Positions 1 through 64,000 of a stretch of DNA of 64,000 nt are shown in pieces. The stretch is from NCBI GenBank assembly GCA_028819005.1, contig JAPPMP010000024.1, forward strand, positions 16,903 through 80,902, given 5' to 3'. Made by a program: the position numbers and the translations under genes. The stretch comes from Acidimicrobiaceae bacterium (GTDB lineage: Bacteria; Actinomycetota; Acidimicrobiia; Acidimicrobiales; Aldehydirespiratoraceae). Numbering within the stretch: the stretch's first letter is position 1; each line of letters begins with the position of its first letter. The notes under the pieces are model-generated. The model searched no databases. It worked only from the letters and a program-made list of their open reading frames with translations, and was not told the DNA's origin.

Positions 1-189
1 CTCATAATCACTGCGGCCGCCATCGGACTCTTGCGAGTCGTGCTCCATCTCAGGGTCGTCGACTCGACCCTCGAGCAGCTCACCGGCGGGGTGCGGGCCG
101 TCGCCGAGAGAACTTCCACCGTGCCCACTGTGCTGCCGTCCGTGAACGCCAACCTTGCCCCTGTCCGCGACTTCGCCGACTCTATCTGA
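1..189 (+). CDS. C-terminal part of a small membrane-associated protein (5' truncated by window)
   Basis: Frame 1 open from base 1: LIITAAAIGLLRVVLHLRVVDSTLEQLTGGVRAVAERTSTVPTVLPSVNANLAPVRDFADSI*; organisation similar to the following three small ORFs. Confidence 0.6.
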   Translation, partial: LIITAAAIGLLRVVLHLRVVDSTLEQLTGGVRAVAERTSTVPTVLPSVNANLAPVRDFADSI

Positions 190-200
190 GGGAGGATTAG

Positions 201-464
201 ATGTTGCTACTCGCCGAAGGATCGACCACCGGCTGGACGGTCGGCTACATCATCGGCATCGTCGTGGTGGTCGCCGTCGTCGCCCTGGTCGTGCCGATCC
301 TGCTGTTGGCCCGGTCGATCGGAAATCGGGCCGCAGACATCAACGACGCCTTGGAACAGGCTGTGATGAACACGGACTCGCTCAAGGAGTTGAACACCAC
401 CATCGAGGCAGCCGGGGCCATAACCGATGGACTGGCTCGAGGACGAGCTCGGTTGGGAGGCTGA
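201..464 (+). CDS. Small single-TM protein of tandem array
   Basis: 87 aa, hydrophobic segment IIGIVVVVAVVALVVPILLLARSI followed by a helical tail; RBS-like ggagg upstream. Confidence 0.65.
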   Translation: MLLLAEGSTTGWTVGYIIGIVVVVAVVALVVPILLLARSIGNRAADINDALEQAVMNTDSLKELNTTIEAAGAITDGLARGRARLGG

Positions 465-465
465 G

Positions 466-753
466 ATGCTGCTCGCATTGACCGACACTCAAGAAGACCT
501 CTGGTGGGGGGCGATCGTCGCTGGCGCCCTCGTGATCGTGGCCGTCATCGTGCTGCTCACGATGCTCGTCTTGCTGGTCCGGACGATCGAACGCCGGGCC
601 GAAGCGATCAAGGACACCCTCGAGCGGGCGGCGGCCAACACCGCTGAAACCGCATTGATCGCCGAGACGGCTGCCCAGGTCGACAGCGTGCTGGCTGAAG
701 GCTTGGAACACCATCTGTTCCTCGGCCGTGTTCTCGACAAGGTGCGCTCATGA
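466..753 (+). CDS. Small single-TM protein of tandem array
   Basis: Start MLLALTDTQEDLWWG at 466 (TGAGATG coupling to previous stop); TM segment followed by RTIERRAEAIKDTLERAAANTAETALI, similar to the previous ORF (RSIGNRAADINDALEQAVMNTDSLKEL). Confidence 0.65.
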   Translation: MLLALTDTQEDLWWGAIVAGALVIVAVIVLLTMLVLLVRTIERRAEAIKDTLERAAANTAETALIAETAAQVDSVLAEGLEHHLFLGRVLDKVRS

Positions 754-1109
754 CCACGCTCGTCGTTCTTTCCGTGCTCCTCATCGCCGTGTTCATCGCC
801 GGTCTGGCCGGCTATCTGTTCGTCGTCGGTGGTCAGCTGTCCCGTATCGCCACGCTCCTCGAGGAGTGCGCCGAGATCGTCTGGAAGATCAATAGGGACG
901 CACAAGTCATCGAACCCGGCGTCGAGCGGATCAACAACACTGGCGGCGTGATCGCCGGAGCGCTTCCACTCCTGTACGGCATGGCCGAGGACATCGTCGT
1001 CGGCGCTACGTACGAGCCCGACCCCGATCCGGAGCCTGCTCGGCCCGCCATGGGTTCGCGGCGCAGTCGACTGCACGAGAGCGTCGGGTACAGCCCCGAA
1101 CCGCTGTAG
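750..1109 (+). CDS. Small single-TM protein of tandem array
   Basis: ATGA overlap with previous ORF; N-terminal TM then helical tail, 119 aa. Confidence 0.65.
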   Translation: MTTLVVLSVLLIAVFIAGLAGYLFVVGGQLSRIATLLEECAEIVWKINRDAQVIEPGVERINNTGGVIAGALPLLYGMAEDIVVGATYEPDPDPEPARPAMGSRRSRLHESVGYSPEPL

Positions 1110-1112
1110 TCG

Positions 1113-1571
1113 TCAACCGGCTCCGGGGTTGTTCGTTCCTTCGGGCCGCTCGCGGCTCGTCGTGAGCGGAGCCGTTGTGGGCGCATCGTAGCTGCCGATC
1201 CATTCGTCTTCCCAACTCTGGTCGTACTGCTCGGGTGCGCATCCGGGGTGGTACACCGCGATCAACTCTCTGACGATCTGTTCTCGGTGGGCGGCGGTAC
1301 CGCCGGGCACCTCGTAGGTGGCGATGTGGAGAGCCCACTTGTCGCCCGCTCGTCGCTCCCAGCACCGAGCCCGCGGATGGCTGAAGGGGAGTCGAGCCTC
1401 ACGCAAGTCGTCGGCGTGGTCGACGTCTATCACGGCGAAGTCATGGGGTTTGCCGTCCGGATCGGCTCGGTACAGGATCGCGTACACCGCCGCCTGTGAC
1501 GGCGGCGTCCACCCGCCGAGGATGCGCGGGCCCTCGAAGGGATAGCCGGCGAGCGACCCGAGCCGGATCAT
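1113..1571 (-). CDS. Hypothetical protein
   Basis: 152 aa ORF, overlaps the stop/start of the next ORF in the minus-strand operon. Confidence 0.6.
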   Translation of the reverse strand: MIRLGSLAGYPFEGPRILGGWTPPSQAAVYAILYRADPDGKPHDFAVIDVDHADDLREARLPFSHPRARCWERRAGDKWALHIATYEVPGGTAAHREQIVRELIAVYHPGCAPEQYDQSWEDEWIGSYDAPTTAPLTTSRERPEGTNNPGAG

Positions 1572-1846
1572 GCGTCGAACCCGTAGTCATCCTCGCCGAC
1601 GACCTCCGCATGCGTCGCCGACCATGCCGGGAGGCCGGCCTCCGCGACCGCCGCCTCGAAGAGGGGAACGGCCTGCTCGACCGCCTGCTCGGCGCTGTCT
1701 GCCTCGACGACGATCTGGGCGCCGTAGGCCATGGCCCCGACCCCCGATGCGATCCCGCCGAGCTTGGCGACAGCGTCGGCGAGAGCGACGACTTCGGGGA
1801 GCTCGACGGGACGGTCTCCTTCTGCTTTGATCGAAACACTCCACAT
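1568..1846 (-). CDS. Small hypothetical protein
   Basis: MWSVSIKAEGDRPVELPEVVALADAVAKLGG... start at 1846 just after CoxE-like stop; ORF-track start at 1984 would overlap coxE. Confidence 0.6.
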   Translation of the reverse strand: MWSVSIKAEGDRPVELPEVVALADAVAKLGGIASGVGAMAYGAQIVVEADSAEQAVEQAVPLFEAAVAEAGLPAWSATHAEVVGEDDYGFDA

Positions 1847-1856
1847 GTTCACGGGT

Positions 1857-3017
1857 TCATCCTCCCGCGGTTGGGAGCCGTGCGGCAAAGCGCTCGAGGC
1901 TCGCGAGGTCGTGGCCCGATGCCAGTTCGTCGATATAGGGAGCGGCGGCCAGCATTCCGAGCGTGTTGGGCGGAGCGTCCACATCGTTGCCGATGAGCGG
2001 GTTCATCCAGATGATTCGGTGGGAGAGGCGGCTCAACTTCTCCATCGATTCGGTCAGCTGTCTCGGGCCGCCCCTATCGAGGCCGTCGGAACAGATCACG
2101 ACGGTCGCCCCCCGACTGAGCCCCCGACGGCCCCATGTGCGAACGAAGTGATCGAGTGATGCTCCGATGCGCGTGCCGCCGTCCCAGTCGAGCACTCGGG
2201 CCGCTGCCAGGCTCATGGCGTCGTCGGGATTGCGGCGGTCGAGGGCCGGCGTGATGCGGGTCAGGCGGGTCCCGAAGCAGAACACCTCGACCTTCTGCGC
2301 AGCGCGGCGCATCGAGTATGCGAACTGCAGCAGGTTGCGGGAGTGATCGGCCATCGATCCCGACACGTCCAGGATCAACACGAGCGGACGGGCTCTTTCT
2401 TTGCGGTCGATGCGGCGAAGCTCGGGGGCGACGTCGCTCAGCCGCATCGCGTCGCGTGCCATCCGACGAATGTCGATTCTGGCGCCGGCCCGGCTGTGCG
2501 TCTGGCGCCGGGTTCGCCGTCTCGGAGGTTCGAGCCTGATGCGGGCCATGATCCGTCGGAGCCGCGCAAGCTCCTCCTCCGAGCAGGCGGCGAAACGCTT
2601 CTCTCGTTCTATCTCGACTGATGAGGCCTGCAGGCCGAGGACCAGAGGCTGGTCGCCGCCCGGCTCGTCGCCGGGCTCGCTGTCGGGTATGTGGAGGGTG
2701 CCGGTGCTGCCCTGGGGGGCCGGGTGTTCGGCGGGCGTCGGTTTGTCCGGCGGTGTTGGGACGTGAAGGAAGTAGGCGCGGAAGACCTTGTCGTAGACCG
2801 GCAGATGGTCGCGGCGATGCACCAGGGTGGTCCGCCCGCCCCAGTAGACGTCGTGCGGGTCGCCCGGGCTCAGCTCAGCTATTGCCGCACAGAAGTTCAG
2901 CACGTCGTCGCTGCCGACCGGCAGGCCATGTTCGCGGAGCGCGTGGCCGAACCCGACGAAGCGATCGACGACGCCGACCGGCGTGTCGGGAACGGTTGTG
3001 CTGCCGGGGTCAGCCAT
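1857..3017 (-). CDS. coxE: VWA-domain CoxE-like protein
   Basis: MIDAS-like DVSGSMADHSRNLLQFAYSMRR; conserved order with an adjacent MoxR ATPase. Confidence 0.85.
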   Translation of the reverse strand: MADPGSTTVPDTPVGVVDRFVGFGHALREHGLPVGSDDVLNFCAAIAELSPGDPHDVYWGGRTTLVHRRDHLPVYDKVFRAYFLHVPTPPDKPTPAEHPAPQGSTGTLHIPDSEPGDEPGGDQPLVLGLQASSVEIEREKRFAACSEEELARLRRIMARIRLEPPRRRTRRQTHSRAGARIDIRRMARDAMRLSDVAPELRRIDRKERARPLVLILDVSGSMADHSRNLLQFAYSMRRAAQKVEVFCFGTRLTRITPALDRRNPDDAMSLAAARVLDWDGGTRIGASLDHFVRTWGRRGLSRGATVVICSDGLDRGGPRQLTESMEKLSRLSHRIIWMNPLIGNDVDAPPNTLGMLAAAPYIDELASGHDLASLERFAARLPTAGG

Positions 3018-3903
3018 CGGCGACGAGCCGGTCGAGTTCGGCGTGCACGAGCTCGAGGTCGTCGCGGTCCTTGATGACCGAGCCGAGCGTGTCGGCGGCC
3101 GCTTCGCCGTTCAGCTTCTCGCCGCCGAGGACCCCGAGCGCATCGACCCAGTCGAGGGTCTCGGCGACTCCGGGAGGTTTGACGAGATCCATATCGCGCA
3201 GCTGGTGCACCGCACTGACGACCTGCTCCACGAGTTTGTTGGCGACGCCCGGCGCGCGCAGGCGGACTATTTCGAGCTCTTCGTCGACCGTCGGGTAGCC
3301 GATCCAGTGGTAGAGGCAACGCCGCTTGAGCGCGTCGTGGAGCTCGCGGGTGCGGTTCGATGTGAGGACGACGATCGGGCGTTCGGTGGCCGCGACGCGT
3401 CCGATCTCGGGGATTGTGATCTGGAATTCGGAGAGAAATTCGAGCAAGAAGGCTTCGAACTCGTCGTCGGCGCGGTCGATCTCGTCGATCAACAGGACGG
3501 CGTCGCCTCCGCTCCGCAGCGCTCGGAGCAGCGGCCTCTCAAGGAGGAAGTCCTTGCTGTAGAGGCCGCTGACCGCATCGGAGTCAGTCAATTCTCGTTC
3601 CGAGAGAGCCCGGACATGGAGTATCTGACGGGCATAGTCCCATTCGTAGAGTGCCTGGTGGGTGTCGATTCCCTCGTAGCACTGCAGCCGGATCAGCTCG
3701 CGGCCGTGGACCGCGGCAAGAGACTTGGCGAGTTCTGTCTTGCCGACCCCGACCTCGCCTTCGAGAAGAATCGGTTGGCCGAGGCGCAGACCGATGAATG
3801 CCGTTGTCGCAAGGCCGCGGCCGGCGAGATAGCCGCGGCTGCGCAGACGCTGCTGCAGTTCGGGAACGCTTGCGGGGGAACCGTCCGCCGTCGCTTCGCT
3901 CAC
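3010..3903 (-). CDS. coxD: MoxR-family AAA+ ATPase, CoxD-like
   Basis: Walker A GEVGVGKTELAKSLA, Walker B VLLIDEIDRAD; adjacent to CoxE. Confidence 0.85.
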   Translation of the reverse strand: MSEATADGSPASVPELQQRLRSRGYLAGRGLATTAFIGLRLGQPILLEGEVGVGKTELAKSLAAVHGRELIRLQCYEGIDTHQALYEWDYARQILHVRALSERELTDSDAVSGLYSKDFLLERPLLRALRSGGDAVLLIDEIDRADDEFEAFLLEFLSEFQITIPEIGRVAATERPIVVLTSNRTRELHDALKRRCLYHWIGYPTVDEELEIVRLRAPGVANKLVEQVVSAVHQLRDMDLVKPPGVAETLDWVDALGVLGGEKLNGEAAADTLGSVIKDRDDLELVHAELDRLVADG

Positions 3904-4169
3904 GCGTCCTCCGAGCGATCACAGTCAGCCTCGGACTTGCCGGCCGAGAAGAGATCGCGAATGCCGGTGCCGTCGGGCGAAGCCTTGCCCTCGGCCACGA
4001 GGACTCGCTTCCACGCGGTCGCGAGATCTTCGCCGTCTTCGGCGATGCCGTCGAAGGTGAAGTCCCGGGCGTTGCGGCAGACCTTGGTGGGGCTGCAGTC
4101 AGGGTCGGTCCCCAGAACCTCGCCGGTCTTCCAGATGGGGTCGAGGCGGGCTTCTTCGGGTGAGGCCAT
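3900..4169 (-). CDS. Small hypothetical protein in cox accessory operon
   Basis: 89 aa ORF, ATGA-type overlap with coxD. Confidence 0.5.
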   Translation of the reverse strand: MASPEEARLDPIWKTGEVLGTDPDCSPTKVCRNARDFTFDGIAEDGEDLATAWKRVLVAEGKASPDGTGIRDLFSAGKSEADCDRSEDA

Positions 4170-4222
4170 GACTGGATTGTAGTACCTTGACCTCCGCGGA
4201 CCCCAGCGGACTCAGGCGCGTT

Positions 4223-5098
4223 TCATCCCGTCGAGCGAGCGTGGCGGGCGAGCATGTCGGCGACCACAGCGATGCCGACCTCACGGGGCGCCTTGGCCCC
4301 GATGGGGAGACCGGCGGGTGAGATGATCCTCGTCGTGTCGGTCACGCCACGGTACGCCAGCCAGTCGTCTCGCGCCGACCGCACCGCTTCGGGTCCGAGC
4401 GAACCGATGTAGCCGACCCGCGAACCGAGGGCTGCCTGCAGAACCCGTCCTGTGGCCTCGATGTCGTGGCCAACGACCACCACGCCGTCGATCGGCGACA
4501 GCGTTGCTGCCAAACCGACCGCCGCGTCCGGGTCCGGTATGGCGACAACGTTCCAGCCGATGAACTCGCCGGCGTCGGCGACCGCACCCGCCATGGCACC
4601 GCCGCCCATCACCAACAGTGTGCTGCGCGGACTCCATACGGTGACGACTGCGTCTTCGGACACCGCCACCGACGCCTGTGCTTCACCCGGAACCGGCATG
4701 AGAACGGCGTCGGTCATGGTGGTGCCGTCCAGGTGACATTTGAGCCCGATTCGATCCCGCTCTGAGAGATGATCCCACAGAGCGTTCGGAAGGCTCTCAG
4801 CCGGCGCGACCATGAGCCGGAGATGCGTTCCCGGATCCACCCCGAGTTGTGACGCCTCGATCGTGTTGCACTCGACGTCGATCACTCGCGCTGAACTCGG
4901 CTTCGCGGCTGCGAGCTCGACGAGGCGGCTGTCCAGTGCTCCACCGAGGAGTTCGCCGAGCCGTCCGCCGCCGGGGGTGATTGCAACGGCGTCGTTCGGG
5001 TCGAAACGCGGCGTGACACCGGGGTCGAGGTTCCATGCGACGTCGACCCGCGTGCCACCCCGCAGGCAGGCGACCACACTGACGGCAATGGCGTACAC
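4223..5098 (-). CDS. coxF: XdhC/CoxF-family protein
   Basis: XdhC-like N-terminal domain and C-terminal Rossmann domain ending ISPAGLPIGAKAPREVGIAVVADMLA. Confidence 0.85.
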   Translation of the reverse strand: MYAIAVSVVACLRGGTRVDVAWNLDPGVTPRFDPNDAVAITPGGGRLGELLGGALDSRLVELAAAKPSSARVIDVECNTIEASQLGVDPGTHLRLMVAPAESLPNALWDHLSERDRIGLKCHLDGTTMTDAVLMPVPGEAQASVAVSEDAVVTVWSPRSTLLVMGGGAMAGAVADAGEFIGWNVVAIPDPDAAVGLAATLSPIDGVVVVGHDIEATGRVLQAALGSRVGYIGSLGPEAVRSARDDWLAYRGVTDTTRIISPAGLPIGAKAPREVGIAVVADMLARHARSTG

Positions 5099-5131
5099 GG
5101 CGACACGATACTGCCGCCTATCATCGTTCGC

Positions 5132-5749
5132 ATGAGCACCCCGGGCCCTGTCGATGCCGGCGACCTCAACGTTGCGGCGATCGTGCTCGCGGCTGGATCA
5201 TCACGGCGGCTCGGGCAGCCCAAACAGCTGCTTCCGTTCAGAGGCGCCACGTTGCTCGATGCGACGCTCGACCGGGTACGTTCGTTCGGCCTCGCCCAGA
5301 CGATCGTCGCAGTGGGCGGCGCAGCACCCGAGGTCCGGGCGACCGTGGATTTCAGCGGTTGCACTGTCGTCGACAGCTTGCGCCACACCGAGGGATGCTC
5401 CTCGTCGATCGTTGCCTCGCTCGACGCGCTCACCGATGAGGTTGATGGTTGCCTGCTCTTTCTCGGCGACCAGCCCGGAGTCGCTGCGTCGACGGTTGAG
5501 GCGTTGCTCGCCACGGCGGGCAGGACACAAATCGCTGTGGTCGCCTACCGAGACGGCTCAGGACATCCGTTCTGGTTCTCCCGTTCGATGTTCGATGCGC
5601 TGCACGAGCTCCATGGCGACAAGGCCGTGTGGAAGCTTCTCGAATCCGGCCGGTTCGAGACAACCGTCGCAGCGGTCGACGCCGACGTGCCGCTCGACGT
5701 GGATACATGGGACGACTACGAGCGCCTGCTCGCTGCAGACGAGAGTTGA
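5132..5749 (+). CDS. MobA/MocA-like molybdenum cofactor nucleotidyltransferase
   Basis: AAIVLAAGSSRRLGQPKQLLPF and FLGDQPG motifs. Confidence 0.85.
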   Translation: MSTPGPVDAGDLNVAAIVLAAGSSRRLGQPKQLLPFRGATLLDATLDRVRSFGLAQTIVAVGGAAPEVRATVDFSGCTVVDSLRHTEGCSSSIVASLDALTDEVDGCLLFLGDQPGVAASTVEALLATAGRTQIAVVAYRDGSGHPFWFSRSMFDALHELHGDKAVWKLLESGRFETTVAAVDADVPLDVDTWDDYERLLAADES

Positions 5750-5830
5750 TCGCTGACGACCCTGGCCCATATTCGAGCGCAGCGAACTCGCTCGATCCGG
5801 TGGAGTGCCGCTTGGGACGGCTGGGATCGG

Positions 5831-5998
5831 CTACGTCTGATCGTGGAGGAGCACCACGCGAACTGCGTCGCGGGCAGGGACCTTCCGTTGCAACATCTCC
5901 ATCGCAACGTCGATCTGCTCGAGCCCGTGGGTCTCGCCCAGCAGTTCCGCGGTCGGAAAGGCCCCGGAATTCAGCATTTTGGCGGCTTTCCAGAGAAC
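5831..5998 (-). pseudogene. C-terminal remnant of zinc-type alcohol dehydrogenase (MDR family)
   Basis: Minus-strand reading VLWKAAKMLNSGAFPTAELLGETHGLEQIDVAMEMLQRKVPARDAVRVVLLHDQT* resembles the C-terminal end of MDR alcohol dehydrogenases; in-frame stop just upstream and no N-terminal part. Confidence 0.55.
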
Positions 5999-6100
5999 TT
6001 GTCACAAACCGAACAGGTGCTTTCACTGCGATGAATCCGAGTGTGGCAGCCTAGGCACGGCGCTAGGCTCGTTTCTCGCATCCATATCTTGGATGGCCAC

Positions 6101-6185
6101 GTCGGAGTGGCGGAATTGGCAGACGCGCTAGCTTGAGGGGCTAGTGCCCGTTATGGGCGTGGGGGTTCAAGTCCCCCCTCCGACA
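6101..6185 (+). tRNA. tRNA-Leu (anticodon GAG)
   Basis: GTCGGAG/CTCCGAC acceptor arms, D-arm TGGCGGAATTGGCAGACGC, anticodon stem-loop CTAGCTTGAGGGGCTAG, long variable arm, T-arm GGGGGTTCAAGTCCCCC. Confidence 0.95.
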
Positions 6186-6223
6186 CGAAAAAACGACAGC
6201 GGTCGTTCTTTGAGACAGTGGTG

Positions 6224-6243
6224 TATGTATGTATAATACGTAC
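6224..6243. promoter_or_regulatory. Near-palindromic candidate operator of TA module
   Basis: GTATGTAT-A-ATACGTAC (one mismatch) directly upstream of the antitoxin start. Confidence 0.5.
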
Positions 6244-6477
6244 ATGCCGAACAAGACAATCAGTCTCCCCGAAGATGTTGCGCCGATCATCGAACGCTTG
6301 GACAAGCCGTTCTCCCAATGGGTTGCTGATCAACTTCGCCGATACCAGGCCGAATCTGTCGAGAGCTTCCAGAAGCAACTTGAACTGGACGCGTCACTCG
6401 CAAGTACCGAGGAGAAATTGACGAGCCGCGACGCTGTCGCAATCGGTCGACGGATGGAACGGTCTGCACCATGGTGA
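6244..6477 (+). CDS. Ribbon-helix-helix-like/MazE-type antitoxin
   Basis: MPNKTISLPEDVAPIIERLDKPFSQWVADQLRRY; overlaps the toxin start. Confidence 0.65.
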   Translation: MPNKTISLPEDVAPIIERLDKPFSQWVADQLRRYQAESVESFQKQLELDASLASTEEKLTSRDAVAIGRRMERSAPW

Positions 6478-6788
6478 ATCGAGGTTCGATTCACTGGATC
6501 AATCTCGACAAGCGTCGGCCATGTGTCGTCATGTCTTCGCAGGACGTGTTGCGCGCCGATATCCGGCAAACGCATGTAGTTCCGCTCACTTCGAATATGA
6601 AGCGAGCGGGAATAGCCGGAAACGTGATGCTTCGTTCAAGCAACACCGGACTCGGTTCAGATTCAGTTGCTGTGCCACTCGGCTTGGAACTTGTTGATCG
6701 ATCCTGGCTGGGTGAACCTGTCGGACAACTCCCGGACCCCCTGTTGGCTGAGATCGAGAGCGGGCTTCGAAAGATCCTTGGTCTGTGA
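6471..6788 (+). CDS. PemK/MazF-family toxin
   Basis: VNRGSIHWINLDKRRPCVVMSSQDVL...HVVPLTSNMKRAGIAGNVMLRSSNTGLGSDSVAVP typical MazF fold sequence. Confidence 0.8.
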   Translation: MVNRGSIHWINLDKRRPCVVMSSQDVLRADIRQTHVVPLTSNMKRAGIAGNVMLRSSNTGLGSDSVAVPLGLELVDRSWLGEPVGQLPDPLLAEIESGLRKILGL

Positions 6789-6810
6789 CGACAGTCGCTA
6801 TCGAGTCTGC

Positions 6811-8022
6811 TCAGCGCATGTTCATGAGCAGGGCTCGGTTGGCGCCGTCGGGGAGTTCAAGGAGCGGCTCTTGTAGTTCCGCGACGGTCGGGCCGTGCTC
6901 TGCGACCAAGGGTGCGAGGGCGTCGATGTCGAAGCCGTAGAGGTCGGCGGCGTTGAGGCCGAGGAGTCGGCGCTTCTCGTCGACCGGGACATCGACCATG
7001 ACCTGACGGAGGTGTTCACGGCTGAACGGTCCGGTGCCCTCATCGTGCGGATAGTCGCTGCCCCACATGAACCGGCCCTCGCCGAGGAGGTCGCGTTTTT
7101 CGATGTCGCGTTTGGAGGGGAACGACGCGCCGAGCCACACGTTCTGCTTGAAATATTCGCTGGCCAACTGCGGCAGACCGGCGCCCTTCTCGTACTTGAG
7201 CTCGCCGATCGAACCGTGGCGCATGCTCAAGATGATGCCGTCGAGTTGGCGGTTCAGAGACTCGAACTGGCCTGAACCGGCCTCGGTGATGACGAACTTC
7301 ATGGCCGGGAACCTCTCGAACACGCCTGCCAACAGCAGATGCACGTAGTTGCGCATCCCGTAGAACGGCACTTCGGCGATCATGATCGCCTGGGTGGCCG
7401 GGTACTTGCCGTAGTTCGGCGAACCGGTGCCGCCGTGGAGGTGCACGGGAATGTCCAGATCGACCAGAGCCGACCACAAGGGGTCATAGACCGGGTCGTA
7501 GAGCGGTTTGACCCATTTCACATCGGGCGCCACGGTCGGGATCAGCACTCCGCCGCGCAGGCCGTTCTCCCTGCACCAGGTGGCGTCGGCGATGGCGTCG
7601 TCGACGTCGTTGAGGAAGATCTGGCCGATGCCGGCGCGCCGGTGGGGACGACTGGCGCAGAATTCGACCATCCAGCGGTTGTGGGCGTGGATACCGGCTC
7701 TGCGTCTCTGGTATTCGTCGCCGTCTTTGGGCGGACCGGCGAAGAGCACGAATCCGGGGTAGAAGGGCGGGACAGTATTCGGAAAGAGGATCTCGCCGAC
7801 GACGCCGTCCTTGAGCTGGTCGGCGTCGCGGCGGTCGTCGTCCCAACTGCGGACACGAAGGTCGGTGTCGCGCAGGTCTTTCCAGGGGTTCTTGTACTCG
7901 CCGCGCCAGGCGTCGAATTCGTCATGCCAGGCCGGGTCGAGATACTCGCGGTACTGCTCGTGGCTGCCGCCTGCGTGGGAGTCCGCGGTGATGATCGTGT
8001 AGTTGGGTTCGGAGGTGCTCAT
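6811..8022 (-). CDS. Amidohydrolase family 2 (predicted TIM-barrel metal-dependent hydrolase)
   Basis: ITADSHAGG start, GSDYPHDEG near the C-terminus; start MSTSEPN at 8022. Confidence 0.8.
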   Translation of the reverse strand: MSTSEPNYTIITADSHAGGSHEQYREYLDPAWHDEFDAWRGEYKNPWKDLRDTDLRVRSWDDDRRDADQLKDGVVGEILFPNTVPPFYPGFVLFAGPPKDGDEYQRRRAGIHAHNRWMVEFCASRPHRRAGIGQIFLNDVDDAIADATWCRENGLRGGVLIPTVAPDVKWVKPLYDPVYDPLWSALVDLDIPVHLHGGTGSPNYGKYPATQAIMIAEVPFYGMRNYVHLLLAGVFERFPAMKFVITEAGSGQFESLNRQLDGIILSMRHGSIGELKYEKGAGLPQLASEYFKQNVWLGASFPSKRDIEKRDLLGEGRFMWGSDYPHDEGTGPFSREHLRQVMVDVPVDEKRRLLGLNAADLYGFDIDALAPLVAEHGPTVAELQEPLLELPDGANRALLMNMR

Positions 8023-8082
8023 TATCGGTCTTTCGGTTCCGCTGACTATCCTAAAGGAGATTCCCATGGGTGGCGAAATGAC

Positions 8083-8754
8083 CGATCTGCAGCGAATTGT
8101 TGCGGAACTTGGCGAACTTCACGATCGACCAGGTTAAAGACGAGTCGCTCGCGAAGTACCGCGGTCGCGTCGGCGAAATCGCCGAGTCCGAAGGTAAAGA
8201 GCCGTTCGACGCGATGATCGACATCGCCGTGGCCGACGATCTTCAGACCTACTTCATGCCCCCGACGATGGGCACGGACGACGAGACCGGCGGTTGCGAG
8301 GCGAGCTCTGACACGACGACCGCACGGTCATCGGCGCTTCGGACGCGGGAGCCTGCCTCGACATGATCGACGCCTTCGCCTTCTCGACTGTGGTGCTCGG
8401 CGGGGGAGTCCGCGAACGGGAACTGATCACGATGTCAGGAGCGGTCCGTCAGCTGACCGACGTGCCTGCGAAGCTCTAGGGACTACGCGATCGGGGCCGA
8501 TTGGAGGAGGGATTCTTCGCCGATGTCGTGGTCTTCGATGCTGAGGTTGTGGGACTCGGTGAGACGTACACGAAATACGACCTGCCGACTGGTGCAGGCC
8601 GGCTCTATTTCGATGCCGCCGGGATCGAGAATGTTTTTGCGAACAGCGCGAGATCGTTCGCGCCGACGAGGACACAGGAGCGCGTCCCGGAGTCGTGTTG
8701 CGCAGCGGCCGCGACGCTGAAACGGTCGAAGTGCCCGGCGGACGCAACGCCTAG
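8083..8754 (+). pseudogene. Frameshifted/stop-interrupted remnant of N-acyl-D-amino-acid deacylase-like amidohydrolase
   Basis: Conserved segments in shifting frames: LANFTIDQVKDESLAKYRGRVGEIAESEGKEPFDAMIDIAVADDL / LRGEL*HDDRTVIGASDAGACLDMIDAF...LTDVPAKL*GLRDRGRLEEGFFADVVVFD / EIVRADEDTGARPGVVLRSGRDAETVEVPGGRNA*. Confidence 0.8.
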
Positions 8755-8793
8755 AGATAGAGCAGGTTACGACTGATTCGGAACCCCAGTTCA

Positions 8794-8822
8794 ATATATT
8801 GCCACAGAAAGTGGCAATATAT
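8794..8822. promoter_or_regulatory. Perfect inverted repeat overlapping the annotated start of the next gene
   Basis: ATATATTGCCAC-agaaa-GTGGCAATATAT, 12-bp perfect arms. Confidence 0.6.
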
Positions 8823-9666
8823 GAACGACACACGAACCGGGAAGTGGAAAATGCCAGGCTACGGACTGATCGATCGGGACTACGCCATCAAGTTGGCCAC
8901 GATCGCGCCCGCTGACGACGGGCCTGTGTGGATGATCAACTTGATGTGCTACAAGGAACGGGCCGAGTACGCCGACGGTCGCGAGACGATGCTCAGCGGG
9001 AGAGAAGCCGACGATGAGTACACCCCGATCGGGCCGCTCGCTGCAGTGGGTGCCGAGATCGTGTTCGTCGCCGACGTCGAGGATCAGTTGATCGGCGATG
9101 AACCCGCCTGGGACCGGATCGCTGTCGTGCGATACCCGACGCGAGCGTCGTTCATCGCGATGCAGGAGCGCGAGGACTTCCAGGAGGCCCACGAGCACAA
9201 GGAGGCGGGAATGGACCAGACCATCGTCATCGGAGGCCGGCCGTTGGACTTTCCAGTGGCCGAACAGCAAGTGGCGTGGGCCGATGTGCCGCATCCGCCC
9301 AGCGAAGAGGACGGGGCCTACACGATGCTGCACGTGATCCGTTTCCACGATGAAGCCGGCGCAACAGTGACACCCGATCACATGAAGTCCTATGAGGAGG
9401 TTGCGGCTTCCGTGGCTGTCCCGAACGGAGTTCGGATCGATGGCTGCTTCTCCGCCGAAGGCACGATCATAGGCGACGGCCGATCTTGGCATCAGGTTCG
9501 GTTCAACACCTTCCCGAGCCGCCGTGCCTTCATGACAGTCGCTCTCGACCCGGACCGGAACCACGCCCACACCGAGCACCGCGACACGGCCATCGCCGAC
9601 ACCTATGCGCTAGGACTACGGCCCTCAGTCAACACTCTCGCCGCTTCTGTAGACGAGATCGACTGA
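8821..9666 (+). CDS. Hypothetical protein (possibly DUF1330/EthD-like ferredoxin fold)
   Basis: 281 aa; alternative start MPGYGLIDRDY at 8851. Confidence 0.65.
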   Translation: MNDTRTGKWKMPGYGLIDRDYAIKLATIAPADDGPVWMINLMCYKERAEYADGRETMLSGREADDEYTPIGPLAAVGAEIVFVADVEDQLIGDEPAWDRIAVVRYPTRASFIAMQEREDFQEAHEHKEAGMDQTIVIGGRPLDFPVAEQQVAWADVPHPPSEEDGAYTMLHVIRFHDEAGATVTPDHMKSYEEVAASVAVPNGVRIDGCFSAEGTIIGDGRSWHQVRFNTFPSRRAFMTVALDPDRNHAHTEHRDTAIADTYALGLRPSVNTLAASVDEID

Positions 9667-9733
9667 AGATCCTGCGCCTGCTAGCGATGCCCCAGACCTC
9701 GTGACTCCTGGCCGAACGTGGGTGCCGCGAACA

Positions 9734-9764
9734 CAGACATGTGCTACAATGAAGCACATGTCTG
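9734..9764. promoter_or_regulatory. Perfect inverted repeat, candidate autoregulatory operator of phd/vapC-type module
   Basis: CAGACATGTGCT-acaatga-AGCACATGTCTG, 12-bp perfect arms spanning the antitoxin start codons (9749/9758). Confidence 0.65.
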
Positions 9765-10021
9765 AAGTCGGGATCCGTGCGCTGAAACAGAATGCCTCCG
9801 CGGTTGTAGCCGAGGCTGCTTCTGGAGAAACGGTGACAATAACTGATCGAGGGCGTCCGGTCGCCCAGATGACTGCGATCCCGAGGTCGCGGTTGCGCTC
9901 GTTGATCGATGCTGGCCGGGCCCGACCAGCGCGGCGTGATCCAGCGACTTTGCCGGTCCCCGAGATCGGTCCACCGCTTTCTAAGGCGCTATTGGAGGTG
10001 CGACACGACGAGCGCTACTGA
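9749..10021 (+). CDS. Phd/YefM-family antitoxin
   Basis: MSEVGIRALKQNASAVVAEAASGETVTITDRGRPVAQM. Confidence 0.85.
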   Translation: MKHMSEVGIRALKQNASAVVAEAASGETVTITDRGRPVAQMTAIPRSRLRSLIDAGRARPARRDPATLPVPEIGPPLSKALLEVRHDERY

Positions 10022-10022
10022 C

Positions 10023-10415
10023 GTGGCGTTCTATCTCGACACGTCCGCACTGGTGAAATTGGTCGTCGCCGAACCCGAGACAGCGGCCCTTCGACTGTGG
10101 ATTGAGCGTGCGGACCAAGACCTCGTCACCTCTGACCTAGCGCGGACCGAACTAATGCGAGTCGTTCGACAGGTTGCACCTGATCGCGTACTGCTTGCAC
10201 GCGAAGTATTGGAGTCGATGTTTATCGTCGAGGTCACAACGGCAGTCTTCGAAGAGGCCGGACGGCTCCACCCTGCTGATTTGCGCTCATTAGACGCAAT
10301 CCACCTCGCGGCTGCGCTGGACCTGGGCGATGACCTAGCGGGTCTGGTGACCTATGACAAGCGTCTCGCCGAGGGCGCATCAGCCAACGGAATCGAGCCC
10401 ATCGCACCGCATTGA
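10023..10415 (+). CDS. PIN-domain (VapC-type) toxin
   Basis: VAFYLDTSALVKLVVAEPE...SDLARTELMR...LRSLDAIHLAAAL; GTG start. Confidence 0.85.
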   Translation: MAFYLDTSALVKLVVAEPETAALRLWIERADQDLVTSDLARTELMRVVRQVAPDRVLLAREVLESMFIVEVTTAVFEEAGRLHPADLRSLDAIHLAAALDLGDDLAGLVTYDKRLAEGASANGIEPIAPH

Positions 10416-10494
10416 GGAGCGAATGATTCAGTCAGAGTCCTGGCCATGAAGCGGGCCGGCGTCGCCTGCAGAGCATCTCCGAGGGTGGCTGTGC

Positions 10495-10790
10495 TCAGAC
10501 GATAGCGGCGGCCTCGATCTCGAACATGAGCCCTGGAATGGCGAGCCGCGTGACGCCCACCAGGGTCATCGGTGGAGAGGCAGCCAGCGGCCCCAAGCGG
10601 GTGGCGAGCACGTCGAAGTGCTCGATCGCCTCGTCCACGTCCGTGGTGTAGACGTTGAGTCGTGTGATGTCGGCGAACCCATGTCGGCGGCGCTCAACAC
10701 CGCCTCAAGGTTGTCGAGCGCGAGGACTATCTGATTCCGCATGTCCCCTGGATGCTGGGGGTTGCCGTCCCGCGTCCTCAAGCTGTCTTG
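10495..10790 (-). pseudogene. RidA/YjgF-family remnant (N-terminally truncated, frameshifted)
   Basis: Minus strand: RTRDGNPQHPGDMRNQIVLALDNLEAVLSAADMG // frameshift // GFADITRLNVYTTDVDEAIEHFDVLATRLGPLAASPPMTLVGVTRLAIPGLMFEIEAAAIV*. Confidence 0.8.
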
Positions 10791-10813
10791 GATAAATCCT
10801 TAGATTAGATATA

Positions 10814-10834
10814 AATAAGAATTGGAATTATTCT
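10814..10834. promoter_or_regulatory. Candidate Fur-type box upstream of furA
   Basis: AT-rich imperfect inverted repeat AATAAGAATT-G-GAATTATTCT in an otherwise GC-rich region, just upstream of a Fur-family gene. Confidence 0.45.
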
Positions 10835-10856
10835 AAACTTCTGCTATGGTCCCCTC

Positions 10857-11306
10857 ATGCCCTCCAGAGGTTCCCCCTCGGTCGCTGACCTGTTACGCCA
10901 TAACGGCGTACAGGTCACGGCCCAGCGGTTAGCGGTAGTGCGTGCTGTCAGCGCCTGCCCCCACGGCACAGCCGAAGACATGTACGAGGTTGTTCGCCAA
11001 GATATTGGTGCCATATCCCGGCAGGCGGTGTACGACTCGCTGGCGATACTGGCCGACAAGAACCTGATCCGGCGCATCCAACCGGCGGGCTCATCGGCCC
11101 GTTACGAAGACCGTGTCGGCGACAACCACCACCACTTGATCTGCCGAGCATGCAATCGCATGGTCGACGTCGACTGCGCGGTGGGGTACACCCCCTGCCT
11201 CACCGCCGCGGACGACTCCGGTTACGAGATCGACGAGGCCGAGGTCATCTACTGGGGCCGTTGCCCCGACTGCGGCGCATCCGCGCCCGAACCGCTTGCT
11301 CAATGA
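10857..11306 (+). CDS. furA: Fur-family regulator (FurA-like)
   Basis: [20 protein letters not shown] and CPDC motifs; directly upstream of katG. Confidence 0.85.
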
Positions 11307-13544
<2,238 letters not shown>

Positions 13545-13620
13545 TCCCCTCTGTTGAAGATTCTGATGGGTGCTGGCCGGCAGGGGCACGCGTAGCCGGT
13601 CCACGCGTAGCCGGTCGAAG

Positions 13621-14826
13621 TCACGGCGCTGTCTCGTTGCGGGAGCCCTTCAGGCGATCCACCGCGGCCGCGAAGCGGGCGACCTCGTCTGAGGTGTTGT
13701 AGTAGTGAACCGAGGCTCGGACGAGAGAATCTAGACCTCGGCGTCCGAGGTCTAGACGAGCGTGGCCGGCCGGCGAGGTGGTGGTGTTGATGTGCTGCGC
13801 GGACAACTGTGCTTTCACGTCGGCGGAGTCCATGCCGTCGACAGTGAATGTGACAATGCCGCCGCGGACCTGACCCTTGTCGTGGACCGAAACGCCCTCC
13901 AACCCGCCGAGCGCCTGTCGCAAGCTGTCAGCGAGTTCGCACAAGCGTTCACAGGTTGCGTCCACGCCCAACTCGAGGGCGTAGTCGACCGCAGCCCCCA
14001 GACCCAGCTTGCCCGCGTAGTTGGCCTCCCAGTTCTCGAAGCGACGAGCACCTGAGCGGATCTCATAGGTCGTGTCGGTGGTCCAGGTCGCCGCGTGGAG
14101 ATCAAGGAACGGAGGCTCTATGAGTTCCAACGCTCTTGGCCCCGCATAGAGAAATCCGGTGCCGCGCGGCCCTCGGAGGTACTTGCGGCCCGTACCCGAC
14201 AACACGTCGCAACCGATCCTGCCCACGTCGATTGGCGCCTGGCCGGCGGATTGACATGCATCGAGCACATAGAACACGCCGTAGTGCTTGCACAGCGCAC
14301 CCACCTCCTCTACCGGGTTGATGAGGCCTCCGTTGGTCGGCGCATGGGTCAGAGCCACCATCGCTGCGCCCCGGGCCAGTTCAGCCTCCAGATTCTCCAA
14401 GTCGATCTGGCCGTGTTCGTCGTCCTCGATCAGCACCGTCTCAATGCCATGGCGCTTCTGCAGTTGAAGCAGGGCGATGACGTTGCTGGCATACTCGGCC
14501 CGGCTGGTGAGGACCCGGTCGCCTTCACTGAACGGATAGCCGTATACCGCCATGTCCCATGCCCGGGTGGCATTCTCGACCACAGCCATCTCGTGGGGTT
14601 CAGCAGCGATCAGCCTCGCGAGCGAGCCGTACACAGCTTCGAGGCGTTCGGCGGCTTCGGCTGCAGCCTCGTAACCGCCGACCGTTGCCTCGCGTTCGAG
14701 ATGCTCTACAACAGTGGAGAGGACCACCCGTGGCGGCAACGCGGCTCCCGCATTGTTGAAATGCAGGACATGGTCGACTCCGGGAGTGTCTTGGCGGATC
14801 TGGTCGAGCGGCAACCGCGCATTCAC
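13621..14826 (-). CDS. Class V aminotransferase (PLP-dependent)
   Basis: VFYVLDACQSAGQAPIDVGRIGCDVLSGTGRKYLRGPRGTGFLY. Confidence 0.85.
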   Translation of the reverse strand: MNARLPLDQIRQDTPGVDHVLHFNNAGAALPPRVVLSTVVEHLEREATVGGYEAAAEAAERLEAVYGSLARLIAAEPHEMAVVENATRAWDMAVYGYPFSEGDRVLTSRAEYASNVIALLQLQKRHGIETVLIEDDEHGQIDLENLEAELARGAAMVALTHAPTNGGLINPVEEVGALCKHYGVFYVLDACQSAGQAPIDVGRIGCDVLSGTGRKYLRGPRGTGFLYAGPRALELIEPPFLDLHAATWTTDTTYEIRSGARRFENWEANYAGKLGLGAAVDYALELGVDATCERLCELADSLRQALGGLEGVSVHDKGQVRGGIVTFTVDGMDSADVKAQLSAQHINTTTSPAGHARLDLGRRGLDSLVRASVHYYNTSDEVARFAAAVDRLKGSRNETAP

Positions 14827-14846
14827 CGGCTCAGGCTACAGTCGCA

Positions 14847-16022
14847 GTGGCCTGTCACGAGAGGTGTCCGTTGAATCCGCAGCGAGGCTTTCCAACTGAA
14901 GAATTCTTTGAACGAACCCGGCGCTGTCAAGAACAGATGGCAGAGCGCCAAATCGCGGCGATCATGCTCTGCACCGAACCTGAAGTGCGTTACTTCACCG
15001 GATTCCACACCCCGTTCTGGCAGAGCCCGACACGGCCCTGGTTCACGGTCATCCCCGCGGCGGGGAAACCGATCGCGGTCATCCCCAGCATCGGCGGAGA
15101 GTCGATGGGCCAAACTTGGATCGAAGATGTTCGCACCTGGTCGTCACCTCGTCCCGACGATGACGGGGTCACCCTGTTGGTCGAATGCCTCAGAGAGACT
15201 GCCGGCAGCGGCAAGATCGGTCTGACCATGGGCGCGGAAACCCATGTACGCATGCCGCTTCGGGATCTCGACCGCGTGCGTTCGATGGTGGGCGACTTTG
15301 TTGACGCGACCGACATAATCCGCGGGCTGCGCATGGTCAAGAGCGAGCGGGAGATCGACAAGCTCCGCCACATCTGCGCAGTGGTGTCCGACGCCTTCGA
15401 CGAACTGCCGAACCTGCTGGCCACCGGCATGACCGAACGTCAAGCGTTCAGCGCCTTTCGCGACGAGCTCCTCCGTCAGGGCGCCGACGACGTTCCCTAC
15501 CTGGTCGGCGCGACCGGACCGGACGGAGTCGCCGACGTCATCCGGCAACCGACTGATCGTCGAATCGACGACGGAGACCTGCTGATCTTCGACACCGGTT
15601 CGACCTTCGACGGCTACTTCAGCGACTTCGACCGCAATTTCGCTTTCACCACCGCCGGCAAAGGAGCCCGAGACGCCTATCGGGCTGTGTGGGAGGCGAC
15701 CGAGGCCGGCCTTGAGGCGGTACGTCCGGGCGCCGCCACGTCTGAAGTGTTCACTGCAATGAACAAGGTGCTGATGGCCAACGGCTCGCTGGGCAACGAC
15801 ATCGGCCGCATGGGCCACGGCCTCGGCATGCAGGTGACGGAATGGCCTTCCAACGCCGCCGACGACCACACGGTCATCGAACCGAACATGGTGTTGACCC
15901 TCGAACCCGCGCTGATGTGGGAACCTGGCAAGGCAATGGTCCACGAAGAGAACCTGGTCGTGCGCGCAGACGGCGCCGAACTGCTGAGCCGCCGCGCCGC
16001 GCCCGAGCTGCCTGTCATCTGA
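14847..16022 (+). CDS. M24-family peptidase (Xaa-Pro/creatinase/ectoine-hydrolase-like)
   Basis: FDTGSTFDGYFSDFDRNFAF, GHGLGMQVTEWPS, LTLEPAL motifs; true start may be TTG at 14871. Confidence 0.85.
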   Translation: MACHERCPLNPQRGFPTEEFFERTRRCQEQMAERQIAAIMLCTEPEVRYFTGFHTPFWQSPTRPWFTVIPAAGKPIAVIPSIGGESMGQTWIEDVRTWSSPRPDDDGVTLLVECLRETAGSGKIGLTMGAETHVRMPLRDLDRVRSMVGDFVDATDIIRGLRMVKSEREIDKLRHICAVVSDAFDELPNLLATGMTERQAFSAFRDELLRQGADDVPYLVGATGPDGVADVIRQPTDRRIDDGDLLIFDTGSTFDGYFSDFDRNFAFTTAGKGARDAYRAVWEATEAGLEAVRPGAATSEVFTAMNKVLMANGSLGNDIGRMGHGLGMQVTEWPSNAADDHTVIEPNMVLTLEPALMWEPGKAMVHEENLVVRADGAELLSRRAAPELPVI

Positions 16023-16903
16023 TGCCTGACAAGGTTCTTTCCACCGACGAGATCAAGGCCTACTGGGCCGACGGCTACGCCTTTGTCGAGAACGCACTGA
16101 CGCCGAATCAACTCGCGGCGATTGTGGGTGATTTCGATGGTTGGGTGGAGGAGAGCCGCCAGCACTCCGAACCGTACGGTGACACGCCGGCCAACCGGGC
16201 CCGTTTCGACCTTGAAGTCGACCACACAGCGCAACGTCCCGCCTTGCGCAGGGTCGCATCCCCGGTGGACGTCTCCGACTCCTATCTGGAGGTGATGCGC
16301 GACAATCGGGCGCTAGATGCCGTGGAGCAACTCATCGGCCCCGACGTCGAGTACAACAACTCCAAGATCAACGCGAAACATCCTGGTTCGGCAACCGAAG
16401 TGAAGTACCACCAGGATTTCATGTTCCAGCCCCACACCAACGAAGACCTGATCGCGGTGCTGTTCTTTCTCGACGATGTGACTCTGGAGAACGGGCCACT
16501 GAAGGTGGTGCCGGGCACCCACCGCGGCGACTTGTTCGACCATTGGCACGACGGTGTGTTCACCGGCACGGTCAGCCCAGAAGTGGAGGCAGCTCACGCA
16601 GATCCTGCTGTTCCGGTATACGGCCCGGCGGGCTCGGCTTGTCTGATGCACACGCGTTTGCTCCACGGTTCAGGACACAACACATCGGATCGACCCCGAA
16701 CCCTGTTCATCTGCGAGTACCGTGCCGAGGACTCCAAACCTCTGCAGGTCAATCATCTGCCGAGCGTCTACGAAGGCGAGGTCGTACGCGGCGTCCGCAC
16801 CAATCGCGTGCGTTGTTCGGCTTATGAGATGGAGTTCCCCGAAGTGCCGACCGGGGCGTCCTTCTTCTCCCAGCAGGCCAAAGCCCGCGGAGCGACGAGG
16901 TGA
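16022..16903 (+). CDS. Phytanoyl-CoA dioxygenase (PhyH) family protein
   Basis: VKYHQDFMFQPH...NGPLKVVPGTHRG...LLHGSGHNTSDRPR (Fe-binding HxD...H pattern). Confidence 0.85.
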   Translation: MPDKVLSTDEIKAYWADGYAFVENALTPNQLAAIVGDFDGWVEESRQHSEPYGDTPANRARFDLEVDHTAQRPALRRVASPVDVSDSYLEVMRDNRALDAVEQLIGPDVEYNNSKINAKHPGSATEVKYHQDFMFQPHTNEDLIAVLFFLDDVTLENGPLKVVPGTHRGDLFDHWHDGVFTGTVSPEVEAAHADPAVPVYGPAGSACLMHTRLLHGSGHNTSDRPRTLFICEYRAEDSKPLQVNHLPSVYEGEVVRGVRTNRVRCSAYEMEFPEVPTGASFFSQQAKARGATR

Positions 16904-17667
16904 CGTTTCCCGAACTCGTGAGGCTGCCCTTCGACGCGGACGAAGGCTACGGGTCGCGGGCGCGCATCGGTCTTATCGTCTTGCAGAGCGATCAGACCAT
17001 CGAAGTCGAAGCTCGAATGCTCGATATCGACCGCGTGGAGTTCTATCACTCGCGAATTCCCAACGATGTTGAGGTGACGCCCGAGACGCTGATCGACATG
17101 GAACAACGTTTGCCGACCGCCGCGGGGCTGCTGCCTGCGGATTTCGGCTTCGAAGCCATCGGTTACGGTTGCACGTCGGCCGCCGCTCTGATCGGAGAAG
17201 CCGGCGTCACCGCAGGCATCCAGGCGGCTCACCCCGGCACGACCTGCACCAACCCGATCACCGCGGCCGTCGCAGCGTTCCGTTCTCTGAGGGCCAAGCG
17301 AATCGCCGTGCTGACTCCCTACACCGCGGACGTCACGGCGCCGATCGTCGACTGCTTCGCCGCCGCGGGGCTTGCGGTCGCCGCTCTCGGCTCTTTTCTG
17401 GAGCCGAGCGATCTCATCGTTGCTCGAATCTCCGAAGCGTCGATCTGCGACGGGGTCTGCGCCGTCGCGGGCGAGCACAGCGATGCGGTTTTCGTATCGT
17501 GTACCAGCCTGCGTGTGCTCGAGCGTGTCGCTGAGATCGAAGACGACGTGGGCGTTCCCGTTGTGTCCAGCAACATGGCCCTGTTCTGGCACCTGCTCCG
17601 CCTATCAGGGATCGAAGACGAGTTGGACGGATACGGCCAACTGTTCAAACAACAGATTCTGCGCTGA
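16900..17667 (+). CDS. Asp/Glu racemase / maleate isomerase / arylmalonate decarboxylase-like protein
   Basis: YGCTSAAALIGE and FVSCTSLRVLE paired-Cys signatures; GTG start overlapping previous stop. Confidence 0.75.
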   Translation: MTFPELVRLPFDADEGYGSRARIGLIVLQSDQTIEVEARMLDIDRVEFYHSRIPNDVEVTPETLIDMEQRLPTAAGLLPADFGFEAIGYGCTSAAALIGEAGVTAGIQAAHPGTTCTNPITAAVAAFRSLRAKRIAVLTPYTADVTAPIVDCFAAAGLAVAALGSFLEPSDLIVARISEASICDGVCAVAGEHSDAVFVSCTSLRVLERVAEIEDDVGVPVVSSNMALFWHLLRLSGIEDELDGYGQLFKQQILR

Positions 17668-17763
17668 CAGCCGGCCGGTCCAGCCGATCTGCCCACTGGT
17701 CTCCCTGCTCGGCGGGTTCTGTTGCCTGCGATCCTTGGAAGTGAATGGGCAATTCGCCCGAGC

Positions 17764-17962
17764 TTGAGGGGCCCGCAAACAGGCAGAGGATTTCGGTGTG
17801 CGAACGGCTTGATTTGCAGGACCGCGCCCAGAGCGGCCCGTCCGCTCCCGAGCGGCCGGTGACGCCGCCTCGCCCACCCAGTCGACCTCGGGGAGGCCCG
17901 TCCGCGCCCGAGCGGCCGGTGAGCGCAGCGAACAAGAGCGGGAGTGGAGCGAAGCGAACCAA
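17764..17962 (+). repeat. Dispersed intergenic repeat, copy A (contains an internal approx. 60-bp duplication)
   Basis: Shares with the reverse complement of 52928-53046 the ordered blocks ..CCCGCA.ACAGGCAGAGG.., GCGAACGGCTTGA, CGAGCGGCCGGTGAGCGCAGCGAACAAGAGCG, GTGGAGCGAAGCGA.CCAAG. Confidence 0.8.
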
Positions 17963-18117
17963 GAATTCGTCGCCGCCACGGGCTATCGAACGTTCACCTC
18001 GCTCAATCCCGCTGCCGAGGAGATCATAGGCGAGGCGTCCGCCGCAACGATCAGCGACGCCTGGCTAGCCATCCGCTCACTCGATTCGCTGACTGGGGCT
18101 TGAGTATCGTTGTTCGG

Positions 18118-19266
18118 TCAGTATAGGAACATCGGCTTGCCGGCGACGCTGCGAAGCAGCGGCCGGTACTGCTCGGCGTCGTAGAGTTCGCTGACGTCCA
18201 CCCGTCTGGCGCCTTCTCCGGTGACAGAAACCGAAACGTTCGTGTAAACCCCGCCCTGCAATGCGACCATCCGTCCCGAAACCCCTTCAAGGGCCAGATT
18301 CGAGGCCATCACCGCGTAGTTGGAAGCGACCATGAGATCGAGGCTGTCCGGGCGTCCCGAACGCATCAGGTAGGCGAGCTCTTGAAGAATGATGCCCTCG
18401 CCTGTGCGTTCGTTGAGCAGGGCGCCAGTCGTTGCACCGATTCCCCCGAGCTTGCGATGCCCGTACGCATCTGCTTCGCCCGACAGATGGATCTCGCCGC
18501 CTTCGATGGATGCGCCCTCGGAAACGGTGACCATCGCATAGTTCGACGGGTTGTCGGCCTTGTCCTTCGCCACCAGGTCTGCCAGCTTGTCGATATTGAA
18601 CGGAACCTCTGAGATCAAAGCGCGGTCTACTCCGGCGAGATAGGCGGTGATCAACGACGTCTCGCCCGAATACCGCCCGAACAGCTCGATCACCGCGATC
18701 CGCTCGTGCGAGCCGGTGCTGGTTCGCAGATTGTGTATGAACTCGACTCCCCGGCTGACGGCGGTGGAGAAACCGATGCAGTAGTCGGTTCCGTGCACAT
18801 CGTTGTCCATCGTCTTCGGAATAGCGATGACGGGCACTCCTTCGTTGTGCATTCGCAGGGCGTAGGACAGTGTGTCGTCGCCGCCGATCGCTATCAGCGC
18901 GTCGACCCTGAGCGCTTCCAGCACCGCGACAGCGTTCGGCGTCAGATCGTGGGGTCCATCGCCCTCGTGCCCAGAGCGCAGGAACGGAGGGACATCCGCG
19001 CCGGCGACCCGCCCGGGGTTCGAGCGGGAAGTGTGCAGGAAGGTACCGCCGGTGCGGTCGATCTTGCGGACGACTCCCGGCGTCAAGACCATTGTGTTCT
19101 CCGCAAGCGAGGCCTCGTCATCGGGATCCGCGTTCACCAGCCCGCCCCAGCCGCGGCGGATGCCGACCACCTCCGATCCGCTGTCGCAGATCCGGTTCAC
19201 TGCAGTCTTGAGACAGGGATTCAGCCCCGGGACGTCACCACCGCCCGTTAAGACCGCGACTTTCAT
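18118..19266 (-). CDS. 6-phosphofructokinase, probably PPi-dependent type
   Basis: [16 protein letters not shown] and PKTMDND (PPi-type residues rather than GGDGS / PGTIDND). Confidence 0.85.
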
Positions 19267-19397
19267 CTGACTACCTCCCGAACCCCGAGCGTGGACGACA
19301 ACCGAAGCATGTTATCTTCGCCTGTGATGCCCCTCGCAGAAACGCCCAGGTCGGATCTCTTGTCGAGACTCGAATGCTCCTGCGCAGAGCTGATTTC

Positions 19398-21281
19398 ATG
19401 AGCGGGCCCGTCCGAGACTTCACCTCCGACGACGCCTGGTCTTTCAACGGTGGAACGCACGTGTCCGCATATGAAGTACTCGGCGCCCATCGCGCAGGTG
19501 GTTCGGCCACGTTTCGGGTCTGGGCCCCGAGCGCTCGCACCGTGCATGTCATAGGCGACTTCAACGATTGGCAGACGGACAACGAATATGCGCTTGACCC
19601 GGACCCCTCTGGGGTTTGGCGAGGGAGTTTCGCGGTCGAAACAGGTCAGCGTTACAAATACCGGATTCAACCGGCGCAAGGCGGTGCTTTCGACAAGGCT
19701 GACCCGTTCGGCTTCTCATTCGAGGAAGCCCCGGGAACAGCATCGATCATATGTGACCTCGACTACGACTGGGGAGACGGGGACTGGATGACCGACCGCG
19801 GACCGCGTCTAGCCCTCGACGCGCCGGTTTCGATCTATGAACTGCACCTCGGTTCTTGGCGTTACGAACCTGGCGGGTACCGCGCCATCGGCAAACAGTT
19901 GGCCGAGTACGCGGCTGAGATGGGTTTCACCCATGTCGAGTTGCTGCCGGTCACAGAGCATCCCTTCTATGGCTCCTGGGGATACCAGACAACCGGGTAC
20001 TTTGCACCGACCGCCCGATACGGCAGCCCGGTCGATTTCATGGCCATGGTCGATGTGCTGCACCAGTCTGGAATCGGCGTGATCCTCGATTGGGCGCCGT
20101 CGCACTTCCCGACCGATGCACACGGCCTGGCAACCTTCGACGGCTCCCACCTATTCGAACACGCAGACCCTCGAATGGGGTTTCACCCGGACTGGAACAG
20201 CTGCATCTTCAACTACGACCGCAACGAGGTCCGCAGCTTTCTCCTCTCAAGCGCCCATTTCTGGGCTCGCCTGTACCACGTGGACGCAATCCGGGTCGAC
20301 GCGGTTGCCTCAATGCTGTACCGCGACTACTCGCGCGCCGAGGGGGAATGGATCCCCAACGAACACGGGGGAAACGAGAACCTCGGGGCGGTGAGATTCC
20401 TGCAGGAGCTCAACCGGTCGCTGTACGACAAGCACCCCGGCATCCAGGTCATCGCCGAAGAATCGACGGCGTGGCGTGGCGTCACTACGCCTGTCGATCA
20501 GGGCGGCCTCGGTTTCGGATACAAATGGGACATGGGTTGGATGCACGACACCCTCCAGTACATGTCGCGCGAACCTGTCCACCGCCGCTACCACCACGAT
20601 GAATTGACCTTCCGAGCCGCGTATCAAGGCTCAGAGAACTTTTTGGTGCCGCTCTCCCATGACGAGGTGGTTCACGGCAAGGGCTCGCTGCTGGCGAAAA
20701 TGCCCGGAGACGAATGGCAAAAACTTGCAAATCTGCGGCTATTGCTGGGGTATCAGTGGACCGTCCCCGGCAAGAAATTGCTGTTCATGGGATCCGAGTT
20801 CGCGGCGTCCGCGGAGTGGAACCACGAATCCGAACTGGACTGGCCCAGCCTCGCCGATCCGAACAAAGCGCGCCTGAAGGATTTTGTGGCGACTCTCAAC
20901 GACGTCTACCGCTCCCATCCGGCACTGTGGCGGGGGGACTGCGCGGCCGACGGTTTCGCCTGGGTCATCGGCGACGACTGCTCCAACAGCGTGTACGCCT
21001 ATCTGCGTACCGCACTCGACGCGGCGCCAGTTCTCGTGGTCGCCAACTTCACACCTGTTCCCCATGAGCAATATCGGATCGGGACGCCATTTGCCGGCAC
21101 GTGGATCCCGCTGCTCGACTCCGACGCTGTCGGGTTCGGCGGCAGCGGCGTCATCAACTCAGACCGCGAGACCGAACCGGCGCCAAGCCACGGACGGCAG
21201 CAGTCGATCGAGGTCAGGCTCGGACCGCTCGCCCTCAGCCTGTTCACCCTCGACGCCGGCAACGGCCAACCCCAGGAGTAG
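19398..21281 (+). CDS. glgB: 1,4-alpha-glucan branching enzyme
   Basis: GDFNDWQTDNEYAL, YELHLGSWRYEPGGYR, FTHVELLPVTEHPFYGSWGYQ, DAIRVDAVASMLYRDYSR. Confidence 0.93.
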   Translation: MSGPVRDFTSDDAWSFNGGTHVSAYEVLGAHRAGGSATFRVWAPSARTVHVIGDFNDWQTDNEYALDPDPSGVWRGSFAVETGQRYKYRIQPAQGGAFDKADPFGFSFEEAPGTASIICDLDYDWGDGDWMTDRGPRLALDAPVSIYELHLGSWRYEPGGYRAIGKQLAEYAAEMGFTHVELLPVTEHPFYGSWGYQTTGYFAPTARYGSPVDFMAMVDVLHQSGIGVILDWAPSHFPTDAHGLATFDGSHLFEHADPRMGFHPDWNSCIFNYDRNEVRSFLLSSAHFWARLYHVDAIRVDAVASMLYRDYSRAEGEWIPNEHGGNENLGAVRFLQELNRSLYDKHPGIQVIAEESTAWRGVTTPVDQGGLGFGYKWDMGWMHDTLQYMSREPVHRRYHHDELTFRAAYQGSENFLVPLSHDEVVHGKGSLLAKMPGDEWQKLANLRLLLGYQWTVPGKKLLFMGSEFAASAEWNHESELDWPSLADPNKARLKDFVATLNDVYRSHPALWRGDCAADGFAWVIGDDCSNSVYAYLRTALDAAPVLVVANFTPVPHEQYRIGTPFAGTWIPLLDSDAVGFGGSGVINSDRETEPAPSHGRQQSIEVRLGPLALSLFTLDAGNGQPQE

Positions 21282-21285
21282 TCCC

Positions 21286-22533
21286 GTGCATCGACAAGAC
21301 CGTCGCCCGAAGGTTCTCAGCGTCATCCTCGCCGGCGGTGAAGGCAAACGGCTGGCGCCGCTGACCCTTGATCGGGCAAAACCAGCGGTGCCATTCGGCG
21401 GGCACTACCGGCTCATCGACTTCCCGCTCTCCAATCTGGCCAACGGCGGCTATCGCAAGATCGTTGTGTTGACCCAGTACAAGAGCCACAGCCTCGACGT
21501 CCACCTGTCTCTCACCTGGCGTTTGAGCGCGGTGTTGGGCAACTACGTCACCTCGGTGCCGGCCCAGATGCGTCAAGGCCCGCGATGGTTCCTGGGTTCA
21601 GCCGACGCCCTGTTCCAGAATCTGAACCTGATCGACGACGAGAAACCCGACTATGTCTTTGTGTTCGGGGCTGATCACATCTACCGGATCGACCCGGTGC
21701 AGATGCTGGAGCACCACATTGATTCTGGGGCCGGCGTGACGGTGGCTGGGATAAGAGTTCCCCGTGACGAATCCACCCAGTTCGGCGTGATCAAGAGAGG
21801 CAGCGCCTCAATCATCACGGAGTTCCTCGAAAAACCGGAAATCGATCAGGTCCAAGGGCTGGACGACGACCCGGAAAGCATCCTGGCTTCAATGGGCAAC
21901 TATGTATTCACTGCTGACAGCCTGGTCGAGCTGCTGCACGAGAACGCGCGAGCCGAGACGACTGGTCATGATGTGGGCGGAGACTTGATCCCGATGATGG
22001 TTGCCAAGGGCGAGGCCTCGGTTTACGACTTCACCCAGAATCGCGTTCCAGGGCAGATCGGCCGCCCGCACTATTGGCGCGATGTCGGAACCATAGACAG
22101 CTACTACGAGGCGCACATGGACCTGGTCGGCCACAACCCGGCCTTCGATCTCTACAACAGCGACTGGCCGATCTACACCTTGGGCCGCACTCTTCCGCCT
22201 GCCAAGATCGACGACCACGGCGAATATGGGCCCTCCGATGTGCGGCGTTCGATAATCAGCAACGGCGCAATAGTGGCAGGGGCATGTGTTCGCGACTCAG
22301 TCCTGTCACCCGACGTCGCTGTCGCGGCGGGCGCGGTGGTCGAGAATTCGGTGCTGTTGGACGGAGTGAAGATCGGTGAAGGCGCCGCGGTGAGCCGTGT
22401 GGTCCTCGACAAGAACGTTGTCGTGCCTCCAGGTCTCACGCTGGGTCACGAGCTTGAACACGACCGCGAGCACTACACCGTGTCTGAGGGCGGGGTAGTG
22501 GTCTTGGCCAAGAGTCAAACGGTCGTTGCTTGA
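21286..22533 (+). CDS. glgC: Glucose-1-phosphate adenylyltransferase
   Basis: VILAGGEGKRLAPLTLDRAKPAVPFGGHYRLIDFPLSNLANGG; GTG start at 21286. Confidence 0.95.
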   Translation: MHRQDRRPKVLSVILAGGEGKRLAPLTLDRAKPAVPFGGHYRLIDFPLSNLANGGYRKIVVLTQYKSHSLDVHLSLTWRLSAVLGNYVTSVPAQMRQGPRWFLGSADALFQNLNLIDDEKPDYVFVFGADHIYRIDPVQMLEHHIDSGAGVTVAGIRVPRDESTQFGVIKRGSASIITEFLEKPEIDQVQGLDDDPESILASMGNYVFTADSLVELLHENARAETTGHDVGGDLIPMMVAKGEASVYDFTQNRVPGQIGRPHYWRDVGTIDSYYEAHMDLVGHNPAFDLYNSDWPIYTLGRTLPPAKIDDHGEYGPSDVRRSIISNGAIVAGACVRDSVLSPDVAVAAGAVVENSVLLDGVKIGEGAAVSRVVLDKNVVVPPGLTLGHELEHDREHYTVSEGGVVVLAKSQTVVA

Positions 22534-22542
22534 GCGAGGCGA

Positions 22543-23922
22543 TCAGGCGTGTCGATCGAGCAGTTCCTGATACAGCTCGATGTGTTGAGAAGCAGGCTCG
22601 TCCCATGACCAGTCAATGGTCATAGCGCGAGTCTGGATGGAGCGTCGACGATTCGCGTTGCGCAAGGATCGAACCCCCCGGTGGATGCCGTCAACGATCC
22701 CGCTGACGCTCACATCGGTGACGAAGCCGGTTCCCTCCTTGTGCTCATCAGCGTCGACAACAGTGTCGTGCAAGCCGCCGACATCGGTGACCACCGGCAA
22801 CGATCCGTAGTTCATTGCTTGCATCTGCGCAAGACCGCACGGCTCGAATCGGCTGGGCATCACGAACAGGTCCGATCCGGCGAACAATGCGTGGCCCAGC
22901 GAGACGTCGTACCCCTCGGTGAAGAACACAAGCTCGGGGTGCTCGATGGCTAGGTCGTGAAGAGCCGCAGCCAAGGCCGCGTCTCCAGCGCCCAACACGG
23001 CGAGACGGGCGGGGAAGCGGTCGAGATAGCGCGAGGCCTCAATCAGCAGGTCGATCCCCTTCTGCTCGACCAGACGAGTGACCGTGGCCACGATCGGAGG
23101 CTTGGGCTCTGACCAACCAGCGAGTTTCAAGAGGTGGTCACGACAGATTTCACGTCCCAACATGTCGTCCGCGTCGAACTGAGCCGCGATCTGGGGGTCC
23201 GAGGCAGGATTCCAAATTTCGGCGTCGATCCCGTTGCGGATCCCGACGAGACGGTCGCCGGCAGCTTGGAGGCGCTCATGCAGGCCCATGCCGCCCTCGG
23301 GAGTGAGGATCTCGCGTGCGTAGTTGGGGCTGACAGCGATGACCCGGTCGGCCAGGGCGATCGCCCCTGCCAGAGGGTTGCTTCCCTCATACCAGCTGAA
23401 GTGGTGCGTCCCGACCGAAAGGTGTTCGAGCCAACTGCGAGACGCGTAGCCCTGATAACCGAGGGTGTGAATAGTGAGCACCGTAGGCGGGGGATCGACG
23501 AGCATTCCCAAGGCGGCTGCGCTGTGCCAGTCGTTGAGATGCAGGATGTCGGGTTCTCTGCGTTCTGCGAGTCTCGCGATCGCGGCTGAGAATGCCATGA
23601 AGCGATGATCGTTGTCGGGCCAACCTTGCCCGTTCTCGTCTATGTACGGGTGGGGGCGAGCCATGCCGGCCACGTCGATCAGGGAGAGCTGCCCAGCGCT
23701 GCGATGGCGACCGCTCCGGACCCGGATGTCTCCGGTCCACCAGGGGGACTCGAGTTCCGTTTCAGCCTGCTTTTCAAGTCTCACATCACCGTAGTCGGGG
23801 AGCACGACTTCAACTTCAACTCCCTTGTCGCGAAGAGTCCGAACGAGGCCGCTGACGGCCTCGGCCAGCCCGCCCACCCGCGCGACCGGGGCCATCTCCG
23901 CAGCGGCCAGCAGCACCTTCAT
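22543..23922 (-). CDS. glgA: Glycogen synthase (ADP-glucose type, GT5)
   Basis: MKVLLAAAEMAPVARVGGLAEAVSGL; VMPSRFEPCGLAQMQAMNYGSLPVV. Confidence 0.92.
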   Translation of the reverse strand: MKVLLAAAEMAPVARVGGLAEAVSGLVRTLRDKGVEVEVVLPDYGDVRLEKQAETELESPWWTGDIRVRSGRHRSAGQLSLIDVAGMARPHPYIDENGQGWPDNDHRFMAFSAAIARLAERREPDILHLNDWHSAAALGMLVDPPPTVLTIHTLGYQGYASRSWLEHLSVGTHHFSWYEGSNPLAGAIALADRVIAVSPNYAREILTPEGGMGLHERLQAAGDRLVGIRNGIDAEIWNPASDPQIAAQFDADDMLGREICRDHLLKLAGWSEPKPPIVATVTRLVEQKGIDLLIEASRYLDRFPARLAVLGAGDAALAAALHDLAIEHPELVFFTEGYDVSLGHALFAGSDLFVMPSRFEPCGLAQMQAMNYGSLPVVTDVGGLHDTVVDADEHKEGTGFVTDVSVSGIVDGIHRGVRSLRNANRRRSIQTRAMTIDWSWDEPASQHIELYQELLDRHA

Positions 23923-26018
23923 CTCGGTCCCTCTCTGCGGAGCAGCATCAGCGCCCACGCGTCGACACTGATCTTGGAACTCGTCCGGAACGATGCGCGA
24001 CGAGCGTTGTCGGCGGTGTCGATCTCAAGATTCCACTGCCAACTGCCGAAACGGGAGGAGAGCGTGAAGTCGACCGCTTCGGAACTGGCGTTGAGCAGCA
24101 TCAAGAAACTGTCGTCCACGATCCGTTCACCTTGCGACCCGGCCGCAGTGATTGCCTCGCCGTTCAAGAACACCGCCACCGAACGGGCATGAGCGGCATG
24201 CCAGTCATTATATGCCATCTCAGAGCCTTTTGGTGTGAACCAGATCATGTCGTCAATCTCGGCGCCGCTGACGGGTTCGCCTTTGAACCAACGCCTGCGT
24301 CGGAATACGGGATGAGTCGACCTCAAAGAAATCAATTTCCGGGTGAAGGAGAGAAATTCAGCATCGACGCGGTGCCAGTCATACCAGGAGACCTCGTTGT
24401 CCTGGGCGTAGGCGTTGTTGTTGCCGCCTTGGCTTCGGCCGAGTTCGTCGCCTCCCAACAGCATGGGAACGCCTTGCGAAAGCAGCAGGGTTGCGAGCAT
24501 CGATCGCCTTCTCGTGTCGCGGACTTGCAGGACCGACTGGTCCTCGGTCGGCCCCTCGACTCCTGAGTTCCAAGAACGGTTGTGGCTCTCCCCGTCGCGG
24601 TTGTCCTCGCCGTTGGCTTCGTTGTGTTTGTGGTCGTAGGAGACGAGGTCGGCCAGTGTGAAACCGTCGTGGGCGGTGATGAAGTTGATGCTTGCTGAAG
24701 GGCGCCGCCCCGAAACCGCGTACAGGTCGGAACTGCCGGTGAGGCGGGTTGCGAGGTCGGGCAGGCTCTCTTGTCCGCTGCGCCAGTATTCCCGCACATC
24801 GTCGCGATATCTGGCGTTCCACTCCGACCACTTCGGCGGGAAGCCGCCGACTTGGTAACCATCCGGCCCGACGTCCCAGGGTTCGGCGATGAGCTTCACC
24901 TGATTGATGACAGGGTCCTGATGAATGAGATCGAAGAAGGAGGAGAGGCGATCGGCCTGATACAGGCTCCTGGCCAGAGCGGGAGCGAGGTCGAAGCGGA
25001 AACCGTCGACGTGCATGTCGAGCACCCAGTAGCGAAGACTGTCCATCATCATCTGGAGAGACTGGGAGTTCCCCATGTTCAAGGTGTTGCCGGTGCCGGT
25101 GAAGTCTGCGTAATGACGCGGTTCGGCGGGATCGAGATGGTAGTAGCAGCGGTTGTCGAGACCCTTGAAGGACAAGGAGGGGCCCAGATGGCTGCCTTCA
25201 GCGCTGTGGTTGTAGACCACGTCGAGAATCACTTCGATGCCCGCTTGGTGGAGTGTCTTGACCATCGCTTTGAACTCGACGACCTGGCCACCGGTGTCAC
25301 CGCCGGCTGAGTAGGGCCCGTGCGGAGCGAAGAAACCCAACGTGTTGTAACCCCAGTAGTTGCTCAAGCCCTGCTTGGTGAGTGCATGTTCTGAAACGAA
25401 GTGGTGAACCGGCAACAGTTCGACCGCGGTGACTCCCAACGACAACAGATGCCCAAGCACCGGATCCGAGACCATGCCCGCATAGGTGCCCCTCAGATCC
25501 TCGGGAACATCGGGATGGGCGATTGAGATTCCTCGCACGTGAGTCTCGTAGATGACCGTGCGATGCAGCGGAGTGTGGGGAGGTGCATCGTCCTGCCAGT
25601 CGAAGGCGGGATCGACGACCACTGAGTTGGGCATGAACGGCGCGCTGTCCACAAGATCGGGGGAATCGTGGTCCTCCTGTTCGAAGGCGTAGACCTCAGG
25701 CCCCCAACGGACGTCGCCGGTTATCGCCTTGGCATAGGGGTCGATCAACAGCTTTGCGGGATTGCACCAGGCCCCCCTGTCCGGTTCCCAAGGGCCGTGG
25801 ACCCGGAATCCATAGCGTTGACCGGGTTCGACTCCCGGAACATAGCCATGGTGAACGAACGCCGTTGCCTCGGGCAGTTCCAAGCGCCGTTCCTGTCCGT
25901 CGGGGGAGAGAAGGCAGACTTCAACCCGCTCTGCCATCTCCGAGTAGACTGCGAAGTTGGTTCCTCGGCCGTCGAAAGTCGCGCCTAGCGGGTAGAGGCG
26001 ACCGGGCCACACAGTCAC
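23919..26018 (-). CDS. glgX: Glycogen debranching enzyme
   Basis: YPLGATFDGRGTNFAVYSEMAERVEVCLL; NYWGYNTLGFFAPH; GTG start probable at 26018. Confidence 0.92.
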   Translation of the reverse strand: MTVWPGRLYPLGATFDGRGTNFAVYSEMAERVEVCLLSPDGQERRLELPEATAFVHHGYVPGVEPGQRYGFRVHGPWEPDRGAWCNPAKLLIDPYAKAITGDVRWGPEVYAFEQEDHDSPDLVDSAPFMPNSVVVDPAFDWQDDAPPHTPLHRTVIYETHVRGISIAHPDVPEDLRGTYAGMVSDPVLGHLLSLGVTAVELLPVHHFVSEHALTKQGLSNYWGYNTLGFFAPHGPYSAGGDTGGQVVEFKAMVKTLHQAGIEVILDVVYNHSAEGSHLGPSLSFKGLDNRCYYHLDPAEPRHYADFTGTGNTLNMGNSQSLQMMMDSLRYWVLDMHVDGFRFDLAPALARSLYQADRLSSFFDLIHQDPVINQVKLIAEPWDVGPDGYQVGGFPPKWSEWNARYRDDVREYWRSGQESLPDLATRLTGSSDLYAVSGRRPSASINFITAHDGFTLADLVSYDHKHNEANGEDNRDGESHNRSWNSGVEGPTEDQSVLQVRDTRRRSMLATLLLSQGVPMLLGGDELGRSQGGNNNAYAQDNEVSWYDWHRVDAEFLSFTRKLISLRSTHPVFRRRRWFKGEPVSGAEIDDMIWFTPKGSEMAYNDWHAAHARSVAVFLNGEAITAAGSQGERIVDDSFLMLLNASSEAVDFTLSSRFGSWQWNLEIDTADNARRASFRTSSKISVDAWALMLLRREGPR

Positions 26019-28000
26019 AGTCGCCGGGCCTCGTCCAGCGCGGGCCGGTAGAGCCGTTGTCGGTACTCCGAGACCATGCGTCCGGCGGTCACCTGGGTTC
26101 CCAGAGTTCGCCAGGCGTGGCGCATCCGCTCGATCCAGCGGCTCGAGCATGCTTGCCCGCCTTCGAAGAACTCCGGGATTATCCGAGTCTCGAGGATTTC
26201 AAAGATCGCAGCAGCTTCTGCGCGGTCGCGCTCTTCAGGTTCAGCCGCTTCGCTGGAAGGGATTGTCCATCCGTTGCGACCGTCGGCCATCTCATCCCAC
26301 CAACCATCACTGATTGAGAAATTGAGCCCTCCGTTCAGGGCCGACTTCTCGCCGCTTGTTCCGCACGCTTCGTGAGGTCGAATCGGGTTGTTGAGCCAGA
26401 CGTCGCATCCCGCGTACATCGCCCGGGCGACCGCCATGTCGTAGCCGGGCACGAATACGAACCGCTGTTGCGAAGCAGCTGATTGGCTGAACCTGACGAC
26501 CTCGTGCAGCAGTTGCTTGCCCTCGGCGTCGGCGGGATGGGCTTTGCCTGCGAAGACGAACTGAACAGGTCGTTCTTCATCGGCAAGCAACGCGCTCAAT
26601 CGAGCAGCGTCGCTCAACAGCAGAGTGGCGCGCTTGTATGTCGCGAAGCGGCGTGCAAATCCGATGGTGAGAGCATCACGGTCGAGAGAAGCACCGACGC
26701 GTTCGCGTGTTTGCGACTCCAGCAGTCCGATTCCCGTGTTGCGGAGCGTCCGCATCGCTTCGTCGTCCAGATCTTCGATGCGCTCCCACGCTGCCTTGTC
26801 GCCGTTCTCCCAACCTGGTCCCAAGACCTTGTCGAAGGCGTCCTGAGCCGAAGGCGCCACCCATGTTCGAGCATGCACGCCGTTGGTGACCGACCCGATC
26901 TTCTTGCTGCCCGGAATCGAGGAAAAGAGTTCTCGGCTGATCTTGCCGTGAAGTTTGGAAACCCCGTTGCTGCGACCGGCAGCGCGCAGGCACAACGCTG
27001 CCATATTGAACCTGTCATGCTCGTCAGTCGGGTCGTGGCCCAACGCTGCCAGAGTCTCCACTGGGACTTTCCAACGGTCGGCCCAGATCTTCAGCACAGG
27101 AGCGATCAGCGATTTCTCGAAACGGTCAATACCAGCGGGAACCGGAGTGTGGGTGGTGAAAATCAACCTCGGTGCTATGGCCTCGCCGGCCTCGTCGAGA
27201 GTCGCGCCTGCTTGGATCTCCCGGTCGAGCATTTCGAGAATCAAGAACCCCGCATGCCCCTCGTTGAGATGAATGACCGGCACGTTCCATCCGAGGGCGG
27301 CCAGCGCTCGCATTCCTCCAACCCCGAGCACAGCCTCTTGGAGCAGGCGGTGCTGACGATCACCGCTGTAGAGCCGATCAGTGATCTTGCGGTCGCTGTC
27401 GCTGTTGCCGGCCACATCGGTGTCGAGGACTATCAACGGGACTCGGCCGATATTGAAACGCCACACGACGGCGCCCACTTCACGCCCGGCGAGGGGCACC
27501 GTGATCGCGATTCCGGTGTCCGTGGCCCCGAGGAGCTCGGGATGCTGTGGTTCGTAGCGCTCTCGCTGAGACCCGTTGGCTATCTCCTGGCGGAAGAATC
27601 CCTCGCGATAGAACAAGCCCACTCCGCACAGCGACGTGCCGGTGTCGCTCGCTGCCTTGAGATGATCGCCGGCGAGAATGCCCAGTCCCCCGGAGTACTG
27701 GGGCAACACGTCGCTGATCCCGAACTCCGGAGAAAAGTAGGCCACCTCTGGAGTCGAGGTCGGATTCGCAGCCAGCGCTGTAGTCTGCTGGTTCACCTGC
27801 TCTACCGCTGCTGCCAACTCGGCATCGCCGACGAGTGCTTCCCAGTCGGATTCTGCCATGCGTTCAATGACTGCCAATGGGTGCTCTCGCGTCCGGCGCC
27901 CCGGGAGTCGGTCCAGCACCAGCGCGGCCTGATTCGACCAGGCCCAAGCGTAATTGTCGGCGATGTTGCGGTAGGCGCCCGATAGTTCTTTGGATGACAA
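26015..28000 (-). CDS. glgP: Alpha-glucan phosphorylase
   Basis: YFSPEFGISDVLPQYSGGLGILAGDHLKAASDTG; HLNEGHAGF; WLNNPIRPHEACGTSGEKSALNGGLNFSISDGWW. Confidence 0.93.
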   Translation of the reverse strand: MSSKELSGAYRNIADNYAWAWSNQAALVLDRLPGRRTREHPLAVIERMAESDWEALVGDAELAAAVEQVNQQTTALAANPTSTPEVAYFSPEFGISDVLPQYSGGLGILAGDHLKAASDTGTSLCGVGLFYREGFFRQEIANGSQRERYEPQHPELLGATDTGIAITVPLAGREVGAVVWRFNIGRVPLIVLDTDVAGNSDSDRKITDRLYSGDRQHRLLQEAVLGVGGMRALAALGWNVPVIHLNEGHAGFLILEMLDREIQAGATLDEAGEAIAPRLIFTTHTPVPAGIDRFEKSLIAPVLKIWADRWKVPVETLAALGHDPTDEHDRFNMAALCLRAAGRSNGVSKLHGKISRELFSSIPGSKKIGSVTNGVHARTWVAPSAQDAFDKVLGPGWENGDKAAWERIEDLDDEAMRTLRNTGIGLLESQTRERVGASLDRDALTIGFARRFATYKRATLLLSDAARLSALLADEERPVQFVFAGKAHPADAEGKQLLHEVVRFSQSAASQQRFVFVPGYDMAVARAMYAGCDVWLNNPIRPHEACGTSGEKSALNGGLNFSISDGWWDEMADGRNGWTIPSSEAAEPEERDRAEAAAIFEILETRIIPEFFEGGQACSSRWIERMRHAWRTLGTQVTAGRMVSEYRQRLYRPALDEARRL

Positions 28001-28183
28001 CGCGTATCCTTTGAGTGTCCGTCCTCGGAGAGTTTGGGAGCCTACTAGCTGCCGATTTCAATGAGACTCGGCCGGATCCTCAAGCGAAGGGGGTGACAAT
28101 AGACTCGTCCACGGCATCGTAGGATTGGACAAGGCAGAGCCGTGCCGTTGCTGGGAGAAGCAGCGAGGCGAACAGGAGAGACT

Positions 28184-29647
28184 ATGACAATAGATGTGCC
28201 CAACCCCACAGAACACAATCAGTGGTATCCCTTCGCGAACCGTCCGCTGCCACCCGAAGTGGACGGACGAGTGTCGAACCCCGCCGTGATCCCAGTGTTC
28301 GATGCAGTGCCGCTCCCCGCGAGCGCCCGGTTTGTCGTGGTCGGCGCCGGGGTCCACGGGCTGTCAAGTGCGTACCACCTCGCCATGTATCTGGAGCGCT
28401 CCGGGAGGGGCAAGGGCAGCGACGTGGTGCTGATCGACAAACAAGGGCCCGGTGCAGGCGCTACGGGGTTGGCCTGCGGCTGTGTCCGAAACTTGTACAT
28501 GACCGGGCCGTTGCACGCCATCCTGCGAGCCAGCGTGGAGGTGTGGGAGTCCGATCCTGTGAACTTCGGTTTCCAGCAAGTCGGTTACGTCTCAGTAGGG
28601 GAGGCCAATCAAGAGGCCGACTACATCAAGCTGCAAGCTTCGCAAGCAGCGAGTGGATATCCATCGGACCTCTATACGGGCTCTGAGGCCCATGCGTTTC
28701 TGAAGGGATTGTGGCCCGATTTCAAAACGGAGAACTGCGATGTGGTGCTGCACGAACTCCGCTCTGGCTACGCAGGCACCCACATGGCGGTATGGGGGCT
28801 CGACCAGAAGTGTCGGCAGTGGGGCGTGCAGCGCGTCTATGGAACCAGCGTCACCGGCTACACGCTCGACGCGTCAGGCTCAGTGACTGCGGTCGAGACC
28901 GACCACGGCCCCATCGCCTGTGAGCAGGTGGTGGTGGGCGCGGGAGCATGGACGCCCGAGCATTGGGATTGGCTCGGTGGTCCATCTCACATCGATGTCG
29001 GGTATCCCGACGGCCATGTGCAGGCCCAGGCCGACATGTGGACTTATTGGCGACTGTTGGAGGGTGAGGTGCTGTTGCCTGAAGGCGTCGATTTCCGCAC
29101 CGCGCAGTACAAAGATTCACCCGTCCTGCACGTCGAGCTCATGAACACACCCGTGTACGGCGAAGACAACACCCTGCTCAAAGACCACTTTTACTCTTAC
29201 GTTCGGTACGCGGCAGAAAGAGTGGGCGCCCCGGGACTGCAGGGCGGCACGATTCCGGTGAAGATAGGCCCCAAAGCAGCAGTCGAACCCTACGGGCACC
29301 TCAACGATGTGTACCAAGCTGAACAGTGGTTTGCCGACTACTACTGCGCAACACTCGGCATGCTGTTCAAGCGACTCGAGAACCTGCGGCCCTACTTCAA
29401 GGAACGCCGCAACGGTGGGATCGGTGCTTTCACCCCTGACAACGTGCCCGTATTCGACTACGTGGCCGACAATGCCTGGGTGATCGCCGATTCCAACCAT
29501 GGGTTCAAGATGATCGGAGTGGGCAAACTAACCGCTCATATGCTTGTGTACGGCCGGAAACCCGACGAGCTCAAACCGTTCACCCTCGAGCGCTACCGCA
29601 CGGGCAACGCCTTCGGAGACCGCAACTCAAACTCCCCTTGGGTCTGA
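28184..29647 (+). CDS. FAD-dependent oxidoreductase (DAO family)
   Basis: VVVGAGVHGLSSAYHLA dinucleotide-binding motif. Confidence 0.85.
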   Translation: MTIDVPNPTEHNQWYPFANRPLPPEVDGRVSNPAVIPVFDAVPLPASARFVVVGAGVHGLSSAYHLAMYLERSGRGKGSDVVLIDKQGPGAGATGLACGCVRNLYMTGPLHAILRASVEVWESDPVNFGFQQVGYVSVGEANQEADYIKLQASQAASGYPSDLYTGSEAHAFLKGLWPDFKTENCDVVLHELRSGYAGTHMAVWGLDQKCRQWGVQRVYGTSVTGYTLDASGSVTAVETDHGPIACEQVVVGAGAWTPEHWDWLGGPSHIDVGYPDGHVQAQADMWTYWRLLEGEVLLPEGVDFRTAQYKDSPVLHVELMNTPVYGEDNTLLKDHFYSYVRYAAERVGAPGLQGGTIPVKIGPKAAVEPYGHLNDVYQAEQWFADYYCATLGMLFKRLENLRPYFKERRNGGIGAFTPDNVPVFDYVADNAWVIADSNHGFKMIGVGKLTAHMLVYGRKPDELKPFTLERYRTGNAFGDRNSNSPWV

Positions 29648-29734
29648 GACCCTCGCTCTTCATTGCACGTCCAAATGGGTCAGCCCGGCACTCCTCGCTC
29701 AGAGTGCCCGACGGAAGAGCGAGTTCCCCAATCC

Positions 29735-30238
29735 TCACCGGGTGCGGAACATGTGGGCGACCACAGCGGCTATCGGCGGGGGCTGTCCGTTGGCGAGCGG
29801 CTCGAGCGTGAACTCGATTTGGGATTCTCTGGGGTGGTCACTGGGGATGACCGTGGCCACGAGTTGGCAGGGAACCGAGTTGAGAGCGGTGAACGTCACT
29901 TGCATGATCTCCGCTTGGGGATCCGCGTAACTGAGTTCGCCGAGTTGGCGTCCCAACTCGCACAGGTGGGCGAAGACGTCCCCGGGCGGCAGCAGCAACA
30001 CCAGCTTTCTGTCGGGTGGGTCCGTTGGCGGTTGAGCAGACGGGGGGTGCTCGACCGCAGGCGTCTGTTGCAGCCACGCGTAAGCCTCGGTGATACGCGC
30101 CGCCGCGGCGGTGTCCCCACCGACGTCAGGATGGGTTTTGCGAATCAGCCTGCGGTAGGCCCGGGTGATGTCTTCGCCTTGCGCGTCTCGGGCCAGCCCC
30201 AGTGTCTCCAGCGCCGAATCGCGGTTCACTGACGACAC
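29735..30238 (-). CDS. DnaJ-domain protein
   Basis: ALETLGLARDAQGEDITRAYRRLIRKTHPDVGGD (J-domain with HPD). Confidence 0.85.
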   Translation of the reverse strand: MSSVNRDSALETLGLARDAQGEDITRAYRRLIRKTHPDVGGDTAAAARITEAYAWLQQTPAVEHPPSAQPPTDPPDRKLVLLLPPGDVFAHLCELGRQLGELSYADPQAEIMQVTFTALNSVPCQLVATVIPSDHPRESQIEFTLEPLANGQPPPIAAVVAHMFRTR

Positions 30239-30253
30239 TCTAGAGGGCGCTGC

Positions 30254-32071
30254 TCAGACATCGAGGTTCTCGATCTCGGTGAGGAGAAGGGGGAGCACCT
30301 CTCGCCAGTCGCCCACAATTCCGGCATCGGCGTGCTCCCAGGCGGGAGCCTCCGGGTCGTTGGTGATCGCCAGCACGGACAACGCGCCCCGGACGCCGAC
30401 GGTGTGGTTGAAGTTGCCGCTGGCGCCGATCATGACGAACAGCCGCGGCGAGACGCTGCGTCCGGTGATGCCGATCTGGCGGGCGTGGGGCATCCAACCG
30501 TTGTCGGTGACTTTGCGGGTGCAGGCGAGTTCCGCGTCGAGAAGTCCGGCTAGAGGATCAAGCTTCGGATAGTCCGACGGGTCGACTCCCCGACCTACCG
30601 CGATGACCGTCGAAGCGCCGGCCAAGACGTCGATGTCGTCGTCGCGGCGGCGGGCGGTCACCTTGACGCGGCCTCTGGGTCTGACCTCGATTTGCTCCTC
30701 CGCGGGTATCTTCCGCCGGTCGGGTTCAAGGGCCTCCGGCGTCGGCAACACACCGGCGCGTACCGTTGCCAGCTGCACGGCGGTACTTGTGTGAACCGCG
30801 ACGATGAGTTGGCTGCCGAAAGCTGACTTCCAGGCCACCAGCCGCCCGTCTTCGACGTCGAACTCCACCGCGTCGCCTGCAAGCCCGGCGCCGAGATCGG
30901 CGGCCACTCGAGAAGCGATCTCCCGGCCGGCGGAAGTGCCAGGGGCCAATATCGCCCATGGCAACCGATCAGCGGCCCAAGTCGCCAAGCCCGCGGCGAC
31001 GTCTTCTTCGATCGCTGCTCCGTGGAGGTGGACTATGTGGTCTGCGCCATAAGCCGCCAAGAACTCTGCGTCAATGGCCGGCTCAGCAGGTGAACTACCC
31101 ATGCTGCTTGGTAGCAGCACTGCCGTAGAGCCGTTGATCTCACCTGCCAGAAGGCTCGCGGCCCCCAGCAACTCCCGCAGAAGTTTGTCGCGTCCGGGTT
31201 CAGCAAGCACCGCCACCACTCCGCCAGGGCCTCCGGGCGAGGTCACGAGTTTCGGCTCGGTCGGCTTCTTGGAGTGATCGAAACCTCCCTTGTCGGCGAT
31301 GACCCGCACCGCGCGGCGGACTTGCTCGGCAAGGGCCAGGCCGCTTTCGACGTAGCGCTCTCGGTCAACTGCCAGCAATCTGGTTTTGCCCACCCGTGTA
31401 GGACTTCCTGCTTGACCCCAGGGTCCGGAACCCAAGGTTTCAGCGTCTACGAAACGAATCCGCTCAGCGGGAGCCAGAGCCCGTCCCGACGGAGAGACCT
31501 TGCTGGGTTCGCAAAGCCTCTCAGCGCAGGACAACACGGCGGGAAGCGCGATCTCACAGTCGAGCCACTGGTCGTCAAGCTCGCAGCCCAGACTCAAATG
31601 CTCGCCGTCGAGCCTCAACTCTTTGACCGCTGCCGCGAATGGCAAGTCGAGCAACTCGGCGATCTGTGGGGGTACTTGTCCGGTGTCGGCGTCGACGGAG
31701 CTCTTGCCGCACAGCACCAGGTCGAAAGGGCCGTCTTGGGTGAGCGCCGCGGCCGCGGCTCGAGCGGTTGCCAGCGTGTCAGACCCGGCGAAGGCCGGGT
31801 CGGTGATCAGCACAGCATCAATCCCCACATCTCGGTCAAGCCCCCAGGCGACTGCTTCCCGCAGCGCGTCTTCGGCACTCGGCGGACCCAACGTGTACAC
31901 GGTGACCGAGCAGTCCGATCGCTGCGAGGCAAGCTCGACGGCCTTCGACACAGCCCTGCGGCAATAGGCGCTCATCTCCAGTTCGGAACCGCTTCGAATC
32001 AGGCGTCCATCGGGCCCCAATGCCATCTCTTCAATGGCAGGCACCTGCTTGATTAGCACAGCGATCCGCAT
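30254..32071 (-). CDS. Fused electron transfer flavoprotein EtfB-EtfA
   Basis: N-terminal half MRIAVLIKQVPAIEE...CGKSSVDADTGQVPPQIAE (beta); C-terminal half ending VGRGVDPSDYPKLDPLAGLLDAELACTRKVTDNGWMPHARQIGITGRSVSPRLFVMIGASGNFNHTVG (alpha). Confidence 0.88.
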   Translation of the reverse strand: MRIAVLIKQVPAIEEMALGPDGRLIRSGSELEMSAYCRRAVSKAVELASQRSDCSVTVYTLGPPSAEDALREAVAWGLDRDVGIDAVLITDPAFAGSDTLATARAAAAALTQDGPFDLVLCGKSSVDADTGQVPPQIAELLDLPFAAAVKELRLDGEHLSLGCELDDQWLDCEIALPAVLSCAERLCEPSKVSPSGRALAPAERIRFVDAETLGSGPWGQAGSPTRVGKTRLLAVDRERYVESGLALAEQVRRAVRVIADKGGFDHSKKPTEPKLVTSPGGPGGVVAVLAEPGRDKLLRELLGAASLLAGEINGSTAVLLPSSMGSSPAEPAIDAEFLAAYGADHIVHLHGAAIEEDVAAGLATWAADRLPWAILAPGTSAGREIASRVAADLGAGLAGDAVEFDVEDGRLVAWKSAFGSQLIVAVHTSTAVQLATVRAGVLPTPEALEPDRRKIPAEEQIEVRPRGRVKVTARRRDDDIDVLAGASTVIAVGRGVDPSDYPKLDPLAGLLDAELACTRKVTDNGWMPHARQIGITGRSVSPRLFVMIGASGNFNHTVGVRGALSVLAITNDPEAPAWEHADAGIVGDWREVLPLLLTEIENLDV

Positions 32072-32117
32072 AAGTTCCTAGTCCCGCCCTCTACGGTATC
32101 TTGCTAGCGGCTTGTAG

Positions 32118-32867
32118 CTAGAACCAAGCGGGAGCGTCGGGCAGTTGCGACAGAGCGACCAGCACGGCCAGCTCGCCGAGTTGCTCTGCGGCGCCCAAGA
32201 CATCGCCTGTCAGGCCTCCGAATCTGCGGCGCGCGAACACTGCCATAAATGCCGCAATGCCGAGAATGGCCGCGGTGGCCACCGATCCCGCCGCACCGGA
32301 CAGAGCAGCGACGCCGAGAACCAGCACTACCACTGCGCTCACCCGGCTGCGGGGGAGATCCGCGGCATATGTCGCGCCCAGCCCGGCCGATCGGGCTCCG
32401 CCCAGGGTCAGCATCAGCACCAGCGCACCGGTTCTTCCCAGGGCGTGCGCGGCGACCAACGCGATCAAACCCTCGGTTCCGTTCAACTCTTGCAAAGCGC
32501 CGACCTTGCCCAGGGTCACCGATATCAACGCCAACGCGCCGAAAGTGCCGATACGGCTGTCACGCATGATCTCCAGCCGGCGCTCCCGGTCGAATCCGCC
32601 CAGAGCGTCGGCAGTGTCTGCCAGGCCGTCTTCATGGAATCCACCGGTGAGGATCGCACCGAGGCCACACACGGCTACCGCTGCGAGCATTGGGTCGAGA
32701 ACCTCAACGCCACCGAAGTAAGCCGCTCCGGTGATCGCGCCGATAACCGCGCCTACGACTGGAAACCAGCCGACGGCTGTGCTGATCTCGTCATCGCTGT
32801 CAGGGTGCAGACCTCCCGGCAGACGGGTCAAGAACGCCCAGGCGTAGCGAAATCCGAGCATGCTCAT
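32118..32867 (-). CDS. cobS: Adenosylcobinamide-GDP ribazoletransferase
   Basis: AFLTRLPGG..., FHEDGLADTADALGGFDRERRLEIMRDSRIGTFGALAL; start at 32867. Confidence 0.92.
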   Translation of the reverse strand: MSMLGFRYAWAFLTRLPGGLHPDSDDEISTAVGWFPVVGAVIGAITGAAYFGGVEVLDPMLAAVAVCGLGAILTGGFHEDGLADTADALGGFDRERRLEIMRDSRIGTFGALALISVTLGKVGALQELNGTEGLIALVAAHALGRTGALVLMLTLGGARSAGLGATYAADLPRSRVSAVVVLVLGVAALSGAAGSVATAAILGIAAFMAVFARRRFGGLTGDVLGAAEQLGELAVLVALSQLPDAPAWF

Positions 32868-33874
32868 GGGGCAGGAACGGGGGAGTGATCTGCCCACTCG
32901 TCGAAAGTGGCCACCTCTACCACCGCGGCAGCAGCCATTCGTATCAATGGAACAGCGGCGAGGGCGCCTGAGCCCTCGCCGAGCCGGAGGTCGAGTTCGA
33001 GCAGCGGCTCGAGATTGAGGTGTTCGAGCAGGCGAACATGTCCCGGTTCGGCCGACCGATGACCCGCTATGCAGTGTTGCAACGCGCCGGGCGCCTCGGC
33101 CTCCAGGGGAAGCACCGAAGCGGTCGCGATGAAGCCGTCCAGCACCACAGGGATGCTTCTTCGGCGGGCGGTCATCACAGCTGCGGCAATGGCGACGAGC
33201 TCCGCGCCGCCGAGCCGCCGCAAAGCTTCCAAGGGTTGCGCCGAGCCGACTCGCCCAAGCGCGTCTTGCACCACCCTGGCTTTGTTCGAAAGAGCCTCGC
33301 CAAAGACGCCGGTGCCCGGTCCAACCCACTCGAGCGCGGATCCTCCCAACACCGATGCCGCCACCGCCGCGGCGGGAGTCGTGTTGCCGATCCCCATCTC
33401 ACCCACGACCAGCAGGTCGGTGTCACAGTCCTCAACGGCATCGATACCCGCCCGTGCGGCAGCATCAAAGCGTTGCGGCGTCAGAGCATCGGTGGTGCGG
33501 ATATTCCCGGTCGGGTCTCCGACTGCCACATCCACAACCGAAAGGGAAGCACCGACCTGACTCGCCAGCACTGACGCGGTTGCTTTGCCCTCCGCGAGAG
33601 CCGCAACCATCGCCGCGGTGATGTCTGCGGGGTACGCACTCACCCCTTCAGCGGCAACTCCGTGGTCTCCGGCGAACAAAATGGCGTGAGGACGTTGCAC
33701 GCCGGGGCTCCGGCTGCGTTGCCACCCCGCAAGCCACACAGCGACGCGATCGAGGCGTTCAAAGGCGCCGCTCGGACGCAGCACCTGCGCTGCTCGGTTC
33801 TTGACAGCCCTTTCTGCTGCCTCGTCAGGCGAACTCAGATTCTCCAAAAGAACGCTCAGCTCAGAATCAGACAT
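32864..33874 (-). CDS. cobT: Nicotinate-nucleotide-dimethylbenzimidazole phosphoribosyltransferase
   Basis: FAGDHGVAAEGVSAYP; GEMGIGNTTPAAA. Confidence 0.93.
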   Translation of the reverse strand: MSDSELSVLLENLSSPDEAAERAVKNRAAQVLRPSGAFERLDRVAVWLAGWQRSRSPGVQRPHAILFAGDHGVAAEGVSAYPADITAAMVAALAEGKATASVLASQVGASLSVVDVAVGDPTGNIRTTDALTPQRFDAAARAGIDAVEDCDTDLLVVGEMGIGNTTPAAAVAASVLGGSALEWVGPGTGVFGEALSNKARVVQDALGRVGSAQPLEALRRLGGAELVAIAAAVMTARRRSIPVVLDGFIATASVLPLEAEAPGALQHCIAGHRSAEPGHVRLLEHLNLEPLLELDLRLGEGSGALAAVPLIRMAAAAVVEVATFDEWADHSPVPAP

Positions 33875-34391
33875 CGAAATCCGCTCTTTGCTCCAGTGCT
33901 ACGAGCAAGCCCGAGACGCACAAGTAAGCGGAGTCGGCGCGCCGGGCCATCCGTTGGTTGACGCTGCCAAGCAGGTCGCGGAAAGCTCTGGAGAGCGCAT
34001 CACCGGGGACGATCCCGGACCCAACCTCATTGCTCACCACATACGCCCGTTCACTGCGTTCGGCCAACAGATCAGCGAGTGCCGCCGCATCGTCAAGAAT
34101 CTTCTGTGGTCGGTCCGAGAGCCTGTTGGCGACCCACAGCGCAAGGCAGTCGACGATTATCGTCTGGTCTCGGCCAAGGGCCGCAACCGCCCCAAGCAAA
34201 TCGACCGGCTCTTCTAGCAGCGACCAGTGATCAGGCCGGTCCTGTTGGTGGCGGGCGATGCGTTCGGCCATCTCATCGTCACCGGCGGTAGCGGTGGCGA
34301 TGACGGTTACAGGCGTGTTCCGCCTGGCCGCGGCCCTGACCGCTACAGACGATTTACCGCTGCGGGCGCCACCGGTTAGGAAGATCAGCAT
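33867..34391 (-). CDS. cobU: Adenosylcobinamide kinase/adenosylcobinamide-phosphate guanylyltransferase
   Basis: FLTGGARSGKSSVAVR; VVSNEVGSGIVPGDALSRAFRDLLGSVNQRMA. Confidence 0.93.
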   Translation of the reverse strand: MLIFLTGGARSGKSSVAVRAAARRNTPVTVIATATAGDDEMAERIARHQQDRPDHWSLLEEPVDLLGAVAALGRDQTIIVDCLALWVANRLSDRPQKILDDAAALADLLAERSERAYVVSNEVGSGIVPGDALSRAFRDLLGSVNQRMARRADSAYLCVSGLLVALEQRADFDV

Positions 34392-34421
34392 TTGGATCTC
34401 AGCGCTGTTTGTTGGCCGCGG

Positions 34422-35318
34422 TCAGGAAACGGTGAGCTGGAGCAGCAGTCGGCCCGAACCTTCGAGTTCGACTTCGAACACCCCTGGGATCTCCGCAAGA
34501 AAGCTGAACTCCAACGGTTGGCCGACAGCGACTGGGTGCAGGATGTCGTAGCCGTGAACATGGATCTCTTCGGAAGTGTCAGAGGTGACCAGAATCGCCA
34601 CTTCGGAATTGAGCCCAACGTCAACTCGCTGGTGGCCGCCGACCGGTTCGCCACCGACAATATCAACCGAGATCGTCTGCTGGGACTCCATCTCGTCCAT
34701 CGAGCCACCCTCTTCGGGCTCCATGCCCGACATGTCATGCCCAACCGAACCCGTGTCGTCGGTCGGGCCGTCGGTTGCAAGGGTCGCCTCGGCTGCGGAG
34801 ACTTCCAAAGTCGCGGTGTCGTCCACAATGGTTCCGTTTATCGCCATCGCCGAGTGGTCGTTGGAGGACAATTCGACCCGAATCTCGTGAACGCCTGCTG
34901 CAAGCGGCGGCAACTGGTGCCACTCGCCGTATAGGCGCATGATCTTGACCCCGTCGATGTAGAGGTGCATGTGTCCTTCGCCGTCAATGTGCTCGGTGCT
35001 CACATTTTCCGGGGCGAGCCGGAAGTTGGCGGGCACGCTGTGCAGGAGCCAGCCTCCGGAGGGGTCTTCGAGAATGCGCACCGACACCGACGGGTAGGGT
35101 TCGACCGCGGGCGTGGTGGCGGCGCCGTGAGTGTGTCGGCCTCCGTCCGTCTCAAGATGACCGCTCGGAGCAGTCGTTGTCGTGTCGGAGTCGACCGCAG
35201 CGGTACTGCTCGGCGCAGGAGTGTCTGGCGACGTGCTTGCGGAGTCATCCCCGCAGGCCGCGCCAAGGAAGACCAGAGCAGTGGCCACGGTCAAGGATCG
35301 CCAAAAATAGTCGCGCAC
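34422..35318 (-). CDS. Putative metal-binding lipoprotein with C-terminal cupredoxin-like domain
   Basis: Lipobox LGAAC; Met/His-rich linker GHDMSGMEPEEGGSMDEMES; C-terminal EIHVHGYDILHPVAVGQPLEFSFLAEIPGVFEVELE; GTG start probable at 35318. Confidence 0.65.
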   Translation of the reverse strand: MRDYFWRSLTVATALVFLGAACGDDSASTSPDTPAPSSTAAVDSDTTTTAPSGHLETDGGRHTHGAATTPAVEPYPSVSVRILEDPSGGWLLHSVPANFRLAPENVSTEHIDGEGHMHLYIDGVKIMRLYGEWHQLPPLAAGVHEIRVELSSNDHSAMAINGTIVDDTATLEVSAAEATLATDGPTDDTGSVGHDMSGMEPEEGGSMDEMESQQTISVDIVGGEPVGGHQRVDVGLNSEVAILVTSDTSEEIHVHGYDILHPVAVGQPLEFSFLAEIPGVFEVELEGSGRLLLQLTVS

Positions 35319-35471
35319 CAAGGGCCTCTCAGAGATTTTCGCCGCCCCGACCGATCCGGGCCGTGCATCTTCAAGGCTAGAGACAAACCGCCCAGCCGCC
35401 ACCGGGTTCGGTGGTCGGGTTCTGTTGATCTGGAGACCGCTGGAACGCGGGCCACTCGGCCTGGAGCCCGC

Positions 35472-36578
35472 CTACCCGGAGCTGAGCACTTCCTGAGTCT
35501 GGGGGTCGATCCAGCGGATCTGATGGGATGGGAAACGGATCCACAATTGCTCTCCAACCGTCACTCCGAACGTCGGGTGGGTCGAGACCTTCATCGGTTG
35601 CGCGTCCGACCCCGCCGACAAGAGGGTGACCGTCAGCAAGTTCTGAGCCCCGAGCGGCTCTACCACCTCGACACGGACCTTGAGCCCATCGCTCACAGGC
35701 GATTGCACGGCCTCCATGTTCTCGGCGCGGATTCCCAGGCGGATCGGCTTTCCCCCATACGCTCGCAGGGCCGGCAGCGCCGATCCCACGGTGAGCTTCT
35801 GGCCTGCCAATTCGACAGCAAGTCGGCCTTTGTCCTGCCTTACGACGCCATCGATGAAATTCATAGGGGGATTGCCTATGAAACCACCTACGAACTCGTT
35901 CGACGGGTCCTCGTAAACAACCGTGGGATGATCGACCTGTTGCAGGACGCCCTCCTTCATGACCGCGACCCGGTCGCCCATGCTCAATGCCTCGATCTGA
36001 TCATGAGTGACGTAGATCGTGGTGGCGTTGACCTCAGCCAACAGGCGCTTGAGCTCGGCGCGCATCTCCAGCCGCAGCAGCGCGTCGAGGTTGCTCAAAG
36101 GTTCGTCCATCAACAACACCTCGGCTTTCATCGCCAAGGCGCGGGCAACCGCGACCCGCTGTCGCTGACCGCCGCTCATTGCACTCGGTTTGCGGTCGAG
36201 CAGTTCTTCTATGTGCAGCAACGAAGCAGCCTCTTCGACCCGTTCTTGAATCACTTCTTTGGGGGTCTTGCTCATCCGCAGACCGAAGCCGATGTTGTTG
36301 CGGACTGACATGTGCGGAAAGATCGCGTAACTCTGGAACACCATGGAGATCTTGCGGTTCCCCGCAGGTACGTAGGTCACGTCGCGTCCATCGATCGTGA
36401 TGCGGCCCGAGTCCACCATCCCGAGCCCGGCGATTGCCCGCAACAACGTCGTCTTGCCGCAACCGCTCGGCCCTAGCAGCACCAGGAACTCGCCGTCGTC
36501 GACGGTCAGACTCACGTCGTCGATCGCGACCTTGCTTCCGAACGACTTGCTTGCACGCTCTACAACGATCTCAGACAC
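35472..36578 (-). CDS. ABC transporter ATP-binding protein (MalK/UgpC type)
   Basis: LGPSGCGKTTLLRAIAG, SGGQRQRVAVARAL, LLMDEPLSNLDA, C-terminal TOBE-like region. Confidence 0.93.
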   Translation of the reverse strand: MSEIVVERASKSFGSKVAIDDVSLTVDDGEFLVLLGPSGCGKTTLLRAIAGLGMVDSGRITIDGRDVTYVPAGNRKISMVFQSYAIFPHMSVRNNIGFGLRMSKTPKEVIQERVEEAASLLHIEELLDRKPSAMSGGQRQRVAVARALAMKAEVLLMDEPLSNLDALLRLEMRAELKRLLAEVNATTIYVTHDQIEALSMGDRVAVMKEGVLQQVDHPTVVYEDPSNEFVGGFIGNPPMNFIDGVVRQDKGRLAVELAGQKLTVGSALPALRAYGGKPIRLGIRAENMEAVQSPVSDGLKVRVEVVEPLGAQNLLTVTLLSAGSDAQPMKVSTHPTFGVTVGEQLWIRFPSHQIRWIDPQTQEVLSSG

Positions 36579-36626
36579 GGAACAGACCTCGTATTTCCGA
36601 GGAGCAGGGGGCGAAGGCTGCCGACC

Positions 36627-37514
36627 TCACTTCGTCACCTGGCTCCACATGTTGAACAGATAATTTCGGATGAAGAACATAAACACGATCGACGGAGCCA
36701 TCAAGAAGAACCCGCCGGCGAACTGATAGGCGTCGCTCGACTGCTGGAGTTGGACCAACAGCAGCGCGGGAAGCGTCCGGTTCTCCAAAGTGAGCACCCC
36801 AGCGGCGAAGACTTCGTTCCAGCTCAGGACGAACGCGAAAATAGAGCTGGCAGCGATTCCAGGCAGCGCGAGGGGCAGCACTATGTGCCAGAACGACTGG
36901 AGTGCAGACGCCCCGAACACCTGCCCTGCTTCTTCGAGTTCATGGGGGACACTGGCGAACACGCTGGCGATGATCAAAACCGACGTCGGCATTGTCAACG
37001 CGGTGTGCATGAACGCGAGACTGTAGAGGCTGTCGAAGATTCCGGCGCGAAGAAAGAACACGGCCAGCGGGATTGACAGCACCACGATCGGGAACGCCCG
37101 CACCGCCAGAATTCCGAGGCGCACAAGGTCCCGGCCGGGAAATATGTAACGGGCAATGGCGTAGCCCGCCGGCGCCGCCAGGATCGTTGACAACAACAGC
37201 GTGATGATCGCCACGATGAGGCTGTTCCAGAGCCCGTCGACAACGCCCGGCTGGTCGAGGAAGAATCGCACTGTGTCAGTAGAGAAGGGAATGAACGGCA
37301 GCACGCTCTTCGGATACGAGCGAACCGCCTCTCGGGTGGTGAACGCCATCGACGTCAAGAAGAACAAGGGGACGAGAATCCACAGAACGATGAGTCCGGC
37401 GCCCAGGTAGGTCCAGACCCGGCCCCGGTTCGCGCGCCGCTTCATGTTGCGGTGCAAGCGCTGGACTTCCGAAGAGTCCAGCGGCAAAAGAACGTCGAAC
37501 TTCCTCTCGGTCAT
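36627..37514 (-). CDS. ABC transporter permease (MalG type)
   Basis: EEAGQVFGASALQSFWHIVLPLALPGIAAS EAA loop. Confidence 0.9.
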   Translation of the reverse strand: MTERKFDVLLPLDSSEVQRLHRNMKRRANRGRVWTYLGAGLIVLWILVPLFFLTSMAFTTREAVRSYPKSVLPFIPFSTDTVRFFLDQPGVVDGLWNSLIVAIITLLLSTILAAPAGYAIARYIFPGRDLVRLGILAVRAFPIVVLSIPLAVFFLRAGIFDSLYSLAFMHTALTMPTSVLIIASVFASVPHELEEAGQVFGASALQSFWHIVLPLALPGIAASSIFAFVLSWNEVFAAGVLTLENRTLPALLLVQLQQSSDAYQFAGGFFLMAPSIVFMFFIRNYLFNMWSQVTK

Positions 37515-38935
37515 CTTTCGATCTCCGTGTCGGTGCGGACGGTACGCAGGTAGAAGAAGGCACTGGCCAGCGACAACACCATCACAAACAGCGCGTAGGC
37601 AGCGGCGACGTTGTTGTTGCGGAAGTCGGCGTACTGACGGAAGGTCTCATTGGTCAGAACCGTCACCGTGTCGCCGCCTCCGAGAGCAATCACCACCGCG
37701 AACACCTGCAGGGCGAGGATCGTCCGCAAGATCAGCGCGACTTGAACGCTCGGCCTCAGCAGTGGAAGCATCACGTAACGCACCCGTTGCCAATATGACG
37801 CTCCGAACAATTCAGCTGCTTCGAGGTTTTCGTCGGGAATCGCTTGGAGCCCTGAAACAAGGATCACCATCACGATCGATGTGGATCGCCAAATCTCTGC
37901 CACGACGATCGCGAGGATGATCCAGTTGCGCGTCTGCGAACTGAGGAACACATGGGGAGAGTCGATGATTCCGAGACCTTCGAGAACTGAGTTCAAGAGG
38001 CCGTTGCCGGTGAAGACCGAGAAGAACAGAGTGCCGACGGCCAAGTCGCTCATTCCCATGGGAATCGTGAATACGTAGAGGAACCACGAGTTGAACTTGA
38101 GCCGTGCGTGGATCACCAACGACATGAGCAGCGCCAGAGCGAACTGCGCGGGAATGATCAGAACGAGCAGAAGAAGCGTGGTCCGCCAAGCAGGATCAAA
38201 GAAGCGGTCATTGAACATCTTCTTGATGAACTCGGTCGTGAACTCTCCGGCGGACCCTCGATCGATCCGACCCGTTACTTCATCTCCGAAGACCTGGATG
38301 AATCGCGACGGCGCCCAACCCTGGGCAGACTCGCCGGGATCTGTGCCGCGGACATTGAACCAGACTTCAAGGATCGCGACCTCCACGATCGCGGCGGGGG
38401 CGCGTGGTTCAACGAAGGCAACCTCCGTCCCACCTTCGCCCGGACCGTCTCGCAGCGTTGTTCGGGGATCATCCGGTTCGCCGAGCTTCGGCCTGACCGT
38501 GCCGCTCAGCGGAGTGCCGTCGGGACCCTCCTCCCGTACACGGATGCGCGATTCGGGAGCCCAGCCGTCCACGGTGGTGCCGTCGGGTTGAGTGACCGCA
38601 ACTCGGAACCACGTTTCAGTGAGCAGGTCAGTCGCATCGGCGTCGGTGAGAAGATTGCCCTGCCTTCCCAGGACTTCGACCGTGACTCCCTGCGAGAGGC
38701 GACCGGACTCTGAGTCCTTCAGGCTAGGCCCTTCTCGCAACGGCAAAACCGCTTCATCGTCCCAGATGGAGAGCCGCAGACCCTCATACATCGGATAAGC
38801 GAAGAAGAACCCGAGGAAGATCAGGACTGGCGCGACGAGCATGTAGGGAGTCGCCGCCCGCCGAATGTCACGCAGTCTGCTCTTCTGCGCCTGCGGAATC
38901 TGTTCGCTAGACGAAGCTGGGGTGATCAAGTTCAA
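37511..38935 (-). CDS. ABC transporter permease (MalF type) with tandem SH3-like insertion after TM1
   Basis: TM1 then LREGPSLKDSESGRLSQGVTVEVLG...WFRVAV..GTTVDGWAPESRIRV and LRDGPGEGG...VWFNVRG..ESAQGWAPSRFIQV; EAA loop EAAELFGASYWQRVRYVMLPLLRP. Confidence 0.88.
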   Translation of the reverse strand: MNLITPASSSEQIPQAQKSRLRDIRRAATPYMLVAPVLIFLGFFFAYPMYEGLRLSIWDDEAVLPLREGPSLKDSESGRLSQGVTVEVLGRQGNLLTDADATDLLTETWFRVAVTQPDGTTVDGWAPESRIRVREEGPDGTPLSGTVRPKLGEPDDPRTTLRDGPGEGGTEVAFVEPRAPAAIVEVAILEVWFNVRGTDPGESAQGWAPSRFIQVFGDEVTGRIDRGSAGEFTTEFIKKMFNDRFFDPAWRTTLLLLVLIIPAQFALALLMSLVIHARLKFNSWFLYVFTIPMGMSDLAVGTLFFSVFTGNGLLNSVLEGLGIIDSPHVFLSSQTRNWIILAIVVAEIWRSTSIVMVILVSGLQAIPDENLEAAELFGASYWQRVRYVMLPLLRPSVQVALILRTILALQVFAVVIALGGGDTVTVLTNETFRQYADFRNNNVAAAYALFVMVLSLASAFFYLRTVRTDTEIER

Positions 38936-38964
38936 CGGGGTCCACTATCGCACAAAGGACCCTG

Positions 38965-39000
38965 GCGTTCCCGGTGCGCCGACATGCGCACCGGGAACGC
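38965..39000 (-). terminator. Intercistronic stem-loop between solute-binding protein and MalF-type permease
   Basis: GCGTTCCCGGTGCGC-cgacat-GCGCACCGGGAACGC, 15-bp perfect arms; role (attenuator/mRNA stabiliser) inferred. Confidence 0.7.
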
Positions 39001-39035
39001 TTTGGGAGGGGACCGTCAGTAGTGGGTCGGGTGTG

Positions 39036-40487
<1,452 letters not shown>

Positions 40488-40685
40488 CAGGTTCTCCTCT
40501 TGGATCTTGCAACCCACCGACATCGGTGGGACTTGTTCCCCCAACGTTTTCGGGATGTCAATCCTCAACGTTTCGGAAGTGATGGCCAATTTAGACATTG
40601 ATCCGTGTTGGCGTCAACTCATCCACAACCGAAACTCGTCAGACGCCGCTTTCGCGGTCAGTGGTGAAACGCCTCGAAGATTCGC

Positions 40686-43376
40686 TTACTCCGAGGTCTG
40701 GTGTGCTAGGAGCTCAGCGACGTAATCGTAGATTCGGCGCTGGATCCTGAGATCGTTCAACGATCGCCCCAGTTCGGCGATCACAGGAACCGGGGCGTCG
40801 GGCAGGCTCACTTCGGCCTCAGGACACTCGAGCCGGAGCCGGTTGAACGCTGCTGACAACGCCAATTCCCGACTCTCGCGTTCGTTGACCAACACCTGAT
40901 GGAGAACAAGGTGGTATGCGTCGCCGGTCAATTCTCCCAGCGACTCCCGCAAGTCGGCCGCCTCGTCCCACAACTGAAGAGACTTTTCCTGCAGGGCCTC
41001 GACAATGCTCTCGTCGGGGAGCGAACGCGACCTGCCGCCGCGGTCTGCCGCGAACCCGTGCATCATCACTGAAACCTCGGCTGGAATGCCATTGAGGCTC
41101 TCGAGGATCACAGGAAGCTCGACGATCTCGCGAGCTCCGACCTCTGTGCCGGCCAGCGTCTTCGGCAGTCCCGCCGGATTGTAGAAGCGAGCCAACGGGC
41201 CGTCGGCTCCGAAGCGGAGCGCGGTGATCGGCAAATTGCACCGCAACGGCTCCCATCGAGTGCATGTTCCCTCACTTCCGACAACCTCAACTGCTATGGG
41301 CGGATTGCGAAACGACTCGCACAGGGCAGCGAACTCGTCCGAATCGGGCGGCGCATCGACCACAGAGACCCCGAGTTCGTGCCGAGTTGCTCTCTCGCAT
41401 CGCGCTCCCGGAACATACATCGAAGGGCCTGCATCGCCTGCGCGTCCTTGCAATCCTGTCTTGGCGAGCCACTCGACGCTGCGCCGTAGCGCAATAGCGA
41501 TCTCGCCGTCGTCGCCGACGCGATACGCCCGCAAGCCCCTCGCATGCACAATCACCGAGCGGCCATTTTCAAACGAAGCAACAAAGTCCTGAAACGGAAA
41601 AGTCGCAACCTCATCAACCTCGCGCTGCCCCATGAGAACCCGTGCAAGTCCAGCGTCGATCTCATGACCGAACAACTCCGTGTCGATCGCCTCACGTTGC
41701 ACAACATCGAAAGGCATCCCGGCTAGCACCGTCCCGGTCTGGCCCGGGGAGAAGAGCAACTCCGCGATGTAATCCGTGCCGCTACTGTCGATATCGATCT
41801 GAAGTTCGACCGTTTTTGTGTGGCTGAATCGAAACCGCATCGAAACGTGAATCTCTCCAGCCGGCCAATCCGCCTTCAACTCGATGAGGAGAACGACGTC
41901 GAGATCACTTGCGGATTCAACCTCAGCATGCATCACTCGCCCGAGTGCCAACCGCTCTCTCGGCTCGCTCGAATACGTGTCGCCCACATCGCGGTGCACG
42001 CTAAGGGGTCCGATGACCACACCACCGATGTCTATGGTGCCGTTGTCACCGACGGTCACGGACCCGAAAGGGCTTTTGACCTCGTCCAAAGGGATACCAG
42101 GAGAGTTTGTGAAGCGCTCCACCGCAGAGACAGGCGCCAAGCCGAGGCCTTCGGACTCGAAGGCCATGACTTCCTGGCCCACCCTTAAGCTTCCCGAACG
42201 CGCAAATGGTGTGCTCGACAACACATAGCGCCCGTCCTGCATTCCTCTCGCCAACCATCTGATCGAGCGTTCGGCGTCTTGCTTCAGCTCGTCGAGAAGC
42301 CGACGATAGGAACGCTCCATCCGCTCGTGGACGGGATCGACGCTCACACCGCAGATGCAGTCGTGGATCACATTTCGCAAGAGTTCTCGGTCCCACTGGT
42401 CGTACTGCTCTGAACGGTATGGAGCGCCACAGGCAGCGGCGAGCGTCGCCAACGGTTCGCAGACCCGGTGCAACGCGTGTTCGACATCGGCATGCAGAAC
42501 CTTCAAGTAGGTCCTTGTCGACAGGGTCCCGGGAAACGTCGAGCCATACTTCCCCGACAGCAGTTCCCCGTCGATCTTCGGGGCGGAAGTTGAATATTCG
42601 GCAACAGCACGTGCGTAGTCCTCGGGCGAAGACTCGACCAGATCAACTGCGTCCCAACGCTCGCCGCTCTCACGATAGATGGTGAAGGGGTCCTCGGGTT
42701 CGGTTTCAAGGTCATATCCGTCGAAGAGCGGAATGGGCAGCCCGCGGTAGTACTCGACGAGCTTGTCGTACTCGCCCTGAAGTCGCCGCGTGGCGAGCGA
42801 TTTGGTCCGTGAGATTCCATACAGGTTGCGATACCCCCCGAAGAGGTTGATCGCGGCAATCTCGGTACCGTCGGGCGACGCCCAATTGAAAACCGGCTCC
42901 AGTTCGGGCACGCCGCGCCACACGTACGCGGTTGAAACCCCGAACATCGCAAGAATCTGCGGTGCTTGGGAAATATGGCCGAAGGTGTCGACCAACCACG
43001 CTGTCTGAGTCTTGCCACCGTAGCGAGCGGCGTCGGTGGTGCCGGCACTTGTGTTGCGCACCAGCAGTTCACCGCTGGCCATTCGCCAATCCGGCTGACT
43101 GTAGAGCGGGCCGATACCGAGTACGCCGGCGCTCACCAACCGCGCAACCAATGCCTCGTATTTCGGCTGGGTTCGAAGCAGATCTTCGAGCGCGAGCGTC
43201 TGGCCGTCGAACAAGTACTGATAGCTGGGATTGGCCTTTTGGAGTTCATCAATTGCGTCGATCAACTCGGGGATCCACTTGGTCGTGTACTCCTCGGTCA
43301 AAAACCACTCGCGATCCCAGTGGGTGTGGTTGATGATGTGCACTGATCTCGATTGTTCGGGGGAGAGTTCGGTCAT
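40686..43376 (-). CDS. Alpha-mannosidase, GH38
   Basis: HIINHTHWDREWFLTEEYTTKW; 896 aa; TFGHISQAPQILAMFG. Confidence 0.9.
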   Translation of the reverse strand: MTELSPEQSRSVHIINHTHWDREWFLTEEYTTKWIPELIDAIDELQKANPSYQYLFDGQTLALEDLLRTQPKYEALVARLVSAGVLGIGPLYSQPDWRMASGELLVRNTSAGTTDAARYGGKTQTAWLVDTFGHISQAPQILAMFGVSTAYVWRGVPELEPVFNWASPDGTEIAAINLFGGYRNLYGISRTKSLATRRLQGEYDKLVEYYRGLPIPLFDGYDLETEPEDPFTIYRESGERWDAVDLVESSPEDYARAVAEYSTSAPKIDGELLSGKYGSTFPGTLSTRTYLKVLHADVEHALHRVCEPLATLAAACGAPYRSEQYDQWDRELLRNVIHDCICGVSVDPVHERMERSYRRLLDELKQDAERSIRWLARGMQDGRYVLSSTPFARSGSLRVGQEVMAFESEGLGLAPVSAVERFTNSPGIPLDEVKSPFGSVTVGDNGTIDIGGVVIGPLSVHRDVGDTYSSEPRERLALGRVMHAEVESASDLDVVLLIELKADWPAGEIHVSMRFRFSHTKTVELQIDIDSSGTDYIAELLFSPGQTGTVLAGMPFDVVQREAIDTELFGHEIDAGLARVLMGQREVDEVATFPFQDFVASFENGRSVIVHARGLRAYRVGDDGEIAIALRRSVEWLAKTGLQGRAGDAGPSMYVPGARCERATRHELGVSVVDAPPDSDEFAALCESFRNPPIAVEVVGSEGTCTRWEPLRCNLPITALRFGADGPLARFYNPAGLPKTLAGTEVGAREIVELPVILESLNGIPAEVSVMMHGFAADRGGRSRSLPDESIVEALQEKSLQLWDEAADLRESLGELTGDAYHLVLHQVLVNERESRELALSAAFNRLRLECPEAEVSLPDAPVPVIAELGRSLNDLRIQRRIYDYVAELLAHQTSE

Positions 43377-43427
43377 GCGCAGACGGGCTTTCGCTGCTTC
43401 TCATGATCGGGCGTCCAGATTTCCATA

Positions 43428-43442
43428 AGGTTTCGGAAACCT
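43428..43442. promoter_or_regulatory. Candidate LacI-family operator
   Basis: Perfect palindrome AGGTTTC-G-GAAACCT upstream of the GH38 gene, next to the LacI-family gene. Confidence 0.6.
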
Positions 43443-43482
43443 AGGGCTTGCACGGTGGCCTGTCAACGTTTCGCTCTCGGAC

Positions 43483-44517
43483 CTACCGGACAGGGCCCGT
43501 CGAGTCCCTCACGACGATCTCGCCTTCAAGCAGTACTTGAGGGTTCGCTTCAGAGGTCTCGTCGACCAAGTCGAGGAGTTGAAGACACAGGGTCTCGCCC
43601 ACGATTCGCGGTGATCGGCGAACGGTGGTCAAACCTGGCGTCGCGTAGCGTCCGGCGATGATGTCGTCGAAGCCGGTGACGCTCAGCTCTTCAGGCACAC
43701 GTATGCCCGCGTCTCGAGCCGCGCCGAGAACCCCGAGCGCCAACAGATCATTCTGCGCCACAATGGCCGTTGGCCGATCACTTCTCCGGAAGAGCTTTTG
43801 CGCAGCGGTGTAGCCGGAGTCCTCGTCGAAATCGGCTTCGACGATCAGATCGGGATCAACCGCAATGCCGAGGCCGGTAACGGCGTTCTCGAAAGAGAGG
43901 AAGCGATGGTGCGACATGCTGAAGCGAGCCGGTTCGATGATGCAGGCGATCCGACGATGTCCGAATGCCACGAGGTGCTCAACGATCGGACTCATGACGT
44001 GGTCGACGTCGTCAACGAACGGGAAGTCGGGATTGTCGCAGCCTCGACCGAACGCAACGAACGGGAAGTCAGCCTCAGCAAGAAAGCCGATACGGGGATC
44101 GTCAACCTCGGTACGAACAAGCACGAAGCCGTCGACTTGCCTCCAGACGAGGGCCTGCTCGTAATTCTTGAAATCACTCGCAGGAGCGACGCCCACGGTC
44201 AACCGAACCTCGACCTGCTTGGCGGTCGCGGTCGCAACCAGCCCGGACAAGAGCTCGGCAAAGAACGCATTGCTGAAATGGAGTTCGCTCTGGGGCAGCA
44301 CGAGACCAATGGCGTCGGCCCGGACAGAACCGGTCTTGAGTCGACGTGCTTCCAGATTCGGGACATAGCCGAGTTCGGCGGCCACCGCGCGGGCTCGTTC
44401 CTTGGTTTTCTCCGCAACATCCCATTTGTCGTTCAGTGCCCGTGAAGTCTGCGTGACCGACATGCCCAATTCCCTTGCAACGTCATGGAGGGTCACTCTG
44501 CCATTCGCGGGGTCCAT
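43483..44517 (-). CDS. LacI-family transcriptional regulator
   Basis: VTLHDVARELGMSVTQTSRALNDKWDVAEKTKERARAVAAELGYVPN; start at 44517. Confidence 0.92.
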   Translation of the reverse strand: MDPANGRVTLHDVARELGMSVTQTSRALNDKWDVAEKTKERARAVAAELGYVPNLEARRLKTGSVRADAIGLVLPQSELHFSNAFFAELLSGLVATATAKQVEVRLTVGVAPASDFKNYEQALVWRQVDGFVLVRTEVDDPRIGFLAEADFPFVAFGRGCDNPDFPFVDDVDHVMSPIVEHLVAFGHRRIACIIEPARFSMSHHRFLSFENAVTGLGIAVDPDLIVEADFDEDSGYTAAQKLFRRSDRPTAIVAQNDLLALGVLGAARDAGIRVPEELSVTGFDDIIAGRYATPGLTTVRRSPRIVGETLCLQLLDLVDETSEANPQVLLEGEIVVRDSTGPVR

Positions 44518-44651
44518 AACCGAAACGCTACCAGCGCGCCCACAGGTCTCTTGTCTCTGCTTGCCTCTGTTTGTCTCTCTTGTTCTCGTCTCATGCACGG
44601 TGGTCTCAGGGAGGGATAGCGGGCATGTGAAGCGCTCGCTACGGTTGGGAG

Positions 44652-45446
44652 ATGGAACAGGTCGAGCCGCGTCGTGTCCTGCTGGCAGGCGACACTCACG
44701 GCAACGGTCGTTGGGTCGGCGCCCTCTGCAAGTTGGCCCAGCAGCACCGATGCGAGGTGATCCTGCAACTCGGCGACTTCGGCTATTGGCCCCACACCTC
44801 CAAGGGGCGCCGCTTCCTGGACCAAGTCGACAGGCACGCTGAACGCTATGGGATCAGTGGTTTCTACTGGATCGACGGAAACCACGAAAACCACGACATG
44901 CTGGCCGCCGAGGAAGCCGACGACGACGGATTCGCCACCATCCGCGACCGTTGCCGTTACGCACCGCGCGGTCATCGCTGGCGTTGGGGCCAGGTCGATT
45001 TCGGGGCACTCGGCGGCGCTTTCTCGATGGATCACCATTACCGCGTCGAGGGTGTGAACTGGTGGGCTGGCGAGATGCTCGCCGATGCCGATGTGACGCG
45101 TCTGGGCGACGGTCCGCTCGACGTGCTGTTGTGCCATGATGCACCCGAGGGTGCGCCGATCCGAGAATTCGAGCTTCGGCCACGCGATGCATTGCTGTGC
45201 TTGCAAGTACGCGAGCGCATCCTGCAGGCAGTGAAGACCACGAGGCCCAAGCTGGTGGTTCATGGCCACTGGCACCGCCGAAGCAGCAGCGAATTGACTT
45301 GGGCCGTCGCCGGCGATGAGGGTTCACGCAGGTTGTCCACACAGGTGGAGGGATTGGCTGCTGACAAGCAGGGCGATCATCGAGCTTGGGCGATCCTGGA
45401 AGTCGACCCCCTCAACTTCATCGACGGTGAAGCGCGAGTATCGTAA
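44652..45446 (+). CDS. Metallophosphoesterase
   Basis: AGDTHGNGRWV, LQLGDFGYWP, WIDGNHENHDM, VHGHWHRR. Confidence 0.88.
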   Translation: MEQVEPRRVLLAGDTHGNGRWVGALCKLAQQHRCEVILQLGDFGYWPHTSKGRRFLDQVDRHAERYGISGFYWIDGNHENHDMLAAEEADDDGFATIRDRCRYAPRGHRWRWGQVDFGALGGAFSMDHHYRVEGVNWWAGEMLADADVTRLGDGPLDVLLCHDAPEGAPIREFELRPRDALLCLQVRERILQAVKTTRPKLVVHGHWHRRSSSELTWAVAGDEGSRRLSTQVEGLAADKQGDHRAWAILEVDPLNFIDGEARVS

Positions 45447-45486
45447 GCGCACTCCGACCACCGACAGATGCTGGAGAATGCTCCCC

Positions 45487-46305
45487 ATGCCTCAAGGTTC
45501 AGATTATCCGTCGCTAGCGAACAAGACCGTGCTGGTTACGGGTGCGGGAGCCGGGATCGGTCGGGCAATCGCGCGGCGATTCGCCGCGGCGGGCGCCAAG
45601 GTAGCCGTCAACGATGTGGACGCAGGACGGGTCGACCGTGCTGTAGCCGAGATCGTCGCCGACGGCGGTGAGGCGACCGGGGCGCCTGCCGACGTCTCCG
45701 ACTCCACGGAGGTCGACTCCATGGTCGACGAGATCATCGAAGCCCACGGCACGATCGACGTGCTGATCAACAACGCCGGACTCGTCAGTCCGATGCTGCA
45801 CTTCTTTGAAGCAGACGAGGCCTGGTGGCGTCGAATCATCGACGTCAACCTCACAGGCCACTTTCTGGTGTCGCATCCCGTCGCTCGCATCATGGCTCGC
45901 AACGGAGGCGGTTGCATTGTCAACATGAGCTCTGGCGGCGCCACCAACGCGCACAGAGCCTTCACCGCCTATGACGCGGCAAAGGGCGGCGTCGAAGCGC
46001 TGACCAGGGCGATGGCACTCGATCTCGGTCCCTACAACATTCGCGTCAACGCACTGATGCCCGGTTCCATCGACACCACGGGCATGTCACTGGACGACCG
46101 GAAACTGAGAGGCGAGAACGTGCCGCTGGGACGGATCGGCGAGGTCGGCGACATGACCGGGGCAGCTCTGTTTCTGGCGTCTGACGACGCCGGCTACATC
46201 ACCGGAGATGTGATCAAAATCGATGGCGGGATGACAGCGCAGCAGCGTTCCGCCACCGTCGACATCATGTTGCCGTCGGACTTTCCCGAACTCGAAGATC
46301 TCTAG
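45487..46305 (+). CDS. SDR-family oxidoreductase
   Basis: VLVTGAGAGIGRAIARRFA; NNAG; YDAAKGG. Confidence 0.9.
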   Translation: MPQGSDYPSLANKTVLVTGAGAGIGRAIARRFAAAGAKVAVNDVDAGRVDRAVAEIVADGGEATGAPADVSDSTEVDSMVDEIIEAHGTIDVLINNAGLVSPMLHFFEADEAWWRRIIDVNLTGHFLVSHPVARIMARNGGGCIVNMSSGGATNAHRAFTAYDAAKGGVEALTRAMALDLGPYNIRVNALMPGSIDTTGMSLDDRKLRGENVPLGRIGEVGDMTGAALFLASDDAGYITGDVIKIDGGMTAQQRSATVDIMLPSDFPELEDL

Positions 46306-46307
46306 TC

Positions 46308-47528
46308 GTGGCCACTGGCGCATCAAAGCCGCTCAGGAACAGCTACGACGTTGTGATTGTCGGCGGGGCGATGATCGGTTCGTCGATCGCTTGGTTTTTG
46401 AGCGATCTCAAGTCCAGCAAGGGCGATTTCGACGGTTCGGTGCTGGTCGTCGAACGAGATCCGAGCTATGAGAATTCCTCAACCGGCCGAACCAACAGCT
46501 GCATGCGTCAACAGTTCTCCAACGGACTCAATATCAAGATCTCCCAGTTCGGCGCGGAGTATGTGCGCAACTTCGCGCGCTGCATGGGGAGCGATTCCGG
46601 AGCTCCTGAGCTTGCAGTCAACCACTTCGGCTACATGTATCTCGCCTCAGACCAGGAATTCGCGGACGTGTTGCGCCACAACCAGCAGATCCAGCGTTCC
46701 CTCGGCGCCGGAACGCGGATGATGGACCCCGACGAGATCGCATCCGAGTACCCCTTCTACAACGTTGAGGACATCATCTGCGGCAGCCACAACCTCGTCG
46801 ATGAAGGGTATTTCGACGGAGGCACGATGTTCGACTGGTGGCGTAGAAAAGCCAGCCACAACGGCGTCGAATACCTGGCCAACGAGGTGGTCGGCGTCGA
46901 TCGTCGGGCAGACGCCGTTCGCAGCGTCAGGTTGGCGACAGGCGAGGACCTCTCGGTCGGCAACGTCGTAAACGCTTCGGGCCCCCGGGCCGCGCTGACG
47001 GCTCGGATGGCAGGTCTGGAGCTGCCCGTGGAACCCAGACGCCGTTACACATTCATGTTCGACGCGGCACAGAGGCTAAAGCGAGATCTGCCGTTGACCA
47101 TCGACCCCACCGGCGTGCATGTTCGCAGCGACGGCGACGTCTATATGGCAGGCTGCGCGCCCGATGACGATCGGGCCGTCGACTACGACGATCTGCGAAT
47201 GGACCGCGATATTTGGGAAGACAAAGTCTGGCCCGCGCTGGCTCACCGAATCCCGGCATTCGAGCGCATCAAAGTCACGCACCAGTGGGCAGGCCACTAC
47301 GCCTACAACACGCTGGACCACAACGTCATCGTCGGCCGGCACACCGAAGTGTCAAACTTCATCTTCGCAAACGGTTTCTCCGGCCACGGGCTGCAGCAAT
47401 CACCCGCCATCGGGCGCGGTGTGGCTGAACTGATCGCCTACGACGAATACCGAAGCCTCGATCTGAGTCCCCTCGGCTACGACCGGATCGCCCGCCAAGA
47501 TCCCTTCATCGAAACCGCAATCATCTGA
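46308..47528 (+). CDS. FAD-dependent oxidoreductase (DAO/sarcosine-oxidase-like)
   Basis: DVVIVGGAMIGSSIAWFL; FANGFSGHGLQQSPAIGRGVAELI; GTG start. Confidence 0.88.
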   Translation: MATGASKPLRNSYDVVIVGGAMIGSSIAWFLSDLKSSKGDFDGSVLVVERDPSYENSSTGRTNSCMRQQFSNGLNIKISQFGAEYVRNFARCMGSDSGAPELAVNHFGYMYLASDQEFADVLRHNQQIQRSLGAGTRMMDPDEIASEYPFYNVEDIICGSHNLVDEGYFDGGTMFDWWRRKASHNGVEYLANEVVGVDRRADAVRSVRLATGEDLSVGNVVNASGPRAALTARMAGLELPVEPRRRYTFMFDAAQRLKRDLPLTIDPTGVHVRSDGDVYMAGCAPDDDRAVDYDDLRMDRDIWEDKVWPALAHRIPAFERIKVTHQWAGHYAYNTLDHNVIVGRHTEVSNFIFANGFSGHGLQQSPAIGRGVAELIAYDEYRSLDLSPLGYDRIARQDPFIETAII

Positions 47529-47548
47529 GTGGGCGGCGTAGGCCGAGG

Positions 47549-48097
47549 TCAGAGCTTGTTGACCGGATCACCTGTCCGGATCGTGCCGGGATCGACAACT
47601 CGAGCGTTGACGCCCCTGAGCTTCAACGCCGTTCCGGCCTCAGAATTGACCCAGCGCAGGGCGTCATGGCCGTAGCGAACTTTGAATTTTCCGCATCCCA
47701 TGTGCGGCGCCGTCGTCACCTCCAGCGTTGCGTCGCCGACCTTCAGGCGAGTACCCGCAGGGGCGTTCGCTTCGCTGATATCGAAGTCGGCGTACAGCTG
47801 GTCCCCGGCCGCCGGCCATTCTCGGGTCGGTCCCGCGATCACCTCGAGCACCCGTGAATTCATGATGGTGACCTGCCTGAGAGGATCGGCGCGGCCATCT
47901 TCGGTGTGCCGGTCTCCTCTGGCAAGCCAGTTGTCACCCGCCAAGCCGCCTTCCAGGGTGAGTTCGCCTTGTTCGACGATTTCGCGCTCATCGACCGCGG
48001 TTCGCGCCACGATCAGCCGAAGCGTTCCATTCTCGCTGGGTGCGTTCTGGATCTGCGCCAAGCCTTCTTCGAGTTCTTCGATCGTTCGATGGGCCAT
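47549..48097 (-). CDS. MOSC-domain protein
   Basis: GGLAGDNWLARGDR, RQVTIMNSRVLEVIAG, HMGCGKFKVRYG; start MAHRTIEEL (48097) or 48112. Confidence 0.75.
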   Translation of the reverse strand: MAHRTIEELEEGLAQIQNAPSENGTLRLIVARTAVDEREIVEQGELTLEGGLAGDNWLARGDRHTEDGRADPLRQVTIMNSRVLEVIAGPTREWPAAGDQLYADFDISEANAPAGTRLKVGDATLEVTTAPHMGCGKFKVRYGHDALRWVNSEAGTALKLRGVNARVVDPGTIRTGDPVNKL

Positions 48098-48168
48098 AGC
48101 TCCAGTCTGCATGTTTCTCCGGGCAACCACGCGCTCCAACTACTTATTTCGGTGCTCCCTGCCGGCAA

Positions 48169-50094
48169 CTAGTGCGCGGCGACTTCGGGAGCGCCGACCC
48201 GGTCGGCGATCGCCTGGCTGGAGCGGTCCAGGACAATCGCCATCATCACAATCGCGAAGCCGACTTCGAATCCGAGCCCCACCTCGCTGTTCTTGACAGC
48301 TGAAATCGTTTCGAATCCGAGTCCGCCGCCACCGACGAGGCCTGAGATGATGACCATCGCCAAGACCAGCATGATCACCTGGTTCACTCCCGCCATGATC
48401 GTTCTGGCGGCCAGAGGAATCCGAACGCCGAACATGGTCTGGCGCGGCGTGGCCCCGAACATCTGAGACGCCTCGACGCTCTCAGTCGGCACCTGTTTGA
48501 TGCCCAGCGCGGCGAGGCGCACCCCCGGCACGATGGCGTACAGAATCGAGGCTATGAGGCCCGGCACCACCCCGATGGTGAACAGCGTCACCGCCGGAAT
48601 GATGTAGACCAGTGAGGGGATCGTCTGCAGCGCATCGAGTACGGGGCTGAGGGCAGCCTCCACTCGGCGGTGGCGGCCCGCGGCGACGCCGACCGGAATC
48701 GCCAACAGGATCGACAGCACAACAGCAGCCACCACCTGCACGAACGTGTCGATCGACAACTCCCACATGCCGATCAACAGGATCGAACCCATTGCGCAGA
48801 CGTTGAGCAATGCCAGCCTCCAGCCCTTCAACCATGCCCCCAGCGCGGCGGCCGAAGCGATGATCACCGGCCAGGCGACCGAGTCGGTCAGATAATCGCG
48901 AACCGGGACGTAGTACCAGGACACCACCGTGTCGTTGAAGGCACGGGTGAACCAGCGCAGGTTGTCGCGAGCCCATTTGACGCCGTCGTCGATGGGGTCG
49001 AACGCTCTGGTCTCCCACATCTCGGGAAACGCGATGTAGTTGGCGGAACGACCGAAGATGATCAGGCCGATCACCCCGCCGACACAGATCAGCACCGTTC
49101 TGCGCGAGGGCGCGGTGGCCCTGTCCTGGCCGACGACCGCTCGGCCGAGGCGATCGAGAACCGCAGCGATGGCGACAACCGCCAACCCGGTGGCTACACC
49201 CCGACCTGTCCTGCGCTGGCTCAGAGTGTCCATGACCGACTGGCCCAGGCCCCCCGCGCCGAGCAACGTGGCCAGAACCACGATCCCCAAAGCCATCATG
49301 ATCGTCTGGGTGACTCCCGCCATGATCGTCGGCAGCGCCATCGGTATCTGCACCTTGCGCAAGGTCTGCCAGCGGGTCGCGCCGAACATGGTCGATGCCT
49401 CGACAGACTGTTGAGCCACCCCGCGGATGCCCAGTGTCGTCAAACGCACGACCGGCGGAAGGGCGTAGATCACCGTGGCCAACGTGGCCGGCACGGGGCC
49501 GATGCCGAAGAACATCACCATCGGCACGAAATAGACTGGGGCGGGGATCGTCTGCATGGCGTCGAGAACCGGTCGTATCGCAGTGTCGAAGCCCCGCCGG
49601 AACGCTGCGAGAACTCCGATCGGCACTCCGATCAGCACTGACAGCACGATCGCCATGCCCATCAGAGCCAACGTCTCGATGGTCACCTCCCACAGGCCCA
49701 CCAGACCCGGATAGATGATCGCCAAAGAGGCTGCTATTGCCGATTTCCAGGCCCGCGTCCGGGCAATGTACAAGAAGATGGCAATCGGGATCACGAACCA
49801 GGGAACCCACAGCAGAGTTTCCTCGATTGTTTCGAGGCCCGTGCTCACAAGCGACGTGAGCGGGCGGAAGATGACCGTGAACAGCCAATTGCTGCTCCGG
49901 TTCTGCTGAGCCCAGCCGGCGAAGTCGTCGAGGGGGTCGGAGAAGGTCTCGTCGAGGTGCTCGGGTAGTCGGGTCCCTGCGAAGATCAACTGCAGACCGA
50001 CGAGGGCCAGCGGCACAACGATCCACATGGCGCGTCGCTGCCAGTCGGCCGTCGCGTTCAGAGAGTCGGGATCCAATGTGGTTGCGGCCGTCAT
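48169..50094 (-). CDS. Glycine betaine/proline-type ABC permease with two ProW-like domains in one chain
   Basis: Two homologous halves, each with PVLDA(M/L)QTIP...VRL(T/A)(T/A)LGI...SVEAS(T/Q)MFGAT...QIP/RIPLA signature. Confidence 0.88.
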   Translation of the reverse strand: MTAATTLDPDSLNATADWQRRAMWIVVPLALVGLQLIFAGTRLPEHLDETFSDPLDDFAGWAQQNRSSNWLFTVIFRPLTSLVSTGLETIEETLLWVPWFVIPIAIFLYIARTRAWKSAIAASLAIIYPGLVGLWEVTIETLALMGMAIVLSVLIGVPIGVLAAFRRGFDTAIRPVLDAMQTIPAPVYFVPMVMFFGIGPVPATLATVIYALPPVVRLTTLGIRGVAQQSVEASTMFGATRWQTLRKVQIPMALPTIMAGVTQTIMMALGIVVLATLLGAGGLGQSVMDTLSQRRTGRGVATGLAVVAIAAVLDRLGRAVVGQDRATAPSRRTVLICVGGVIGLIIFGRSANYIAFPEMWETRAFDPIDDGVKWARDNLRWFTRAFNDTVVSWYYVPVRDYLTDSVAWPVIIASAAALGAWLKGWRLALLNVCAMGSILLIGMWELSIDTFVQVVAAVVLSILLAIPVGVAAGRHRRVEAALSPVLDALQTIPSLVYIIPAVTLFTIGVVPGLIASILYAIVPGVRLAALGIKQVPTESVEASQMFGATPRQTMFGVRIPLAARTIMAGVNQVIMLVLAMVIISGLVGGGGLGFETISAVKNSEVGLGFEVGFAIVMMAIVLDRSSQAIADRVGAPEVAAH

Positions 50095-51125
50095 GGCTGC
50101 GGTTGGATCAAGCGGGTCACAGCTGCGCGGTCGATGCGCCCGACCGCAGTGCCATGGTCGTCGAGAACTGCGATGTCGTCTGTGTTCGCCACAAGCAACG
50201 GCAGAACCGTCTCCAGGCTCTCGCCGGCAGGAACCCTTTGCGGTGGCGCCGGTCCGTCCAGTTCTGTGAGGACGTCACCGACTCGCAGCACTTTGACTCT
50301 GGGCACTCCCTTGACGAATTCCTCCACATATTCGGTCGCCGGATTCATGATCAACTCGGCGGCCGTGCCGACCTGATCGAATTCGCCGTCCTTCATAACC
50401 GCGATACGGTCGCCGAGCTTTATCGCTTCATCGAAATCATGGGTGACGAAGATCACCGTCCCGCCGATCCCAGTTTGGATGCGCAGCAATTCGTCCTGCA
50501 TGTCTCGGCGGATCAACGGGTCCAGAGCAGAGAACGGCTCGTCGAAGAAGAGCACGGTCGGTTCAACCACGAGAGCTCGGGCCAAACCGACACGTTGCTG
50601 CATCCCGCCGGAAAGCTGGTGGGGATAGCTGCCGCCGCAACCCTCAAGACCGACCAAATCGAGCATTTCTTCGGCCTTCGAGTGCCGAGTCTTGCGGTCG
50701 ACCCCCTGTACTTCGAGACCGTAGGCGACATTGTCGATCACTCGTCGATGCCAGAAGAGTCCGAAATGCTGGAACACCATCGAGAGCTTGGCCCGTCTGA
50801 CCGAGCGCAGTTCCGCCTCGGTCATGGCCGTAAGGTCCTCGCCCTCGAGGATCACCGAACCACGAGACAGGGGCGACAGCCGAGCCACGCACCGCAACAG
50901 CGTCGACTTCCCCGACCCGGAGAGGCCCATGATGACAAAGGTCTCGCCGTGGAGCGCGTCGAAGGACACGTCGCGTGCCCCGATGGTGCAGCCTGTGGCT
51001 TCACGCACTTCAGCGCGTGAAGCGCCGGTATCGGCCATCTCCAGCGCCCTTCTGGGGCGATTGCCGAAGATCTTCCAGATTCCTCGTGCCGACAGGCAGG
51101 GGCTGGAGATGGCCTCACCGATCAC
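50091..51125 (-). CDS. proV: Glycine betaine/proline-type ABC ATP-binding protein
   Basis: MGLSGSGKSTLLRCVARL, LSGGMQQRVGLARAL, C-terminal CBS-like tail. Confidence 0.88.
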   Translation of the reverse strand: MIGEAISSPCLSARGIWKIFGNRPRRALEMADTGASRAEVREATGCTIGARDVSFDALHGETFVIMGLSGSGKSTLLRCVARLSPLSRGSVILEGEDLTAMTEAELRSVRRAKLSMVFQHFGLFWHRRVIDNVAYGLEVQGVDRKTRHSKAEEMLDLVGLEGCGGSYPHQLSGGMQQRVGLARALVVEPTVLFFDEPFSALDPLIRRDMQDELLRIQTGIGGTVIFVTHDFDEAIKLGDRIAVMKDGEFDQVGTAAELIMNPATEYVEEFVKGVPRVKVLRVGDVLTELDGPAPPQRVPAGESLETVLPLLVANTDDIAVLDDHGTAVGRIDRAAVTRLIQPQP

Positions 51126-51145
51126 AGGGTGACTCCTCTATCGAC

Positions 51146-52117
51146 TTACCCGATCCAAGCTGACCATACGCCTTCGTTGTCCGCTATCCACTGCGCGGCC
51201 ACTTCATCGACGTCCTCGCCATCGAGTTCCACCGGTGGAAGCATCGAGAGTTGATCGTCGTTGGTGATCGTGAACGCTGCGAGGAAGTCGTATACAGCAG
51301 GGGCTTTGTCGGCCAACTTGCCCGACACGGCCTTGATGATCACATCCTCGGGATATTCGCAGTCCACGCCGCCGTCGCCGCTGGCCGCGCTGGCGCCGCA
51401 TTCCTCGGTGTGCGGGGGCAGGGCGACCTGGACGAGGCTGTACGTGGAGACAGCCGCGGTCGGGGTCCACCAGTACATCAGGATCGGCTCTCCCGCCGAC
51501 ACGCGTGCGTCCAATTCGGCGACTGTCGCCGGCTCCGAACCGGAGTAGATCACTTCGAAGGGCATTCCGAGATTGTTGATGATCTGCTCGTCGAACTGCG
51601 AATAGGAAGGATCGGTGCCCAAGAACCTGCCGTTGTCGCCCGTTTCTGCCGTGGCGAAGATTGCGGCCGCCTCATCGCTGAAGTAGCCCTCCCAGGTAGC
51701 CAACTCTGGATTCTGTTCAATGACGTAGTCGGGAACAAACCAACCGATTCTGCCCACTGCACCCAGTTCACCGAGATGTTCGACTGAACCGTCGTCGAAG
51801 AAGGCCTGCTCGCTGTCGGTGATTCCCGATGGCCAGATCTCAAGTACCGCATCGGCGGTGCCGTCAGCGAGTCCGATGAACATTGCCTCGTTCTCGTCGA
51901 TGTTGATCACATTGGTGGGATATCCGAGTTCGCTTTCGATCAACTGCTGTGCCACTGCGACATTCAATGCCGAAGCTGTCCATGAGTTGACCACCAAGGA
52001 GATAGTGGGCTTGTCGCCGTCAGCATCGGCCGAGGCGTCTGTATCGGAATCAGAATCATCCCCGCAGGCGACTGCAAAGAGCGTCAATACCAAGAGTCCG
52101 AGTAGTAATTTCTTCAT
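51146..52117 (-). CDS. Glycine betaine-type ABC substrate-binding lipoprotein (OpuAC family)
   Basis: LTLFAVACGDD lipobox; SLVVNSWTASALNVAVAQQLIESELGYPTNVINIDE; start at 52117. Confidence 0.85.
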   Translation of the reverse strand: MKKLLLGLLVLTLFAVACGDDSDSDTDASADADGDKPTISLVVNSWTASALNVAVAQQLIESELGYPTNVINIDENEAMFIGLADGTADAVLEIWPSGITDSEQAFFDDGSVEHLGELGAVGRIGWFVPDYVIEQNPELATWEGYFSDEAAAIFATAETGDNGRFLGTDPSYSQFDEQIINNLGMPFEVIYSGSEPATVAELDARVSAGEPILMYWWTPTAAVSTYSLVQVALPPHTEECGASAASGDGGVDCEYPEDVIIKAVSGKLADKAPAVYDFLAAFTITNDDQLSMLPPVELDGEDVDEVAAQWIADNEGVWSAWIG

Positions 52118-52162
52118 TATTTCCCCTCCATGGGTGTCGTTTTGAACAGCCTCCGCCAGAAA

Positions 52163-52176
52163 ACCGTCTGGACGGT
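52163..52176. promoter_or_regulatory. Candidate TetR-type operator in divergent intergenic region
   Basis: ACCGTC-TG-GACGGT perfect palindrome between the SBP and TetR-family starts. Confidence 0.5.
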
Positions 52177-52216
52177 ACAGTAACGGTAGCAAACATCAGC
52201 GAACCGGTCCACCTTC

Positions 52217-52792
52217 GTGCAACACACCAACGTCTACCCGAGGCAAAAGAGAGAACAAACCAGACGACGCCTAGTCGACGCGGCCGTAGCGGTTGTTCGC
52301 TCACAGGGAGTCCAGGGGCTCACGTTGCAGAGCGTCGCCGCTGAGGCTGGACTCAGCAAAGGCGGACTCCTCTACCATTTCTCCTCCAAAGAGGAGTTGG
52401 TGACAGCCCTTCTTCACGATGCGATGGACAGGGTCGACAAGGATCTCAAGCAACTCGTCAACGGAGGCGAGAGGGGAGCGTTCGCCCGGGCCTACGTGGA
52501 GTACGTTCGGGCCCCGGATGCCTACTGGGAAGAATCCGCGACAAGCGTATTCGCCGCCGCCGCGCTCGAACCGGGCCGCCTCGAACAGGTGCAGCAACTC
52601 TTCGGCGAATGGCAGACGAGGCTCATCGAAGACGACGAGCTCGATCCGCGGCTGGCATTGCTCATCCGGATCGCGTGTGACGGGTTGTGGCTGATCGACC
52701 TCTTCGGGTTGGCGCCTCCCAGCGATGAGCAACGAGCCGAAGTGCTGGACTTTCTGATCCAGTCCATCGAACTGAGCGCAACCCCCGACTAG
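52217..52792 (+). CDS. TetR/BetI-like transcriptional regulator
   Basis: RRRLVDAAVAVVRSQGVQGLTLQSVAAEAGLSKGGLLYHFSSKEELV. Confidence 0.9.
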   Translation: MQHTNVYPRQKREQTRRRLVDAAVAVVRSQGVQGLTLQSVAAEAGLSKGGLLYHFSSKEELVTALLHDAMDRVDKDLKQLVNGGERGAFARAYVEYVRAPDAYWEESATSVFAAAALEPGRLEQVQQLFGEWQTRLIEDDELDPRLALLIRIACDGLWLIDLFGLAPPSDEQRAEVLDFLIQSIELSATPD

Positions 52793-52927
52793 GGTGCATC
52801 GGCCTGGGAGTCCAAGAGCGCGCGCTGATGGGCATCGTCCTTGCGGGCGGCCGGGGCCGGGGCCGGAGGGAGTCCAAGAGCGCGCGGATGGGTAGGCCTT
52901 CGAGTTGCAGCCTGTTGTTGTCCGCTC

Positions 52928-53046
52928 TTGGCTCGCTTCGCTCCACCCACGCTCTTGTTCGCTGCGCTCACCGGCCGCTCGGGCCACGGCCCCGCAGGTC
53001 AAGCCGTTCGCCCTCGGAAGCCCTCTGCCTGTCTGCGGGGCCTCTA
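52928..53046 (-). repeat. Dispersed intergenic repeat, copy B (inverted relative to copy A)
   Basis: Reverse complement matches blocks of 17764-17962 in order. Confidence 0.8.
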
Positions 53047-53077
53047 ATGGCTGCCACCTATCCGCGGGGCCTCGCAT

Positions 53078-54298
53078 CTAAGGGCTGCAATCGAGGCAGG
53101 ACACGTCTGCGATGGGCTCGTCCGCCGCGAGATACTCGGTCAGCCAATCCACGAACACTACTCCTTCGACTGCCAGGGTGTACATCGTGTCGCTCCCGAG
53201 GATCGTGTGACCCTCGCCCGGCGCCAGATAACTGCTCACCGTGACTCCAGCTTCTTCGATCCTGGCTTCGTTGGACCTGATCAACTGGTCCATGTTGCTA
53301 GCGTCGAATCCGGCCAGTTCTGCGTATCTCAACTGCGTGCTGTCGAACGCGTTGTCGAAGCGGGCGAAGCGGATGTCGGGATCATGGAGACCGGCTTGGA
53401 TGAACATCTCGGGAACCCCCCATTCCGCCGGAGTGACTCCCTCGTTCACCGGCCAGTCGGGGACGACCGAGAAGGCTCCCCACAGTGAGCCGATGGCGAC
53501 GTTGATGACGGGATTGCTCGGATAGGCGCCCGAGGCGTCAGCCACAACGGACACCTTGGCGTCCGGATAGAGATCCGAGGCCAGGCCGCCGAAGAAGGGG
53601 GCGGCAACCGAGCCCGCACTAGATCCTGCGACGACGATTTCGGTTGCGCCGGGGAAACGCGAATGGAGTTCGGCCAACGCCCTGGAAGCGTTGGCGAAAC
53701 CATTGTGGTAGACGGTCAGGTCATCGCTGTATTGGTGGACGTTGTTGCCGATATGAACGTCACCGGTGCAGTACGGCGCGCCAACGAAGGAGCTTCCGGC
53801 CAGGGGATTGGCGGGGTTGGAGAAGTCGAAGACGCCACCTGCCCCGGTCGGATCGTCACTCTCGCCGGTGGTCGCCGAGTAGTCGTCGTCCATGAACGAA
53901 CAAGTAGCAGCGGTGAAGCAGGCACCGCCGCCCTCGAGGTAGAACACCACGCGTTTGGGGTCGGCCTCCCGAACCCAGAAGCTGTAGTCGCTGCCGTCGG
54001 CACACATGCAGCCGTCGCCGCCGGCGACTTGTTCCCACAAACCCGCTGGCGGGCTCGTCGTTGTGCTGCTCGTCGTAGTGCTGCTCGTCGTTGTTGCAGC
54101 AGACGTGGTCGTGGGCGCTGCGGTGGTCGTGGCGGTCGGTGCGTCCGTGGTTGCCGCAGTGGTTGGATATGTGGTCTCAGGCGTGTCGGCCGGCTCGGAC
54201 TCTTCGGCGGCGCCATCTCCGCAACTCGCCGCCACCAGCCCCAGAGCCAGCAACAAGGTCCCCGCCCTGAAGTTCAGCGCACGACCGCGTTTTGCCAT
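53078..54298 (-). CDS. Pectinacetylesterase-family lipoprotein
   Basis: Lipobox LVAASC, Thr-rich linker, FYLEGGGACF, IVVAGSSAGSVAAPFFGGLA, GHTILGS. Confidence 0.8.
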   Translation of the reverse strand: MAKRGRALNFRAGTLLLALGLVAASCGDGAAEESEPADTPETTYPTTAATTDAPTATTTAAPTTTSAATTTSSTTTSSTTTSPPAGLWEQVAGGDGCMCADGSDYSFWVREADPKRVVFYLEGGGACFTAATCSFMDDDYSATTGESDDPTGAGGVFDFSNPANPLAGSSFVGAPYCTGDVHIGNNVHQYSDDLTVYHNGFANASRALAELHSRFPGATEIVVAGSSAGSVAAPFFGGLASDLYPDAKVSVVADASGAYPSNPVINVAIGSLWGAFSVVPDWPVNEGVTPAEWGVPEMFIQAGLHDPDIRFARFDNAFDSTQLRYAELAGFDASNMDQLIRSNEARIEEAGVTVSSYLAPGEGHTILGSDTMYTLAVEGVVFVDWLTEYLAADEPIADVSCLDCSP

Positions 54299-54314
54299 GA
54301 AGCACCTTACACCC

Positions 54315-54416
54315 GCCTACGCTGGACACACGCAGTGCTGACACACAAGGGGCGGTTCGGCGGCGTCGCCAGGATCCAGAGCCTACGCTGGACACACGCA
54401 GTGCTGACACACAAGG
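54315..54416. repeat. 36-bp direct repeat (two identical copies, 66-bp period) in a gene leader
   Basis: GCCTACGCTGGACACACGCAGTGCTGACACACAAGG at 54315-54350 and 54381-54416. Confidence 0.95.
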
Positions 54417-54425
54417 AGAGGGTCC

Positions 54426-55238
54426 ATGGCCGACACCCGAGAAGAACGCGAGCTCGAGGAGTTGGCGCGGGTTCAAGAGGAGTTCTCGCTGGACTTGCCT
54501 TCGGTCGCCGACGACATCGCAACCGAGCGCCGGCAGCGCAAGGAATCCCTCGCCGCGGGTCTGAGAATCATGGGACGGCTTCATCTCGCCGAAGGAGTCG
54601 CCGGCCATGTGACGGTTAGAGACCCCGAGCATCTCGACCACTTCTGGGTCAATCCCTTCGGCCACAACTTCAAGTGCATGACGGTCTCGGATCTCATTCT
54701 GGTGAACCACGAAGGCCGTGTCGTCGAGGGCGACCGCCCCGTCAACACTGCCGCATTCGCCATACACTCGCAGATTCACGCAGCACGTCCTGACGTGATC
54801 GCGGCCGCGCATTCTCACTCCATGTACGGCAAGACCTTCTCGACTCTGGGTGTGCCCCTGAAAATGATCAGCCAGGACTCCACCATGTTCTACAACGATG
54901 TGGCGCTTTGTGACGCAGGCAGCGGCGCTGTAGTTCTGGACGTCGAGACGGGTCGCCAGATGGCTGCGGCGCTCGGCGACAAGAAGGCGCTCATCCATCA
55001 GAACCACGGACTCATCACCGTCGGCGGGAGCGTCGACGCGGCCGTGTGGTGGTTTGTGGCTCTTGAACGCTGCTGCCAGAGCCAGTTGGTTGCCCAAGCA
55101 GCCGGTGACCCAGTCGAGATACCTGGGCGCCTCTGCAGCGAGGGCTACCGACAGCAAGGCTCGGACCTGGCGGGCTGGTTCCAATTCCAGCCCTGGCGGG
55201 ACGAACTTATGCGCGAGGAGCCCGAGTTCCTCAACTGA
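54426..55238 (+). CDS. Class II aldolase/adducin-family protein
   Basis: HVTVRDPEHLDHFWVNPFG; AAAHSHSMYGKTFSTLG; KKALIHQNHGLITVG. Confidence 0.88.
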   Translation: MADTREERELEELARVQEEFSLDLPSVADDIATERRQRKESLAAGLRIMGRLHLAEGVAGHVTVRDPEHLDHFWVNPFGHNFKCMTVSDLILVNHEGRVVEGDRPVNTAAFAIHSQIHAARPDVIAAAHSHSMYGKTFSTLGVPLKMISQDSTMFYNDVALCDAGSGAVVLDVETGRQMAAALGDKKALIHQNHGLITVGGSVDAAVWWFVALERCCQSQLVAQAAGDPVEIPGRLCSEGYRQQGSDLAGWFQFQPWRDELMREEPEFLN

Positions 55239-55252
55239 ACGACCGTTCAGTT
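55233..55252. promoter_or_regulatory. Candidate TetR operator
   Basis: AACTGAACG-AC-CGTTCAGTT perfect palindrome 20-39 bp upstream of the TetR-family start, overlapping the aldolase stop codon. Confidence 0.65.
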
Positions 55253-55271
55253 CGCTCGCTAGAATGCGCCG

Positions 55272-55856
55272 GTGAACCGGTCCGAGACCCAGGAGCAGAT
55301 CCTTGACGCAGTCGCTTCGGTGATTCTGCGCGAGGGGATCGGCGGGGCGAGCATGCGAACGGTCGCCAAAGAGGCTGAAGTTTCCGTCGGCCTGCTCAGC
55401 TACCACTTCGACGACAAGCAGACGTTGATCCTGGCCGTGTTCCAAAGAGCCACCGACCGGCTGTTCGACGCCTGCGCGAAGGCGGAGGAGGACCACGGTG
55501 ACCCCGCCGACAAGTTTCGGGCCTTCCTGCGCGGAGCGTTCACCGATGAATTCCTCAACGGCAGCTATCTGGCACTGCGCATTGCGCTGTGGGCACTGGC
55601 TCTCACCGAAGACGGCGTGGCAGAAGTCGACGCGGAGTTCTATGAGCGCTACTCGTCGCGTTTTTGTGAACTGGTGAGTGCCGCCCGGCCAGAGCTTCCC
55701 GCACCTGTCGTCGCGAACCGCGTGCAGGACCTGATCGCCAGTTCCAACGGACTCTGGCTCAACTGGGCCCGTTGGCGGGACAACGACGCATTGGAGCGCG
55801 GGCTCAAGCACTGCGAAGACCTCACCTTGAGCGGGGAGGTTCGCGGCCGCACGTGA
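55272..55856 (+). CDS. TetR-family transcriptional regulator
   Basis: QEQILDAVASVILREGIGGASMRTVAKEAEVSVGLLSYHFDDKQTLI; GTG start. Confidence 0.9.
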   Translation: MNRSETQEQILDAVASVILREGIGGASMRTVAKEAEVSVGLLSYHFDDKQTLILAVFQRATDRLFDACAKAEEDHGDPADKFRAFLRGAFTDEFLNGSYLALRIALWALALTEDGVAEVDAEFYERYSSRFCELVSAARPELPAPVVANRVQDLIASSNGLWLNWARWRDNDALERGLKHCEDLTLSGEVRGRT

Positions 55857-56071
55857 TTTCTGCGTCTGTCCTACGCTGCTATACATGCAACAGCGCAGGC
55901 GGCTTTCGCCCTCTGAGCACATGCAGGCGATTCGAGGAAGTTCATGGGATTCCGGAGACGTGATCACCTCGGAGGCCCAGGACATTGGAACCATGGCCAA
56001 CCGCTGCGTCCGCGTCGGCGATCACGCGACTCTCTGAGGGGCTCAGATCCGCCGCGAACGGCGCCGGACGA

Positions 56072-56905
56072 TCAGCGGGCGTTGGAACCCTTGAGTTCAG
56101 TCACCAAGCCTTCATCGTTGGCGGGCCTGCTACGTGAGAGGAATGCTCCCGCGTCGGCGAGGATGAACTGGCCGGTGATGCAGCGTGCGAGGTCGCTGGC
56201 AAGGAAGGTCGCCAAGCGTGCGAGCTCGTCATGTTCGGCCATTCGACGCAGCGGAGTTGAGGCCACGATCGCTTCGATGCGCTCGTCTGTGAACGCGGCG
56301 GCAACGGATTCAGTGAGGGTCGTGCCCGGAGCAATCGCGAGGACCCGGATCCCCGACGGTCCCAACTCGACCGCCATTGAAGTCACCAGATGGTTGACAG
56401 CCGCTTTGGCGGCCGCGTAGACGCTGTTGTAGGGCGACGGGCGTGTGGTCTCACCCGAGCTGACAAACAGGATCACTCCTCCGTATCCCGACTCCAGCAT
56501 CGCTGTCGCCTCGGCCCGCCCGCACAGAGCCGCCAGCACCAGATTCTGATCGAGGATGTCCCGCCAGTCTTCGCCTCGGTAGCTTGAGAACGGCTGGGGC
56601 CTGCGCCCCCGCGGCAACATGCCGATGTTGTTGACAGCTATATCAAGCCCGCCGAGCCGACCCACAACCGCCTCGATCATCTCGTCGACGGCATCGTCGT
56701 CACGACAATCGGCGACAAAGCTGTGAGCACAGCCGCCGGCCGCGGTGATCTCATCTACTACCGCTTGGGCGGCTGTCGCACGAACGTCGTTGACCGCGAC
56801 GGTCGCTCCGGCCCTGGCCAACCAGCGCGCTGTCTCCCGCCCGATCCCGGCGCCGGCGCCGGTGACCAAAGCGATCTTGCCTTCATGGTCGATTGCGATG
56901 CTCAT
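56072..56905 (-). CDS. SDR-family oxidoreductase
   Basis: ALVTGAGAGIGRETARWLARAGATVAVND; NNIGMLP; YAAAKAA. Confidence 0.9.
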   Translation of the reverse strand: MSIAIDHEGKIALVTGAGAGIGRETARWLARAGATVAVNDVRATAAQAVVDEITAAGGCAHSFVADCRDDDAVDEMIEAVVGRLGGLDIAVNNIGMLPRGRRPQPFSSYRGEDWRDILDQNLVLAALCGRAEATAMLESGYGGVILFVSSGETTRPSPYNSVYAAAKAAVNHLVTSMAVELGPSGIRVLAIAPGTTLTESVAAAFTDERIEAIVASTPLRRMAEHDELARLATFLASDLARCITGQFILADAGAFLSRSRPANDEGLVTELKGSNAR

Positions 56906-56920
56906 CAGATACTCGACAAC

Positions 56921-57472
56921 TCACGAGGTCAGAACCCGGATCGTCTCCTCCACAGCACTGTCGGCACGGCGTTCGACCCCAGAGGCGTCCACACCGCCGA
57001 GCGGGTGTGCCACCTCGACAATACGCGCCTCGGGGAGGCCGAGGGTAGCCGCGACCTCGGCGGCGAGCGACCGAAATTCGGTTGTGGTCACCACAACCGT
57101 CGGAATCCCGGAGCTTTCGAGTCGGACCGAGTCGTGGACACTCCACGACGTGCAACTGCCTCAATCGGCAGAACCAGCAAGGACCAGATCAACCTCTGAC
57201 TGCAGGCGGGCAATCACCTCATCGGGCGCGGCCACCGCCGCGTTCTTGGTCTCAACCAAGCCGAGCACCGCTCCGGTCCGGCTGGCGAGGCGCTGCGCAA
57301 GCCGCTCAAGAAGAGCGCCCGCGTTCGGCTTGGCGTTGTCGAGGATTCCGATCCGCTTGCCGGCCAACACCGGCACAGATGGTGCGGGCGCCGCAGCAGG
57401 CGAACCAACTGCGCCGTCGGGTGCATACACCTTGATCCGTTCTCTCTTCCGTTCTTCCATCTGTTCTCCCAT
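56921..57472 (-). CDS. Predicted selenoprotein, UGSC-type (in-frame TGA at 57161-57163 read as Sec)
   Basis: 103 codons, then TGA, then 79 codons and a TGA stop in the same frame: ...VDLVLAGSAD-U-GSCTSWSVHDSVRLESSGIPTVVVTTTEFRSLAAEVAATLGLPEARIVEVAHPLGGVDASGVERRADSAVEETIRVLTS*; 15-bp gap to the downstream SDR gene; SECIS-like hairpin after the TGA. Start may be 57472 or 57460. Confidence 0.85.
57131..57149 (-). promoter_or_regulatory. Candidate bacterial SECIS element
   Basis: Minus strand TGA-GGCAGTTGCAC-GTCGTGGA-GTG-TCCACGAC: perfect 8-bp stem, GUG loop beginning 20 nt after the UGA. Confidence 0.7.
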
Positions 57473-57487
57473 CTCTGCTCTGTCCTG

Positions 57488-58525
57488 TCACACGCCCACC
57501 GCGACGGTGACGCTCTTGGTCATACCCCAACTCGGTATCACCGAACTGTGTCTTCCCGCCCCTCCAACCACGAAAACCTTGATGTTCTCGGGGTGTTCAG
57601 TCATCGACACACGGTCATCGTCTGCCAACGCCTGCTGCCATGGCGCCCAAGCCCGCAACCCGAATGCACGACGCAGCTCCGCCACGGGCAGCGTTGCGCG
57701 GTTGAACAGGTAAGAGGACACATGCCTGCGAGTCCACCCGGCGCTCGCGCACACGGCTGCGTGTTCCGGGCACAGCGCGACGAAATATTCGCCGCTGCTG
57801 ATCGGAGCGTTGTTCTGGCCGAGCGTGGCCATCGACGAGGCGACCTTGTCGAGAATCGGCACGGGGTCTGACGACTCCATGTCGTGCACATTGTGGGGGG
57901 CTTCACCGCAATGAAGCGTGACCGCGGACGCAGACTCGACCCCGACGCTGGCCGCATATCCGCCCCACGGAGACTGAGCCGTGTTCTCGGCGACACAGTA
58001 CGAGTACTTGGCCGGCCCTCCCTGAGTCGAGGCGTCACCCGGTCCGGGGCGAGCGCCGCCCACATGCATCAGGATCAGACGCACAGCCCTTCCCGTGCTC
58101 GCGTTCGCTCGATTTCCCGGCCCGAAAGCTCCGAGTCCTGAGTTGTACCCGGCGCTCTCGGCGATGTCGCCGTGGACGATCAGCAGCGGAGCAACACAGT
58201 GAGTCGTGGCGTTGACGCCCCTCAAGTTGAGTTCTGGCGAGGCCAGGGCGCGGACCGCGGCGACCACAACGGGCAACTGCGCCGGCTCACAGCCCGCGAG
58301 CACCGCGTTGATTGCGATCACGCGGCGTGTGGCTATTCCCGAGCGTGGGGGGAGAACGGCGATCGTCTCGTCAGGATCAGCAGCGGCGAGCATCGTCTCG
58401 ACCCGTTCCGGCGTCGGCGGGACCATTGGCAGCCCGTCACCCCAACCGTGCTCGTCGTACAACTGCATCAACGCGTCGGGATCATCCTCGGCCAGATCCA
58501 ACAGCAGCGGAGCGTCACCGGTCAT
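57488..58525 (-). CDS. Uncharacterised protein upstream of the selenoprotein in the same operon
   Basis: 345 aa; YDEHGWGDGLPMVPPTPERVETML N-terminus; conserved-looking Cys/His residues (TTHCVAP, LHCGEAPHNVHDMESSDP). Confidence 0.75.
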   Translation of the reverse strand: MTGDAPLLLDLAEDDPDALMQLYDEHGWGDGLPMVPPTPERVETMLAAADPDETIAVLPPRSGIATRRVIAINAVLAGCEPAQLPVVVAAVRALASPELNLRGVNATTHCVAPLLIVHGDIAESAGYNSGLGAFGPGNRANASTGRAVRLILMHVGGARPGPGDASTQGGPAKYSYCVAENTAQSPWGGYAASVGVESASAVTLHCGEAPHNVHDMESSDPVPILDKVASSMATLGQNNAPISSGEYFVALCPEHAAVCASAGWTRRHVSSYLFNRATLPVAELRRAFGLRAWAPWQQALADDDRVSMTEHPENIKVFVVGGAGRHSSVIPSWGMTKSVTVAVGV

Positions 58526-58611
58526 CAGTGCAAGTATGCCCGGTTCAGGGAGGCCGGGATCGACGTCGAGGGTGAACTCGCGTCATCAGTGCAAGTATGC
58601 CCGGTTCAGGG
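58521..58611. repeat. 30-bp direct repeat (two identical copies, 61-bp period) at a gene start
   Basis: GTCATCAGTGCAAGTATGCCCGGTTCAGGG at 58521-58550 and 58582-58611. Confidence 0.95.
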
Positions 58612-59370
58612 GCTTGGATTCGAGGCCCAGGACGGAGGTCGTTTCTCGACGAAGGCGCGTATGCCCTCTCGAGCCTCATCGCCGGCGAAAAGTTCAGCGG
58701 ACAACTGCGCCGTCCATTCGAAGGCTTCTTCAACAGACATCCTGGGGATCTGCCGCGTGAGGGTCTTGCATGCAGCCAGGGCGTTTGGTCCACCGAGCAG
58801 CAGATCTGCGACGATCTCAGCCACTTCCTCGTCGATTCGATCCGCCGGCACCGCGGAATTGATTATCCCCATGCGGACGGCCTCAGGAGCTGGGAAACGG
58901 TTGCCGCGAAGGAACGCAGCGCTCGCTTCAGCCGAACGCATCTTCGGCAGGCAGAGAACCGAGATCATGGCCGGAGCAACGCCGACCCGAACCTCGGTGA
59001 ATCCCATTCTGGCCGTGTCGAGGGCCACTGAGACGTCCATCGCCGCGGCGATGCCCAGACCACCGGCCACGCAATGGCCGTTGATTCGCCCCACGAACGG
59101 TTTGGGCGACTTGCCGAAGCGGCTGAACAGATCGACCCCGGTGGGCACGCCTTCACGGCTTGTCGAGCCGCCTCTGAGGTCTGCCCCGGCACAGAAGACC
59201 CGGCCCCGGTTGGTCAGGACTATGACACGAACCTCCGGGTCGGATTCAGCGGCGTCGATCGCTGACAACAACTGCGCAATCAGATCGCCGCTGAGGACAT
59301 TGCGATTCTCCTCATCGGCCAAGGTGATCGTCATCACTGCTTGATCCTTTTCAATTTCGACAAGGCTCAT
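58606..59370 (-). CDS. Enoyl-CoA hydratase/isomerase family
   Basis: VFCAGADLRGG; GRINGHCVAGGLGIAAAMDVSVA. Confidence 0.9.
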   Translation of the reverse strand: MSLVEIEKDQAVMTITLADEENRNVLSGDLIAQLLSAIDAAESDPEVRVIVLTNRGRVFCAGADLRGGSTSREGVPTGVDLFSRFGKSPKPFVGRINGHCVAGGLGIAAAMDVSVALDTARMGFTEVRVGVAPAMISVLCLPKMRSAEASAAFLRGNRFPAPEAVRMGIINSAVPADRIDEEVAEIVADLLLGGPNALAACKTLTRQIPRMSVEEAFEWTAQLSAELFAGDEAREGIRAFVEKRPPSWASNPSP

Positions 59371-59380
59371 CGATGGACTC

Positions 59381-60169
59381 CTAACGCTCGGGGCCTGTGG
59401 TCGGCGGCCCGGCGAACGCCTGAGCCATCATCATCCAATCGAGTGCTGTTTCGCCCACAACCCGCAGTCCCGTTTCTTGCAGACAACGACGTTGGGTCAC
59501 GACTCCGCAGAAGTCTTCGGCGCTACCGACCACGCGGCACTCAGCATTTGCCGGCCCCCAGGTCCATTGCTCACCTGAGGGGCTTTGCAGGGAGACATGG
59601 ACTTCATCGTCCGGCATCCGGAGCTTGCGATTCGCATATGTCCAGCCGCGTGTGATTACCCCGAGCTGGGCGATGTGGCGCAGTCGATCGGTGGCGGGGC
59701 GATCGGCGCCGACCGCGTCGACAATGTCCTGGCCGTGCGCCCAACATTCCATCAAACGGGCGGTGAGAAACGACTTCGCGCCCATTGAGGGTCCATACCA
59801 CTGCACGCGGGCGTCGTCACGCAGCCCTGCCGCGGCGCCGGCCAGTTCATCGCGGCCGGCGCGCCACGCCTCCAACCGCCGGCCGGTCGGCAGATTCCTC
59901 ACGGGGCTCAACGTGTAGTCGTCGACTCCGACGGCCCCCTCGGCGGAACTGGCCGTCAGGGCCTTGAGCGACTCGGCGAAGACAGCTTCATCGCGGATCG
60001 CGGTGGCTGCGGCACAGTCGAAAAACGTCAGATGAGCGACCTGGTCCGTCACGTCCCAGCGGGGACTCGCTGTGGCCACAGCCCATTGGCTCTCGCTGAG
60101 TCCGCTGAGCACCTCGTCTAGCGCCTCCTGTTCTGCGAGCAGGTCTGCCAGGACTTCAGACACGTGCAT
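59381..60169 (-). CDS. DinB-like/maleylpyruvate-isomerase-type metal-binding protein (TIGR03084-like)
   Basis: WDVTDQVAHLTFFD; MECWAHGQDIVDAVG. Confidence 0.75.
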   Translation of the reverse strand: MHVSEVLADLLAEQEALDEVLSGLSESQWAVATASPRWDVTDQVAHLTFFDCAAATAIRDEAVFAESLKALTASSAEGAVGVDDYTLSPVRNLPTGRRLEAWRAGRDELAGAAAGLRDDARVQWYGPSMGAKSFLTARLMECWAHGQDIVDAVGADRPATDRLRHIAQLGVITRGWTYANRKLRMPDDEVHVSLQSPSGEQWTWGPANAECRVVGSAEDFCGVVTQRRCLQETGLRVVGETALDWMMMAQAFAGPPTTGPER

Positions 60170-60890
60170 GATTCTCCTCTCGGGCTCCGCTTGGAGAAGG
60201 CCCTGATCTCGGACGACGACGGTCCTGGGTCGCCCAGGAGTGGGAGAGGCCGTTGAGCATTATGTCGAGCACATGATCAGCGGCGTCTTTGGGAGACTCG
60301 CACAGTTCGGCAACCACGTCGGCTTCACTGAACTGACGACCGAGGCTTGCCAGAGCCCTGGCCACGACCACTGTGTCGACCGCGGCGATCTCACCCTGTT
60401 CAACAGCGAGGTCGAGAAGCTCGCGGGTGACGTTGACCAAGTATTCGTTGTGGGCAGCGAACAGTTCCGGTCCACCGGACACTGCTTCGAGGTCTCGGGC
60501 GAACTCCGGGGTGGTGCGCGACACCGCCACATTGGCTGCCGAAAGATAGGCGCGAATCGCCTCGAGGGGGCTGTTCGACCCTTCGGTAATGGCCCTTGTG
60601 GCGCTTCCCCCGATGTTCCACAGGTTCCGGTCGATCGCCAGCAGAACCAACTCGCCGCGGCTTTCAGCCATCCCGTAGAGGGTCCGCAGCGAACAGTTGA
60701 GCCTTGTCGCGAGGTCGGACATGGTCAGATGGCAGAAGCCGTCGCTCACCAATTCGGTCAGCTGGTCCAAGATCTCGCGCTGCCGAGGCGTGAGCGCTTC
60801 GTTGCGCTCCCTGGACAGTCTCGGCTTGGGTCCGCGCACAAGTCTGAGCCGACGCTCCAGGGCGCTCAGCGGCGCCTCGACCGTTGTCAT
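60156..60890 (-). CDS. TetR-family transcriptional regulator
   Basis: LTPRQREILDQLTELVSDGFCHLTMSDLATRLNCSLRTLYGMAESRGELV. Confidence 0.8.
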   Translation of the reverse strand: MTTVEAPLSALERRLRLVRGPKPRLSRERNEALTPRQREILDQLTELVSDGFCHLTMSDLATRLNCSLRTLYGMAESRGELVLLAIDRNLWNIGGSATRAITEGSNSPLEAIRAYLSAANVAVSRTTPEFARDLEAVSGGPELFAAHNEYLVNVTRELLDLAVEQGEIAAVDTVVVARALASLGRQFSEADVVAELCESPKDAADHVLDIMLNGLSHSWATQDRRRPRSGPSPSGAREENHARV

Positions 60891-62107
60891 GAACGCCTCG
60901 TCTCTGCCCAGGTCTTGCCCTTTTCGACGTCGGGTTCGCGGGGGAGGCCCAACACCATCTCGGCCACAATGTTGCGTTGAATCGCGAAGGTGCCTCCGCC
61001 AAGCGTCAAAGCCGGTGAGAACAAGAAACCGTAGTGCCAGATCCGATCCACCCCCGTGGCCTGCTCCTGTTCGAAGTTCACCTCGGTCGCACCGCCGCGC
61101 ATGCCCAAAGGGATCTCGCCGACTGGCCCCGAACCTTCCAGAAGCCCGTTCGCTCCCGCAAGATCCTTGGCGAGTTCCAGGACGTGCTGGCCGTGCTCAT
61201 CGCCCATGATCTTCTGGATCGAGGCTTCCGGACCAGGCGTCCTGCCGTTCAGACGGGCGCTGAGCGTGCGCAGCCGGTTCAGGCGCAGCACCTCGGCCTC
61301 AGCGTGCAGCGCGGCGAGCCGTTGGCGCATGACCGGATCTGGCGAACCGCCATTGTGCCTGACCAGGTCGATCAACATTTCTGCGGTCGGGCCCGCACCC
61401 CATAGTGAGCCTGCGGAACTGAGCGACACTCGTTCGTTCGCCAGAGTCACTTTGGCGAGCCGCCAACCATCGTTCTCATCACCGATGCGGTTAGCTGCGG
61501 GTATGCGAACATTGTCGAAGAACGTCTGGTTGAACGAATGCGCGGTGGTCATATCTGCGATGGGGGTCATCGTCAGGCCCGCGAGGTCGGTCGGGCAGAT
61601 GAAATAGGAGATGCCCCTGTGCTTGGGCAGGTGGGGGTCGGTGCGCGCGATGAGGATCCCGTATTTGGAGTAATGGCCGCCGCTGGTCCAGATTTTCGAG
61701 CCGTTGACCACGTACTCGTCGCCGTCGCGAACCGCGGTTGCAGCAAGGGAGGCCAGGTCGGAGCCCGCATCGGGTTCTGAGAACATCTGGCAGTAGACGT
61801 CCCTGCCGGTCAGCAGTCCGGGGAGGAGGCGACCCTTCTGCTCCTCGGTCCCGGCGGCGAGGATGGTCGGCCCGGCCCAGCCGATGCCGATCGGGTTGTC
61901 CGGACGCCTGACTTCGGCCCGTCGCAGTTCCTCGTCGATGATCACCTGCAGCAGCGGATCTGCGCTCAGCCCGTAAGGCTCGGGCCAGTGCGGGACGATC
62001 AACCCCCGATCTTGGAGTTGCTGTGCGGTGGGGTCGGGATTGGCTTCAAGCCACTCTCGAACCTCCAGGCGACGGGGGTCGTCATCGGGCGGGAGATCGA
62101 AGTCCAT
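60887..62107 (-). CDS. Acyl-CoA dehydrogenase
   Basis: QMFSEPDAGSDLASLAATAVRDGDEYVVNGSKIWTSGGHYS; start ATG at 62107. Confidence 0.92.
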   Translation of the reverse strand: MDFDLPPDDDPRRLEVREWLEANPDPTAQQLQDRGLIVPHWPEPYGLSADPLLQVIIDEELRRAEVRRPDNPIGIGWAGPTILAAGTEEQKGRLLPGLLTGRDVYCQMFSEPDAGSDLASLAATAVRDGDEYVVNGSKIWTSGGHYSKYGILIARTDPHLPKHRGISYFICPTDLAGLTMTPIADMTTAHSFNQTFFDNVRIPAANRIGDENDGWRLAKVTLANERVSLSSAGSLWGAGPTAEMLIDLVRHNGGSPDPVMRQRLAALHAEAEVLRLNRLRTLSARLNGRTPGPEASIQKIMGDEHGQHVLELAKDLAGANGLLEGSGPVGEIPLGMRGGATEVNFEQEQATGVDRIWHYGFLFSPALTLGGGTFAIQRNIVAEMVLGLPREPDVEKGKTWAETRRS

Positions 62108-62108
62108 C

Positions 62109-63866
62109 TCAGTGTTGACCCAGCAGCTGCACCGGTATGTCGACGTGTCGGGCTCGCAGCCATTCGCCCAATCCCTTGGCCTGAGCGTCCTGACGAGTCG
62201 AGGCGGCCACGCCTTCATCAAGAATGCCGTGTATCACGAAGTTGATCGCCCAGATGTTGGGCAGCACGAAGCGTTCGATGTGGGCGGTGGCGGCTTCTGG
62301 CAGGAGTTGCCGCAGACGATCGGTGGTCAGGTGGTCCTCCAACCACCCGTAGGCCTTCCCAGAACGGACGAAGACGCCCACGTTGGCGTTTCCGCCTTTG
62401 TCGCCCGATCGCGTCCCGGCCAGTGCACCGAGGGGCAGCCGCATTGTTTCGCTGCCGTACGGCGCTGGGATTTCGGGCACCGTCGGACTCACCGGGGGGC
62501 CCGGCGGGGGTGCATCAGAGTCGACGACCGTGCGGCCCCCGCCGAGCAGCACGACATGTTGTGGAACCAGATCACGCGGCACCAGCCCCGAGGTGTGGAC
62601 CCCGAAGGGTTTGCCCACACCCCCGGCCTTGAGGCCGAAGAACCCCGGAATGCTCGCCAGCGCCAGGTCGTTCATTGCTGAAGCGACAGCCGTGGTCTTC
62701 TGCTGGTCCGGGTCCTTTACAGTGATGCGCCAGGAGGCCACAGCCTCCTCGTTGGTTTCTGGGTCGTCCTTGTCGGTGCGCACGACTGTGCTGGTGACGC
62801 TCGAGAAGTCCTCCGGTCGATATCGGCAGTTTCGCCAGAAGGCCCTCTCCACGAGTTCGGCTTTGGCGTCTACGTCGACGCCTGTCAGGGCGATCGCCAT
62901 GTCGCTTCGATAACCGCCCCACGAGTTCATCGAGACCTTCAGAGTCTCCGGAGGCCTCTCTCCCCGCACGCCTGAAATACGAACCCGGTCCGGCCCCACA
63001 TCGGTGAGTTCTATTGTGTCGAAGCGGCTGGTGACGTCAGGACCGAGATAACCCGGGCCGTCTATCTCATACAGCAGCTGGCTGGTGACGGTGCCGATCG
63101 TGATGTTGCCCCCGGTTCCGGGGTGTTTGCCGATCACCGACGATCCGTCCGCGGCGACCTCGGCGAAGGGGAACCCGGGGTACTCGAGCCCTTCTATCTC
63201 TTCAAAGAACGAGTAGTTCCCGCCGGTTGCCTGGGTACCGCACTCTATGACGTGTCCAGCGACGACAGCGCCGGCCAGTTCGTCAAGGTCCGCCGGAGAC
63301 CAGCCGTGATGCCATGCTGCAGGCCCGCAGACGATGGCTGCGTCGGTGGTACGGCCTGTCACCACGATGTCGGCTCCCCGCTGGAGCGCCTCGACGATGC
63401 CCCAGCATCCGAGATATGCGTTGGCGGAGATGTAGTCGATGTCGGCGACTGGTTCTTTGGTTTCGAGGTCGACGATGTCGACCCCGGCTGCTTTGAGCTC
63501 CGCGAGCCGCGGCAGGAGGTTGTCGCCCTCGACGTAGGCGATGGCGGGGGAGAGGCCCAACTTGTCGGCCGCCTCGGCGACTGCCTCGGCACAGTGGAAC
63601 GGGTCGAGTCCGCCGGCATTGGAGACGACTTTGACTCCCGAGTCGACGCAACTGCCCATCACCTGTTCCATCTGCTGTACGAAGGTCTTGGCATAGCCGC
63701 CTTTGGCCCGCTTCGCCTTGGTGCGCGCGAGAATCAGCATTGTCAATTCGGCCAGCCAATCACCGGTGAGCACATCGATCGGACCCCCCTCGACCATCTC
63801 GGCCGCTGCGCTCAGCCGATCGCCGTAGAACCCGCTGCAGTTCGCGATGCGTATCGGCGCATTCAT
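62109..63866 (-). CDS. AtuA-like (DUF1446) acyclic terpene utilization family protein
   Basis: IANCSGFYGDRLSAAAEMVEGGPIDVLTGDWLAELTMLIL; C-terminal GTRSGDKGGNANVGVF domain. Confidence 0.85.
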   Translation of the reverse strand: MNAPIRIANCSGFYGDRLSAAAEMVEGGPIDVLTGDWLAELTMLILARTKAKRAKGGYAKTFVQQMEQVMGSCVDSGVKVVSNAGGLDPFHCAEAVAEAADKLGLSPAIAYVEGDNLLPRLAELKAAGVDIVDLETKEPVADIDYISANAYLGCWGIVEALQRGADIVVTGRTTDAAIVCGPAAWHHGWSPADLDELAGAVVAGHVIECGTQATGGNYSFFEEIEGLEYPGFPFAEVAADGSSVIGKHPGTGGNITIGTVTSQLLYEIDGPGYLGPDVTSRFDTIELTDVGPDRVRISGVRGERPPETLKVSMNSWGGYRSDMAIALTGVDVDAKAELVERAFWRNCRYRPEDFSSVTSTVVRTDKDDPETNEEAVASWRITVKDPDQQKTTAVASAMNDLALASIPGFFGLKAGGVGKPFGVHTSGLVPRDLVPQHVVLLGGGRTVVDSDAPPPGPPVSPTVPEIPAPYGSETMRLPLGALAGTRSGDKGGNANVGVFVRSGKAYGWLEDHLTTDRLRQLLPEAATAHIERFVLPNIWAINFVIHGILDEGVAASTRQDAQAKGLGEWLRARHVDIPVQLLGQH

Positions 63867-64000
63867 GCGTTGCCTTCGCCGGGCGCAGCCGGAGCCGCGG
63901 AAACCGGCGCGGAACCCCCGCCGGGCGCAGCCGGAGCCGCGGAACCCGGCGCGGAACCCCCGCCGGGCGCAGCCGGAGCCGCGGAACCCGGCGCGGAACC
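63863..64000 (-). CDS. C-terminal end of upstream CDS with Ala/Pro/Gly tandem repeats (truncated by window)
   Basis: Minus frame from 64000: GSAPGSAAPAAPGG / GSAPGSAAPAAPGG / GSAPVSAAPAAPGEGNA*; ATGA overlap with the AtuA-like start. Confidence 0.65.
   Translation of the reverse strand, partial: GSAPGSAAPAAPGGGSAPGSAAPAAPGGGSAPVSAAPAAPGEGNA
63877..64000. repeat. 42-bp tandem repeat, about 3 units, runs off the window
   Basis: CGCCGGGCGCAGCCGGAGCCGCGGAAnCCGGCGCGGAACCCC starting at 63877, 63919 and 63961; one mismatch. Confidence 0.95.

Follow-up and report, generated by a model that had tools for sequence, protein, structure and literature searches.

The stretch of DNA analysed here (64,000 nucleotides; termed the window) encodes a membrane-spanning subunit of a type-I (CUT1) ABC importer in which the loop between the first transmembrane helix (TM1) and the transmembrane core carries two bacterial SH3 (SH3b) domains. 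This tandem insert was built stepwise—from none to one to two domains—within a single importer lineage, and the first of the two domains, SH3b-1, is the ancestral copy. The plan of type-I ABC importers is conserved and familiar from textbooks, and the P2 domain of MalF is the best known of their large extracytoplasmic inserts. An apparently unrelated domain has now been found at the site corresponding to that of P2, and living relatives having zero, one or two SH3b domains form a natural series in which the function of such inserts could be tested.

The permease and its operon

The operon contains, in order, genes for a LacI regulator, a family GH38 glycosidase, a substrate-binding lipoprotein (SBP), the SH3b permease, a MalG-type permease and a MalK/UgpC-type ATPase; that is, the SH3b permease is encoded together with an SBP, a second permease and an ATPase, as expected of a binding-protein-dependent importer. 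A preliminary description had placed the permease correctly and had quoted two related segments within it, which are found at residues ~63-135 and 158-216; its gene, on the minus strand, begins with a TTG codon and ends with a stop codon that falls within 37511-38935 and overlaps the start of the MalG-position gene. The features are as follows (AF2, AlphaFold2).

43483-44598, minus strand: LacI-family regulator (Pfam LacI 2.9e-11, Peripla_BP_3 3e-36)
40686-43376, minus strand: GH38 alpha-mannosidase, MngB-like, with no obvious signal peptide (Pfam GH38N, E 7e-23)
39036-40598, minus strand: substrate-binding lipoprotein whose lipobox cysteine is followed by a long acidic linker (Pfam SBP_bac_1, E 1e-19; orthologues)
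37511-38935, minus strand: 474-aa permease of a CUT1-type ABC importer, in the 'MalF' position, bearing the tandem SH3b insert (open reading frame and translation, Pfam, full-length orthologues)
38765-38857, minus strand: permease TM1, residues ~27-57 (AF2 helix 15-57; conserved with insert-less homologues)
38528-38752, minus strand: SH3b-1, residues ~62-136 (Pfam SH3_3; AF2 barrel; in 37 of 40 relatives)
38465-38527, minus strand: inter-SH3b linker, residues ~137-157, with conserved R148 and T146 (orthologue alignment; dN/dS)
38288-38464, minus strand: SH3b-2, residues ~158-216 (sub-threshold Pfam SH3_4; hhalign; AF2 barrel)
38216-38287, minus strand: beta stalk or re-entry segment, residues 217-240, 'GRIDRGSAGEFTTEFIKKM', leading from the insert to the core (alignments; AF2 strands)
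37541-38215, minus strand: permease core, residues 241-465, with the EAA-loop motif EAAELFGAS...LPLLRP (translation, Pfam, PDB matches)
36627-37514, minus strand: second permease, in the MalG position (Pfam BPD_transp_1, E 2.5e-17)
35472-36578, minus strand: ATPase of MalK/UgpC type (Pfam ABC_tran, OB_MalK, TOBE_2)

Within the core, residues 267-462 match the Pfam family BPD_transp_1 (E 3.2e-16; 60 bits against a cut-off of 26.4), and the EAA-loop motif for ATPase coupling, EAAELFGASYWQRVRYVMLPLLRP (residues 372-395), is mostly invariant in the orthologue alignment. The ATPase scores 383 bits against NCBIfam UgpC, below the cut-off of 432. A scan of the operon for promoters and terminators yielded counts close to the shuffled expectation. 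Elsewhere in the window, a 641-aa open reading frame on the minus strand (48169-50094) appears to be a fusion of two ProW/OpuAB-like permease halves, each with an EAS/EAA-type loop as judged by eye.

Identity of the insert

Relative to insert-less homologues, the ~150 extra residues of the preliminary description come to ~157 (residues 62-218) between TM1 and the core, and the tandem SH3b pair proposed there is borne out by Pfam, by hhalign, by matches in orthologues and by two predicted barrels. Residues 63-129 match SH3_3 when the whole permease is searched (34.9 bits, E 1.8e-8, cut-off 27), and the match is stronger for the insert alone (39.7 bits, E 5.6e-10, against the same cut-off). Among 40 aligned relatives SH3_3 is matched in 37, which are exactly those having the insert; because all three exceptions are insert-less, the match is not due to chance.

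The second domain is more divergent in the window copy, where SH3_4 is matched at residues 158-210 with 15.5-19.4 bits (15.7 bits for the whole protein; the best score, E 8.8e-4, coming from the insert alone), below the cut-off of 24.1. This sub-threshold score would suit the reading that the second segment is not an SH3b domain at all, its match reflecting chance or a low-level beta repeat; that reading is highly improbable, however, given that hhalign relates segment 2 to segment 1 with a probability of 97.7% (E 2.3e-12), that among 13 orthologues the segment has SH3_3 matches in 9 (best E 4.5e-7) and SH3_4 matches in 7 (best E 9.3e-7), and that it is modelled as a beta-barrel with high pLDDT. 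Judged by these profile comparisons, SH3b-2 is homologous to SH3b-1.

Structure prediction points the same way. An AF2 model of the full permease, computed from an input alignment of the 40 relatives (mean pLDDT 75.8, pTM 0.56), places two beta-rich domains, formed by the insert, after a long TM1 helix (15-57) and ahead of the core helices, and predicts that strands at 221-224 and 229-232 form the beta stalk, whose end is common to insert-less homologues. A model of the insert alone (pLDDT 88) shows two small beta-barrels with an SH3-like strand pattern, mostly at pLDDT 90-96 (SH3b-1 mostly 90-96; SH3b-2 ~93). The ordinary MalF P2 fold, which had been put forward as the outcome that would count against an SH3b pair, was not found: the permease has no Pfam MalF_P2 match at E ≤ 1, and AF2 predicts two SH3-sized barrels. 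A Foldseek search of the full model matched MalF (4ki0_F, E 4.7e-12 over 513 columns) as well as SugA structures. The insert model, searched against the PDB, gave no significant match (best E 0.019), and a search of PDB chains with the insert profile (hmmsearch) likewise returned none at E ≤ 5. The SH3 fold is therefore assigned from profile HMMs and from the AF2 strand pattern.

Distribution and stepwise origin

Within the window's family the full-length permease is patchy, occurring in 7 of 51 genomes searched (the window's own included); in the six others it is ~60% identical and flanked by LacI, SBP, F, G and K genes. A scan of 84,980 genomes found 41 relatives, which represent three forms of one permease: an insert-less form of about 290-310 aa; a one-SH3b form, mostly ~376-387 aa, at 10 loci in Anaerolineae; and a two-SH3b form, mostly ~458-505 aa, at 27 loci besides the window, in Acidimicrobiia and in two metagenome-assembled genomes (MAGs) labelled Chloroflexi. 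SH3b-1 is also present in the one-SH3b Anaerolineae homologues, whereas SH3b-2 is confined to the two-SH3b clade. Of 400 Chloroflexota genomes, 22 other than that of the query have a relative of the core, and none of those with a readable N-terminal part has an insert. The architecture had been called unusual, and it is so in that insert-less relatives are the Chloroflexota norm and in that none of the open-access papers searched describes an ABC importer permease with SH3b domains; the window protein is not the only case, however, and the architecture is a lineage trait spanning two phyla rather than a one-off.

In a maximum-likelihood tree of the core, from which the insert was left out, two-SH3b permeases form one clade (100/99), one-SH3b permeases adjoin it (79/95) and insert-less rows lie outside. 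The forms thus nest in the order zero, one, two, and only two changes of SH3b state are needed. The SBP and MalG trees agree with the core tree; because each of the three requires just two state changes, the cassette evolves as a unit. The simplest reading is that one SH3b domain was captured in Anaerolineae, that a second was added, and that the two-domain form was then transferred laterally into Acidimicrobiia.

The direction of transfer rests partly on the two Chloroflexi-labelled MAG contigs (L077 and L090). Both encode the two-SH3b form along with GH38 and branch basally in the Acidimicrobiia clade. In L077 (3277-5916), two SBP-like sequences occur in tandem within one open reading frame.

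Neighbouring glycosidases and the substrate

At each of the 27 two-SH3b loci found by the scan there is a gene for one, and never both, of two enzymes: GH38 at 16 loci and an MGH1-like enzyme of family GH63 at 11. The only NCBIfam match of the window GH38 is to mannosylglycerate hydrolase, at 222.7 bits, below the equivalog cut-off of 1138, which makes it a homologue with a putative substrate. The GH63 enzyme matches Pfam MGH1-like_GH (E 3e-107) and is nearest to TTHA0978 (PDB 2z07, 4wva-c; E 4.9e-110), the Thermus mannosylglycerate hydrolase. Because two unrelated enzymes that converge on mannosylglycerate alternate at one importer, an alpha-mannosylglycerate-like glycoside is the probable substrate. 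The locus also marks a candidate importer of such glycosides in marine and sponge-associated Acidimicrobiia; a search of titles and abstracts found nothing specific on ABC import of mannosylglycerate. In the one-SH3b Anaerolineae loci the glycosidases, where recognised, are GH125 and/or GH13_18, not GH38 or GH63.

The GH63 enzyme also adjoins the permease gene at two insert-less loci (L106 and L108). This substrate class therefore looks older than the insert, and the SH3b domains are unlikely to be the substrate-recognition part; the idea that they read the glycan of the substrate was disfavoured on this ground.

Possible roles of the insert

Comparison with insert-less homologues and with 4ki0_F places the insert after the first core transmembrane helix and before the core, corresponding to the site of MalF P2, and on the extracytoplasmic face, where the SBP must dock. 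In MalF, P2 comes after the equivalent helix. P2 binds MalE throughout the transport cycle, as reported by Daus et al. 2009 (cited in PMC3328499 and PMC3150292). From position and exposure, the leading, though tentative, explanation is that the SH3b pair may be a P2-like cap for docking or retaining the SBP. The two domains would project outward as a cap over the translocation path and would help to dock or hold the lipoprotein SBP, a role that the unrelated P2 has in MalF; the importer would take in an alpha-mannosylglycerate-like glycoside, which would be split in the cytoplasm by the adjoining GH38 or, in sister loci, by the GH63 MGH-like enzyme. It counts against such a cap that the insert is dispensable for this type of importer, inasmuch as insert-less relatives look like complete cassettes. 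More speculative, though possible, is the fuller history in which an SBP-docking module evolved from SH3b through capture in Anaerolineae, addition of a second copy and lateral spread to the largely SH3_3-poor Acidimicrobiia. If true, an SH3b module does the job of MalF P2 at the corresponding site by means of an extracytoplasmic part unrelated to it in sequence.

The preliminary description had raised tethering of the SBP or of cell-wall glycans as possible functions. The main rival to the docking cap, wall tethering, comes from what the domain does elsewhere. SH3b domains are familiar chiefly from wall-acting proteins and often bind cell-wall peptides or glycans, so that the pair might instead bind peptidoglycan peptides or wall glycans and thereby fix the importer to the wall or space it from the wall. 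Moreover, the one-SH3b state is found in Anaerolineae, a group with genomes that abound in SH3_3 (73-100 matches each in three of them). Against this, and weakly against any general wall-binding role, the SH3b permease is the sole SH3_3 match in the window genome, and in most relatives checked SH3_3 occurs nowhere, or only or mainly in the permease; with few or no other SH3_3 proteins, SH3_3 does not serve widely as a wall anchor in those genomes. The insert has also diverged more quickly than other parts of the importer (mean distance 0.65 versus 0.24 for the core). A tether is thereby weakened; it is less favoured than the docking cap and appears rather unlikely.

Both SH3b domains are under purifying selection, yet they evolve faster than the core: between close pairs their dN/dS is mostly 0.03-0.25 (0.47 in one pair), as compared with ~0.01-0.07 for the core. 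For the inter-SH3b linker, values of 0-0.15 were obtained in most pairs and 0.62 for the window versus L071. With the distances of the core, MalG and MalK controlled for, insert and SBP distances were uncorrelated in a partial Mantel test (r = 0.00, p = 0.53), and the insert-SBP signal was no better than that of the LacI control; this co-evolution test thus lends no support to the docking cap.

The sequence of the window SBP shows ~50-70 aa of acidic, Glu/Pro-rich linker following the lipobox; SBP orthologues have highly variable, repeat-like linkers (such as the DDSDSDM repeats in L034), and the acidic linkers of two-SH3b systems, mostly ~35-85 aa, are longer than those of insert-less systems. 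Such lengths would suit SH3b domains that act as a structural spacer with no specific ligand—for instance, by holding TM1 or by lifting a docking platform toward a long-linker SBP—as would fast-evolving insert surfaces, their dN/dS being several-fold above that of the core. Yet the SBPs of one-SH3b Anaerolineae have plain signal peptides with neither linker nor lipobox, so that linkers do not simply lengthen as SH3b domains are added, and four arginines outside the usual SH3 core signature (R130, R132, R134 and R148) are conserved in orthologues. A ligand-free spacer is accordingly unlikely.

The missing lipobox could also mean that SH3b replaced the lipid anchor, retaining a soluble SBP at the permease, but this is very improbable and was rejected as the origin of the insert: among SBPs sampled from three such Anaerolineae genomes (L123-L151), 27 of 28 readable ones lack a lipobox and have plain signal peptides, which makes this the background there, and two-SH3b systems keep lipoprotein SBPs. 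(Lipobox-less SBPs in Anaerolineae are unusual if those bacteria are single-membraned.) N-terminal truncation of the SBP was considered and dropped, because in the alignments its start, though compact, is complete (STQF.PVEEAEKLR...).

Comparison with known systems

The closest solved relative of the SH3b permease by sequence is SugA of the Mycobacterium trehalose importer LpqY-SugABC (PDB 7cad, 8ja7), the PDB matches being SugA at 1.4e-19, MsmSugA at 4.8e-19 and MalF at 0.003. SugA has the same CUT1 fold and the same SBP-F-G-K position but no domain inserted between TM1 and the core. MalF of Escherichia coli MalFGK2 (PDB 2r6g, 4ki0) likewise has a large extracytoplasmic domain after its first core transmembrane helix; its P2, however, is another domain, its sequence similarity is weak (E 0.003), and it has two extra N-terminal helices that the SH3b permease is without. 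The label 'MalF-type' is thus a loose one, given the N-terminal helices and the nearest sequence relative.

The insert-less Chloroflexota homologues (L106-L108, L112-L115, L154-L173) have cores that are mostly ~45-55% identical and, where flanks are available, the same SBP and MalG neighbours, but no SH3b domain. The one-SH3b Anaerolineae homologues (L096-L105 except L100, and L110) carry an SH3b-1-like domain at the same site and the same cassette, LacI included; they differ in having a single SH3b, a lipobox-less SBP and, where found, GH125 and/or GH13_18. SH3b domains of SH3_3 type occur in secreted or wall-acting enzymes such as YkfC (PMC2954226); those of the window permease belong to the same domain superfamily but sit inside a loop of an integral-membrane transporter.
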